A stretch of DNA of 41,395 nucleotides, taken from the NCBI RefSeq assembly GCF_007830435.1, contig NZ_VLLC01000029.1:1-41395 (forward strand), written 5' to 3'. The notes below the pieces were generated by a model. That model saw nothing but the letters and a program-made list of their open reading frames with translations. It did not search any database and was not told the DNA's origin. Shown here one piece after another: positions 1-41,395 of this stretch (positions are counted from its first letter, which is position 1; each line of letters begins with the position of its first letter). The DNA is from Desulfobotulus alkaliphilus. Its GTDB lineage: Bacteria > Desulfobacterota > Desulfobacteria > Desulfobacterales > ASO4-4. The position numbers and the translations under genes are program-made.

Positions 1-190
1 TATTATACCTTCAAGGGGGCAAAACTAGCAGTTTTTTAAAATTTTTGAAAATTATTTTTAGCCAAAAACAACAAATAAAAACTTTAATCTCAAAGCCATA
101 CATCCAATTTTAGCACTTTGTATAACGTTTGTAGGTGTATAATTTATCGGGAATTTAGGAAACATTTATATAAGCAAAAAGAACTTCATA
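1..190. other. AT-rich intergenic end
   Basis: This stretch lies downstream of the HDOD gene, which reads leftwards. It is AT-rich with many A and T runs. I see no open frame with a ribosome binding site, no hairpin followed by a T-run, and no copy of the repeats found elsewhere in the window. Confidence 0.5.
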
Positions 191-2023
191 TTATTTTCTG
201 CTTTTATCAATGGCCATCAGGGTAAGATTTTTCAACCTGTACATCCACTCCTTCACCTCGCCGGAATAGCGCTGTGCCGACTCCCTGTTCCAGTCCACAT
301 AAATCAGCCCCACCACTTTTTTTTGCAGAATCAGGGGATAAAGGGCAAAGGATTTGGCAAAACCGGCTTTCAGATACCAGTCCGGCACCCTGCTGTTCCT
401 GTCTGCCTGATCCGTATCTTCCACCACCATATCAAATCCGGTTCGCAGTGCCTTATTAAAAATATCCAGCCCATCCTGCCGGAGGGGGAATGTAAACACA
501 CGGCTGAACTCCGCCATATCATCCCCAAGGACAAAACGGGGTTTCATAAGACCACTTGCCTTGTCCAGAATGCAGATGGCAATCCTTGAGAAAAAAAATC
601 CCTTATAGATTGTCGTAATAATCTGTAAAAGCACATCCCCCAGACGAAACTCCGCAGCCAGCAGTTTTTCAATGGCAAGAATTCTGTCGGCTATCCATGA
701 GGCCTGTATTTCCACCGGCGGCATCTCTTCTTCGGGCATATCCAGCGGAGCATCTGACTCCATTGATGCAAAAAGGCTGCCCACTCCCCTGTCAAACCGG
801 GTATTTGTCAAACGGATCTTCAGCACACGGGCATGCCTTTCCACCTGCTCCATGGCATGGGTCAGCAAAGACTCCGCATATGCCGCATCCATGGCAATGA
901 GGCCGCTGTAACGTTTTACAATTTCCTCTATTTTCAGTCTTCTTTCCCTGAGATCCGTGAAAGAATCCATATTGCACATCTCATAGGTAAAGGATGCCAC
1001 AATGCGTTTCAGGTCCCGGGTTGTCAGCTTTCCCCTGTCCTCAAATTCCTTAAAAGGATAAAGACCTTCCAGGATGGCTCTGGGAAACCCCCAGCCCATG
1101 GCAATTCCCCTGCCAATCTCACTGCAGGAAACCCCGAGCATTTTCTTGGCCACCTGATCCCTGTCCATCCGATGACGCATGGCAAAGATCTCCATTCTTC
1201 TGTAAACATCGGGCTTACAGAAAATCAGCACCTGTTCACCGATATCATAGAGCATACAGATAAGATGAAAGGAAAATTTTTCTCCATACCCTGCCTTCTC
1301 CGCCATCTGTCTGCCCATGATCCCCCGCATGAGGCTGGTCAGGGACCGCTCCTTCAGCAGATCACTTTTTGCAATATCCTGCATGAACTCAAACAAAAGC
1401 AGTGAGGATGCGGTTTCCTGTACAGTATCCGTACCCAGAACCACCATGGCTTCGGAAATACTGGAAATACCCTCCTTACCGAAGCGCCCGTAATATGCGG
1501 AATTCACCAGTGACAGTACCTTGGAAGCAACGGACACATCCTTTAGAATCACCTGGGCAATGTCATGGCTGGATGCATACTCTTTTTTTACAACCTCATT
1601 AATTTCGCTGATCTGGGCCATGAAGGTATGGAGAAAGCTGCCGGATCGCATTTGTTTATCAAGGCTTTCCAGTATCCCATCCAGCATTCCCTCATCTGCC
1701 GTTTCCTGAGCCCTGTCTTCTTCCCCCATAGCCTTCAGCGGGTCAGCCCCTTCCTGCTCCCCCCCTTCGCCAGCTTCATCAAGGACATTCAGTTCAGGGA
1801 TATCTGGAAGGCCAAGGGTATCCAGCACTATCCCCCCATCCGTTCCTTCCCCTGACGTATTCAGATCATTCAGCTCAGGCATATCCGGAAGATCAAGGGC
1901 ATCCAGCGCTATCCCACCATCCGTTCCTTCACCTGACACATCCAGGGCATTCAGCTCGGGAATGTCCGGTAAATCCAGTTTGTCAAGCTCAATACCGGAA
2001 CCTGTTTTACCTTCCTTCCCCAT
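191..2023 (-). CDS. HDOD domain signalling protein with C-terminal GAF-like domain
   Basis: A 610-residue cytoplasmic protein with no signal peptide or membrane segment. Residues 10-88 hold three tandem copies of a 25-27-residue acidic unit of the form LDxLxLPDxPELNxL, followed by an acidic linker. An HDOD domain (a metal-independent relative of HD phosphohydrolases) covers about 120-320, recognised by VASKVLSLVNSAYYG and the following helices. A GAF-like domain covers about 440-605 (CILDKASG, then LILQKKVVGLIYVDW). HDOD proteins usually act as regulatory scaffolds in signalling, motility or stress; the target here is unknown. The longest frame starts at a GTG at 2038, but I place the start at the ATG at 2023 because GGGGAG lies 7 nt upstream of it. 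It is divergent from the adenylate cyclase gene, with about 170 nt between them. Confidence 0.85.
   Translation of the reverse strand: MGKEGKTGSGIELDKLDLPDIPELNALDVSGEGTDGGIALDALDLPDMPELNDLNTSGEGTDGGIVLDTLGLPDIPELNVLDEAGEGGEQEGADPLKAMGEEDRAQETADEGMLDGILESLDKQMRSGSFLHTFMAQISEINEVVKKEYASSHDIAQVILKDVSVASKVLSLVNSAYYGRFGKEGISSISEAMVVLGTDTVQETASSLLLFEFMQDIAKSDLLKERSLTSLMRGIMGRQMAEKAGYGEKFSFHLICMLYDIGEQVLIFCKPDVYRRMEIFAMRHRMDRDQVAKKMLGVSCSEIGRGIAMGWGFPRAILEGLYPFKEFEDRGKLTTRDLKRIVASFTYEMCNMDSFTDLRERRLKIEEIVKRYSGLIAMDAAYAESLLTHAMEQVERHARVLKIRLTNTRFDRGVGSLFASMESDAPLDMPEEEMPPVEIQASWIADRILAIEKLLAAEFRLGDVLLQIITTIYKGFFFSRIAICILDKASGLMKPRFVLGDDMAEFSRVFTFPLRQDGLDIFNKALRTGFDMVVEDTDQADRNSRVPDWYLKAGFAKSFALYPLILQKKVVGLIYVDWNRESAQRYSGEVKEWMYRLKNLTLMAIDKSRK
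1760..1996 (-). repeat. 81-bp tandem repeat inside the HDOD gene
   Basis: Three in-frame tandem units (1916-1996, 1835-1915 and a shorter 1760-1834) encode the N-terminal LDxLxLPDxPELNxL motif of the HDOD protein. Units one and two also share the linker SGEGTDG. Being in frame, changes in copy number would lengthen the linker without breaking the gene. Confidence 0.85.
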
Positions 2024-2191
2024 TGCTTTTCTCCCCACGAATGATTTCAGTTTATTTTTTTAAATCTTACAAAAAATCAGCTGTAAAGCAGACAGACACA
2101 CCCACAGGATATGGACAAACCAAAAATCTTCCTGCAAAATCATTAAACCATGGTCTTTATCATAAAAAAGCAAAAAGACAGGAGATCTGCC

Positions 2192-4123
2192 ATGCAGAAT
2201 ATAAAGCGTATGGTGGAGCAGAATAAAAACAATTTTATTTTTTATAACATATCCCGGTTAAGGGAAATGCTACGCTATATGTCCCCGGCCCAACTCGCCC
2301 TTTTCATAGAAATTCCTTTTCTTATACACATAAATGACCCGGAATTTCCAGCCCATATTCCCTCTTTCAAGGGCCATCCCGGATTATGGCACTACGAAAA
2401 TTCAGGCATGGCAAAGGAGCTGCAAAAAAACAGACCTGAAATAAAAAAACATCTTTGCCTTCCATCACAAAATCCTCTGGTACAGGCACTCTATCACATC
2501 GGAAGTCTCGGAACCTTCACCCAGTCAGCCAAATCCGACTTTGACTTCTGGGTAATTATTGATCCCAGCCAAACAGACAGGCATCAGCTCTCTGCCTTTC
2601 AGGAAAAACTGCAGCGCATCACCACCTATGGTAAAAAAAAATTTTCCCAGGAAATCAGCTTTTTCATACATACGGCAGAAAAACTGCAAAAAAACATTCT
2701 GGATATGACAGATGAGGTCATGGCCAAGCCCCCTCCTTTTCTGATCAAGGAAGAATTTTACAGAACCTTTCTCATGATTACCGGCAAAATTCCGCTGTGG
2801 GCCATTCTGCCTCCCGGCCTGACAGATGAGGAAAAAAAAGTTTTTCGCAAATATACGGAGTCCTGTGAAGAATACCTTGATCTGGGCTGCCCCCCCGAAC
2901 CCCTTCCCCACCGTGTCATTCAGCAGGGACTTCTCTGGCAGATATGCAAAGCGTCGGAAGATCCTTCCAAGGCCCTGATTAAAGCCAGTATCACAGCCAG
3001 CTATCAGGGCAGCGGTCAAAAAGCAGCACTTCCTCTGCTCTGCAATGAAATCAGACAGAATTTCAATCATCCCCATATGGATGATTACACCAAAGACCCC
3101 TATGTAAAGGCCTTTGACAGGGTTCTCACCTTCCATGGGAAACGGGGAGACAGCGCAAGTCTGGCAGAAGCTAAAGTTGCCATCTTTTTCCGTTTATCCG
3201 GTTTTCCTGCCGTTGCCTTGCCGGAAGACGGTTCCCCCAAAAGAAAGATACTGAACCATTATGTAAAAAAATGGCAGCTGACCGCTCCCCGCCTCCAGAA
3301 ACTTCTGAATTATACGCTCTGGCATGAAGAGGAAAAAAAACTTCTGGACCAGGCCATGATCCGGACCATTGTCCGGCTGTATCTGCACTCCCTGGAAAAC
3401 GAGGGGGAAAAATCCCATGACAATGGAGATGGCCTCATCCTTGCCAACAAAGCCCGCTGCGTCATGCAACAGGACCAGAAAAACCGCCTGCCCCGCTCAT
3501 CCCTTTTTTTAAAAAGCCTTTCCTTCCCCTGTCTCGGCATAAAAATGCCGGAAAATCCGGATGCTCTCTGGTGTTTATGTGCCGGCACAAAACTATTGTT
3601 CTCTGATACCTGCCTGCTTCGGGTTCTGGGCTGGGCCATGGCCAACGGTATTTACAAACCGGGAAAAAACACCCTGAACATGCCGGGTGGTTTTAAAATC
3701 TTCGGTTCTCTGGAAAAGGAAGAAAACTGCACCACAATTTTTCTGGCTCTGCAGCCCTGGATGCCCATCTCCGATGAGGTCTTTCTTAAGGAACCTGTCT
3801 GGGAAAGAATCATCGTTGCCTTATACGGATCTCCTGAAAAGTATAAGGCAGGGCTTCTGCTACGCAATTCATGGGGAGAAATTTTCTTTGAAGCCCTTCC
3901 CCTTGCCCCGCTTGATACAGAAGAAGACAGGTGCTATCATCTGGCAATGAAAGTTCTGGAATACCATGGAGAAGACAGCCACTATTTTCTTTTTCATATA
4001 TCCCCTGAGGCCATGCCACAGACCATCGGGCGAATCAGAACCCTCATTGAAGATTCCCGCAGCATGAAAAAACATAAAGCCAAGACTCCCCTTCAAAGGA
4101 ACGTGCGCCTTGACATCATATGA
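2192..4123 (+). CDS. Class I adenylate cyclase (CyaA family)
   Basis: A 643-residue protein that probably makes cAMP from ATP. Residues 104-120 carry the class I signature GSLGTFTQSAKSDFDFW, matching the enterobacterial GSTxSxGQxxxSDLDxW motif. D116 and D118 match the metal-binding aspartates. EEFYRTFLMITGK and LGCPPEP further on also follow the CyaA catalytic domain. The region after about 400 still resembles the CyaA C-terminal part (LLRVLGWAMANGIY) but the protein is some 200 residues shorter than E. coli CyaA. The longest frame begins at 2150; the ATG at 2192 is preferred because AGGAG sits 7 nt upstream. The stop overlaps the next gene by 14 nt, so the two are probably translationally coupled. 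The family call is firm; activity and regulation are inferred. Confidence 0.85.
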   Translation: MQNIKRMVEQNKNNFIFYNISRLREMLRYMSPAQLALFIEIPFLIHINDPEFPAHIPSFKGHPGLWHYENSGMAKELQKNRPEIKKHLCLPSQNPLVQALYHIGSLGTFTQSAKSDFDFWVIIDPSQTDRHQLSAFQEKLQRITTYGKKKFSQEISFFIHTAEKLQKNILDMTDEVMAKPPPFLIKEEFYRTFLMITGKIPLWAILPPGLTDEEKKVFRKYTESCEEYLDLGCPPEPLPHRVIQQGLLWQICKASEDPSKALIKASITASYQGSGQKAALPLLCNEIRQNFNHPHMDDYTKDPYVKAFDRVLTFHGKRGDSASLAEAKVAIFFRLSGFPAVALPEDGSPKRKILNHYVKKWQLTAPRLQKLLNYTLWHEEEKKLLDQAMIRTIVRLYLHSLENEGEKSHDNGDGLILANKARCVMQQDQKNRLPRSSLFLKSLSFPCLGIKMPENPDALWCLCAGTKLLFSDTCLLRVLGWAMANGIYKPGKNTLNMPGGFKIFGSLEKEENCTTIFLALQPWMPISDEVFLKEPVWERIIVALYGSPEKYKAGLLLRNSWGEIFFEALPLAPLDTEEDRCYHLAMKVLEYHGEDSHYFLFHISPEAMPQTIGRIRTLIEDSRSMKKHKAKTPLQRNVRLDII

Positions 4124-5162
4124 CATGCCCATGCCATCCCGGTCCGCTTCCGATGCCAGTGCCCCTGTTCTCATACTCCATGAAGATCCCGTCATACTTG
4201 CGGAATTAACCCGTTCCGTAAATTCTCTGGGGTTTATCAACATCCTGCCCCTTAAGGATTCTGAAGAAGCCATGGAGGAAAGCAGGAGAAAAAAAATATC
4301 CTGTTTTATCTGTGCCTATGAAACAGAAAATATTGAGGGCCTGCGCTTTTTAAACCGGATACGGAAAAAACAGGATTTCATCTACACACCTTTTTTCCTT
4401 ACGGATGATCAGTTTACAAGCCTCAAGGTCATGAAGGCCGGTTATGCCGGTGTCAGTGGTCTCATTGTCCTCCCCTTTTCCACAAAAACCCTTCAGGAAA
4501 AGCTGTTTAAAAACATGGGGGTAAAAAAAGATCCCGTCATACAGAAAACAGAAAAACAGGTGGAAAAAGGGACCGCCCTCATCAATGCAGGCAAAAATGA
4601 AGAGGGGATCATGGAACTCAAATCCGTGCTGGACCAGAAGGAAGGACCGGAATACCACTACAACATAGGCTACATTCGAAGTATCCAGAAAAAATACCCC
4701 GAAGCCATTGATGCCTTTAAAAAGGCCACCCAGATGGACCGGCTTTTTGCAAAGGCCTATGAAGCCATGGCAAGGGCCTATCTTGCCATGGGCAGGGAGG
4801 ATCTTGCGGATACCTACATGCATCATGCCGCACAGATCTACATGGAGCGGGAACAGGATGGCCATGCTGAGGATATTTTAAAGGAAATGCTGGAACTCGG
4901 ATATGAGTCCCTCAACGTTTTCAACTCCCTTGGGATCATCTACAGAAAACGGGGGGACCACAAAAAATCCATGGCCCACTATACCAAGGCTTTAAAAATT
5001 CACCCCCATGAACCCAATATCTATTACAATATGGGCCGAATCTGTATGGATATGAAGGATATGGAAAAGGCAAGGGTCCTCTTTGAAAGGGCTGTGGCAA
5101 TAAAAAAAGACTTTAAGGAGGCACGACAGATTTTAAAAGCCATGGACCTTGGCATTCTCTGA
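4110..5162 (+). CDS. Pseudo-receiver protein with TPR repeats
   Basis: A 350-residue soluble protein. Residues 18-135 have a CheY-like receiver fold: an acidic pair in VLILHEDP, a Thr in FFLTDD (T98) and the VLPF end motif. Counting back from the conserved Gly of NIEGL, the phospho-acceptor position is A69 rather than Asp, and the usual Lys before PF is L121, so it should not be phosphorylated in the normal way. Residues about 150-345 are tetratricopeptide repeats (for example YHYNIGYIRSIQKKYPEAID and NIYYNMGRICMDMKDMEKAR). It overlaps the adenylate cyclase by 14 nt. The start used is TTG at 4110 with AAGGA 9 nt upstream; an in-frame ATG at 4125 is the alternative. It is probably a protein-interaction partner of the cyclase (inference from the coupling). 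Confidence 0.8.
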   Translation: MTSYDMPMPSRSASDASAPVLILHEDPVILAELTRSVNSLGFINILPLKDSEEAMEESRRKKISCFICAYETENIEGLRFLNRIRKKQDFIYTPFFLTDDQFTSLKVMKAGYAGVSGLIVLPFSTKTLQEKLFKNMGVKKDPVIQKTEKQVEKGTALINAGKNEEGIMELKSVLDQKEGPEYHYNIGYIRSIQKKYPEAIDAFKKATQMDRLFAKAYEAMARAYLAMGREDLADTYMHHAAQIYMEREQDGHAEDILKEMLELGYESLNVFNSLGIIYRKRGDHKKSMAHYTKALKIHPHEPNIYYNMGRICMDMKDMEKARVLFERAVAIKKDFKEARQILKAMDLGIL

Positions 5163-5309
5163 ACATGGCAGCAGTCATGGCGCTTTTTCCGCAGGCTTTT
5201 GCCGATTCATTTAAAAACGCTGCCCAGCCTTGACGAAAGCCTGTCCCGTCCCCATGTTTCACAATAAGATACATGTATCCTTCAACCCAGGACAAAAGGA
5301 GCTTACCCC

Positions 5310-5819
5310 ATGGCCACAGTTACCCTTCAAGGTTCCCCATTCCAGACATCAGGCAACCTGCCTGCAACAGGAAGCAAAGCACCGGATTTCACACTCACCT
5401 CAGCGGATCTGGGCGAAACAGGTCTTGAAAACTTTTCAGGAAAAAAACGGGTACTGAACATATTCCCAAGCATTGATACGGGGGTATGCGCTGCATCGGT
5501 CAGACGTTTCAATGCCGAAGCAGGAAAACGACCCGAAGCCGTTGTCCTCTGCATTTCTGCGGATCTTCCCTTTGCCCACAGCCGTTTCTGCGGCAGTGAG
5601 GGCTTAAAAGATGTTCATTCCGCATCCACCTTCCGCAACCCTGAGTTCGGTGAAGCCTATGGCGTCACCCTTACGGAGGGTCCCCTGCGGGGGCTTCTGG
5701 CCCGTGCGGTGGTGATCATTGATAAGGACGGCAGGGTGGCCTATACGGAACTTGTGCCGGAAATCGGTCAGGACCCCAACTTTGATGCGGCACTGGAAGC
5801 ACTGGACGCACTGGCATAA
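5310..5819 (+). CDS. tpx: Thiol peroxidase
   Basis: A 169-residue atypical 2-Cys peroxiredoxin that reduces hydrogen and organic peroxides with electrons from thioredoxin, in the cytoplasm. The peroxidatic Cys is C60 in [16 protein letters not shown] and the resolving Cys is C94 in [10 protein letters not shown], the spacing typical of Tpx. Length is normal for the family. AAGGAG lies 8 nt before the ATG. It follows the TPR gene after about 150 nt, so it probably has its own promoter, though I could not pick one with confidence. An antioxidant enzyme of this kind fits an anaerobe exposed to occasional oxygen. Confidence 0.93.
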
Positions 5820-5911
5820 AAGACAGCATGGGTAATAAACCTGCGTCCGTCGTGGTCTGAAAGGGCAGGCAAGGCAGGTATCTTGAATCCGTGCGATGAT
5901 TCCCAGACACA

Positions 5912-5946
5912 GGTTCGTTCCCCGGACTCCATCCGGGGGACGAACC
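5912..5946. terminator. Hairpin between convergent tpx and Rnk-like genes
   Basis: GGTTCGTTCCCCGGA at 5912-5926 pairs with TCCGGGGGACGAACC at 5932-5946: a 15-bp stem with one G-T pair and a 5-nt loop. It lies between the stop codons of two convergent genes, where a two-way terminator is expected. There is no long T-run on either side, so it may instead be an mRNA-end stabiliser. Confidence 0.5.
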
Positions 5947-5954
5947 ATGAAATT

Positions 5955-6371
5955 TCACAGATGATAATCCCCTGCCGCTTCCGGCTGATACAAAAGAGCC
6001 TCCACCTTCAGCCGCTTTTCCCCATCCTGTGTGGGCCAGGTAACCACATCTCCCACACAAAGACCGATCATGGCAATCCCTGCGGGTGCCAGAATGGAAA
6101 TCCGGTTCTGGGCAATATCCGCCTTGCCGGGAAAAACCAGGGTCCATTCCGCTTCCTTTTCCGTTGCCAGATCCTTTAAAAGAACCTTTGAGTTCATGGT
6201 AATGACATCCGCAGGAACCTCCTGGGGCTCCACGATTTCACAACGATCCAGCTCATCCATCAGCCGCTCCAGATGTTCCCCCAGCTTTCCCCGCTTATCC
6301 GTGGCTTCCACCAGACGTTCCAGACGTTCCAGATCCTTTTCCGTAATATAAATTTTTCTTTCCTGAGCCAT
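5955..6371 (-). CDS. Rnk/GreA-type RNA polymerase-binding regulator
   Basis: A 138-residue protein. The N-terminal 50 residues are charged and helical (EKDLERLERLVEATDKRG), like the short coiled coil of Rnk. Residues 52-130 match the GreA/GreB C-terminal FKBP-like domain (ISILAPAGIAMIGLCVGDVV). Rnk-type proteins bind RNA polymerase near the secondary channel and compete with Gre factors; the name nucleoside diphosphate kinase regulator is historical. The longest frame runs 38 codons further upstream, but a strong GGAGG lies 7 nt before the ATG at 6371, so I use that. The coiled coil is shorter than in GreA, which argues for Rnk rather than a true cleavage factor. Confidence 0.85.
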   Translation of the reverse strand: MAQERKIYITEKDLERLERLVEATDKRGKLGEHLERLMDELDRCEIVEPQEVPADVITMNSKVLLKDLATEKEAEWTLVFPGKADIAQNRISILAPAGIAMIGLCVGDVVTWPTQDGEKRLKVEALLYQPEAAGDYHL

Positions 6372-6520
6372 TTCATATCCTCCTTCCACCCAAAAGGGGC
6401 GAGCAGAAAAACAAACGGCGATTTTCCAGCAGTCCGAAACCTTCTGAAAAACCACCGCAGAGCGGGCAGACCTGAGATCTGACATGCACCGCTTTCCTTA
6501 TCTGTAAAACACTGAAAACG

Positions 6521-6548
6521 ATATTATCAGAAACGTCACAAAGGTAAA
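6521..6548 (-). promoter_or_regulatory. Possible promoter for the Rnk-like gene
   Basis: On the minus strand TTTACC (6543-6548) and TAATAT (6521-6526) are 16 nt apart, in the gap between the end of the peptidase gene and the Rnk-like start about 150 nt downstream. This is a pattern match to sigma70 elements only. Confidence 0.35.
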
Positions 6549-6577
6549 GCCGCCATCATTTTTCCACCCATTGCCCA

Positions 6578-9556
6578 TCAGATTCTATGGGATACCAGTG
6601 GCGGATTCACTTCTTCCTTTGCCAGAATATCCTCACCCGTAATAACCGCCACTCCCTGCAGTATCCTGTCTTTCACAAAGATACGGGAAGCCACCTCGCA
6701 TACGGCATTTCTGTTCACCTGCAGCAGACGTTCCTTAAACCGCACTCTGGCCCCATCGGAAAGACCTGCCAGATTCCGCATAAAAGCCTTTCTGGCTGCG
6801 GCAGAGGGCGTATCCGGCCTGTCAATTTCAGAACACACCTGTAAAATGGCCTCGTTAATGTCCCTCTCATCAAAGTGGCCCGAAGCCAGAAAATCTGCTG
6901 CAGATGCAAAAACATCCAGGGTTCTTCTGATATGGGGATCTCTGTAGGAGGCCATGGCAAAAACACCTTCTTCGGCATTGAAAAGGGCAAAACCACCATA
7001 GGCCCCGCCTTTTTCCCGGATTTCCCTGTGCAGATACGCCGAGCGCAGCAGCTTGGCAATCACGGCCAGTACAGGCGCATCGGGATGATCCATTCCGGGA
7101 GTATCCAGAGCTGAGGCCACAAAATTCACCGCCGTTGCCGTTGTCCAGGCTTCACGGATACCTTCTCCGGACATTTCCGAAGACCGGGACGAGGTGAAAG
7201 TGAGAGCGCCCTTGCTTCCCAGATTCCCCTGAAGGGTTTCCAGTCCTTTACGGGCCCCATCCCGGATATCCTTTTCCGATACAAGGGCTGCACGGAGATT
7301 GTTCCCTGTAAAAATCTTTTCCGCCATATCCCTGAAATCATTTTGCAGACGGTTCAGGATATCATCCTTACCGGCCTTGATCTGATCCGTGATCTCTTTG
7401 ATGCGCCTGAGCTGATGTACCCCTCCCCACTCTTCGGAAAGGGCACAGCCGGGGCTTAAGTTTCTTGAGGCAAGGGAAATGGCCAGACGATGACCACTCT
7501 GCACCACGGCAGATTCCATGGCTGCCCTGTATTCAAACAAAAGCTTTTTCAAGCGCTCCGTATCAGAAAAATCATAGGATACGGTAAAATCTTCCAGAAG
7601 CTCCAGCATGGGCGAGAGGTTTCTCTCCAGTGCCTTGGCCGAAAGGGTGATAAAGGGAGACAGCCTGCCATCATCCATACGGGTACGGGCATGGCCCATG
7701 GCTCCGATTCCCCCCGTGCAGGCGTCCACCCTGCGGGCCACAGCCACATAATCCATCTTCTTTGTACCCATACGGGTAAGAACGTGGGAAAACAAAGGCA
7801 CAAGGGCCTCTTTTTCCGGTTCCAGCCCCGCAAGGCCAAAGGCCAGATTCACATAAACAATGCCGGATGTTGCCGCATCGTAACACATAAGGCTCCCCTG
7901 CTGTTCAAGGGGATCTACAATGCGGATTCCCGGATCAATATCTTCACGGTCAAGGGTGGGCAGAACGGAAAGGTCTTCTTCGGCCTCCTGAAGGTTCTTC
8001 AGTATTTCCGCCTCCTCAAGAATTCTCTTCTTTTCTTCTTCCTGAAGGGATGCAGCAAGGGCGTCCAGTTCCCTGCGCTCCTTTTCATCCATGAGGCGCT
8101 GTTTTTCCGTATCCGGGGCCAGAATATAAAGCACCCTGTGGGGATTTTCCAGAAGGTAGTGACGGATCAGATTTTCAAAATACCCCCTGTCCAGCTCACT
8201 GCGGATGGCTTCAAGATCCTCTTCAAACTGAATCACCTTCAGAGGATCGCCCCCATGGAACCAGGTACCTGCCATGCCCATGATCATTTTGAGACCATAG
8301 GGATAGGGACTGTTGGAAATCTCCTTTTTCTGAAATTCCAGCTGATGAATGGCCGCTTCCGCAAGCTCCCTTTCAATCCCCTTTTCCGCAAGGGCCTTCA
8401 GGGTATCCATGATCAGCGTCTCCAGTGCCGCCGCATCCGCTTCTGCCATTCCCTTCATGCCGCAGCAAAAAGCCGTATCCCTGTTGTCACCGTCAAACCC
8501 CGCACCGTCACAGATGGCCGTTCCCAGTCCGGAATCCATGAGGGCTTTACGCAGAGGCGCTCCCGCATTCCCCAGAAGAATCTGCTCCAGAAGAACAAAT
8601 CCCAGCACAGAACGGGTATCCAGAATATCCGGCGTCAGCCATGCAAGGGCTGCCTGACATTCCCTTTCAAGATGCGGCCCTGCAATGGCAGGATAGGTTT
8701 CCCGGATCTTTCTGGGGCTTTCCCATCTGGGTTGGGAAGGCACATCGGTTTTGGGATCCAGACGTGTAAAACGGGAGAGCACTTCTTTTTCAATCACTGC
8801 CAGATGATCTTTCAGGGGCATGTTGCCGTAGGTGAAAAACCAGGCGTTGCTGGGATGGTAATGACGGCTGTGAAAGGCCAGCAGGTCTTCATGGGTCAGC
8901 TCAGGAATAAAGGCCGGGTCACCACCGGAGTTATGCCCATAGGTCACATTCGGATACAGGGCTTTGAGCAGCCCCCGGCCCATGATCTGGGAAGGTGAGC
9001 TCATGGCACCCTTCATTTCATTGTACACAACCCCCATACGCTGCAGAATACCTTCTTCATCAAACTCCAGACGGTGTCCCTCCTGCCGGAAACTTAAGAC
9101 ATCCAGTTTCGGGAAAAAGGCCGCATCCAGATAAACCCCCAAAAGATTGTAAAAATCTTTCCTGTTCTGGGTGGCAAAGGGATACATGGTCCAGTCCGAG
9201 GCCGTAAAGGCATTCATGAAGGTATTGAGACTGCGCTTGATCATGGAAAAAAAAGGATCCCGCACCGGATACCGGGCAGAACCGCAGAGGGCCGTATGCT
9301 CCAGAATGTGAGCCACACCCGTTTCATCCGCAGGTACGGTTTTAAAACCTACGGCAAAGGTGTTTTCACTGTCATCACAGGCGATATGCACATGCCGTGC
9401 ACCCGTTGATTCATGCTCCAGAGCATAGTATTCTCCCCGGATCTCCGGAAGAGAGGCTGTTTTTTTTACAATATAACCGCCAATGCGCTGGCCTTCACAT
9501 AAACCATTTATATCTCTATCTTTTATCATATCCATGAAAAAAGAAAATCCTTTCAT
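6578..9556 (-). CDS. Presequence-protease-like M16C zinc metallopeptidase
   Basis: A 992-residue protein of the PreP/falcilysin (M16C) group, which degrades short unstructured peptides inside a closed two-half chamber. The inverted zinc motif HxxEH is at H83-E86-H87 in HILEHTALCGSARYPVRDPF, the sequence typical of M16C. The long central linker with a coiled-coil hinge is present around 490-530 (KEEKKR-rich), as is a second non-catalytic half. Length equals full-size PreP. No signal peptide is seen, so it is probably cytoplasmic. The start is uncertain: the ATG at 9556 has no clear ribosome site, while an ATG at 9535 has AAAGGA about 12 nt upstream. It stands alone, with a repeat-rich gap upstream. 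Confidence 0.9.
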   Translation of the reverse strand: MKGFSFFMDMIKDRDINGLCEGQRIGGYIVKKTASLPEIRGEYYALEHESTGARHVHIACDDSENTFAVGFKTVPADETGVAHILEHTALCGSARYPVRDPFFSMIKRSLNTFMNAFTASDWTMYPFATQNRKDFYNLLGVYLDAAFFPKLDVLSFRQEGHRLEFDEEGILQRMGVVYNEMKGAMSSPSQIMGRGLLKALYPNVTYGHNSGGDPAFIPELTHEDLLAFHSRHYHPSNAWFFTYGNMPLKDHLAVIEKEVLSRFTRLDPKTDVPSQPRWESPRKIRETYPAIAGPHLERECQAALAWLTPDILDTRSVLGFVLLEQILLGNAGAPLRKALMDSGLGTAICDGAGFDGDNRDTAFCCGMKGMAEADAAALETLIMDTLKALAEKGIERELAEAAIHQLEFQKKEISNSPYPYGLKMIMGMAGTWFHGGDPLKVIQFEEDLEAIRSELDRGYFENLIRHYLLENPHRVLYILAPDTEKQRLMDEKERRELDALAASLQEEEKKRILEEAEILKNLQEAEEDLSVLPTLDREDIDPGIRIVDPLEQQGSLMCYDAATSGIVYVNLAFGLAGLEPEKEALVPLFSHVLTRMGTKKMDYVAVARRVDACTGGIGAMGHARTRMDDGRLSPFITLSAKALERNLSPMLELLEDFTVSYDFSDTERLKKLLFEYRAAMESAVVQSGHRLAISLASRNLSPGCALSEEWGGVHQLRRIKEITDQIKAGKDDILNRLQNDFRDMAEKIFTGNNLRAALVSEKDIRDGARKGLETLQGNLGSKGALTFTSSRSSEMSGEGIREAWTTATAVNFVASALDTPGMDHPDAPVLAVIAKLLRSAYLHREIREKGGAYGGFALFNAEEGVFAMASYRDPHIRRTLDVFASAADFLASGHFDERDINEAILQVCSEIDRPDTPSAAARKAFMRNLAGLSDGARVRFKERLLQVNRNAVCEVASRIFVKDRILQGVAVITGEDILAKEEVNPPLVSHRI

Positions 9557-9704
9557 CTGTTCAAATCAGAACAGGTCTCATAGAAAAAGCTTCAGACATA
9601 AAAAAAAGTCTAGGTTCAAAACAATAAAACAACACCCAAGACACTGCCTGACAGGTATCCTGATTACCAGAATAAAAGGGTGTTGAATCATTACTTAAAA
9701 AAAT
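9557..9704. other. Upstream gap of the peptidase gene with an inverted repeat
   Basis: CAACACCC at 9630-9637 and GGGTGTTG at 9678-9685 form an 8-bp inverted repeat around 40 nt. The right side runs into GTGTTGAATCATTAC (9680-9694), which differs at two positions from the terminal repeat GTGCTGAATAATTAC of the palindromic elements. It may be the worn end of an older copy. No gene is seen. Confidence 0.35.
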
Positions 9705-9837
9705 AGTAACTTCTGAGTAACTTGAATTTAGTTCTTTTAATTCAAAAGCTTAAAAAATTACCAATTATCCATCACTGATCGAAATGAGTTTGAATCCTGC
9801 ACAAGTTACTCTATGACAAGACGCCCTAGCAGGGCGT
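9705..9837. repeat. 123-bp repeat, copy A, ending in a GC hairpin
   Basis: Positions 9705-9827 match 41273-41395 without gaps, with three mismatches by eye (120/123). Inside are AGTAACTTG (9716-9724) and its inverse CAAGTTACT (9802-9810). The copy ends in a perfect hairpin ACGCCCT-AGC-AGGGCGT (9821-9837); in the other copy the window stops after the first arm. It contains no open frame. It directly abuts palindromic element copy 1. Confidence 0.9.
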
Positions 9838-9839
9838 GA

Positions 9840-10034
9840 GCTGCTGTTCAGCACAATTTTCCTTTGGTAAATCGAATACCTTTAATCAGGAGTATAGACA
9901 ACCGGACCTTTTGCTCGTGACGCAATCCGAAACGATTGCAATGTCACTCACAAACAGCCCGATTGTCTTTTGCTGGAACAAAAATTTTGAAATTAAAGCA
10001 CAATCTTTCAGGGAAAAATATGCTGAATAATTAC
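9840..10034 (-). mobile_element. Palindromic MITE-like element, copy 1 (outer frame only)
   Basis: The left half (to the GTGACGCAAT at 9918) is the reverse complement of the right arm of copy 4. The right half is the reverse complement of the left arm of copy 3 and ends in ATGCTGAATAATTAC (10020-10034). The two halves meet at GTGACGCAAT/CCGAAACGATTGCAATGTCAC, with no inner hairpin module, so this copy shows the bare frame. The left end GCTGCTGTTCAGCAC is worn, and no target duplication fits it. If the element instead begins at GTAAC at 9706, the flanks AAAAAATA and AAAAAATC agree at 7 of 8 positions, which would place the 123-bp repeat inside it. Confidence 0.75.
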
Positions 10035-10040
10035 AAAAAA

Positions 10041-10463
10041 TCATAAGCTCTCCAGGGAATCTTCTCCTATGGTGTCGGTAATTACCCGGTAGGTTCCCCG
10101 CTTCTCCCTGTGTATTTTCCCTGTCTTATATAAACGGAAAACAATGTTGCGGAGTTTTTTGTCATCGTATCCCGTTTTTTCACGGATTTCCTTAAACTCT
10201 ATCAGCCCGCCATGTTCCCTCATGACAGAAAGAACCACATTGCCTGCATTAAGACCGGAACGTTTCCCCTTGCGGCTGCTGCTTTTCCGGGGACTGGCCG
10301 TATCCATCCCCACCGTCAGATGAATCTGTTTTAAAAGGTTTTCCAGTTGAATCATCCTGCCCATCAGATCTGTGAGATCTTTTCGTTTCGGGATATCATG
10401 CTGATCCAGAACCTGCTCAATAAGATCGCTTAAAACAGGACGTGCGGCTTTCTTTCTGGCCAT
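10041..10463 (-). CDS. Small winged-helix-type protein
   Basis: A 140-residue hypothetical protein. The N-terminal half is helical and charged (LSDLIEQVLDQHDIPKRKD, then a leucine-rich stretch IQLENLLKQIHL), followed by a basic linker SSSRKGKRSG. Residues about 68-125 look like a winged helix-turn-helix: VVLSVMREHGGLIEFKEIRE, TGYDDKKLRNIVFRLYKTGK, then a wing ending GTYRVI. It is therefore probably a DNA-binding protein; target unknown. The longest frame starts 38 codons earlier, but AAGGAG lies 7 nt before the ATG at 10463. It sits between two palindromic elements and starts its stop-side flank right at the edge of copy 1. Confidence 0.65.
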   Translation of the reverse strand: MARKKAARPVLSDLIEQVLDQHDIPKRKDLTDLMGRMIQLENLLKQIHLTVGMDTASPRKSSSRKGKRSGLNAGNVVLSVMREHGGLIEFKEIREKTGYDDKKLRNIVFRLYKTGKIHREKRGTYRVITDTIGEDSLESL

Positions 10464-10762
10464 GGGGCACTCCTTCATACCATGCGGGTTATAATTCATA
10501 TAAGCAATCAAAAGAAGACATGAAATAAAAATACGTTTTCCTGTAAAAAATTCAAGTAAAGAATTCTTTATACCCAAAAAACATCTACAAAAATCTGCTT
10601 CACACCAAAAAAGGAAGAGCCCATAAACCTAAAAAAGCAACCAAAAACCCTGTTTTCAGTCAGCCCATCAAGTAAAAACATCCTCCGCATAAAATTATCA
10701 CACATTCCGATACACAATCAGAAATCATCCCCAGAAAACCTGCAAAAACCACCACCGATCCC
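10464..10762. other. A-rich gap upstream of the winged-helix gene
   Basis: About 300 nt without a supported gene. It is rich in A on the plus strand and contains no repeat copy. Near its right end, on the minus strand, ACCGCC and GGTGGT around a 9-nt loop are followed by GGTTTTT (about 10747-10772), a possible terminator for the broken lipoprotein gene that ends at 10763. Confidence 0.4.
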
Positions 10763-10915
10763 TTAGGCGGTGAACCGGCGGGATACATAAGATTTTTTCA
10801 GCAGATTCAGTTGCCCGCCCAGAGATTTCATGTTAACCATATCAGGTTTTTTTAAATGCTGCGGATCCTGCCCTCCCCTTGTTCCACAACCGCTTAATAA
10901 AAACAAAGACAGCAG
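10763..10915 (-). pseudogene. Small lipoprotein gene, 5' end split off by an element insertion
   Basis: On the minus strand the frame YLLSLFLLSGCGTRGGQ has the hydrophobic core and lipobox LSGC of a lipoprotein signal peptide, followed by about 40 residues to a TAA at 10763. The signal peptide loses its start where palindromic element copy 2 begins at 10916. Removing the element and one copy of its 8-bp flank joins this frame to GTG at 11367-11365, with GGAAG 8 nt upstream, giving a protein starting MLLSLFLLSGC. So the gene was probably intact before insertion. An 86-codon frame that begins inside the element could still drive some translation. The protein has the size of LptM-type small lipoproteins, but I do not claim that identity. 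Confidence 0.5.
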
Positions 10916-11000
10916 GTAATTATTCAGCAGCTTCGTACTGTTGCAAGGCTCCGTGGCTATTTGCAAGTGACATTGCAATCGTTTCGGATCAGAGTTTCGT

Positions 11001-11070
11001 CCGGCACTCAAGCCATAAACCAAAAGCCAATCATTTAGAACAATACAACTTTATTGAGCTTGAGTGCCGG
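11001..11070. repeat. Nested palindromic module, left site of copy 2
   Basis: It starts CCGGCACTCAAGC and ends with the exact reverse complement GCTTGAGTGCCGG, with a 44-nt middle. The same module lies at the equivalent site of copy 5 (32237-32305). Copy 3 lacks it at that site. Confidence 0.85.
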
Positions 11071-11208
11071 AGTGCTAATAAGAAGCGGCAAACTGTCTGA
11101 GCCGCCACAAAGGCAGCGTACCAAGGCCTGCTATGGTAATCAAAAAGCTTATCCTGCCTGTGGCGGGGAGTTTTTGCCGCTTCCGCACAGGCCAAGAAGC
11201 TCCCGAAT

Positions 11209-11276
11209 CCGGCACTCAAGATCCATAGGCTTTTTTGCTCCCGTAAAGGGCTTGGGTTTTTCAGCTTGAGTGCCGG
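11209..11276. repeat. Nested palindromic module, right site of copy 2
   Basis: It has the same CCGGCACTCAAG/CTTGAGTGCCGG ends as the left module but a different middle. It matches the module at 19264-19332 in copy 4. In copy 3 the site is empty (CCCGAATAAGATTGCG). Confidence 0.85.
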
Positions 11277-11405
11277 ATTGCGTCACGGGCAAATGCCTGG
11301 GGCCTGTGCATCTGTCTTGCAGCTATGGTACTTGGAAAGCTGTGCTGAACAGTTACGACAGCAGCACTAACAAAGCTTCCGTTCAACCCCAATCTGTCAG
11401 GCACC

Positions 11406-11945
11406 ATGACGCCGAAACAACGCCTCATTCATATTTATCGACAACTTGAGCAGCTTAGTGGTGAAAAGCCCTATGTTGCACGGGGATTTGCCATCGGTGT
11501 TTTTATCTCCATGACCCCCACCATACCCTTAAATACCATCCTGGCCGTTATCCTTGGCTTTCTGCTTCGGGGAAGCATACCCGCAGCCTTTATAGGCACC
11601 CTGATATCCAACCCCGTCACCATTCCTTTTCTTTATTACGCCGCATACTGGCTGGGTGTCACAGTAACCAGGGTACAGGGTGTAAGCTTTGATGAAATCC
11701 TTACCCTTGCCTACCATTTCAACGGTCCCGGCACCCTGCAGGAAAAAATCCATGAAGCCGGTCATCTTATTCATGGCAAAGTTCCTGTATTATGGGCCTC
11801 CCTCCTTGGCGGCGTCATCATGGGTATTCCCGTGGCCATTGGTACCTACTATCTAACACTGCGCCTGTTACGGGCATCTGCATCCGAAAGACTTTTACCC
11901 AGTGAGGACAACCCTAAGAATGACAGCACCCCAGACCCTCCTTAA
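11406..11945 (+). CDS. DUF2062 membrane protein
   Basis: A 179-residue protein of the DUF2062 family, of unknown function. Typical features are RGFAIGVFISMTPTIPLNTI near residues 26-45, the motif SNPVTIPFLYYAAYWLG, and about three or four hydrophobic segments (33-50, 55-85, 130-150). The family is often found beside cell-envelope or RNA-processing genes. Its end overlaps the start of rsmA by 26 nt, so the pair is co-translated. No strong ribosome site precedes the ATG. The gene begins 50 nt after palindromic element copy 2, so its transcription must begin in or before that element. Confidence 0.85.
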   Translation: MTPKQRLIHIYRQLEQLSGEKPYVARGFAIGVFISMTPTIPLNTILAVILGFLLRGSIPAAFIGTLISNPVTIPFLYYAAYWLGVTVTRVQGVSFDEILTLAYHFNGPGTLQEKIHEAGHLIHGKVPVLWASLLGGVIMGIPVAIGTYYLTLRLLRASASERLLPSEDNPKNDSTPDPP

Positions 11946-12768
11946 AGCCTGGAACCTGAAACCTAAAAAAGAAATGGGGCAGAATTTTCTCACAGACCCC
12001 TCCACCCCGGAAATGATTCTGGACCGGGCGGGTATCCGTGAAGCCTGCGGCCAGACAATCATTGAAATCGGACCCGGCCTTGGCGCCATGACCCTTCCCG
12101 CAGCCCGAAGGGCAGCTCATGTCCATGCCATTGAGCTGGACAGGGAAATCATCCCTTTGCTGGAAACAGAAATACGTGTTGCAGACTGCAAGAATGTTAC
12201 CGTACATTCCGGCAGCATTCTCAAGGTGGACCTGGAACCCATGCTGGCCGAAGGCCGTAACACGCTTGTGATCGGAAATCTTCCCTACAATATTTCATCC
12301 CAGATTCTTATCCGCCTGCTTGCCTTCCGCCACCGTATTGCACGCGGTGTGTTCATGCTACAGACAGAAATGGCCGAACGTATTGTGGCAGCTCCGGGCA
12401 GCCGGGATTACGGCAGACTTTCCGTGGCCATGCAGTACTGCGGAAGTGTCCGCATCCTTACTTCTGTCAAAGCTCATCTTTTTTACCCGAAGCCAAAGGT
12501 CGATTCATCCATCATTGAAGTGACTTTTACTGAAAAACCTGTGCTGCAGGCAAAAAATGAAAAACTTTTTTTCGATGTGGTCAGGGCGGCATTTGGCCTG
12601 AGACGCAAAACCTTAAGAAACAGCCTTGCCTCCGGCCTGAAAGAACTGACGCCCCAAAATGCGGAAAAGCTTCTGACTGAAGCGGGAATTGACCCCAGGC
12701 GCAGGGCAGAAACCCTTACGGTTGCTGAGTTTGTAAGGTTGACGGACTGCTTTATCGGATACAGATGA
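11920..12768 (+). CDS. rsmA: 16S rRNA dimethyladenosine transferase RsmA (KsgA)
   Basis: A 282-residue methyltransferase that dimethylates two adjacent adenosines in the 3'-terminal hairpin of 16S rRNA, using S-adenosylmethionine, late in 30S assembly. Seen are the N-terminal motif PKKEMGQNFLTD, the AdoMet-binding IEIGPGLGAMT (G51-G55) and the catalytic-loop motif NLPY (120-123). The C-terminal helical region, with AAFGLRRKTLRNSL, is complete. A GTG at 11902 opens the frame, but the ATG at 11920 with GAGGA 11 nt upstream gives the usual N-terminus. It overlaps the DUF2062 gene. A strong terminator follows. Confidence 0.96.
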   Translation: MTAPQTLLKAWNLKPKKEMGQNFLTDPSTPEMILDRAGIREACGQTIIEIGPGLGAMTLPAARRAAHVHAIELDREIIPLLETEIRVADCKNVTVHSGSILKVDLEPMLAEGRNTLVIGNLPYNISSQILIRLLAFRHRIARGVFMLQTEMAERIVAAPGSRDYGRLSVAMQYCGSVRILTSVKAHLFYPKPKVDSSIIEVTFTEKPVLQAKNEKLFFDVVRAAFGLRRKTLRNSLASGLKELTPQNAEKLLTEAGIDPRRRAETLTVAEFVRLTDCFIGYR

Positions 12769-12814
12769 AAAACAAACCCGGTAAGCAGCCCTGACAGTAT
12801 CTAAGAAATAATGA

Positions 12815-12838
12815 ACGCCCCTTCCGGGGCGTTTTTTT
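12815..12838 (+). terminator. Intrinsic terminator after rsmA
   Basis: ACGCCCC-TTC-CGGGGCGT-type stem (12815-12832) followed by seven T, about 45 nt after the rsmA stop. Confidence 0.9.
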
Positions 12839-12882
12839 GTTTTTGCTGGCATAAAAAAAAACATCCTGCTATTCTTTATTTT

Positions 12883-13365
12883 ATGGAAAAAATCTTAACT
12901 TCAAAAATCAGATGGCTACGCTTTCCTGCCTATGCAGCACTGCTTCTGGCCTTTTTTGTGCTGTGGCCCCGCACCGCAGATGATCTACAGGCCATTGCCC
13001 TGGATGTTTTGCATGAAATCAACACCCAACAGGATTTACAGGAAATTGCTCTGGCCCTGCAGAAACATCACAGGGAAACGGGCACCTTCCCGGCCCCGGA
13101 AGAAATGGACCGGTGGCTGAAGCAGGTGTTTGCCGGTCAGCCCCAATACCATCTGCCCATTGACCGCTGGGGAAACGCCCTGCACTATGAAACCACAGAG
13201 GACAGGCTGGGATTTTCCCTGCGCAGCTCCGGCAGGGACGGTATTCCCGGAACCAGCGATGATCTGGGACGAATCTTTTTCTTCCCCAGCCTGGGGGACA
13301 AGGCAAAAAATGATGCTGATTTGCCCCATGAGGCCATTTTGCCCCCTGCACAGGCCCTTCCTTAA
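12883..13365 (+). CDS. GspG-C-terminal-like protein with one membrane anchor
   Basis: A 160-residue protein. Residues 12-28 form one hydrophobic segment (FPAYAALLLAFFVLW). A helical stalk follows, then LPIDRWGNALHYE (92-104) and SSGRDGIPGTSDDLGRI. These resemble the C-terminal domain of the major type II secretion pseudopilin GspG, where the Asp-rich loop binds calcium (DPWGNPY, then DDI). It lacks the prepilin peptidase site (G before FTLxE), so it would stay a membrane-anchored protein and not be processed like a pseudopilin. The ATG at 12883 has no clear ribosome site; a longer frame opens at 12811 but runs through the terminator. Function unknown; no other secretion genes are near. Confidence 0.7.
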   Translation: MEKILTSKIRWLRFPAYAALLLAFFVLWPRTADDLQAIALDVLHEINTQQDLQEIALALQKHHRETGTFPAPEEMDRWLKQVFAGQPQYHLPIDRWGNALHYETTEDRLGFSLRSSGRDGIPGTSDDLGRIFFFPSLGDKAKNDADLPHEAILPPAQALP

Positions 13366-13417
13366 GTACAATTTTCATCATTCATGCTCCAAAAATAATA
13401 CAGACGCATTTTTTTAG

Positions 13418-13446
13418 TTGACACAAACTTTTTTTGATAGGATTAT
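13418..13446 (+). promoter_or_regulatory. Sigma70-type promoter for the DUF2325 gene
   Basis: TTGACA (13418-13423), a 17-nt spacer, and GATTAT (13441-13446), with the start codon 33 nt downstream of the -10 element. Confidence 0.65.
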
Positions 13447-13479
13447 TCCTGAAAAACTTAACCCTTTTCAGGAGCAGCC

Positions 13480-14748
13480 ATGACACCCATGCCCCCGAAC
13501 AATCCCCTCTCCCTTCTGGCCCCCTTTTCTACGGAACAGACATGGATATGCCAAAAAGCCCGTTTCCTTGCCCTCTGGGAAATCCCCCAGACCATGAAAT
13601 GCCCTCTGGTGGGCACCTGCCTTTCCGTGGAAGATCATCAGAAACTGCTCAAAAAAGCTGGCATCTGCGTCAGCCGCCTCTGTCCCGCAGGACTCCATGC
13701 CGCTGTCATGGAAAACATTGACACGGAAACACGGGTGGCCCGCAGAATTGATACTTTCCTGAAAAAAAAATTTGATGCCCTGTCCAGAGAATGGCTGCAT
13801 ACGCCGGAGCAGGAAGTCCGTAAACTCTGGCGCAAAGGTATTGAAACAGGAGATCTTGAGCTTCCCCTCTATATCATCGCCTCAAGGTCCGACATTTCTC
13901 CCTCCCTGCATGCAGAAGCCTTCGGCACCCTGCACATGCTGGGCCATACAGCAAAAAGGGATCTGCTGGCAGCCCGGAGATCCATGGCCAGGCTTGAAAA
14001 ACTTCTGGCCGAAGAAAGGGAGACAGCCCGGCGGATACAGAAGGAAGAGCGGCAGAAACAGGATCTTCTGCGTGCGGAAATTCAAACCCTGAAAAAAGAG
14101 GCCCGTACAAGGCAGGCCTGCACCACGGCTGTAACGGAAAAGGATGAAACGTCCAGAGAGATCATTGAAACCCTTGGCGAACGCCTCCGCCGCGCACAGG
14201 AAAAAAATCAGGCCCTGATACAGAGGGTGAGAAAGCTTGAAGAAGAAAGAAAAGCATACCGCTGCGATACGGAGACCGAAAAAATTCCGTCCCGGACAGA
14301 GAAAGAGGCCCCCATCAAACGGCAGGCCATTTCATCTGCGGAAAAAAAAGAGATCCCCTCCCTGGAGGATAAACGCATTCTCGTGGTCGGCGGCAGGCCC
14401 TGCATGCAGTCCCTCTACCGCCACGCCGTAGAAAAATCAGGAGGTCGCTTTGAGTACCATGACGGCTGCATCCATGGCGGCCGACAAACCCTGGAAGCCC
14501 GTGTGCGCCGTTCAGACCTCGTCCTCTGCCCCGTCACCTGCAACAGCCATGGCGCCTGCGGTCTTGTCAAGGATATCTGCAGAAAACACGGTAAATGCCT
14601 CCGCATGCTGGACTCATCCAGCCGTTCCGCCATCACCTCCGCTCTGGCAAAGGCTGCAGATCCTGCACCCTCCGATGAAGGCCCCACGGATCTTCCCCTT
14701 ATTGCGGGCAACCGCTTTGCCCCTTCATCCATGACCTGCAAAGAATAA
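13480..14748 (+). CDS. DUF2325 protein with central coiled coil
   Basis: A 422-residue cytoplasmic protein in three parts. The N-terminal part carries CPLVGTC (41-47), CVSRLC (63-68) and HMLGH (152-156), a Cys/His set that could hold a metal or a cofactor. Residues about 165-262 are a charged coiled coil. Residues 298-385 are a DUF2325 domain: RILVVGGRPCMQSLYRHAVE, then FEYHDGCIHGG and further Cys at 350, 354 and 360. DUF2325 proteins are widespread in Proteobacteria and of unknown function; the C-terminal fold looks like a small Rossmann-type domain. AGGAG lies 7 nt before the ATG. It stands alone behind its own promoter, followed by palindromic element copy 3. Confidence 0.8.
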   Translation: MTPMPPNNPLSLLAPFSTEQTWICQKARFLALWEIPQTMKCPLVGTCLSVEDHQKLLKKAGICVSRLCPAGLHAAVMENIDTETRVARRIDTFLKKKFDALSREWLHTPEQEVRKLWRKGIETGDLELPLYIIASRSDISPSLHAEAFGTLHMLGHTAKRDLLAARRSMARLEKLLAEERETARRIQKEERQKQDLLRAEIQTLKKEARTRQACTTAVTEKDETSREIIETLGERLRRAQEKNQALIQRVRKLEEERKAYRCDTETEKIPSRTEKEAPIKRQAISSAEKKEIPSLEDKRILVVGGRPCMQSLYRHAVEKSGGRFEYHDGCIHGGRQTLEARVRRSDLVLCPVTCNSHGACGLVKDICRKHGKCLRMLDSSSRSAITSALAKAADPAPSDEGPTDLPLIAGNRFAPSSMTCKE

Positions 14749-14802
14749 GCCTGCGCACCGCAAAAAAACCGGGATCAGTCGTCGCTAGAAGATTATTTAG
14801 TC

Positions 14803-15127
14803 GTAATTATTCAGCACCTTTTTTTGCATGATTATGCCCTAATTTCAAAATATTGGTTCCAGCAAAAGGCAATCGGGCTGTTTGTGAGTGACATTGCAAT
14901 CGTTTCGGATCAGAGCTTTGCAGGCCTGTGCGAAAGAAGCGGCAAACTGTTTGAGCCGCCACAAAGGCAGCGTGCTAAAGCCTGCCATGATAATCAAAAA
15001 GCTTATCCTGCCTGTGGCGGGGAGTTTTTGCCGCTTCCGCACAGGGCAAGAAGCTCCCGAATAAGATTGCGTCACGAACAAATGGTCCGGTTGTCTATGC
15101 ACCTGATTAATTGTGTTGAGCAGCTAT
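14803..15127 (+). mobile_element. Palindromic MITE-like element, copy 3, with near-perfect target duplication
   Basis: Left end GTAATTATTCAGCAC (14803-14817); right end GTGTTGAGCAGCTAT (15113-15127), a worn form of the usual repeat. Flanks are ATTTAGTC (14795-14802) and TTTTAGTC (15128-15135), equal at 7 of 8. The inner frame pair is GTGACATTGCAAT (14888-14900) and ATTGCGTCAC (15066-15075). It holds the central hairpin but neither 69-bp module. Its right end lies 26 nt before the flavodoxin promoter. Confidence 0.88.
14913..15056. repeat. Central long hairpin of copy 3
   Basis: GAGCTT (14913-14918) pairs with AAGCTC (15051-15056). Further in, GCCTGTGCG pairs with CGCACAGGGC, and GAAGCGGCAAACT with AGTTTTTGCCGCTTC. 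CCGCCACAAAGGCAG then faces CTGCCTGTGGCGG. Together they can form one long imperfect hairpin. The same hairpin is in copies 2 and 5 and absent from copy 1. Confidence 0.8.
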
Positions 15128-15152
15128 TTTTAGTCAAGCCGAAAAAAATTAC

Positions 15153-15181
15153 TTGACACCACAATACGGCCCTGCTACTTT
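15153..15181 (+). promoter_or_regulatory. Sigma70-type promoter for the flavodoxin gene
   Basis: TTGACA (15153-15158), a 17-nt spacer, then TACTTT (15176-15181), 55 nt before the flavodoxin start. Confidence 0.65.
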
Positions 15182-15193
15182 CGCCATGGCTAA

Positions 15194-15679
<486 letters not shown>

Positions 15680-15725
15680 CCCTTAAAGAACAGGGCCACA
15701 TACGCAGGGAAAGGAAGATACTTAC

Positions 15726-16124
15726 ATGACTAAAAAACAGTCCAAGGTGATGCGAAGTTTTCAGATACGGATGATTACCCAGCTCAGTCAGGGAACCTTT
15801 TCATCCATTGACCTGAAAAATGAATTCTTTGTCAAATGGCTTGTGGGCTATATGGCAGACAATCAGATTCCTTTTCAGTTAATCCCTCTGGGAGCAGGCG
15901 TCACACGCATTCTTCTGGCCGGCTGTGTATGTGAGCACTGCAAAGGCAAAGGCTTTATCGCTGAAAAAGCAGACACATTGCCCAAACCCCACCTTATGTC
16001 AGCCCTTGAAAAGGAACTCGCCGACGAAGAAGCCCAGACTGCCCACTGCGGAGACCATTGCTCCTGTGAAAACGGCTGTGCAGGCGGTGGCATCTGCTGC
16101 AGCCAGCAGCACAGGGCTGCCTGA
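15726..16124 (+). CDS. Cys-rich C-terminal tail protein downstream of flavodoxin
   Basis: A 132-residue hypothetical protein I do not recognise. Residues 1-65 are a compact domain without Cys. C67, C69 and C72 follow in GCVCEHCKGKG, then a tail with C108, C112, C114, C118, C124, C125 and interspersed His, a good metal or iron-sulfur ligand set. GGAAG lies 9 nt before the ATG. Closeness to flavodoxin suggests a redox or metal-handling role (inference). The tail resembles metal-binding C-termini added to unrelated proteins, so the two halves may have different roles. Confidence 0.65.
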   Translation: MTKKQSKVMRSFQIRMITQLSQGTFSSIDLKNEFFVKWLVGYMADNQIPFQLIPLGAGVTRILLAGCVCEHCKGKGFIAEKADTLPKPHLMSALEKELADEEAQTAHCGDHCSCENGCAGGGICCSQQHRAA

Positions 16125-16248
16125 TTTTCTCACCCCTGCCGCAGGCGGTTTTTTCTCCCCATACCTTCTGCGGCAGAACACCCCCACCCGGCTGCCCGGT
16201 ACCCTCCAGACCGGCAGTCAGGTGATTTTCCTGCCATCTCCACCCTGA

Positions 16249-16291
16249 CCCCTGAGACCGTTCTCCCCGATGGTCTCAGGGGTTCTCTTTT
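16249..16291 (+). terminator. Strong intrinsic terminator after the flavodoxin pair
   Basis: CCCCTGAGACC (16249-16259) and GGTCTCAGGGG (16272-16282) form a perfect 11-bp stem with a 12-nt loop, followed by TTCTCTTTT. It lies about 125 nt after the Cys-rich gene. Confidence 0.85.
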
Positions 16292-16409
16292 CAGGCTTTT
16301 CCTTGACAATCCCCCCTGCCTTCCGGATACTCCCCCCACGGATGTACCAAGGGAAAAAACAGTTTTCTCCCCTCAATGTGTAAAAATATCATGCCCCAAG
16401 GATTCAGCC

Positions 16410-16925
16410 ATGGATACACGCCCCGAAGCCTGCCTGCAGCGTTACCTGAAAACGGAAAGCCTTCTGCACCACTTCTACACCTTTTTTGATTACTGCTCCC
16501 GCGTGTGCATTCCAAAACTCATTGCAGCCTCCCCCGGGAAACCCGTGGCCGCCTGCTGCAAAGACAGATACTATCAGGTCTATGATCTGGATCACCCGTC
16601 CTTTGACCTGCTCCGCCGGGAAAGGGAAAGCCTTTACGGCAGCCCCGCAGATCAGCCGGAAAACTCTGGCGTCAGCCCCTGCGAATACCATACGGCCACA
16701 GGATGCCTGCTGAAAGACCACAAAAGCCCCGTATGCTTAAGTTTCATGTGCAGACCGGCCATTGATGCCCTCAGGGAGAAACACGGCATCTATACCTATG
16801 ACTATCTGGGCTTTAACTACGCCCTTGAATGGATTCTCACAGGGGATATGCCGGAAAAGGAATGGCGCACCTTCTACGAAAGCCTTGAAGACATGATCCG
16901 GAAAATATCATCCAAGGCTGCCTGA
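16410..16925 (+). CDS. Cys-rich hypothetical protein
   Basis: A 171-residue soluble protein. Eight Cys are spread as C29, C33, C49, C50, C91, C99, C109 and C114, in ACCKDRYY and CEYHTATGCLLKDHKSPVCL followed by SFMC. The spacing recalls YkgJ-type putative zinc/iron-chelating proteins, which have Cys clusters in the same order, but I am not sure of the family. AAGGA lies 7 nt before the ATG. It is convergent with panB and set apart from the flavodoxin pair by a terminator. Confidence 0.65.
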   Translation: MDTRPEACLQRYLKTESLLHHFYTFFDYCSRVCIPKLIAASPGKPVAACCKDRYYQVYDLDHPSFDLLRRERESLYGSPADQPENSGVSPCEYHTATGCLLKDHKSPVCLSFMCRPAIDALREKHGIYTYDYLGFNYALEWILTGDMPEKEWRTFYESLEDMIRKISSKAA

Positions 16926-16968
16926 AAGGCCAACCTCCGGATGCTGCCAGCAGGCCCCCGGAAAGCAT

Positions 16969-17757
16969 TTATTCATAGCTGTGTTCGGGACCGGGAAAGG
17001 AGCCTTCCCGAACGGCATCCCCATAGGCCTTAAAGCCCTTGACGGCTTCCCCCTTCAGGTCGGCAAAGAGCTTTGTAAACTTGGGCATATACCCCAGATT
17101 CAGGCCAAGGAGATCATGCATGACAAGAATCTGACCGTCACAATGCACACCCGCCCCGATACCGATGGTGGGAATGGCGATCTCCTCTGTGATCCGCCGG
17201 GCAATGGGTGCAGGAATACCTTCAAGCACCACGGAAAAAGCACCGGCTTCCATTACCCTGTGGGCATCCTCCACCAGCCTTTCCTCATCCCGCTGTATCC
17301 TGTAGCCTCCCATGGCATGGACACTCTGGGGTGTAAGTCCGATGTGGGCCTGAACGGGTATTCCCGCATCCACCATGGCCTTGATGGTGGCACAGACACC
17401 GGCCCCTCCTTCCAGCTTCACGGCAGAGGCACCGGCTTCCTTAAGAAAAAGCCCTGCGTTACGCACAGCCTCTCCAATGTCCGCCTGATAGGACAGAAAG
17501 GGCATGTCTCCCACCACAAGGGCCCTTTCTGCTGCCCGGCTCACCATGCGGGTATGGTAAAGCATCTCTTCCATGGTAACGGGAAGGGTTGTTTTCTGCC
17601 CCTGAACCACCATGGCCAGAGAATCTCCCACAAGAATGATGTCCACTCCGGACGCATCCGCCAGACGGGCAAAGGGATAGTCATAGGCCGTAACCGCAAC
17701 AATTTTTTCTCCCTGAGTCTTCATTTTCAGCAGGTGTCTGGTGCTTACCGGTGCCAT
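16969..17757 (-). CDS. panB: 3-methyl-2-oxobutanoate hydroxymethyltransferase
   Basis: A 262-residue enzyme of pantothenate and coenzyme A synthesis: it adds a hydroxymethyl group from methylene-tetrahydrofolate to 2-oxoisovalerate, giving ketopantoate. Diagnostic stretches are [31 protein letters not shown] (metal-binding Asp), [31 protein letters not shown] and SVVLEGIPA (with the catalytic Glu), and [21 protein letters not shown]. Length is normal. AAGGAG lies 6 nt before the ATG. It is alone: panC and panD are not in the window. The precursor 2-oxoisovalerate belongs to the branched-chain pathway, of which leuB is 17 kb away. Confidence 0.97.
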
Positions 17758-17993
17758 TTCTTTCTCCTTCGTTTTTTTAACTGCTTCTTTAAGATCTGAA
17801 ACCCTGTTTTCCTGTGCCTATCTCCGCTGGCCGCCCCTGTCAAGGCAAGAAAAGTCCAAAGGCAAAGACTGGGGATTTATCGGAATCCGGTTGACGCTTT
17901 CGGGGGCCTGCGATAAGAAAAAAAGGTTAAGGCTTTTTTTATTTATGTTTTACCCCTTTTTTCGGGGATGCGGATTGTTAAGGATGGGAGTCC

Positions 17994-19283
17994 ATGATTC
18001 AACTGATTCGAGGTTTTAAAGATATTCTTCAACCCGAGGCCAGCCTCTGGCAGCACATTGAAAATGAAGCCCGCAGGCTTTTTGAAAGCCACGGCTACCG
18101 GGAAATTCGCCTGCCCATCCTGGAAAAAACAGAGCTTTTTGCCCGCAGCATCGGTGAAACCACAGATATTGTGGAAAAAGAAATGTACACCTTTGCAGAC
18201 CGGAGCGGCGATCATCTTACCCTGAGACCGGAAGCCACCGCTTCTGTGGTCAGGGCCTATATCCAGCACAAGCTCTCTGGCACAGAGCCCATCAGAAAAC
18301 TCTATACCATCGGTCCCATGTTCCGGAGGGAAAGGCCCCAGAAAGGCCGCTACCGTCAGTTTTATCAGATTGATGCGGAAGTTTTCGGCATCAGCTCACC
18401 CTATGCCGATGCACAGATGATTCTCATGCTGGCAAAGCTCATGGAACGCTTAGGCGTCACGGGCATATCGGCCCATATCAATTCTCTGGGCTGCCCTGAG
18501 TGCAGACCCCTTTACAGGGAAAACCTGAAAGCCTTTATCCATCAGCATACGGAAGAACTCTGTGAAGACTGCCTGCGCCGCAAAGATAAAAACCCCTTAA
18601 GGGTACTGGACTGCAAAAATGAATCCTGCAGAAAAGCCATGACAGAGGCCCCTGAACTGCTGGATCAGCTCTGCACGGCCTGTGCGGACCATTTTGCTCT
18701 GGTACGCAGGGAACTGGACCGGAGAAATCTTGACTATAAGATCAACAAACGTCTGGTCCGGGGCCTGGATTACTATACCCGTACGGCCTTTGAACTGCAG
18801 ACGGACATGCTGGGAGCCCAGAGTGCCGTTGCCGGTGGCGGCCGCTATGACGGCCTTGTAAAAACCCTGGGGGGTCCGGACATACCGGCCATCGGTTTTG
18901 CCATCGGTTTTGACCGTCTGGTTGAAGTCATTACACAGGCAAAGCCCCCGGAGACCCCGGCACCCTCGGTTTTTTTCATCCCCTTAGGAGAGAGTGCCAT
19001 GGAAAAGGCCTTTGATTTCTGCCTGCAACTGGCGGAAAAAAGCATTGAGGCCGATACGGACTATTCGGGAAGAAGCCTCAAGGCCCTGATGAAACGGGCA
19101 GACAGACTGGCGGCCCCCTTTGTGGTCATCATGGGAGACAGTGAGCTTCAAGCCGGTGAGGTCAGCCTTAAAAACATGGCCACGGGAGAACAGCGCCCCG
19201 TTCCCCTGGACAGTCTTGTGGAAATTCTGAGCCTTGAAATATCAGGGCAAGAAGCTCCCGAATCCGGCACTCAAGATCCTTGA
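17994..19283 (+). CDS. hisS: Histidyl-tRNA synthetase with an element-encoded C-terminus
   Basis: A 429-residue class II synthetase that charges tRNA-His. Motif 2 is seen as PMFRRERPQKGRYRQFYQID. The His-specific motif is LVRGLDYYTRTAFE, and motif 3 is IGFAIGFDRLVE, after GGGRYDGLV. The C-terminal anticodon domain is present from about 325. From residue 418 (position 19245) the frame runs into palindromic element copy 4, so the last 12 residues, GQEAPESGTQDP, are encoded by the element and the stop at 19281 lies inside it. Total length is normal, so the enzyme should work. AAGGA lies 9 nt before the ATG. aspS follows. Confidence 0.97.
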   Translation: MIQLIRGFKDILQPEASLWQHIENEARRLFESHGYREIRLPILEKTELFARSIGETTDIVEKEMYTFADRSGDHLTLRPEATASVVRAYIQHKLSGTEPIRKLYTIGPMFRRERPQKGRYRQFYQIDAEVFGISSPYADAQMILMLAKLMERLGVTGISAHINSLGCPECRPLYRENLKAFIHQHTEELCEDCLRRKDKNPLRVLDCKNESCRKAMTEAPELLDQLCTACADHFALVRRELDRRNLDYKINKRLVRGLDYYTRTAFELQTDMLGAQSAVAGGGRYDGLVKTLGGPDIPAIGFAIGFDRLVEVITQAKPPETPAPSVFFIPLGESAMEKAFDFCLQLAEKSIEADTDYSGRSLKALMKRADRLAAPFVVIMGDSELQAGEVSLKNMATGEQRPVPLDSLVEILSLEISGQEAPESGTQDP

Positions 19284-19419
19284 AGCATTTTTGCTCCCGT
19301 AAAGGGCTTGAGTTTTTCAGATTGAGTGCCGGATTGCGTCACGAACAAATGGTCCGGTTGTCTATGCATCTGATTATAGGCATTCGATTTACCATAGGAA
19401 AATTGTGCTGAATAATTAC
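19243..19419 (+). mobile_element. Palindromic MITE-like element, copy 4, left part missing
   Basis: It begins inside hisS at CAGGGCAAGAAGCTC, which in copies 2 and 3 is the far side of the central hairpin. It then has a 69-bp module (19264-19332), the frame motif ATTGCGTCAC (19333-19342) and the right end GTGCTGAATAATTAC (19405-19419). The left end, left arm and most of the hairpin are gone, probably in a deletion that also took the old hisS end. No target duplication can be tested. Confidence 0.85.
19264..19332. repeat. Nested palindromic module in copy 4
   Basis: CCGGCACTCAAG at the left and ATTGAGTGCCGG at the right (one change from the perfect inverse). The middle matches the right-hand module of copy 2 (11209-11276). 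The first part is translated as the end of HisS. Confidence 0.85.
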
Positions 19420-19468
19420 ACAGATCCTTCAATTATTATTTCAGATCATTCATCAAGGAGAATTTTTC

Positions 19469-21262
19469 GTGCCTGATATACTCGGTAACATGCGAAGAAC
19501 CCACCACCTCGGAGCCCTCAGCAGCAGCGATGCAGGTACCGTCGTTACCCTCATGGGCTGGGTACAGCGCAGAAGGGACCATGGCGGCGTTATTTTTGTG
19601 GATTTAAGGGACAGGGAAGGAATCACTCAGGTGGTCTTCAACCCGGAACGCAGTCCTGAGGTCCATGCCAAGGCCCATGGCATACGCTCGGAATATGTTC
19701 TGGCCATCCGGGGCCTTGTGGTGGAAAGACCCGAAGGCATGGCAAACCCCGACCTTAAGACCGGCAGCATTGAGGTCATGGCCGATGAGCTGCGTATCCT
19801 GAACACCGCTGCCACACCACCCTTTCTCATTGAAGAGGACGCGGATGTTTCCGAAACCATCCGGCTGCAGAACCGTCATCTGGACCTGAGAAGGCCCAAC
19901 CTTCAGAAAAATATCATCCTGCGCCATAAAACCGGACAGGCCATCAGAAATTTCCTGAACAATCAGGGATTTTTGGACATAGAAACCCCCTTCCTCACCC
20001 GCAGCACGCCCGAGGGTGCCAGGGACTATCTGGTACCCAGCCGGGTAAACACAGGACATTTTTATGCCCTTCCCCAGAGTCCCCAGCTTTTTAAACAGCT
20101 CCTCATGATTTCCGGTTTTGACCGTTATTACCAGATTGTCAAATGCTTCCGGGACGAAGACCTGCGTGCAGACCGCCAGCCCGAATTCACCCAGATTGAC
20201 CTTGAAATGAGTTTTGTCGGCGAAGAGGATGTCATGGCCGTGGGCGAGGGCCTTGTGTCCGCCGTATTTAAAGAGGTACTGGGCATGGAAATCCAGACAC
20301 CCTTTGAACGCATGGACTACGACACGGCCGTGGGACGCTATGGCCTTGATAAACCCGACCTGCGCTTTGGCCTTGAGCTGGTGGACCTCACGGAAATGAT
20401 GAAGACCGTGGGTTTCAAGGTCTTTGCCGATGTGGCTTCCAAAGGCGGCATGATCAAAGCCATCAATGCCAAGGGCTGTGCGGATTTCAGCCGCAAGGAA
20501 ATTGATGACTTTACCCGCTTTGTGGGGATCTACAGGGCAAAGGGGCTGGCATGGATCAAGGTGAAGGAAGACGGGGAATGGCAGTCTCCCATAGCCAAAT
20601 TCTTCAGCGATGATGAAAAGGCTGAAATGGTCCGCATCCTCAACATGGAAAAGGATGATATCCTCTTTTTTGTGGCGGACACCCCTTCTGTGGTCAATGA
20701 AGCCTTAGGCAACCTCCGCAACCATCTGGCTGAAAAACTGGGCCTTGTGGACAAAGGCTCCTTCCGTTTTGTCTGGGTCACCCGTTTTCCCATGTTTGAA
20801 TACGATGAAACGGAAAAACGCCTTGTGGCCCTGCACCACCCCTTCACAGCCCCCGAGGAGGAGGATTTTGCAAAGCTTGATACCGAACCCCTTGCAACCA
20901 AATCCCGGGCCTATGACCTGGTGCTGAACGGCAATGAAATCGGTGGCGGCTCCATCCGCATCCACCAGCCTGAAATGCAGCAGAAAATCTTTGATGTACT
21001 GGGCCTTTCCCGTGAGGACTACGAAGACAAGTTCGGCTTCCTTGTGGATGCCCTGAACTCCGGTGCCCCCCCCCATGGAGGCATGGCCTTTGGCTTTGAC
21101 CGCCTGATCATGCTTCTCACCGGCCAGACCTCCATCCGGGATGTCATCGCCTTCCCCAAAACCCAGAAAGCCGCCTGCCTGCTCACGGGAGCCCCCAGCA
21201 CAGCGGCACCGGCCCAGCTTCAGGAGCTTGGGGTCCGGGTTGAAACCGAGCCATTGGGATAA
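19469..21262 (+). CDS. aspS: Aspartyl-tRNA synthetase
   Basis: A 597-residue class IIb synthetase of the bacterial type. The N-terminal OB-fold anticodon domain is at 1-110 ([20 protein letters not shown]). Motif 2 is [20 protein letters not shown], the bacterial insertion domain lies at about 290-430, and motif 3 is in [16 protein letters not shown]. Length matches bacterial AspRS. The start is GTG at 19469 with AAGGAG 8 nt upstream. Whether it charges tRNA-Asp only or also tRNA-Asn cannot be told here. It begins 50 nt after element copy 4, so hisS and aspS may be co-transcribed through the element. Confidence 0.97.
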
Positions 21263-21287
21263 AAATAAAAAGCCCGAGGAGGACTGC

Positions 21288-21962
21288 ATGTACATCGGCC
21301 GCATCATGCGCACAAATCTTGTCACGGTTCCACCGGAAATGCCCCTTGCCGAAGCAAGGGAACTCATTGACCAGAAAGGGATTGAACACCTTCTGGTGGT
21401 GAACAGGGAAGAAAAACTGGTGGGTGTGGTTTCAGACAGGGACATCCGCCAGAACTGGGCCTCTTCTGCCACGACCCTTTCCAGCCATGAGCTGAACTAC
21501 CTGCTCAGTAAGGTGACCATGGCCATGATCATGCGCAAAAAAATCGTAACGGTCACGCCGGATACCACCATCGAGCGTGCCGCCATGATCATACAGGAAA
21601 AACGCATCGGCTCCCTGCCTGTCATGGAAAATGACAGACTGGTGGGCATTATCACCCGTACCGATGTCCTGAAAGTACTGCTGGATGCCATCGGCATTGC
21701 CGAAGGTTCCGTTCGCTTTCAGGTGCTGATCCGGGATCGTCTGGGGGCCCTTGCGGAAATTGCCCGCATCCTGTCTTCGGAAAGCATCAATATCCAAAGC
21801 CTTATCTCCTGGCCCGTGGAAGAACATCCCGGTGTGTTTCAGCTGGTGATGCGGGTGGCTGCAAGGGATCTGGATCCGGCGGTAAAAAGCCTTGAATCCG
21901 GAGGCTTTTCCGTACTTACACGTCATGTAAAAGACCTGACGCCCTATCTTCCGACTACCTGA
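21288..21962 (+). CDS. CBS-pair and ACT domain regulator (AcuB-like)
   Basis: A 224-residue soluble protein with two CBS domains (about 1-60 and 72-135) and an ACT domain (about 143-215). The CBS pair is seen in MRTNLVTVPPEMPLAEAREL, LVGVVSDRDIR, TPDTTIERAAMIIQEKRIG and LVGIITRTDVLKVLL. The ACT part starts FQVLIRDRLGALAEIARILS. CBS pairs bind adenine nucleotides, ACT domains bind amino acids, so this is a likely energy- or amino-acid-sensing regulator; the target is unknown. A longer frame opens at 21141 inside aspS, but GAGGAGG lies just before the ATG at 21288, and only 25 nt separate it from aspS. Confidence 0.85.
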   Translation: MYIGRIMRTNLVTVPPEMPLAEARELIDQKGIEHLLVVNREEKLVGVVSDRDIRQNWASSATTLSSHELNYLLSKVTMAMIMRKKIVTVTPDTTIERAAMIIQEKRIGSLPVMENDRLVGIITRTDVLKVLLDAIGIAEGSVRFQVLIRDRLGALAEIARILSSESINIQSLISWPVEEHPGVFQLVMRVAARDLDPAVKSLESGGFSVLTRHVKDLTPYLPTT

Positions 21963-21998
21963 TTTCCTGCCCTGTGCCTGCGGCCTGTTTCCGGGCCA

Positions 21999-22062
21999 CA
22001 GCATAAATATCAATCCATGACCTGCCAAAGGAATCCCTGGCAGGCTGTGGATTTTTATGCTG
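21999..22062 (+). promoter_or_regulatory. Two-level hairpin ahead of the antiporter gene
   Basis: An inner stem CCTGCCA (22021-22027) with TGGCAGG (22038-22044) is enclosed by CAGCATAAA (21999-22007) plus AATCCA (22012-22017), pairing with TGGATTTTTATGCTG (22048-22062). It ends 29 nt before the antiporter ATG and lies 37 nt after the CBS-ACT stop. It could be a terminator for the upstream gene or a structured leader. It does not show the conserved loops of the yybP-ykoY manganese riboswitch. Confidence 0.5.
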
Positions 22063-22091
22063 CCTTATGATTTTTCCCTGAAGGATGTATC

Positions 22092-23069
22092 ATGGTCTAT
22101 CTGCAACTGGTCATCGGTCTGGCACTGCTCCTCAAGGGGGCCGACCTCCTTGTCAATGGCGCCATCAGCATTGCCCGCCGTTTTCAGATTCCCAGCATTG
22201 TCATCGGCCTGACCATTGTTGCTCTGGGCACATCCCTGCCTGAACTTTTTGTCAATATCTACGCCAGTATCACGGACAACTCCGGCATTGCCGTAGGCAA
22301 TGTGCTGGGCAGCAACATCGCCAACACCCTTCTGGTTCTGGGACTGGCTGGGGCCATTTCTCCTCTGGGAGTGCAGAAGGGCACGGTCTGGGCAGAAATC
22401 CCCCTAAGCCTTCTCGCCGGTATCATGCTGGCCGTTGCCGTAAACGATGTCTTTTTTGACGGTGCCCTTCGCAATGAGCTGACCCGTACCGACGGCCTTG
22501 CCTTTCTGGGATTCTTTCTCATTTTCTCCTATTATTCCTTCAACCTTTCCCAGAGCAAGGGAAACGACCGCCCGTTGGAACCGCCTGCCGAAGCCTTTTA
22601 CGGACCCTTCAAATCCTGGGTGTATATCATTGCAGGGATGGTGGGGCTGGGGCTGGGGGGAGACTGGATTGTAGACGCTGCAGTCATCATTGCAGAAAAC
22701 TTCAATGTTGCAGAGGATATCATCGGCCTGACCATTGTGGCCATCGGCACATCCCTTCCAGAACTGGCCACCTCTGCGTTAGCCGCCTGGCGTGGCAATG
22801 CCGCCATTGCCGTGGGCAATGTGGTGGGTTCCAACATCTTCAACATCTTTTTTGTCTTAGGCATCAGCGCATCCATCAAAGCCCTTCCCTTTTCCATGCA
22901 CAACAATATGGATATTGCCGTTGTCATTCTCTCCAATATCCTGCTCTTTATTTTCATGTTCACAGGCAGACGACGTTCCATAGACCGGGGAGAAGGAATC
23001 TTCATGCTTTTCCTGTATACTGCTTATATCGCCAGCCTTTTTATGCGCAACGGCAGTTTTACTTCCTGA
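22092..23069 (+). CDS. Calcium/sodium antiporter (CaCA family)
   Basis: A 325-residue inner-membrane protein with about ten membrane segments in two inverted halves. Each half has the alpha-repeat core: VALGTSLPELFVNIYASITD then GNVLGSNIANTLLVLG, and VAIGTSLPELATSALA then GNVVGSNIFNIFFVLG. These Glu-containing repeats bind Ca2+ and Na+ in the YrbG/NCX_Mj group. It probably exports Ca2+ using the sodium gradient. AAGGA lies 7 nt before the ATG. A structured hairpin sits in the leader. Confidence 0.93.
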   Translation: MVYLQLVIGLALLLKGADLLVNGAISIARRFQIPSIVIGLTIVALGTSLPELFVNIYASITDNSGIAVGNVLGSNIANTLLVLGLAGAISPLGVQKGTVWAEIPLSLLAGIMLAVAVNDVFFDGALRNELTRTDGLAFLGFFLIFSYYSFNLSQSKGNDRPLEPPAEAFYGPFKSWVYIIAGMVGLGLGGDWIVDAAVIIAENFNVAEDIIGLTIVAIGTSLPELATSALAAWRGNAAIAVGNVVGSNIFNIFFVLGISASIKALPFSMHNNMDIAVVILSNILLFIFMFTGRRRSIDRGEGIFMLFLYTAYIASLFMRNGSFTS

Positions 23070-23201
23070 AAACAAGGCATGAATTTTAAAAAAAGATGGC
23101 AAGACGGGATGGATACACAGACAAAACAAAAAAATTAGGCTTTAAAAAACAAGCCCATGCAAAGGGGCGGATAAAAAAAACATATTTTAACCTTTTTTTA
23201 A

Positions 23202-23230
23202 TTGACAGAGAGAAACGAAACCCGTATAAG
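23202..23230 (+). promoter_or_regulatory. Promoter of tRNA-Asn
   Basis: TTGACA (23202-23207), a 17-nt spacer and TATAAG (23225-23230), 36 nt before the mature tRNA end. It is close to the sigma70 consensus, as expected for a tRNA gene. Confidence 0.8.
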
Positions 23231-23265
23231 TTGCCTCGTTCTACCGCAAGGTGGAACCCAGATGC

Positions 23266-23341
23266 TCCCCAGTAGCTCAGTCGGCAGAGCAAGTGGCTGT
23301 TAACCACTGGGTCCGCGGTTCAAGTCCGTGCTGGGGAGCCA
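23266..23341 (+). tRNA. tRNA-Asn (anticodon GTT)
   Basis: A 76-nt cloverleaf with encoded CCA. The acceptor arms TCCCCAG and CTGGGGA pair, followed by G and CCA. The D-arm is AGCTCAGTCGGCAGAGC. The anticodon stem AGTGG/CCACT holds the loop CTGTTAA with GTT at 23299-23301. The T-arm has GGTTCAAGTCC. It stands alone with its own promoter and two hairpins downstream. Confidence 0.96.
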
Positions 23342-23352
23342 CTCGATAATCC

Positions 23353-23385
23353 CTGCACACCTTAAAACGTGTGCAGTTGGTTTTT
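23353..23385 (+). terminator. Terminator after tRNA-Asn
   Basis: CTGCACAC (23353-23360) and GTGTGCAG (23369-23376) form an 8-bp stem, then TTGGTTTTT. It starts 12 nt after the tRNA. Confidence 0.75.
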
Positions 23386-23390
23386 ATACG

Positions 23391-23421
23391 CTCCCTGTCG
23401 GTTTTCCGGCAGGGAGTTTTT
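23391..23421 (+). terminator. Second terminator after tRNA-Asn
   Basis: CTCCCTGTCGG (23391-23401) pairs with CCGGCAGGGAG (23406-23416) around a TTTT loop, with one G-T pair, followed by five T. It backs up the first hairpin 6 nt upstream. The 260 nt that follow, up to the kinase, show no gene. Confidence 0.8.
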
Positions 23422-23683
23422 GATTTAGGATACAAGAGCATTGACATGCCACCTTCCCCCGTCCGCCTTCCCGCCCCCTGTTCCTTTGGCTTTTTCAAAA
23501 AGATCTTGCCCTGCATACCCCAAACAGGTTATTTTTATAAAAAGTTCTGATGCCCATATAAAAAATGCATTCTTTCCGCAGCGCTGCTGAATGCCCCCCC
23601 TCGACACGCTGAAAAGGACCAGCCCCCAAGCTGAGCCCTGAATCCTGTCTGGTGCCCCAAACCGCATACACAGGAGCTTTCCC

Positions 23684-25906
23684 ATGTCCATCAGAAAAAA
23701 GCCTCTCCATACGACTTCTCTACGGAAAAAACCTTCGGGCTGGTTCAACAGGTCCCTGTATTTTCTTCGGCATAAAAACAAAAAATCCAGCCCCGCCCCC
23801 CATCCATCCCAGCGGAATCAAATCCCGGAAGCCGGGACGGCATTCAGCAAAAATTTTTTCCACCACGCCCCCGTGGGTATCTTCTGTACCACAGCCGAGG
23901 GCAGACCCCTTGAAGTCAATATGGCCATGGCGCAGATGCTGGGTTTTGATCAGCCCGAAGACGTTCTCGATCACTATCTTGATCTGGCATCGGAACTCTA
24001 CCTTCAAACGGCAATGAGGGAAACGCTTCTGCAGATTCTCCTGAAAAAGAGAAAAATCCAGGATTTTGAATTTCAGGCAAAAACCAGAGACGGCAGACAG
24101 ATATGGCTGAACATCAACGCCCGCATGCAAAAACGCAAAGATAAAACCCTTCTTATTGAAGGCTTCTGCACAGAAATTACATCCCGGAAGCATGCGGAAA
24201 AAGCCCTGCACCTCCAGTCCCGCCTGCAGGGACTCCTCATGGAAATTGCAGCCACCTATATCAACCTTCCCCTTGAAAATCTCAATGAAGCCATCCAGAT
24301 CTCCCTTGGGGACATGGCCATTTTTGTTGAAGCGGACCGCTCCTACATCTGCACCTATGATTTCCAGAGTCAGATCTGTACCAACACCCATGAATGGTGT
24401 GCCGAAGGCATAGAGCCACAGATCCATCTTTTGCAGGCAGTTCCCTTTTCTGCCATGGAAGACTGGATAGAAGCCCATACCCAAGGTGCCATCGTACATA
24501 TTCCCGATGTCAGCGCCCTGCCCAGGGGCGGCGCAAGGGATGTGCTGGAACCCCAGGACATCAAAAGCCTGCTGGCCGTCCCCATGATGCACAGGGAAAC
24601 ATGTCTTGGCTTCATCGGATTTGATTCCGTACGCAAACACCACGACTACTCAGACAGGGAACAGAAACTCCTTACCCTTTTTGCCCAGATGCTGGTCAAT
24701 ATCGGCCTAAGAAAACAGGCGGACAAAGAACAGCAGCTGCTGCAGGCCCAGCTCCTGCAGGCCCAGAAAATGGAATCCGTTGGCCGGCTTGCCGGTGGTG
24801 TGGCCCACGACTTCAATAACATGCTCAGCGTCATTCTGGGACACTCGGAGCTGGCTCTGGATGATCTTTCACCAGAAAGTCCCGTACATAACGATCTGCT
24901 GCAGATCCGTCAGGCAGCCCACCGCTCTGCGGATCTGACGCGCCAGCTTCTGGCCTTTGCAAGGAAACAGACGGCCATTCCAAGAATTCTGGATCTGAAC
25001 AAGACCATTTCCGGCATGCTGAAAATGCTGCACCGCCTCATTGGTGAGGATATTCAACTGCACTGGCTTCCCGAAGAAGGCCTGTGGCCCGTCATGATGG
25101 ACCCCGGCCAGATTGATCAGATTCTGGCCAACCTCTGCGTCAATGCCAGAGACGCCATAGACGGTACGGGTGAAATCACCATCCGTACCGGCAAAGGCCT
25201 TTTTGACATGGATCATATCCCGCAGGAAAAGGGGTTTATCCCCGGAGAATACGTGGTGCTGAGCGTCCATGACACCGGCACGGGCATGGGGCCTGAAATC
25301 CTGCGTAACCTTTTTGAACCCTTTTTTACCACCAAGGCGCCGGGTAAAGGCACGGGACTGGGACTGGCTACCATCTACGGGATTGTCAAGCAGAACGGCG
25401 GTTATATAGATGTCCGGAGCAGGCCCTCCGCAGGCACTTCCTTTGCCGTATATCTGCCCCGCTACGAGGGGATGCCCGAAGAAAGCCATCCGGAAGAATC
25501 CCATGTTCCCCCCGGCAGTCCCCACGAAACTATCCTCCTTGCAGAAGACGAACCCGCCATACTTAAAATGAACCAGCGGGTTCTTGAAGGTCTCGGCTAC
25601 ACCGTTGTGGCGGCACCGAACCCCGAAACAGCCCTGAGCCTTGCCAAAGGCCAAAAAATCGATCTCCTCATCACAGACGTTATCATGCCGGACATGAACG
25701 GAAGGGATCTTGCCGACACCCTGAAAAAGATCCACCCTGAACTCAGAACCATTTTCACCTCAGGCTACACAGCGGATGTCATTGACAGACATGGCGTGCT
25801 GAATCCGGGGGTACACTTCATCCAGAAACCCTTTACCCGAAAAATTCTGGGAAACAAGGTCCGGGAGGTGCTGGATGAAACGGCGGCACCCCGCATCCAT
25901 GCATGA
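23684..25906 (+). CDS. Hybrid histidine kinase (PAS-GAF-HisKA-HATPase-REC)
   Basis: A 740-residue soluble sensor kinase with no membrane segment. PAS covers about 52-170 ([20 protein letters not shown]) and GAF about 180-345. HisKA has its phospho-acceptor H375 in [20 protein letters not shown]. The ATPase domain is at 470-595 ([31 protein letters not shown]). A C-terminal receiver has D665 in [13 protein letters not shown] and Lys in IQKPF. The kinase type (AHDFNN) is common in delta-proteobacteria, where such proteins end in a receiver without an output domain, so the phosphate must pass on by another protein. AGGAG precedes the ATG. The next kinase starts 13 nt after the stop, so they form an operon. 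Confidence 0.92.
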
Positions 25907-25919
25907 CGGAGAACCTCGT

Positions 25920-28900
25920 ATGAAAAACAAACGGCACCCTTTCTTCCGGATTCCGCCCCTCATCCCCCTGCTTCTGATCATGGTAACCGCTGTTTTTACG
26001 GCTGGCACCCTTTATCAGTACCGGGCTTCCGGCACCCTGCGCACAGCCATGGAAGGGCTTTCCGCAGAAACCACCCTGCGCATTGCAGACCACCTGCGCC
26101 ACTTTCTCTCCCTTCCTCAGATCGTGAACAGAATCAATGCGGATGCCATGGAGCGGGGGCTGCTCCCCGTCAGTGATCAGAAGGTGCTTGAACGTCATTT
26201 CTACAATCAGCTCCAGCTTTTCCCACAGATCAGCAGCGTTTATTTCGGCAATACCGAAGGCGGACTGGCCCACAGTGGCAGGGAGCCCGGCCGATTCTAT
26301 TTCATGGCCACGGAAGATTTCAGAGCCGGACCGTTCAACAAGTACGGACTGGGCACCGCAGAAGAAAGGGGGGAGATTCTCCATCGTATTCAAAACTTTG
26401 ATGCGAGAACCCGGCCATGGTATAAAAAGGCTCTGGCCTATGAAACCCATGTATGGAGCGAGGTTTACATTCTCTTTACCGGAGACGGGCTGGCCCTTTC
26501 CGCCAGCCAGCCTGTCCGGGACCGGGACGACAGACTTCTTGGGGTCGTTTCCGTGGATATCTTTCTGGACCATATCCATGATTTTCTATCGGGCATGCAG
26601 ATAGGAAAAACCGGGGAAGCCTTTATCATGGACAGATCCGGCTATCTCCTTGCCTCATCAGCACCAGACGCCAGCATCTTCCAGACAAACGAAAATTCTG
26701 TCCCGAAAAAATCCAAGGTTCTGCAAAGCAACTCCCACAGGATAAAAAACGCAGGACGCGCCATATACAGCCACCTTGATCATCCTGACAAGATAAGGGA
26801 GATTGTCAGCATACAGTTTACAAGCGGCAAAGAAAAATACATGCTTCAGGTTTCTCCCCTTCAGGAAAACAGCGGCATTGACTGGCTGATCTGCGTCATT
26901 ATCCCCGAAACCGATTACATCAGTGACATCCTCAGTTCCCAGCGCAACACCTTTTTCATCATTGCTGCCGCCCTCATCCTCTCCCTCATCACAGGCAGAC
27001 TGATCCGTGAAAGGGAGATGAATTTCCGGAATTTTTTTGAAAGCATCGGCGATCTTGTGGCAGTCACAAGGCCCAGCGGCAGGATCATCTATACCAATAC
27101 AAACCTGCGTCAGAGTCTTGGATACAGCAGGGAGGAATGCCATGGCATGTATATCATCGACCTGTATCCCGAAAAAATACGGGAAGAAGCCAGGGCCACC
27201 CTGGAAGCCATGCTGGAGGGAAAGCAGGAAAGCTGCCTCCTCCCCCTGATGCAAAAAAACGGTAAAAAACTGTCTGTGGAGGCCAGAATCTGGCGGGGAG
27301 AATGGAACGGGAAAGAATGCATTTTCGGCCTTGCCAAAGACATTCGTGTTCAGGTGGAAGCCCAAAAGCGCTTTGAACGTATTTTCCAGAACAATCCAGC
27401 ACTTATGGCCCTATGGCTGTTACCTGAAAGCCGCCTGAGCGATGTCAACGACACCTTTTTACAAACCCTTTCCTACAGAAAAGAAGACATCCTGAACAAA
27501 ACCCCGCAGGAGCTGAATCTTTTCCCCTTTCCCGAACAGCTAGAAGCCCTTACCCTGCGCCTGAATGAAACGGGGCGGGTGACAAACACGGAAATACGGA
27601 TTCAGGACAGCAAAGGGCAGCGAAAGGACGGGATCTTTTCAGGGGATGTGATTTCCAGCCATGGCAAACATTACCTCCTTACGGTGATGGTGGATATCAG
27701 TGAGCGCAAACAGGCGGAAATTGCCCTTGAGGAATCCCGGACTGTTCTGGAAAAAACAAACAAAGCCTTAAGCGAAGCCATTGCTGAAACCAAAGAAATG
27801 GCCCTGAAGGCCGAAAGGGCCAACATGGCCAAAAGCGAGTTCCTTGCCCATATGAGCCATGAAATCCGCACCCCCATGAACGGGGTTATCGGCATGAGCA
27901 ATCTTCTCATGGAAACCCCTCTGACAGAAAAACAGAGGCACTATACAGAGGCCCTCCGCAGCAGTGCCGTTTCCCTTCTGGGTATCATCAACGATATTCT
28001 GGATCTTTCAAAAATTGAAGCCGGCAGAATGGAAATGGAAATCCATGACTTCAGTCTGGACGGACTGCTTGAAAATTTTATGGCTGCCATGGCTCCCCAG
28101 GCCCGGGAAAAGGGCCTGGACTTTCGCTGCTCAAAGGAAGATGAGGTACCCTCCCGTCTGGCAGGTGATGCGGGCCGTCTCCGGCAGATCCTCACCAATC
28201 TTGTGGGCAATGCCATCAAATTTACGGACAAGGGCAGCGTATCCATCTCCATATCAAAGGGTCAGCAGGATGCCCGCGGGATCATACTGCATTTTACCAT
28301 AGAAGATACGGGTATCGGCATTCCCGAACACAAACAGCCCCTTTTATTCGAAAAATTCAGTCAGGTGGACAGATCCACCACAAGGCAATACGGTGGGACG
28401 GGTCTTGGCCTGGCCATTTCCAGACATCTGGTGCTGCTCATGGACGGTGATATCGGCATGGAAAGCCGTCCGGGAAAGGGCTCCAGATTCTGGTTTTACA
28501 TCCGCCTGAAAAAAACCGATGAAGAAGAAAACCCGGTAACTGAAAACAGGGAAACCGTCACAGGAAAGGATCTCCTTGCAAAATCCCATGCCCGCATTCT
28601 TCTTGTGGAAGACAATGTGATCAATCAGAAGGTGGCCATCGGGTTTTTGCAGAATCTCGGATTTTCACCAACAGCCGTATCCAATGGACTGGAAGCACTG
28701 GAAGCCCTGAAAAAAGCACCATGGGACCTTGTCCTCATGGACATCCAGATGCCCCTCATGGATGGCCTGGAAGCCACAAGATGCATCAGACACCCCAAGT
28801 CCGGCGTACGGAATCCTGCCATACCCATCATTGCCATGACAGCCCATGCCATGCAGGATGACAGGGAAAGATGCCTGAATGCGGGAATGAACGATTATGT

Positions 28901-29342
28901 GACCAAGCCCCTGAACCCGGAGGCCCTCACGGCAGCCCTTATGAAATGGCTGCCGGAAACCCCGGCGGGATCGGGAAATGAAGCCTTAGACCTGTCCGAT
29001 GAAGATGATAAAAATAAAATATGGAATAAAAAAACCCTGAAAGAATTCCTTGGTGACGACAGGGAAACCATAAACATCATCGTACAGGAATTCATGGAAA
29101 CCGCCCCTGCCCAGATCGCTGAGATCAGGGATCTCATTACCAAAAACGATACGGGTGGCGTACGCTTTGAGGCCCACAGCTTAAAAGGTGTTGCTGCCCA
29201 TATGGGGGCAGAAACCCTTTCTGGTATCGCCTTTGATATGGAAAAAAAAGCAAAGGCCGGGGATCTTGAAGGATGCCGCAAGATACTGGGGCACCTTCAG
29301 CAGGCCATGGCCGAGCTTAAGGAGTGCATGGATGAATCATAG
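25920..29342 (+). CDS. Membrane hybrid histidine kinase (CACHE-PAS-PAS-HisKA-HATPase-REC-HPt)
   Basis: An 1140-residue sensor with two membrane segments (10-30 and 343-360) around a periplasmic double-CACHE-type domain ([20 protein letters not shown] is typical). In the cytoplasm are PAS at about 368-478 and 484-595. HisKA follows with H647 in [20 protein letters not shown], and the ATPase domain at 750-865 ([25 protein letters not shown]). The receiver has D941 in [14 protein letters not shown], and a C-terminal HPt domain has H1086 in [14 protein letters not shown]. It thus carries the full four-step phosphorelay except the final regulator, and its HPt could also serve the upstream kinase. 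The start is the ATG at 25920 with GGAG 8 nt upstream; the longer frame at 25875 overlaps the previous gene. Confidence 0.93.
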
Positions 29343-29409
29343 GCACACCGCCAGATACAGGGGGCCGGGACTGACAGAAACAAACCACGCAAATATGGAG
29401 GTATTTTAG

Positions 29410-30186
29410 ATGCACAGATTTTTTTTACCTTTAATGCTTATCCTGATACTGCCCCTTTCTTCTCCGGCCAGAACCCTTGATATGCTGACGGACGATTTCC
29501 CGCCCTACAGTTTTCAGGAAAATGGCCGCATATCCGGCATCTGCATGGATGTCATCCAAAGTGTATTTCAGGATACGGCCTATGACTTCCATGTGCAGCT
29601 TTTTCCCTTTGCCAGAGCCTATGCCGCCACCCGTGACGGAAAAAACATCTTTGAATTCTGTGTGGCCAGAACACCGGAAAGGGAAGAACTTTTTCACTGG
29701 ATAGGCCCCGTAGGCCCCTCCTATGAAGGACTCATCGCCCTCAGCACAAGAAAGGACATCCGCATTGAATCGGATAGGGACATGGCTGTCTATCGCATCG
29801 GTACGGTGATCGAGGACGTGGTGGACCAGCACCTTTCCGCAAGGCAGAAGGAGCTTGGGCTCACGCTGGATAAAACATCGAGCTACAGGCAGAACATGAG
29901 AAAACTCATGGCGGGACGCATGGATATATGGGCTGGCAATATCATCGCTGCTTTCCAGCTGGCAAAGGATCTGGGCCATGACCCGGAAGAACTGCGGGTG
30001 GTTTATGCTTTTCCCGATCTTTATAAAGATCTCTACCTTGTTACGGGCAAAAAAAGTGATCCGGATCTGGTGGAAGACCTCCAGAGGATTTTTGAAAATT
30101 TTGTGGAAAAAGGAAAATATGAAAAAATAAAAGAGCAGTTTATCAGGGAGCAGACTTCCGGATATTCTGACGAAAAAAGAGAGTGA
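29410..30186 (+). CDS. Periplasmic solute-binding-type protein (SBP_bac_3-like)
   Basis: A 258-residue protein with a signal peptide (MHRFFLPLMLILILPLSSPA, cleaved near residue 20). The mature part starts RTLDMLTDDFPPYSFQENGR with GICMDVIQSVFQ, the typical first lobe of family 3 solute-binding proteins for amino acids. The second lobe is seen around YRIGTVIEDV and AGNIIAAFQLAKDLG. GGAGG lies 8 nt before the ATG. No transporter permease or ATPase is near; such orphan proteins in delta-proteobacteria often sit beside sensor kinases. It is 67 nt after the CACHE kinase, so it may present a ligand to it (inference). Confidence 0.8.
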   Translation: MHRFFLPLMLILILPLSSPARTLDMLTDDFPPYSFQENGRISGICMDVIQSVFQDTAYDFHVQLFPFARAYAATRDGKNIFEFCVARTPEREELFHWIGPVGPSYEGLIALSTRKDIRIESDRDMAVYRIGTVIEDVVDQHLSARQKELGLTLDKTSSYRQNMRKLMAGRMDIWAGNIIAAFQLAKDLGHDPEELRVVYAFPDLYKDLYLVTGKKSDPDLVEDLQRIFENFVEKGKYEKIKEQFIREQTSGYSDEKRE

Positions 30187-30307
30187 TTCTGACGCAACAG
30201 CAAGCATAAGACGATTTCCTTTGCCCGAAGGACAAAGCCACAGGAAAAAAATATTGCCATCATGATCTGCTGCCCTTATCATCCGCCCTGAACATGGGAG
30301 AATGAAA

Positions 30308-31192
30308 ATGACACAACAAACAGGAATCATCGGCTGCGGCAGAGCAGGAAGCCACCTTGCCTTTCACCTTAAAAAAGCAGGCTGGTCCGTCTGCGGTATC
30401 TGGGACGCCGAAATAAAAAAAGCAGAACAGATTGCAGCGCTTACGGAAATCCCCCTGCTTTCCCCCGAAGAAATGGGCCAAAAAGCAGACATTCTGGTTC
30501 TGGCACTGCCCGATGATACCATTGCATCCGCCTGTGACAGCCTTGCAGCCAAAGGCATCTTCCACCCCGGCCAGCGGGTGTTTCACCTGAGCGGTTCCCA
30601 GCCTGCGGCACTCCTTGTATCCGCTGCAAAAAAAGGTGCCTTTACGGCCTCCTTGCATCCCCTGCAGAGCTTCTCTCCCAGCCTGGACAGGGGCCACCCC
30701 TTCAAAAATATCCTCATGACGGCAGAGGGCATGCCCGAAGCCGTAGAAACCGGCCTTGCCATGGCAGAAGATCTGGGGGCAAAGGGAATCCCCATCGCAG
30801 CAGATGCCAAGGTCCTCTACCATGCGGCGGCGGTGGTGGCCTCCAACTACCTTGTCACCCTTCTGGATTTTTCCTTTGACCTTCTGGAAGCCTCGGGCAT
30901 TGAGGGCAGCCATGCCATGGCCTTTCTTGCTCCCCTTATTTCCGGCACCCTTGCCAATCTGGAAAAAATGCCTGCGGAAGCTGCCCTCACGGGTCCCGTT
31001 GTCAGGGGAGACACCAGCACCCTCAAAAGACACCTTGAAGCCATCAGCGAAAAACGCCCCTTACGCAGCGACCTGTACAAAGCCCTTGGAAGGGCCACGC
31101 TGGATCTGGCTGTAAGGGGAAAACATCTGGATAAACAAGCAGAAAGGCAGATCCATCCGCTTTTTTCCTTAAATGGCACCTTGGGCGCATAA
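30308..31192 (+). CDS. DUF2520 Rossmann-fold oxidoreductase-like protein
   Basis: A 294-residue protein. The N-terminal nucleotide-binding motif is GIIGCGRAGSHLAFHL (GxGxxG), followed by DILVLALPDDTIAS, HLSGSQPAALL and ASLHPLQSFS, all features of the DUF2520/NADP-binding F420-dependent-like group. The C-terminal half is the DUF2520 helical domain (LYHAAAVVASNYLVTLLD, LTGPVVRGDTSTLKRHLEAI). It is related in fold to 6-phosphogluconate and pyrroline-5-carboxylate dehydrogenases; the substrate is unknown. Two ATGs lie close together; the one at 30308 has GGAG 7 nt upstream while the one at 30302 has it 1 nt away. Confidence 0.85.
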   Translation: MTQQTGIIGCGRAGSHLAFHLKKAGWSVCGIWDAEIKKAEQIAALTEIPLLSPEEMGQKADILVLALPDDTIASACDSLAAKGIFHPGQRVFHLSGSQPAALLVSAAKKGAFTASLHPLQSFSPSLDRGHPFKNILMTAEGMPEAVETGLAMAEDLGAKGIPIAADAKVLYHAAAVVASNYLVTLLDFSFDLLEASGIEGSHAMAFLAPLISGTLANLEKMPAEAALTGPVVRGDTSTLKRHLEAISEKRPLRSDLYKALGRATLDLAVRGKHLDKQAERQIHPLFSLNGTLGA

Positions 31193-31223
31193 AGAACAAA
31201 AAAACCTCAGAAAGGAGTACCAG

Positions 31224-32009
31224 ATGTTACGTCATTTTCTTGTATCCTCTGCCTGTATTCTCCTGCTGTTGCTCTCCGCCTGTGGCGGCGTCCGCAGCAC
31301 ACCGACGGCAGATCCCCATGCCCAGCAGGCCATTGAAAAAATGGCCGCAGAAATTGCCTTTAAAAATCCCCAGAACATCAACACACCGGGCCATGTCAGA
31401 ATTCCCCTTGCCAAAGGCCAGTGGGTGACCACCCTTGCCCGCTACAGAAACCCCGACGGAGACCGTATCCTCAGCACCACAAAGGTCATTGATGTCCAGC
31501 AGGATCTCGTAACCCTTGAAGTGGAAAACTTTACGGCATCCCAGAAAGGCGAAAGGAGTGTCACTCTGGTTCAGATTGCAGGCTATCCCGTCAATCTTCC
31601 CGTAGGACCGGATCAGGAAGCCATTAAAGCCATCACCAGCCAGGCCCGTATTCTCCGCATGGTCACCCAGGCCGGAGACAACCCGCCCACGGAAATGCCC
31701 CCTGTGTATCTCCAGTTTGCCTCCAACCTCATGAAAGACTTCATCAACCCTGCCGTGCGCACCACCCCCATGAGTACCCAGCCCGTGGAAACGCCCTACA
31801 TCCGGGCCAGAGACGCCAAGGTCTTTGATGTGGAAGTCTCTGTGCTGGGCTTCAGGGATACAGGTAAAATTCAGGCCCATGGCGGTGTTCCCGTCAACAA
31901 CCAGATTGTTTACGAAAATACGGATCAGATCATTTACACCATTGCCTATGGCTTAAAGGGGGCAAAACAGACGCTTTTCTTTCCCCCCGCAGGAACGGGT
32001 ATGCAATAA
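31224..32009 (+). CDS. Conserved-type lipoprotein of unknown function
   Basis: A 261-residue lipoprotein. The signal peptide ends in the lipobox LLSAC with C20 (MLRHFLVSSACILLLLLSAC). The residue after the Cys is Gly, not Asp, so outer-membrane sorting is likely. The mature part is beta-rich, with VRIPLAKGQWVTTLARYRNP and ITSQARILRMVTQ, and I do not recognise a named domain. The longest frame opens at 31173 inside the previous gene, but AAGGAG lies 7 nt before the ATG at 31224, 31 nt after the DUF2520 stop. Its TAA stop (32007-32009) is the start of the 8-bp duplication made by element copy 5, so the end of the gene was spared. Confidence 0.75.
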   Translation: MLRHFLVSSACILLLLLSACGGVRSTPTADPHAQQAIEKMAAEIAFKNPQNINTPGHVRIPLAKGQWVTTLARYRNPDGDRILSTTKVIDVQQDLVTLEVENFTASQKGERSVTLVQIAGYPVNLPVGPDQEAIKAITSQARILRMVTQAGDNPPTEMPPVYLQFASNLMKDFINPAVRTTPMSTQPVETPYIRARDAKVFDVEVSVLGFRDTGKIQAHGGVPVNNQIVYENTDQIIYTIAYGLKGAKQTLFFPPAGTGMQ

Positions 32010-32014
32010 AAAAC

Positions 32015-32473
32015 GTAACTGTTCAGCACAGTTTTTCAGATACCATACCTGCAAGGCAGATGCACAGGCCCCAGGCTATTTGCCCGTGACGCAATCTTAT
32101 TCTTAGAGCTTCTTGCCCTGTGCGGAAGCGGAAAAAACCCCCCGCCACAGGCAGGATAAGCTTTTTATTACCATGGCAGGCCTTGGTACGCTGCCTTTGT
32201 GGCGGCTCAGACAGTTTGCCGCTTCTTATTAGCACTCCGGCACTAAAGCCTGAAAAGGCGGCATCGTTTATATTATAGGCTTTGGGTTTTTGGCTTGAGT
32301 GCCGGACAAAGCTCTGATCCGAAACGATTGCAATGTCACTTGCAAATAGCCACGGAGCCTTGCAGCCGTAAGACGCTGCTGCAACTACAGCATTGGCAGT
32401 TCGGAATAAACTGTGCTGAATACTTTCAAAATAATGAACAATTTTTTTTAAATAAAATGTACTGAATAATTAC
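32015..32473 (-). mobile_element. Palindromic MITE-like element, copy 5, with perfect 8-bp target duplication
   Basis: Left end GTAACTGTTCAGCAC (32015-32029); right end GTACTGAATAATTAC (32459-32473). Both are flanked directly by TAAAAAAC (32007-32014 and 32474-32481). Inner frame pair GTGACGCAAT (32086-32095) and ATTGCAATGTCAC near 32327-32339. It carries the central hairpin and one 69-bp module (32237-32305) at the site used in copy 2. Orientation is opposite to copy 2. A second inner copy of the end motif (GTGCTGAATAC, 32413-32423) suggests an older end or a tandem step. Confidence 0.9.
32237..32305. repeat. Nested palindromic module in copy 5
   Basis: CCGGCACTAAAGCC at the left and GGCTTGAGTGCCGG at the right, complementary but for one base. 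Read on the minus strand it matches the left module of copy 2 (11001-11070) in position and sequence. Confidence 0.85.
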
Positions 32474-32549
32474 TAAAAAACAAAGGGAATCCTTCAAAAG
32501 TCTTTAAGGAGTCTCTTTATTTCTTCCGGCCAAGGAGCATCAGCACACC

Positions 32550-34493
32550 ATGACAAGGATTATCACCGTCAGCAGCGGCAAAGGAGGGGTCGGCAAAACC
32601 CAGATCAGCACCAACCTTGCGCTGCATCTTGCCCGGTCTGGCTACAAAGTCTGCCTGCTGGATGCAGACCTCGGCCTTGCCAATGTGAATATCCTTTTAA
32701 AGCTCCATCCTGAAAAGACCCTCAAAGATGTTCTTCTGGAAAAAATTCCCCTCAGGGAGATTCTGATTAAAGCACCGGAAGGGCTGGATATTCTTCCGGG
32801 AAGCTCCGGCATTGAGGCCATGGCCAACCTGAGAAGCGATCAGATCCTCTACCTTGTTCAGGAATTCTCCACCCTGGATACCTATGATTATTTCATCATA
32901 GATACAGCCGCAGGCATTGCAAGGGATGTGCTGGCCTTCTGTCTGGCATCATCGGAGCTGCTCATTGTCATCACGCCGGACCCCGCCTCCCTCACCGATG
33001 CCTATGCCCTGCTCAAGGTTCTGAAGCTCAACGGGTTTCAGACTCCGGTCCGTGTCATCGTCAACAACGCCCCCGGCATGGACAGGGCCAGAAACGTTCT
33101 TCTGAAACTCGTCAATGCTGTCAAAAACCATCTGGCTATGGAAATTCACCCCATTGGCATCATTCCCAAGGACAATGCCGTACCCGATGCCCTTGCGGAG
33201 CAGGAAGCCTTTATTCTTCGCTACCCCCAAAGCATTGCCTCCCGATGCATCCGCAATGCAGCCCAGAATCTTATCCAGCAAAGGGATCTTGGAGAAAAAG
33301 AACTGTATCCAACCGATTTTTTTGAAAAATTCCTGAAATTCCTCATGGGGCCTTTGAAAAAATATGCTGAAAAACCCAAGGATCCGTCCCCGGATCAAGC
33401 GGAAAAAGCTGAAACCCAAATACCTGATCATCCCCCTGCATCCCGGCCTGCCCCAGCAATCCCGCAGGCCTTAACGGAAAAACCAGAGCCTTCCCCCCAT
33501 TCAGAAAATAAAGAAAACCCGATCCCACAACCCCGCAGGGAGGATACCCCTGCCCTGCTCCATGAAACCAATCACCTGCTGAGGGAAGTTTCGGCCAGCA
33601 TGGCCGCCATCGCCTCAGAACTGAAAGAAATCCGGGAGTTTTTCACAAAAACGCAACTGGCAAACCGTGAAACAGCTCCCCTGCAGCGTCTCCCCGGGCC
33701 AGAGACCGTTGGTCACCGGGACCAGACACTGCCGGATATCCTCTCCGGCTACCCCATCTTCCAGACCCTGAACCCCCAGGAACTTCACAGCATCCTTACC
33801 CGGCTAAAAACCAGAAAATGCCAGAAAAATGAAGTTCTGATGCAGAAAGGAGAGGCCGGGAAAAACCTCTACATTCTTGTTTCCGGTAAGGTCGCCGTAC
33901 TGGATGCGGATGGGGAAATTCTTGATACCATGTCAGGGGGGGATGTTTTCGGCGAGATGAGCCTGATCAGTGGTGAACCCGTCAATGCCACCATAAAAAG
34001 CATGGAAGAAACGGATATCCTCTACCTTGAAGGCCGGGAGTTTATCCGCGTGCTGGAAACCTTTCCTGCCCTGCAGATGCATTTTGCCCAGCTCCTGAGC
34101 CAGAGACTGGCCAGACGTCTGCAGAAAGCCGACCTTGCCAGAACCCAGTCCCTTACGGCACAACTGAGCGGTTCCCTTGAAAGTACACAGATCCCTGAAA
34201 TCCTGCAGATGCTGAAAACAGGAGAAAAAACAGGAATGCTTGTTTTTGCCCTGCCCCGTGGAAAAGCGGCCATTTCCATGATCAGAGGAGAAATGGTTGC
34301 CGCCCGCTATGGGGAGCACAGCGAAAAAGAGGCTTTTTATGAGATCATAAAGGAAAAAAAGGGCCGCTTCAGCTATATCCCGGACCTTCCCAAACAGGAC
34401 AGGGATAAAAAACCCATGGGCCATTTTATGAAGCTTCTCATGGATGGGGTCAGCAGGATGGATGAGGAAACAGAGTTAAAAAATGCCCCATAA
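32550..34493 (+). CDS. MinD/ParA-type ATPase fused to cNMP-binding and DUF4388 domains
   Basis: A 647-residue fusion. Residues 1-265 are a MinD/FlhG-type ATPase: deviant Walker A SGKGGVGKT (9-17, with the signature Lys11), LLDADLGLANVN, and FIIDTAAGI. There is no C-terminal membrane-targeting helix directly after it; instead a Pro-rich linker (275-330) and a short coiled coil (335-370) follow. Residues 397-520 are a cyclic-nucleotide-binding fold with FGEMSLISGEPVNATI at 467-482; the usual Arg after Pro is V478. Residues 532-615 match DUF4388 (PATAN), common in delta-proteobacterial signalling. AAGGAG lies 12 nt before the ATG, a wide spacing. It begins 76 nt after element copy 5. It could position or switch a cell-pole machine in response to a signal (inference). 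Confidence 0.88.
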   Translation: MTRIITVSSGKGGVGKTQISTNLALHLARSGYKVCLLDADLGLANVNILLKLHPEKTLKDVLLEKIPLREILIKAPEGLDILPGSSGIEAMANLRSDQILYLVQEFSTLDTYDYFIIDTAAGIARDVLAFCLASSELLIVITPDPASLTDAYALLKVLKLNGFQTPVRVIVNNAPGMDRARNVLLKLVNAVKNHLAMEIHPIGIIPKDNAVPDALAEQEAFILRYPQSIASRCIRNAAQNLIQQRDLGEKELYPTDFFEKFLKFLMGPLKKYAEKPKDPSPDQAEKAETQIPDHPPASRPAPAIPQALTEKPEPSPHSENKENPIPQPRREDTPALLHETNHLLREVSASMAAIASELKEIREFFTKTQLANRETAPLQRLPGPETVGHRDQTLPDILSGYPIFQTLNPQELHSILTRLKTRKCQKNEVLMQKGEAGKNLYILVSGKVAVLDADGEILDTMSGGDVFGEMSLISGEPVNATIKSMEETDILYLEGREFIRVLETFPALQMHFAQLLSQRLARRLQKADLARTQSLTAQLSGSLESTQIPEILQMLKTGEKTGMLVFALPRGKAAISMIRGEMVAARYGEHSEKEAFYEIIKEKKGRFSYIPDLPKQDRDKKPMGHFMKLLMDGVSRMDEETELKNAP

Positions 34494-34519
34494 ACACCAC
34501 AGAAGAGGTGCGGCTGATT

Positions 34520-34548
34520 TTGATAAAAGATTTGGGGAAGGGTAAAAT
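34520..34548 (+). promoter_or_regulatory. Promoter for leuB
   Basis: TTGATA (34520-34525), a 17-nt spacer and TAAAAT (34543-34548), leaving a leader of about 90 nt before leuB. No leader peptide or T-box was seen. Confidence 0.55.
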
Positions 34549-34631
34549 CTTGGCAATAAAGGCACAGTCTGATAAAGAAATTTCAAGTATAAAAAGTCTG
34601 CTTCTTTTCACCATATCCATAAAAGCTGTAA

Positions 34632-35726
<1,095 letters not shown>

Positions 35727-35734
35727 TGCTCACA

Positions 35735-35767
35735 GGCAGTGGCTTTTTCCGGCCACTGCCCTTTTTT
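35735..35767 (+). terminator. Terminator after leuB
   Basis: GGCAGTGGC (35735-35743) pairs perfectly with GCCACTGCC (35752-35760) around an 8-nt loop, then CTTTTTT. It lies only 11 nt before the EVE gene start, so that gene is partly shielded from leuB transcription. Confidence 0.88.
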
Positions 35768-35778
35768 AAAGAGGTCCC

Positions 35779-36273
35779 ATGTCCGGAAACTGCTGGCTTG
35801 TAAAATCAGAACCCGATACCTTCTCCATTCAGGATCTGGCCCTGCGTCCAAAGCAGACCGAAGGCTGGGATGGTGTGCGCAACTATCAGGCCAGAAACTA
35901 CCTCAGGGATGGTATGAAAAAAGGAGATCCTGTCCTTTTTTATCACAGCAGAATCAGACAGCCTGCCATTGTGGGCCTGTGTTCCGTCGTCCGCGAAGGC
36001 TACCCCGATGCCAGCGCATGGCACAGGGATTCGGCCCACCCCGATCCGAAAAGCACACCTGAAAACCCCATCTGGTATCAGGTGGATCTGCGCCTTGAAA
36101 TCATATTTAAAGGCCCCGTTCTCCTTGAGAATCTAAGGAAGGATTCTCAGATGCAGGAGATGGCCCTCCTTAAAAAAGGAAACCGGCTTTCCGTTATGCC
36201 CGTATCCCCTGCCCATTATCGCCGTATTATGGAAATGGCCGGAATATCCGTATTGCCAGAAAGAAACCAATAA
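35779..36273 (+). CDS. EVE domain protein
   Basis: A 164-residue protein that is a single EVE domain (PUA-like fold). Seen are WLVKSEPDTFSIQDL, WDGVRNYQARNYLRDGMKKG, VLFYHSRIRQPAIVGLCSVV, EGYPDASAW and NPIWYQVDLR. EVE domains bind modified bases in RNA or DNA; free-standing ones are common housekeeping proteins, often with RNA-modification roles. AGAGG lies 4 nt before the ATG. It stands behind the leuB terminator and converges with the next gene. Confidence 0.92.
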   Translation: MSGNCWLVKSEPDTFSIQDLALRPKQTEGWDGVRNYQARNYLRDGMKKGDPVLFYHSRIRQPAIVGLCSVVREGYPDASAWHRDSAHPDPKSTPENPIWYQVDLRLEIIFKGPVLLENLRKDSQMQEMALLKKGNRLSVMPVSPAHYRRIMEMAGISVLPERNQ

Positions 36274-36308
36274 AACTTCGATGCAAAGCACCTTTTCTGC
36301 CTTGCCAT

Positions 36309-37043
36309 TCAGTTGACGGACCCAGGAATAATAATGTCGGATTCAAGATAATCCCATGCGGCTTCCAGCCTCTGCATCAGAATATCCGCACCCTCTACCT
36401 GCTTTGACACCTTGAGAAAAACCCCTATCAATTCAAGGGAGGTGGACCGCACCTCTTCTTCCATGGCCATGACCCGGATGGCATTTTCTGCTGCACGCCG
36501 ATAATCCAGAAGGTAATCTCCCCTGCCCGCAGCAAGCTGACGAAAGGCATGGATATGATCCGATGCCTCCATCAGTTCCACACCATTATCAGGGTTTCTC
36601 AGATCATTAATAAAACCGCCATAGCTGTAGCCCCGGATAACGATGACCCGGCTCCCGTAAAGATCTTCATTTTTTTCCGGCAGTTTTCTTTCACCAAGAA
36701 CATAGGCTCTCATATCAATGTCTGTTATTTTTTTTTTGCTGTAAAGTACCCTGCCCTCCAGTTCAGGAACATTTTTGACCCCGAGAAAGACATGGCACCG
36801 GCCTTCGGCAATGTTCCAGTAAAGTCTCCTTGGAGGGTAAACGGCCATATCATAACTGTATCCCGCCTGATCCAGTATACGGGTCAAAAACTCCAGCAAA
36901 ACACCACCGGGCTTTCCATCCGCTCCCACTTCATAGAGAGGTGGCAGATCAAGGATACCCACATGAAGTTTCTCCATGGCTTCTGCCCCGGCAGGTCTGA
37001 CCAGAAACAACAATAAAAAACAAAAATATATTTTTTTAAGCAT
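36309..37043 (-). CDS. Periplasmic solute-binding-type protein (second copy)
   Basis: A 244-residue protein with a signal peptide (MLKKIYFCFLLLFLVRPAGA, cleaved near residue 20). The mature part, LHVGILDLPPLYEVGADGKP then GGVLLEFLTRILDQAGYSYD, has the family 3 solute-binding start. The second lobe is less typical (VIVIRGYSYGGFINDLRN). No transporter genes are near. It resembles the protein at 29410 in size and fold but is not a close copy. Its start has no strong ribosome site. It is divergent from hrpA, with about 220 nt between them that hold a small hairpin, TTTGGGA-CGA-TCCCAAA (37172-37188). Confidence 0.75.
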   Translation of the reverse strand: MLKKIYFCFLLLFLVRPAGAEAMEKLHVGILDLPPLYEVGADGKPGGVLLEFLTRILDQAGYSYDMAVYPPRRLYWNIAEGRCHVFLGVKNVPELEGRVLYSKKKITDIDMRAYVLGERKLPEKNEDLYGSRVIVIRGYSYGGFINDLRNPDNGVELMEASDHIHAFRQLAAGRGDYLLDYRRAAENAIRVMAMEEEVRSTSLELIGVFLKVSKQVEGADILMQRLEAAWDYLESDIIIPGSVN

Positions 37044-37262
37044 ATGCTGTCCGATCCAAAAAACTTGTAAGCCAAAAGGCTTTGCTACAGAACCTTTGCC
37101 ATTGAAATACCACGGACACCTTAAAAAGACTGGTTTTCACCTGAATGCTATATTAGACTTGCCCCGTCTTTTTTGGGACGATCCCAAACAAGATGCATCC
37201 CCACTTGAACGGATAGTTTTCAAAAATTATTTTTCTTCTAACCTACACAAGCGGTCTTCACA

Positions 37263-40200
37263 TTGTCAACATATAAGCCAGTAAATAACAGCGCCACAGA
37301 AAAAAAACTGAACCGTATCCACAGGGCCTCGTCAGAAATCCTGATTGCGGATCGCATGGCAATCCGCAAAAAAATTCATCACTTCCGCCATAAGATTACA
37401 AAACTGCCACCTGAAAAACAGGAACAGGATCTCCTCTCCCTTGAAAAACAATTGAAAGAGGCAAAAGAACGTTTTCATGGACGCAAAAAGAAGCTTCCCC
37501 GTCCTTCCTTTGACGAAAACCTCCCCATCACCGCCCATAAAGATACCATTATCAAGGCCATTCAGGACAATTCCGTTGTCATTATTGCCGGTGAAACGGG
37601 ATCCGGCAAAACCACCCAGCTTCCCAAACTCTGCCTTGAAGCAGGCCGGGGCCACTACGGACGCATCGGCTGCACCCAGCCCCGCCGCATTGCCGCCTTG
37701 AGTGTGGCCGAGCGCATTGCCGAGGAACTTCATACAGCTCTGGGTGAGGCCGTTGGCTGCAAAGTCCGTTTCCGGGACCAGACCGGAGAAGACACCATCA
37801 TCAAACTTATGACCGACGGCATGCTTTTATCGGAAACCCTGTCGGACCCTTTTTTGAATCAGTACGACACCCTTATCATCGATGAAGCCCATGAGCGCAG
37901 CCTGAATATTGACTTTCTTCTGGGTTTTCTCATTCGTGTTACCCAGAAAAGAAAAGACCTGAAAGTCATCATCACATCCGCCACCATTGATACGGAAAAA
38001 TTCTCCCTTGCCTTCGGTGGCGCTCCCATTATCAGCGTATCCGGTCGCATGTATCCCGTTGAGGTCCGTTATCAGCCCCAGCCCGAAGAAGAAGAAAAAG
38101 ACAGCCCCTCCCTTGCCGATCAGGTGGCAAGGGCCATTGATGACCTTGTGACGGAAGGCCCGTTTGGAGATATTCTTGTATTTTTACCAACGGAATACGA
38201 TATAAGGGAAGCCTGTGACCTGCTCAGCGGACGGAATTATAAGGGAGCTGTCATCCTTCCCCTCTATGCCCGCCTGACAGGTTCACAGCAGCGCAGGGTC
38301 TTTCAGCCAGCCAGCGGCAGAAAAATTGTGGTTGCCACCAATGTTGCGGAAACCTCCCTTACCATTCCCGGCATCCGCTATGTCGTGGATACGGGTGTGG
38401 CCAGAGTTCCCCGGTACATTCCGGGTATGCGCAGCACAAGCCTTCCCATTATACCCATCTCAAAATCCAGTGCGGACCAGAGGAAAGGACGCTGCGGACG
38501 TGTTGCCAACGGAATCTGCATCCGCCTTTACTCCGAAGAATCCTACGAAGCCAGAGAACGCTTTACCACCCCTGAAATCCTCAGGGCAAACCTTGCCGAT
38601 GTTCTTTTAAAAATGACAGCCCTCCGTCTGGGGGATATACGGGACTTTCCCTTTGTGGACAGACCCGCAGACAGATTAATCAAGGACGGATACGATATTC
38701 TGCAGGAACTCGGTGCCATCGTTCCTGTAAAATCCACGAAAAAAGAAGCTTCCGGCTTTGCCCTGACTTCTGTTGGAAAGCGCATGGCATCCATCCCGCT
38801 GGATCCCAGAATTGCCCGCATGCTTGTGGCAGCAGAAGAGCTCGGATGTGTTGAAGATGTAGCCATAATTGCCGCGGGCATCACAGCCGTAGACCCGAGG
38901 GAAAGACCCGAAGATAAAAAACAGCAGGCCCTTCAGGCCCAGAAAGCTTTTGTGGATCCCCTTTCCGATTTTATCACCCTGCTCAATATCTGGAAAAAAT
39001 TTATCGAAGAAAGCCGGGGGAGCCTTGGGATCTCGCCCCTGAAAAAATTTACGGAACGATTTTTTCTGTCCTTTAAGCGCATGCGTGAATGGCGGGATTT
39101 ATCCCTTCAGATTCTTGAAATGCTTGAAGAAACGGATATTAAAGCCGAAAAAACCCAGCCACCGGAAACAGCACCTGATGTTTCCAGCCCCTTCAGCCCC
39201 AGATACGAAGCCATTCATAAGGCTATCCTGACCGGACATTTATCCAATATTGCCCGCAGAAAAGAAAAAAACACCCTGCTCGCTTCCAGAAACCGGGAAG
39301 TAATGATTTTTCCCGGCTCAGGGCTCTTCAATAAAAATCCTGACTGGATTGTTGCGGCGGAAATGGTGGAAACATCCAGACTCTTTGCCCGCTGCCTTGC
39401 TTCCATAGATCCATTGTGGGTGGTGGAGGCCGGTGGAAACATGATTACTGAAAGCCTTTATGACCCCCACTGGGAAAAAAACAAAGGCCGGGTCATGGCC
39501 TTTCGCAGACGCAGCCTTTATGGTCTCATTCTCACGGACAGAGAATCCGTAGCTTTTGGAAAGGAAGATCCCGAAACCGCAACACGTATTTTTATTCAGA
39601 ACGCCCTGGTCCAGGGAGAGCTGAAGCAGAGGCCACCCTTTCTTCTCCATAACCTGAAAGTTGTAGAGGAGGTTCTTGCAAAGGAAGACCGGCTGCGCAG
39701 AAGGGATCTTTTTGCCGGAGAAAATGCGGTCTTTGATTTTTACGCGCCAAAAATCAAAGGTATCTTTGACATCAGAACCCTTTTGAGTGAAATCAGAAAA
39801 AAAGGGGATGACACTTATCTGCGTATGGAGGAAAAAGACATCCTCCTTGGGGATACGGATGCAAAGACCCTGAATCTTTACCCGGAAAAAGTTTCACTGG
39901 GTAAAAAAGAACTTTTCCCATGCAGCTATTCCTTCAGTCCGGGAGAAGATTCCGATGGCATCAGTGTACGGATACCCATTGATCTGTCCCCGGAAATCAA
40001 CCCCCATGAAACAGAATGGCTGATCCCCGGTCTCTTCTGCGAAAAAATTGAGGCCATGCTGAAGAGTCTTCCTAAAATCATACGCAAACGCCTTGTTCCG
40101 CTGCCAGATACGGCAAAGGAGATTGCAAAGGAGCTGAAGCCCGTTGGCAGGCCTTTGGCTCTTGCCTTAAGCAGATTCCTCTACCAGCGCTACAATGTGG

Positions 40201-41258
40201 ATGTGGCACCGGCACGGTTCAATGAAATCGATCTGCCTGACCACCTGCGTATGAGGCTTTGCCTCACGGACAGCAGCGGAAAGGTCCTGTCTGTCTCCAG
40301 GGATCCTTCAATTCTGAGGGAAAACATTCAGAATACCCGCAAAAATATGCATCTGGAAAGGCTCCGGGAAAAATGGGAAAAAGATACCGTCACGATCAGG
40401 GATCTGGATGGAATGCCCGAAACCATTCCCGTAAATCCAGAAAATCCGTCCAGTGAACCTGCTTTCACAGCCTTTATCTCTACGGAGAAAGGCGTGGGAC
40501 GAAGCCTTTTTGCATCCAGAGCAGAAGCCAGATATCACCATGAAAAGGCCATCGCCCGTCTTCTGGAAAATGAATTAAAATCCGAGATGGCACAACTGAA
40601 AAAACACTTGACCCTCCCTGCGGATACAGGCGAAATCCTGCTCCATTTTGGAGGAAGGGAAGCCTTTGAACAAAATCTGAAGGAGGCTGTCTGCACGCCC
40701 ATGACAAAACTGGACATCCGTTCCGAAAAAGCCTTTCTCAATGCTCTGTCAAAGGCAAAAAACAGTCTGATCCCGGAAGGCAGAAAGCTCATGGAAGCCG
40801 TTCTCCCCGTTCTTTACGCAGCCCAGAAAACCCGTGACGTTTTTTATTCCTTCAGAAAAAAAGGGGGGGTAAAGACCATTTCTTTTCTTGCGGAAATGGA
40901 TCAAGAGATGAAACGCCTGATCCCGGAAAATTTTGTAAAGCTTTATTCTGCGGAACGGATGATGCAGTTTCCCCGCTACCTCAAAGCGATGATCATCCGA
41001 ATCCAGAGAGCTTCCGAAGATTTTTCAAAGGATGAACGTAAACAGACTGAAATAAAACCCTATGAAAAATCACTCAGGGAGATCCTTTCGGAGCTGAGTC
41101 CCCATGTGTCTGAAGAAAAAAAGAATGAAACAGAAAATCTTTTCTGGATGATAGAAGAATTCAAGGTCTCTGTTTTTGCGCAGGAAGTCGGTGCCCTTGG
41201 CCCTGTTTCAGCAAAACGTCTGAAAGAACAGATACGACGCATTCAAAATCTTGTCTAA
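37263..41258 (+). CDS. hrpA: ATP-dependent RNA helicase HrpA
   Basis: A 1331-residue DEAH-box helicase of full family length. Walker A is GETGSGKT (110-117), motif Ia CTQPRRIAALSVAERIAEE, DEAH at 207-210, motif III TSATID, motif V VVATNVAETSLTIPGI and motif VI QRKGRCGRVANGIC. The long C-terminal DUF3418 region follows. HrpA resolves stalled ribosomes by pulling on mRNA in Proteobacteria. The frame opens with TTG at 37263; the first ATG lies at 37356, after a stretch (SSEILIADRMAIRKKIHHFR) that still aligns with other HrpA proteins, so a start at or near 37263 is needed. No clear ribosome site is seen. A 123-bp repeat begins 14 nt after the stop. Confidence 0.94.
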   Translation: MSTYKPVNNSATEKKLNRIHRASSEILIADRMAIRKKIHHFRHKITKLPPEKQEQDLLSLEKQLKEAKERFHGRKKKLPRPSFDENLPITAHKDTIIKAIQDNSVVIIAGETGSGKTTQLPKLCLEAGRGHYGRIGCTQPRRIAALSVAERIAEELHTALGEAVGCKVRFRDQTGEDTIIKLMTDGMLLSETLSDPFLNQYDTLIIDEAHERSLNIDFLLGFLIRVTQKRKDLKVIITSATIDTEKFSLAFGGAPIISVSGRMYPVEVRYQPQPEEEEKDSPSLADQVARAIDDLVTEGPFGDILVFLPTEYDIREACDLLSGRNYKGAVILPLYARLTGSQQRRVFQPASGRKIVVATNVAETSLTIPGIRYVVDTGVARVPRYIPGMRSTSLPIIPISKSSADQRKGRCGRVANGICIRLYSEESYEARERFTTPEILRANLADVLLKMTALRLGDIRDFPFVDRPADRLIKDGYDILQELGAIVPVKSTKKEASGFALTSVGKRMASIPLDPRIARMLVAAEELGCVEDVAIIAAGITAVDPRERPEDKKQQALQAQKAFVDPLSDFITLLNIWKKFIEESRGSLGISPLKKFTERFFLSFKRMREWRDLSLQILEMLEETDIKAEKTQPPETAPDVSSPFSPRYEAIHKAILTGHLSNIARRKEKNTLLASRNREVMIFPGSGLFNKNPDWIVAAEMVETSRLFARCLASIDPLWVVEAGGNMITESLYDPHWEKNKGRVMAFRRRSLYGLILTDRESVAFGKEDPETATRIFIQNALVQGELKQRPPFLLHNLKVVEEVLAKEDRLRRRDLFAGENAVFDFYAPKIKGIFDIRTLLSEIRKKGDDTYLRMEEKDILLGDTDAKTLNLYPEKVSLGKKELFPCSYSFSPGEDSDGISVRIPIDLSPEINPHETEWLIPGLFCEKIEAMLKSLPKIIRKRLVPLPDTAKEIAKELKPVGRPLALALSRFLYQRYNVDVAPARFNEIDLPDHLRMRLCLTDSSGKVLSVSRDPSILRENIQNTRKNMHLERLREKWEKDTVTIRDLDGMPETIPVNPENPSSEPAFTAFISTEKGVGRSLFASRAEARYHHEKAIARLLENELKSEMAQLKKHLTLPADTGEILLHFGGREAFEQNLKEAVCTPMTKLDIRSEKAFLNALSKAKNSLIPEGRKLMEAVLPVLYAAQKTRDVFYSFRKKGGVKTISFLAEMDQEMKRLIPENFVKLYSAERMMQFPRYLKAMIIRIQRASEDFSKDERKQTEIKPYEKSLREILSELSPHVSEEKKNETENLFWMIEEFKVSVFAQEVGALGPVSAKRLKEQIRRIQNLV

Positions 41259-41272
41259 ATATTAAAAAAAGA

Positions 41273-41395
41273 AGTAACTTCTGAGTAACTTGAATTTAGT
41301 TCTTTTAATTCAAAAGCTTAAAAAATGGCCAATTATCCATCACTGATCGAAATTAGTTTGAATCCTGCACAAGTTACTCTATGACAAGACGCCCT
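41273..41395. repeat. 123-bp repeat, copy B, cut by the window end
   Basis: Matches 9705-9827 without gaps and with three differences. The window stops after the first arm (ACGCCCT) of the hairpin seen in copy A, so it may go on into another palindromic element. It lies just downstream of hrpA and may act at its 3' end. Confidence 0.9.

Follow-up and report, generated by a model that had tools for sequence, protein, structure and literature searches.

Switching of MinD/ParA-type ATPases by signals is known mostly for separate partner proteins, and the output of HDOD domains is poorly understood. CpaE, a ParA/MinD ATPase carrying an amphipathic helix, was fitted as dimers around the hexameric motor CpaF (PMC13170226), and PATAN-REC proteins, PixE in particular, were described as binding the pilus motor PilB1 (PMC7690835, PMC9090330). 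Two PATAN proteins of Myxococcus appear among candidates linked to type IVa pili and are themselves unstudied there (PMC11580455), the PATAN protein PatA of Anabaena binds ZipN and SepF according to two-hybrid data (PMC7380572), and in trypanosomatid PKA nucleoside binding accompanies the loss of the phosphate-binding Arg and the gain of a Glu at the position of Ala202 (PMC10959531).

Here we compare these systems with a locus of Desulfobotulus alkaliphilus, in which an FlhG-like ATPase, a cyclic-nucleotide-binding (cNMP) fold and a DUF4388/PATAN domain are joined on one chain. The whole stretch of 41,395 nucleotides that was analysed is referred to as the window. Tentatively, and with somewhat less than even confidence, we read the fusion as a ligand-gated, membrane-associated FlhG-like ATPase switch that would exert its effect via PATAN, with a pilus-type motor as the most likely target.

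Architecture, distribution and ancestry of the fusion

The fusion ORF (32550-34493, + strand) starts with ATG, encodes 647 aa and contains no internal stops. Its features are:

32550..34493, + strand: FlhG/MinD-type ATPase - cNMP fold - DUF4388/PATAN fusion, 647 aa (ORF translation, Pfam, recurrence in other genomes)
32550..33284, + strand: FlhG/MinD-type ATPase domain, residues 1-245 (Pfam, PDB sequence search, Foldseek, structure comparison)
33309..33365, + strand: amphipathic helix PTDFFEKFLKFLMGPLKKY, residues 254-272, ending the ATPase core, a candidate for membrane targeting (helix 254-266 in the model; hydrophobic moment)
33546..33662, + strand: coiled-coil-like helix, residues 333-371, within a linker of low model confidence (alignment rows, model)
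33729..34064, + strand: cyclic-nucleotide-binding fold, residues 394-505 (Pfam, PDB sequence search, model, fold comparison)
34167..34484, + strand: DUF4388/PATAN domain, residues 540-645 (Pfam, models)

The first-pass annotation had placed a MinD-type ATPase, a cNMP-binding fold and DUF4388 in this single ORF and had called the architecture unusual. Pfam recovered all three domains above the curated cut-offs, namely ParA/AAA_31 from residue 2 (6.9e-19 and 1.1e-17), cNMP_binding at residues 422-504 (8.1e-19) and DUF4388 at residues 540-640 (4.9e-16; PF14332, 59.3 bits vs a cut-off of 25). The PF14332 match spans 101 residues over 121 profile positions, so that about 20 positions are missing; the title of Makarova et al. 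2006 reportedly refers to an alpha-helical insertion of PATAN. Pfam found no REC domain in the chain. The same domain order was seen again in a second genome of the genus at 83-84% identity and in two other families at about 47-51% identity, and this recurrence excludes an assembly artefact. In an AlphaFold2 model built from 43 rows (mean pLDDT 80.2; pTM 0.49, a value too low to place the domains relative to one another), the ATPase extends up to residue 246 and is followed by a helix (254-266), a stretch of low confidence as far as about residue 332 and a second helix (333-371). The cNMP barrel (394-505) comes next, and a long helix (506-536) leads from it to PATAN (540-645). Modelling of the cNMP-PATAN part alone recovered identical elements (24 rows, pLDDT 78.3, pTM 0.51). 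A promoter/terminator scan remained at chance level, and a tRNA gene at 23266-23338 (+) is the sole Rfam match at gathering threshold in the window.

The architecture is indeed rare. Of 389 genomes sampled from the order, 9 gave a full-length match. The window's genus accounts for two of these (out of three genomes), a second family for one and a single genus of a third family for the other six. Two further fusion genomes, G768 and G769, were found later in the same third-family genus, bringing the known genomes to 11. The order survey scored three candidates per genome, and among the matches listed by E-value the full-length ones stand on top. In a sample of the phylum 14 of 395 genomes gave a match at 1e-80 or better, full length only in the window's own genome; a protein scan of the collection yielded two loci, one of which, L009, corresponds in length (196952) and position to the contig G015:C82. 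Neither the fusion nor the HDOD-GAF gene described below was found in G001 (97% complete) and G362 (74% complete), and in G770 (52% complete) HDOD-GAF is present and the fusion was not found. The open-access literature, outside of which most subscription papers lie, returned nothing for DUF4388 combined with MinD and nothing for HDOD combined with FlhG. DUF4388 alone gave a sole match, which by its title concerns nitrite reductase, and broader searches gave nothing relevant among the matches listed.

The ATPase domain carries the deviant Walker A motif GKGGVGKT at residues 10-17, which, like D38, D40 and D118, is invariant across the four full-length rows. Searching the PDB by sequence placed FleN first (2.8e-54) and FlhG next (5.9e-43), with the best MinD, an archaeal one, at 5.4e-27. 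Foldseek returned FlhG 4rz2 as top hit (TM 0.92 on target), and structure comparison with the same entry gave a Z score of 34.1 over 256 aligned residues at an rmsd of 2.0; the VIA-align list concerns the ATPase only and is silent on the other fusion domains. The earlier assignment as MinD-type holds at the level of the MinD/ParA superfamily, but not for MinD proper, which was rejected on scores below the NCBIfam MinD cut-offs (119.3 bits against TIGR01968, bacterial MinD; curated cut-off 212.9) and on the position of the domain in a separate branch beside FlhG.

Assignment as an ordinary FlhG was rejected as well, based on the N-terminus, the neighbours and the tree. The N-terminal DQAxxLR activation helix of FlhG is absent from the fusion, whose ORF starts with MTRIITVSSGKGG; an FlhG-like protein of the same genus (L094_2 of G001) begins with VDQATSLRKM. 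No flagellar gene is among the annotated neighbours of the fusion in the window, which encode DUF2520, a 278-aa protein that matches no Pfam family, an isocitrate/isopropylmalate-type dehydrogenase and EVE. In a quick maximum-likelihood tree of 80 ATPase domains, calculated without bootstrap and including several long rows and an outgroup that does not fall on one side of a branch, the nine cNMP-PATAN fusions form one clade (SH-aLRT 99). This clade is nested in a group of 69 rows, and a branch of 0.67 (SH-aLRT 98) lies between this group and the FlhG-like rows. The fusion ATPase is thus a member of a separate branch beside FlhG and closer to FlhG/FleN than to MinD.

These data bear on the possibility that the fusion places divisomes or chromosomes in the manner of MinD or ParA. 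Its ATPase belongs to the MinD/ParA superfamily and the PATAN protein PatA binds ZipN and SepF by two-hybrid (PMC7380572), but the 119 bits vs 212.9 for bacterial MinD and the lack of any min or par gene among the annotated window neighbours make such a role very unlikely.

The segment following the ATPase core is a candidate for membrane attachment. The hydrophobic moment of helix 254-272 ranked 2nd of 630 windows of 18 residues, but no higher than 8th of 634 windows of 14 residues and 11th of 637 windows of 11 residues, and many relatives resemble xFWxKCLxFFxxPL at this position. The amphipathic helix may bind the membrane.

Partner genes and the wider ATPase branch

Three genes at the beginning of the window belong to a conserved cluster:

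191..2038, - strand: HDOD-GAF protein, 615 aa, conserved partner; GAF match weak, below cut-off (Pfam, orthologues)
2150..4123, + strand: class-I adenylate cyclase-like protein, 657 aa, with a GSLGT..SDFDFW stretch, conserved cluster (Pfam, NCBIfam, synteny)
4110..5162, + strand: REC-TPR protein, 350 aa, conserved cluster (domain scan, synteny)

The HDOD-GAF gene was found in all 11 known fusion genomes, as close orthologues in ten of them, including the window's own, and in G015, whose best match is 29% identical yet lies beside the same REC-TPR and cyclase-like genes. HDOD-GAF adjoins the fusion in six genomes other than the window's (five of the first nine fusions and G769), and all six pairs are convergent. 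It is not beside the fusion in G000, G015, G205 and G331, and the G768 fusion contig of 3.1 kb is too short to show adjacency. Within the third family, proteins 49-51% identical to the HDOD-GAF of the window occur in nine genomes of genus g35; outside this genus 36 of 68 genomes gave a match at 29-36% identity. The N-terminal 90 residues of HDOD-GAF include a motif like GIELDxIxLP(D/N)LPEL, present in three copies in the window protein, four in that of G002 and one in each of six g35 proteins.

The order REC-TPR / cyclase-like / HDOD-GAF / fusion, including orientation, is the same in G002 and G036, which represent two families. The G036 cyclase homologue (L043:1063-3307, -) lies in three ORFs, reflecting either a broken gene or assembly errors. 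A cyclase-like gene is found near HDOD-GAF in four genomes, namely G000, G002, G036 (in pieces) and G015, and was not present in the stretches read of G175, G205, G331, G339, G372, G769 and G770. The cyclase-like protein has a Pfam match (PF12633, 1.4e-37) but falls far short of the NCBIfam cut-offs (196.9 bits vs 802), resembles the class-I catalytic family in its first part only, and keeps the GS..DxD-type stretch, which is presumably catalytic. In the window the three genes at 191-5162 and the fusion at 32550 are 27 kb apart. Since the two genes upstream of the window fusion match those in G002 (92% and 84% identical), the cluster and fusion halves came apart in the window; the contig begins at base 1, 190 bases from HDOD-GAF, which puts the break beyond tracing.

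Relatives of the fusion ATPase carry swappable C-termini, comprising a short LDFE-type tail, which is the form of most relatives, HDOD-GAF, PilZ and cNMP-PATAN. A motif like IxLDF(E/D)x(F/Y/W) occurs within the last 45 residues of 27 of 32 tail-form proteins (L041-L050, L133-L167), but in none of the 742 other ORFs at those loci nor in any of the nine fusions; it looks like a docking peptide. FlhG-like ATPases fused to HDOD account for 12 rows and four state changes on the tree, at least two of which are forced by well-supported branches:

L115, L119, L122, L149-L153, L180, L182, L183, L191, L193: ATPase-HDOD fusion loci

Reading by eye placed a GAF-like part after HDOD in these fusions and, in L180, a kinase-like stretch after the GAF-like part at the cut end of the locus. 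A fusion to PilZ is encoded at L116:1501-3225 / L148 (PF07238, 4e-16); a PilZ profile used elsewhere in the analysis was built from one protein. Orthology between the HDOD-GAF of the window and the ATPase-fused HDOD-GAF was rejected, as HDOD and some flanking sequence align and GAF does not; what they share is a likeness of domain classes. A broad LDFE/GIELD pattern, devised after seeing both motifs, matched 4 of 30 HDOD proteins, 14 of 32 tail-form proteins and none of 683 others; made post hoc, this resemblance of tail and GIELD motif was set aside as evidence.

We examined 48 loci of the ATPase branch, which were taken from the best hits, include some near relatives of each other and in several cases have short flanks. 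Of these, 27 have an HDOD gene no more than three ORFs away, 25 have an MshEN or T2SSE gene at that distance and five have a REC-REC-PATAN neighbour. With fused HDOD counted as well, 42 of the 48 show one or more of HDOD, MshEN/T2SSE and PATAN. A control of 174 ORFs in 20 loci, chosen non-randomly and partly fetched for T2SSE, MinD or cNMP genes, gave no HDOD neighbour and 12 MshEN/T2SSE neighbours, and whole genomes contain 6 to 20 HDOD matches (15 genomes). The HDOD and MshEN/T2SSE counts tie the ATPase branch to HDOD and to pilus/secretion-motor-type proteins, and the REC-REC-PATAN neighbours tie PATAN to the ATPase family. Directly upstream of a related ATPase gene we further observed a T2SSE ATPase with a C-terminal cNMP domain (L109:1-1476 / L155; G245), the cassette of which keeps Arg.

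At the fusions themselves, no MshEN or T2SSE gene lies within three ORFs in any of the nine. A search for an MshEN-only partner in ten genomes (the nine fusion genomes and G001) came up empty for G339 and G372. For genera g1 and g35 it gave weak matches only, in ORFs whose length of 577-799 aa is that of ordinary pilus/secretion ATPases; G015 has real relatives beside its other ATPase copies. Five full-length T2SSE matches (C2, C3, C6, C15, C28) occur in the window's own genome. Two of the five proteins also contain MshEN and a long N-terminal part, and a REC-PATAN gene lies near one of these two. In the same genome no close orthologue was found for the T2SSE proteins that adjoin the ATPase elsewhere, the two N-terminally extended proteins, C6 and C28, being about 32-35% identical to them over 500-630 residues.

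The ATPase could also work like FleN, binding and restraining an AAA+ transcription activator, with cNMP-PATAN tuning gene expression; among solved structures FleN ranks first in sequence similarity (2.8e-54), and FleN-FleQ complexes exist. We consider this decidedly improbable, as no AAA+ activator is among the annotated window neighbours and the ATPase branch is linked to MshEN/T2SSE and HDOD instead.

A conserved cNMP pocket lacking the phosphate-binding Arg

The cNMP domain of the fusion has the beta-roll, the phosphate-binding cassette and the ribose-binding Glu, and lacks the Arg for the cyclic phosphate:

33945..33998, + strand: phosphate-binding-cassette equivalent VFGEMSLISGEPVNATIK, residues 466-483 (alignment, conservation)

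In the cassette FGEMSLISGEPVNATIK, Val478 (codon GTC at 33981-33983) stands at the Arg position, as the first-pass annotation had noticed; Glu469 is retained and Ser471 occupies the position of PKA Ala202. The same holds for the family. In 24 aligned cNMP-PATAN proteins and two fusions read later, the position is Val in 24, Ile in one and Ala in one, and Arg in none of the 26. The ribose-binding Glu is kept and the Ala202 equivalent is Ser in all 24 aligned proteins. The cassettes were picked by a pattern starting with FGE, which matched all 24 and both later fusions.

Conservation was computed on 17 of the 24 rows, rows at 70% identity or more being dropped. The cassette (466-483) has a mean majority frequency of 0.88, whereas the other parts of the barrel reach 0.58 and 0.54, the helix after the barrel 0.67 and PATAN 0.65. 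The cassette is the most conserved of 220 18-residue windows in the cNMP-PATAN half and is equalled by no other. Because the Arg-less cassette is so strongly conserved, the pocket looks used. Given Ser471 in place of Glu or Ala and the missing Arg, the site fits neither the cAMP nor the nucleoside standard, and its use would probably differ from the standard cAMP manner.

Fifteen stand-alone cNMP-PATAN proteins of the order, which come from fetched loci and are mostly the nearest ones, resemble the fusion in having a similar Arg-less cassette and domain order (38-43% identical). They differ in lacking the ATPase, and their N-termini, where scanned, carry no recognised domain, a zinc ribbon or pentapeptide-TIR. 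Proteins of the order Pentapeptide-repeat - TIR - cNMP - PATAN are encoded at L056:5636-8023, L096:5014-7185 and L097:965-3238. The window's own genome has 11 other cNMP matches, nine of which were read, two of the loci yielding no readable ORF; by eye, C4 (183 aa) has both Glu and Arg. A PATAN-cNMP protein of this genome with reversed domain order (C6, L087:7159-8346) shares its contig with the REC-PATAN gene near an MshEN-T2SSE ATPase (L086), and a 732-aa protein (C2, L089:7365-9563) has PATAN at the N-terminus and an Lcl_C domain at its end.

It is possible, if doubtful, that the cNMP domain is a ligand-free scaffold and that the switch is set solely by ATP and by binding of HDOD-GAF. The absence of Arg from all 26 proteins fits this, as does the Ser at the Ala202 position, which makes the site neither a cAMP site nor a kinetoplastid nucleoside site, and no other partner accompanies the ATPase branch as often as HDOD does (27 of 48 loci). 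However, an unused pocket is expected to drift, whereas the cassette stands at 0.88 vs 0.58 and 0.54 in the barrel, although structural glycines could account for part of this, and Glu469 is present in 24 of 24.

Binding of cAMP or cGMP from the linked class-I cyclase, at lower affinity or through another phosphate contact, appears unlikely. Consistent with it, the cyclase-like, REC-TPR, HDOD-GAF and fusion genes are contiguous and in the same order in two families, the cyclase-like protein retains its GS..DxD-type stretch, and, in sequence as in fold, the domain comes closest to solved cAMP/cGMP sites of the PKA-R/PKG type and of channels. In the MlotiK1 domain, Arg mutants are also said to bind cAMP still, if weakly. 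Yet Val, Ile or Ala replaces Arg in 26 of 26 proteins, 15 of which are stand-alone proteins, and the G245 T2SSE-cNMP protein beside a related ATPase gene keeps its Arg.

Proposed mechanism and comparison with known systems

Returning to the ligand-gated switch, which we tentatively prefer, ATP-dependent dimerisation of the ATPase together with the amphipathic helix would bring the fusion to the inner membrane, from which two cNMP-PATAN modules would extend into the cytoplasm on the long linker and coiled coil. The ligand of the cNMP pocket, or its absence, would set the position of the helix between pocket and PATAN and thereby permit or prevent docking of PATAN. The docking target, judged from the analogous PATAN-REC proteins and CpaE/TadZ, would most likely be a type IV pilus or secretion-type motor ATPase. 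HDOD-GAF may serve as the constant partner and, beside the ligand, as a second gate of the switch, with the cyclase-like and REC-TPR proteins supplying input in part of the lineage. The motor target draws on relatives and analogy and is the weakest link of the mechanism, because no motor gene lies near the fusions themselves. A neutral, Arg-less pocket beside a cyclase is awkward for this mechanism too; the cAMP may be meant for another receptor, and C4 of the window's own genome, by eye, has both Glu and Arg.

The first-pass annotation had proposed that the switch links a small molecule or a receiver partner to spatial control. This is partly supported: the genes of the conserved cluster provide concrete candidates, with REC-TPR as receiver partner and the cyclase product or another ligand as small molecule. 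The fusion may represent a rare form of signal-coupled MinD/ParA ATPase within a module that is possibly undescribed. A wider reading, which we regard as doubtful, is that an undescribed FlhG-like ATPase module with interchangeable ends, working with HDOD and MshEN/pilus-motor proteins, extends across the phylum, and that the cNMP-PATAN pocket of the fusion was re-tuned from cAMP to another ligand while the cyclase-like gene was kept in the cluster. A re-tuned pocket would, if true, be a new ligand type for the cNMP fold in bacteria, and a shift of a conserved cNMP fold to a new ligand could be tested cleanly in the Arg-to-Val family. With sensor, ATPase and likely docking domain on one chain, input, ATPase state and output become testable in one purified protein, which could show how a spatial ATPase gets switched by a signal. 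The wider ATPase family, in turn, gives HDOD domains a frequent partner.

Compared to FlhG/FleN, the fusion ATPase shares the fold, the sequence, the deviant Walker A and the helix ending the core, but it lacks the DQAxxLR helix, bears a C-terminal sensor and PATAN, has non-flagellar neighbours and falls into a separate branch. CpaE/TadZ similarly combine a ParA/MinD ATPase, an amphipathic helix (a candidate in the fusion) and a signalling domain on one chain; in CpaE, however, the signalling domain is REC, whereas the fusion has a C-terminal cNMP-PATAN, so that parts of like kind are arranged differently, and a motor gene within three ORFs in 0 of 9 cases. With the cyanobacterial PATAN-REC regulators PixE, LsiR, PixG and PatA the fusion has PATAN as effector domain in common, the input being REC there and a cNMP fold with an ATPase here. 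Finally, the trypanosomatid PKA regulatory subunits also have cNMP domains without the phosphate-binding Arg, and theirs changed ligand, but they gained a ribose Glu at the Ala202 position where the fusion has Ser471.
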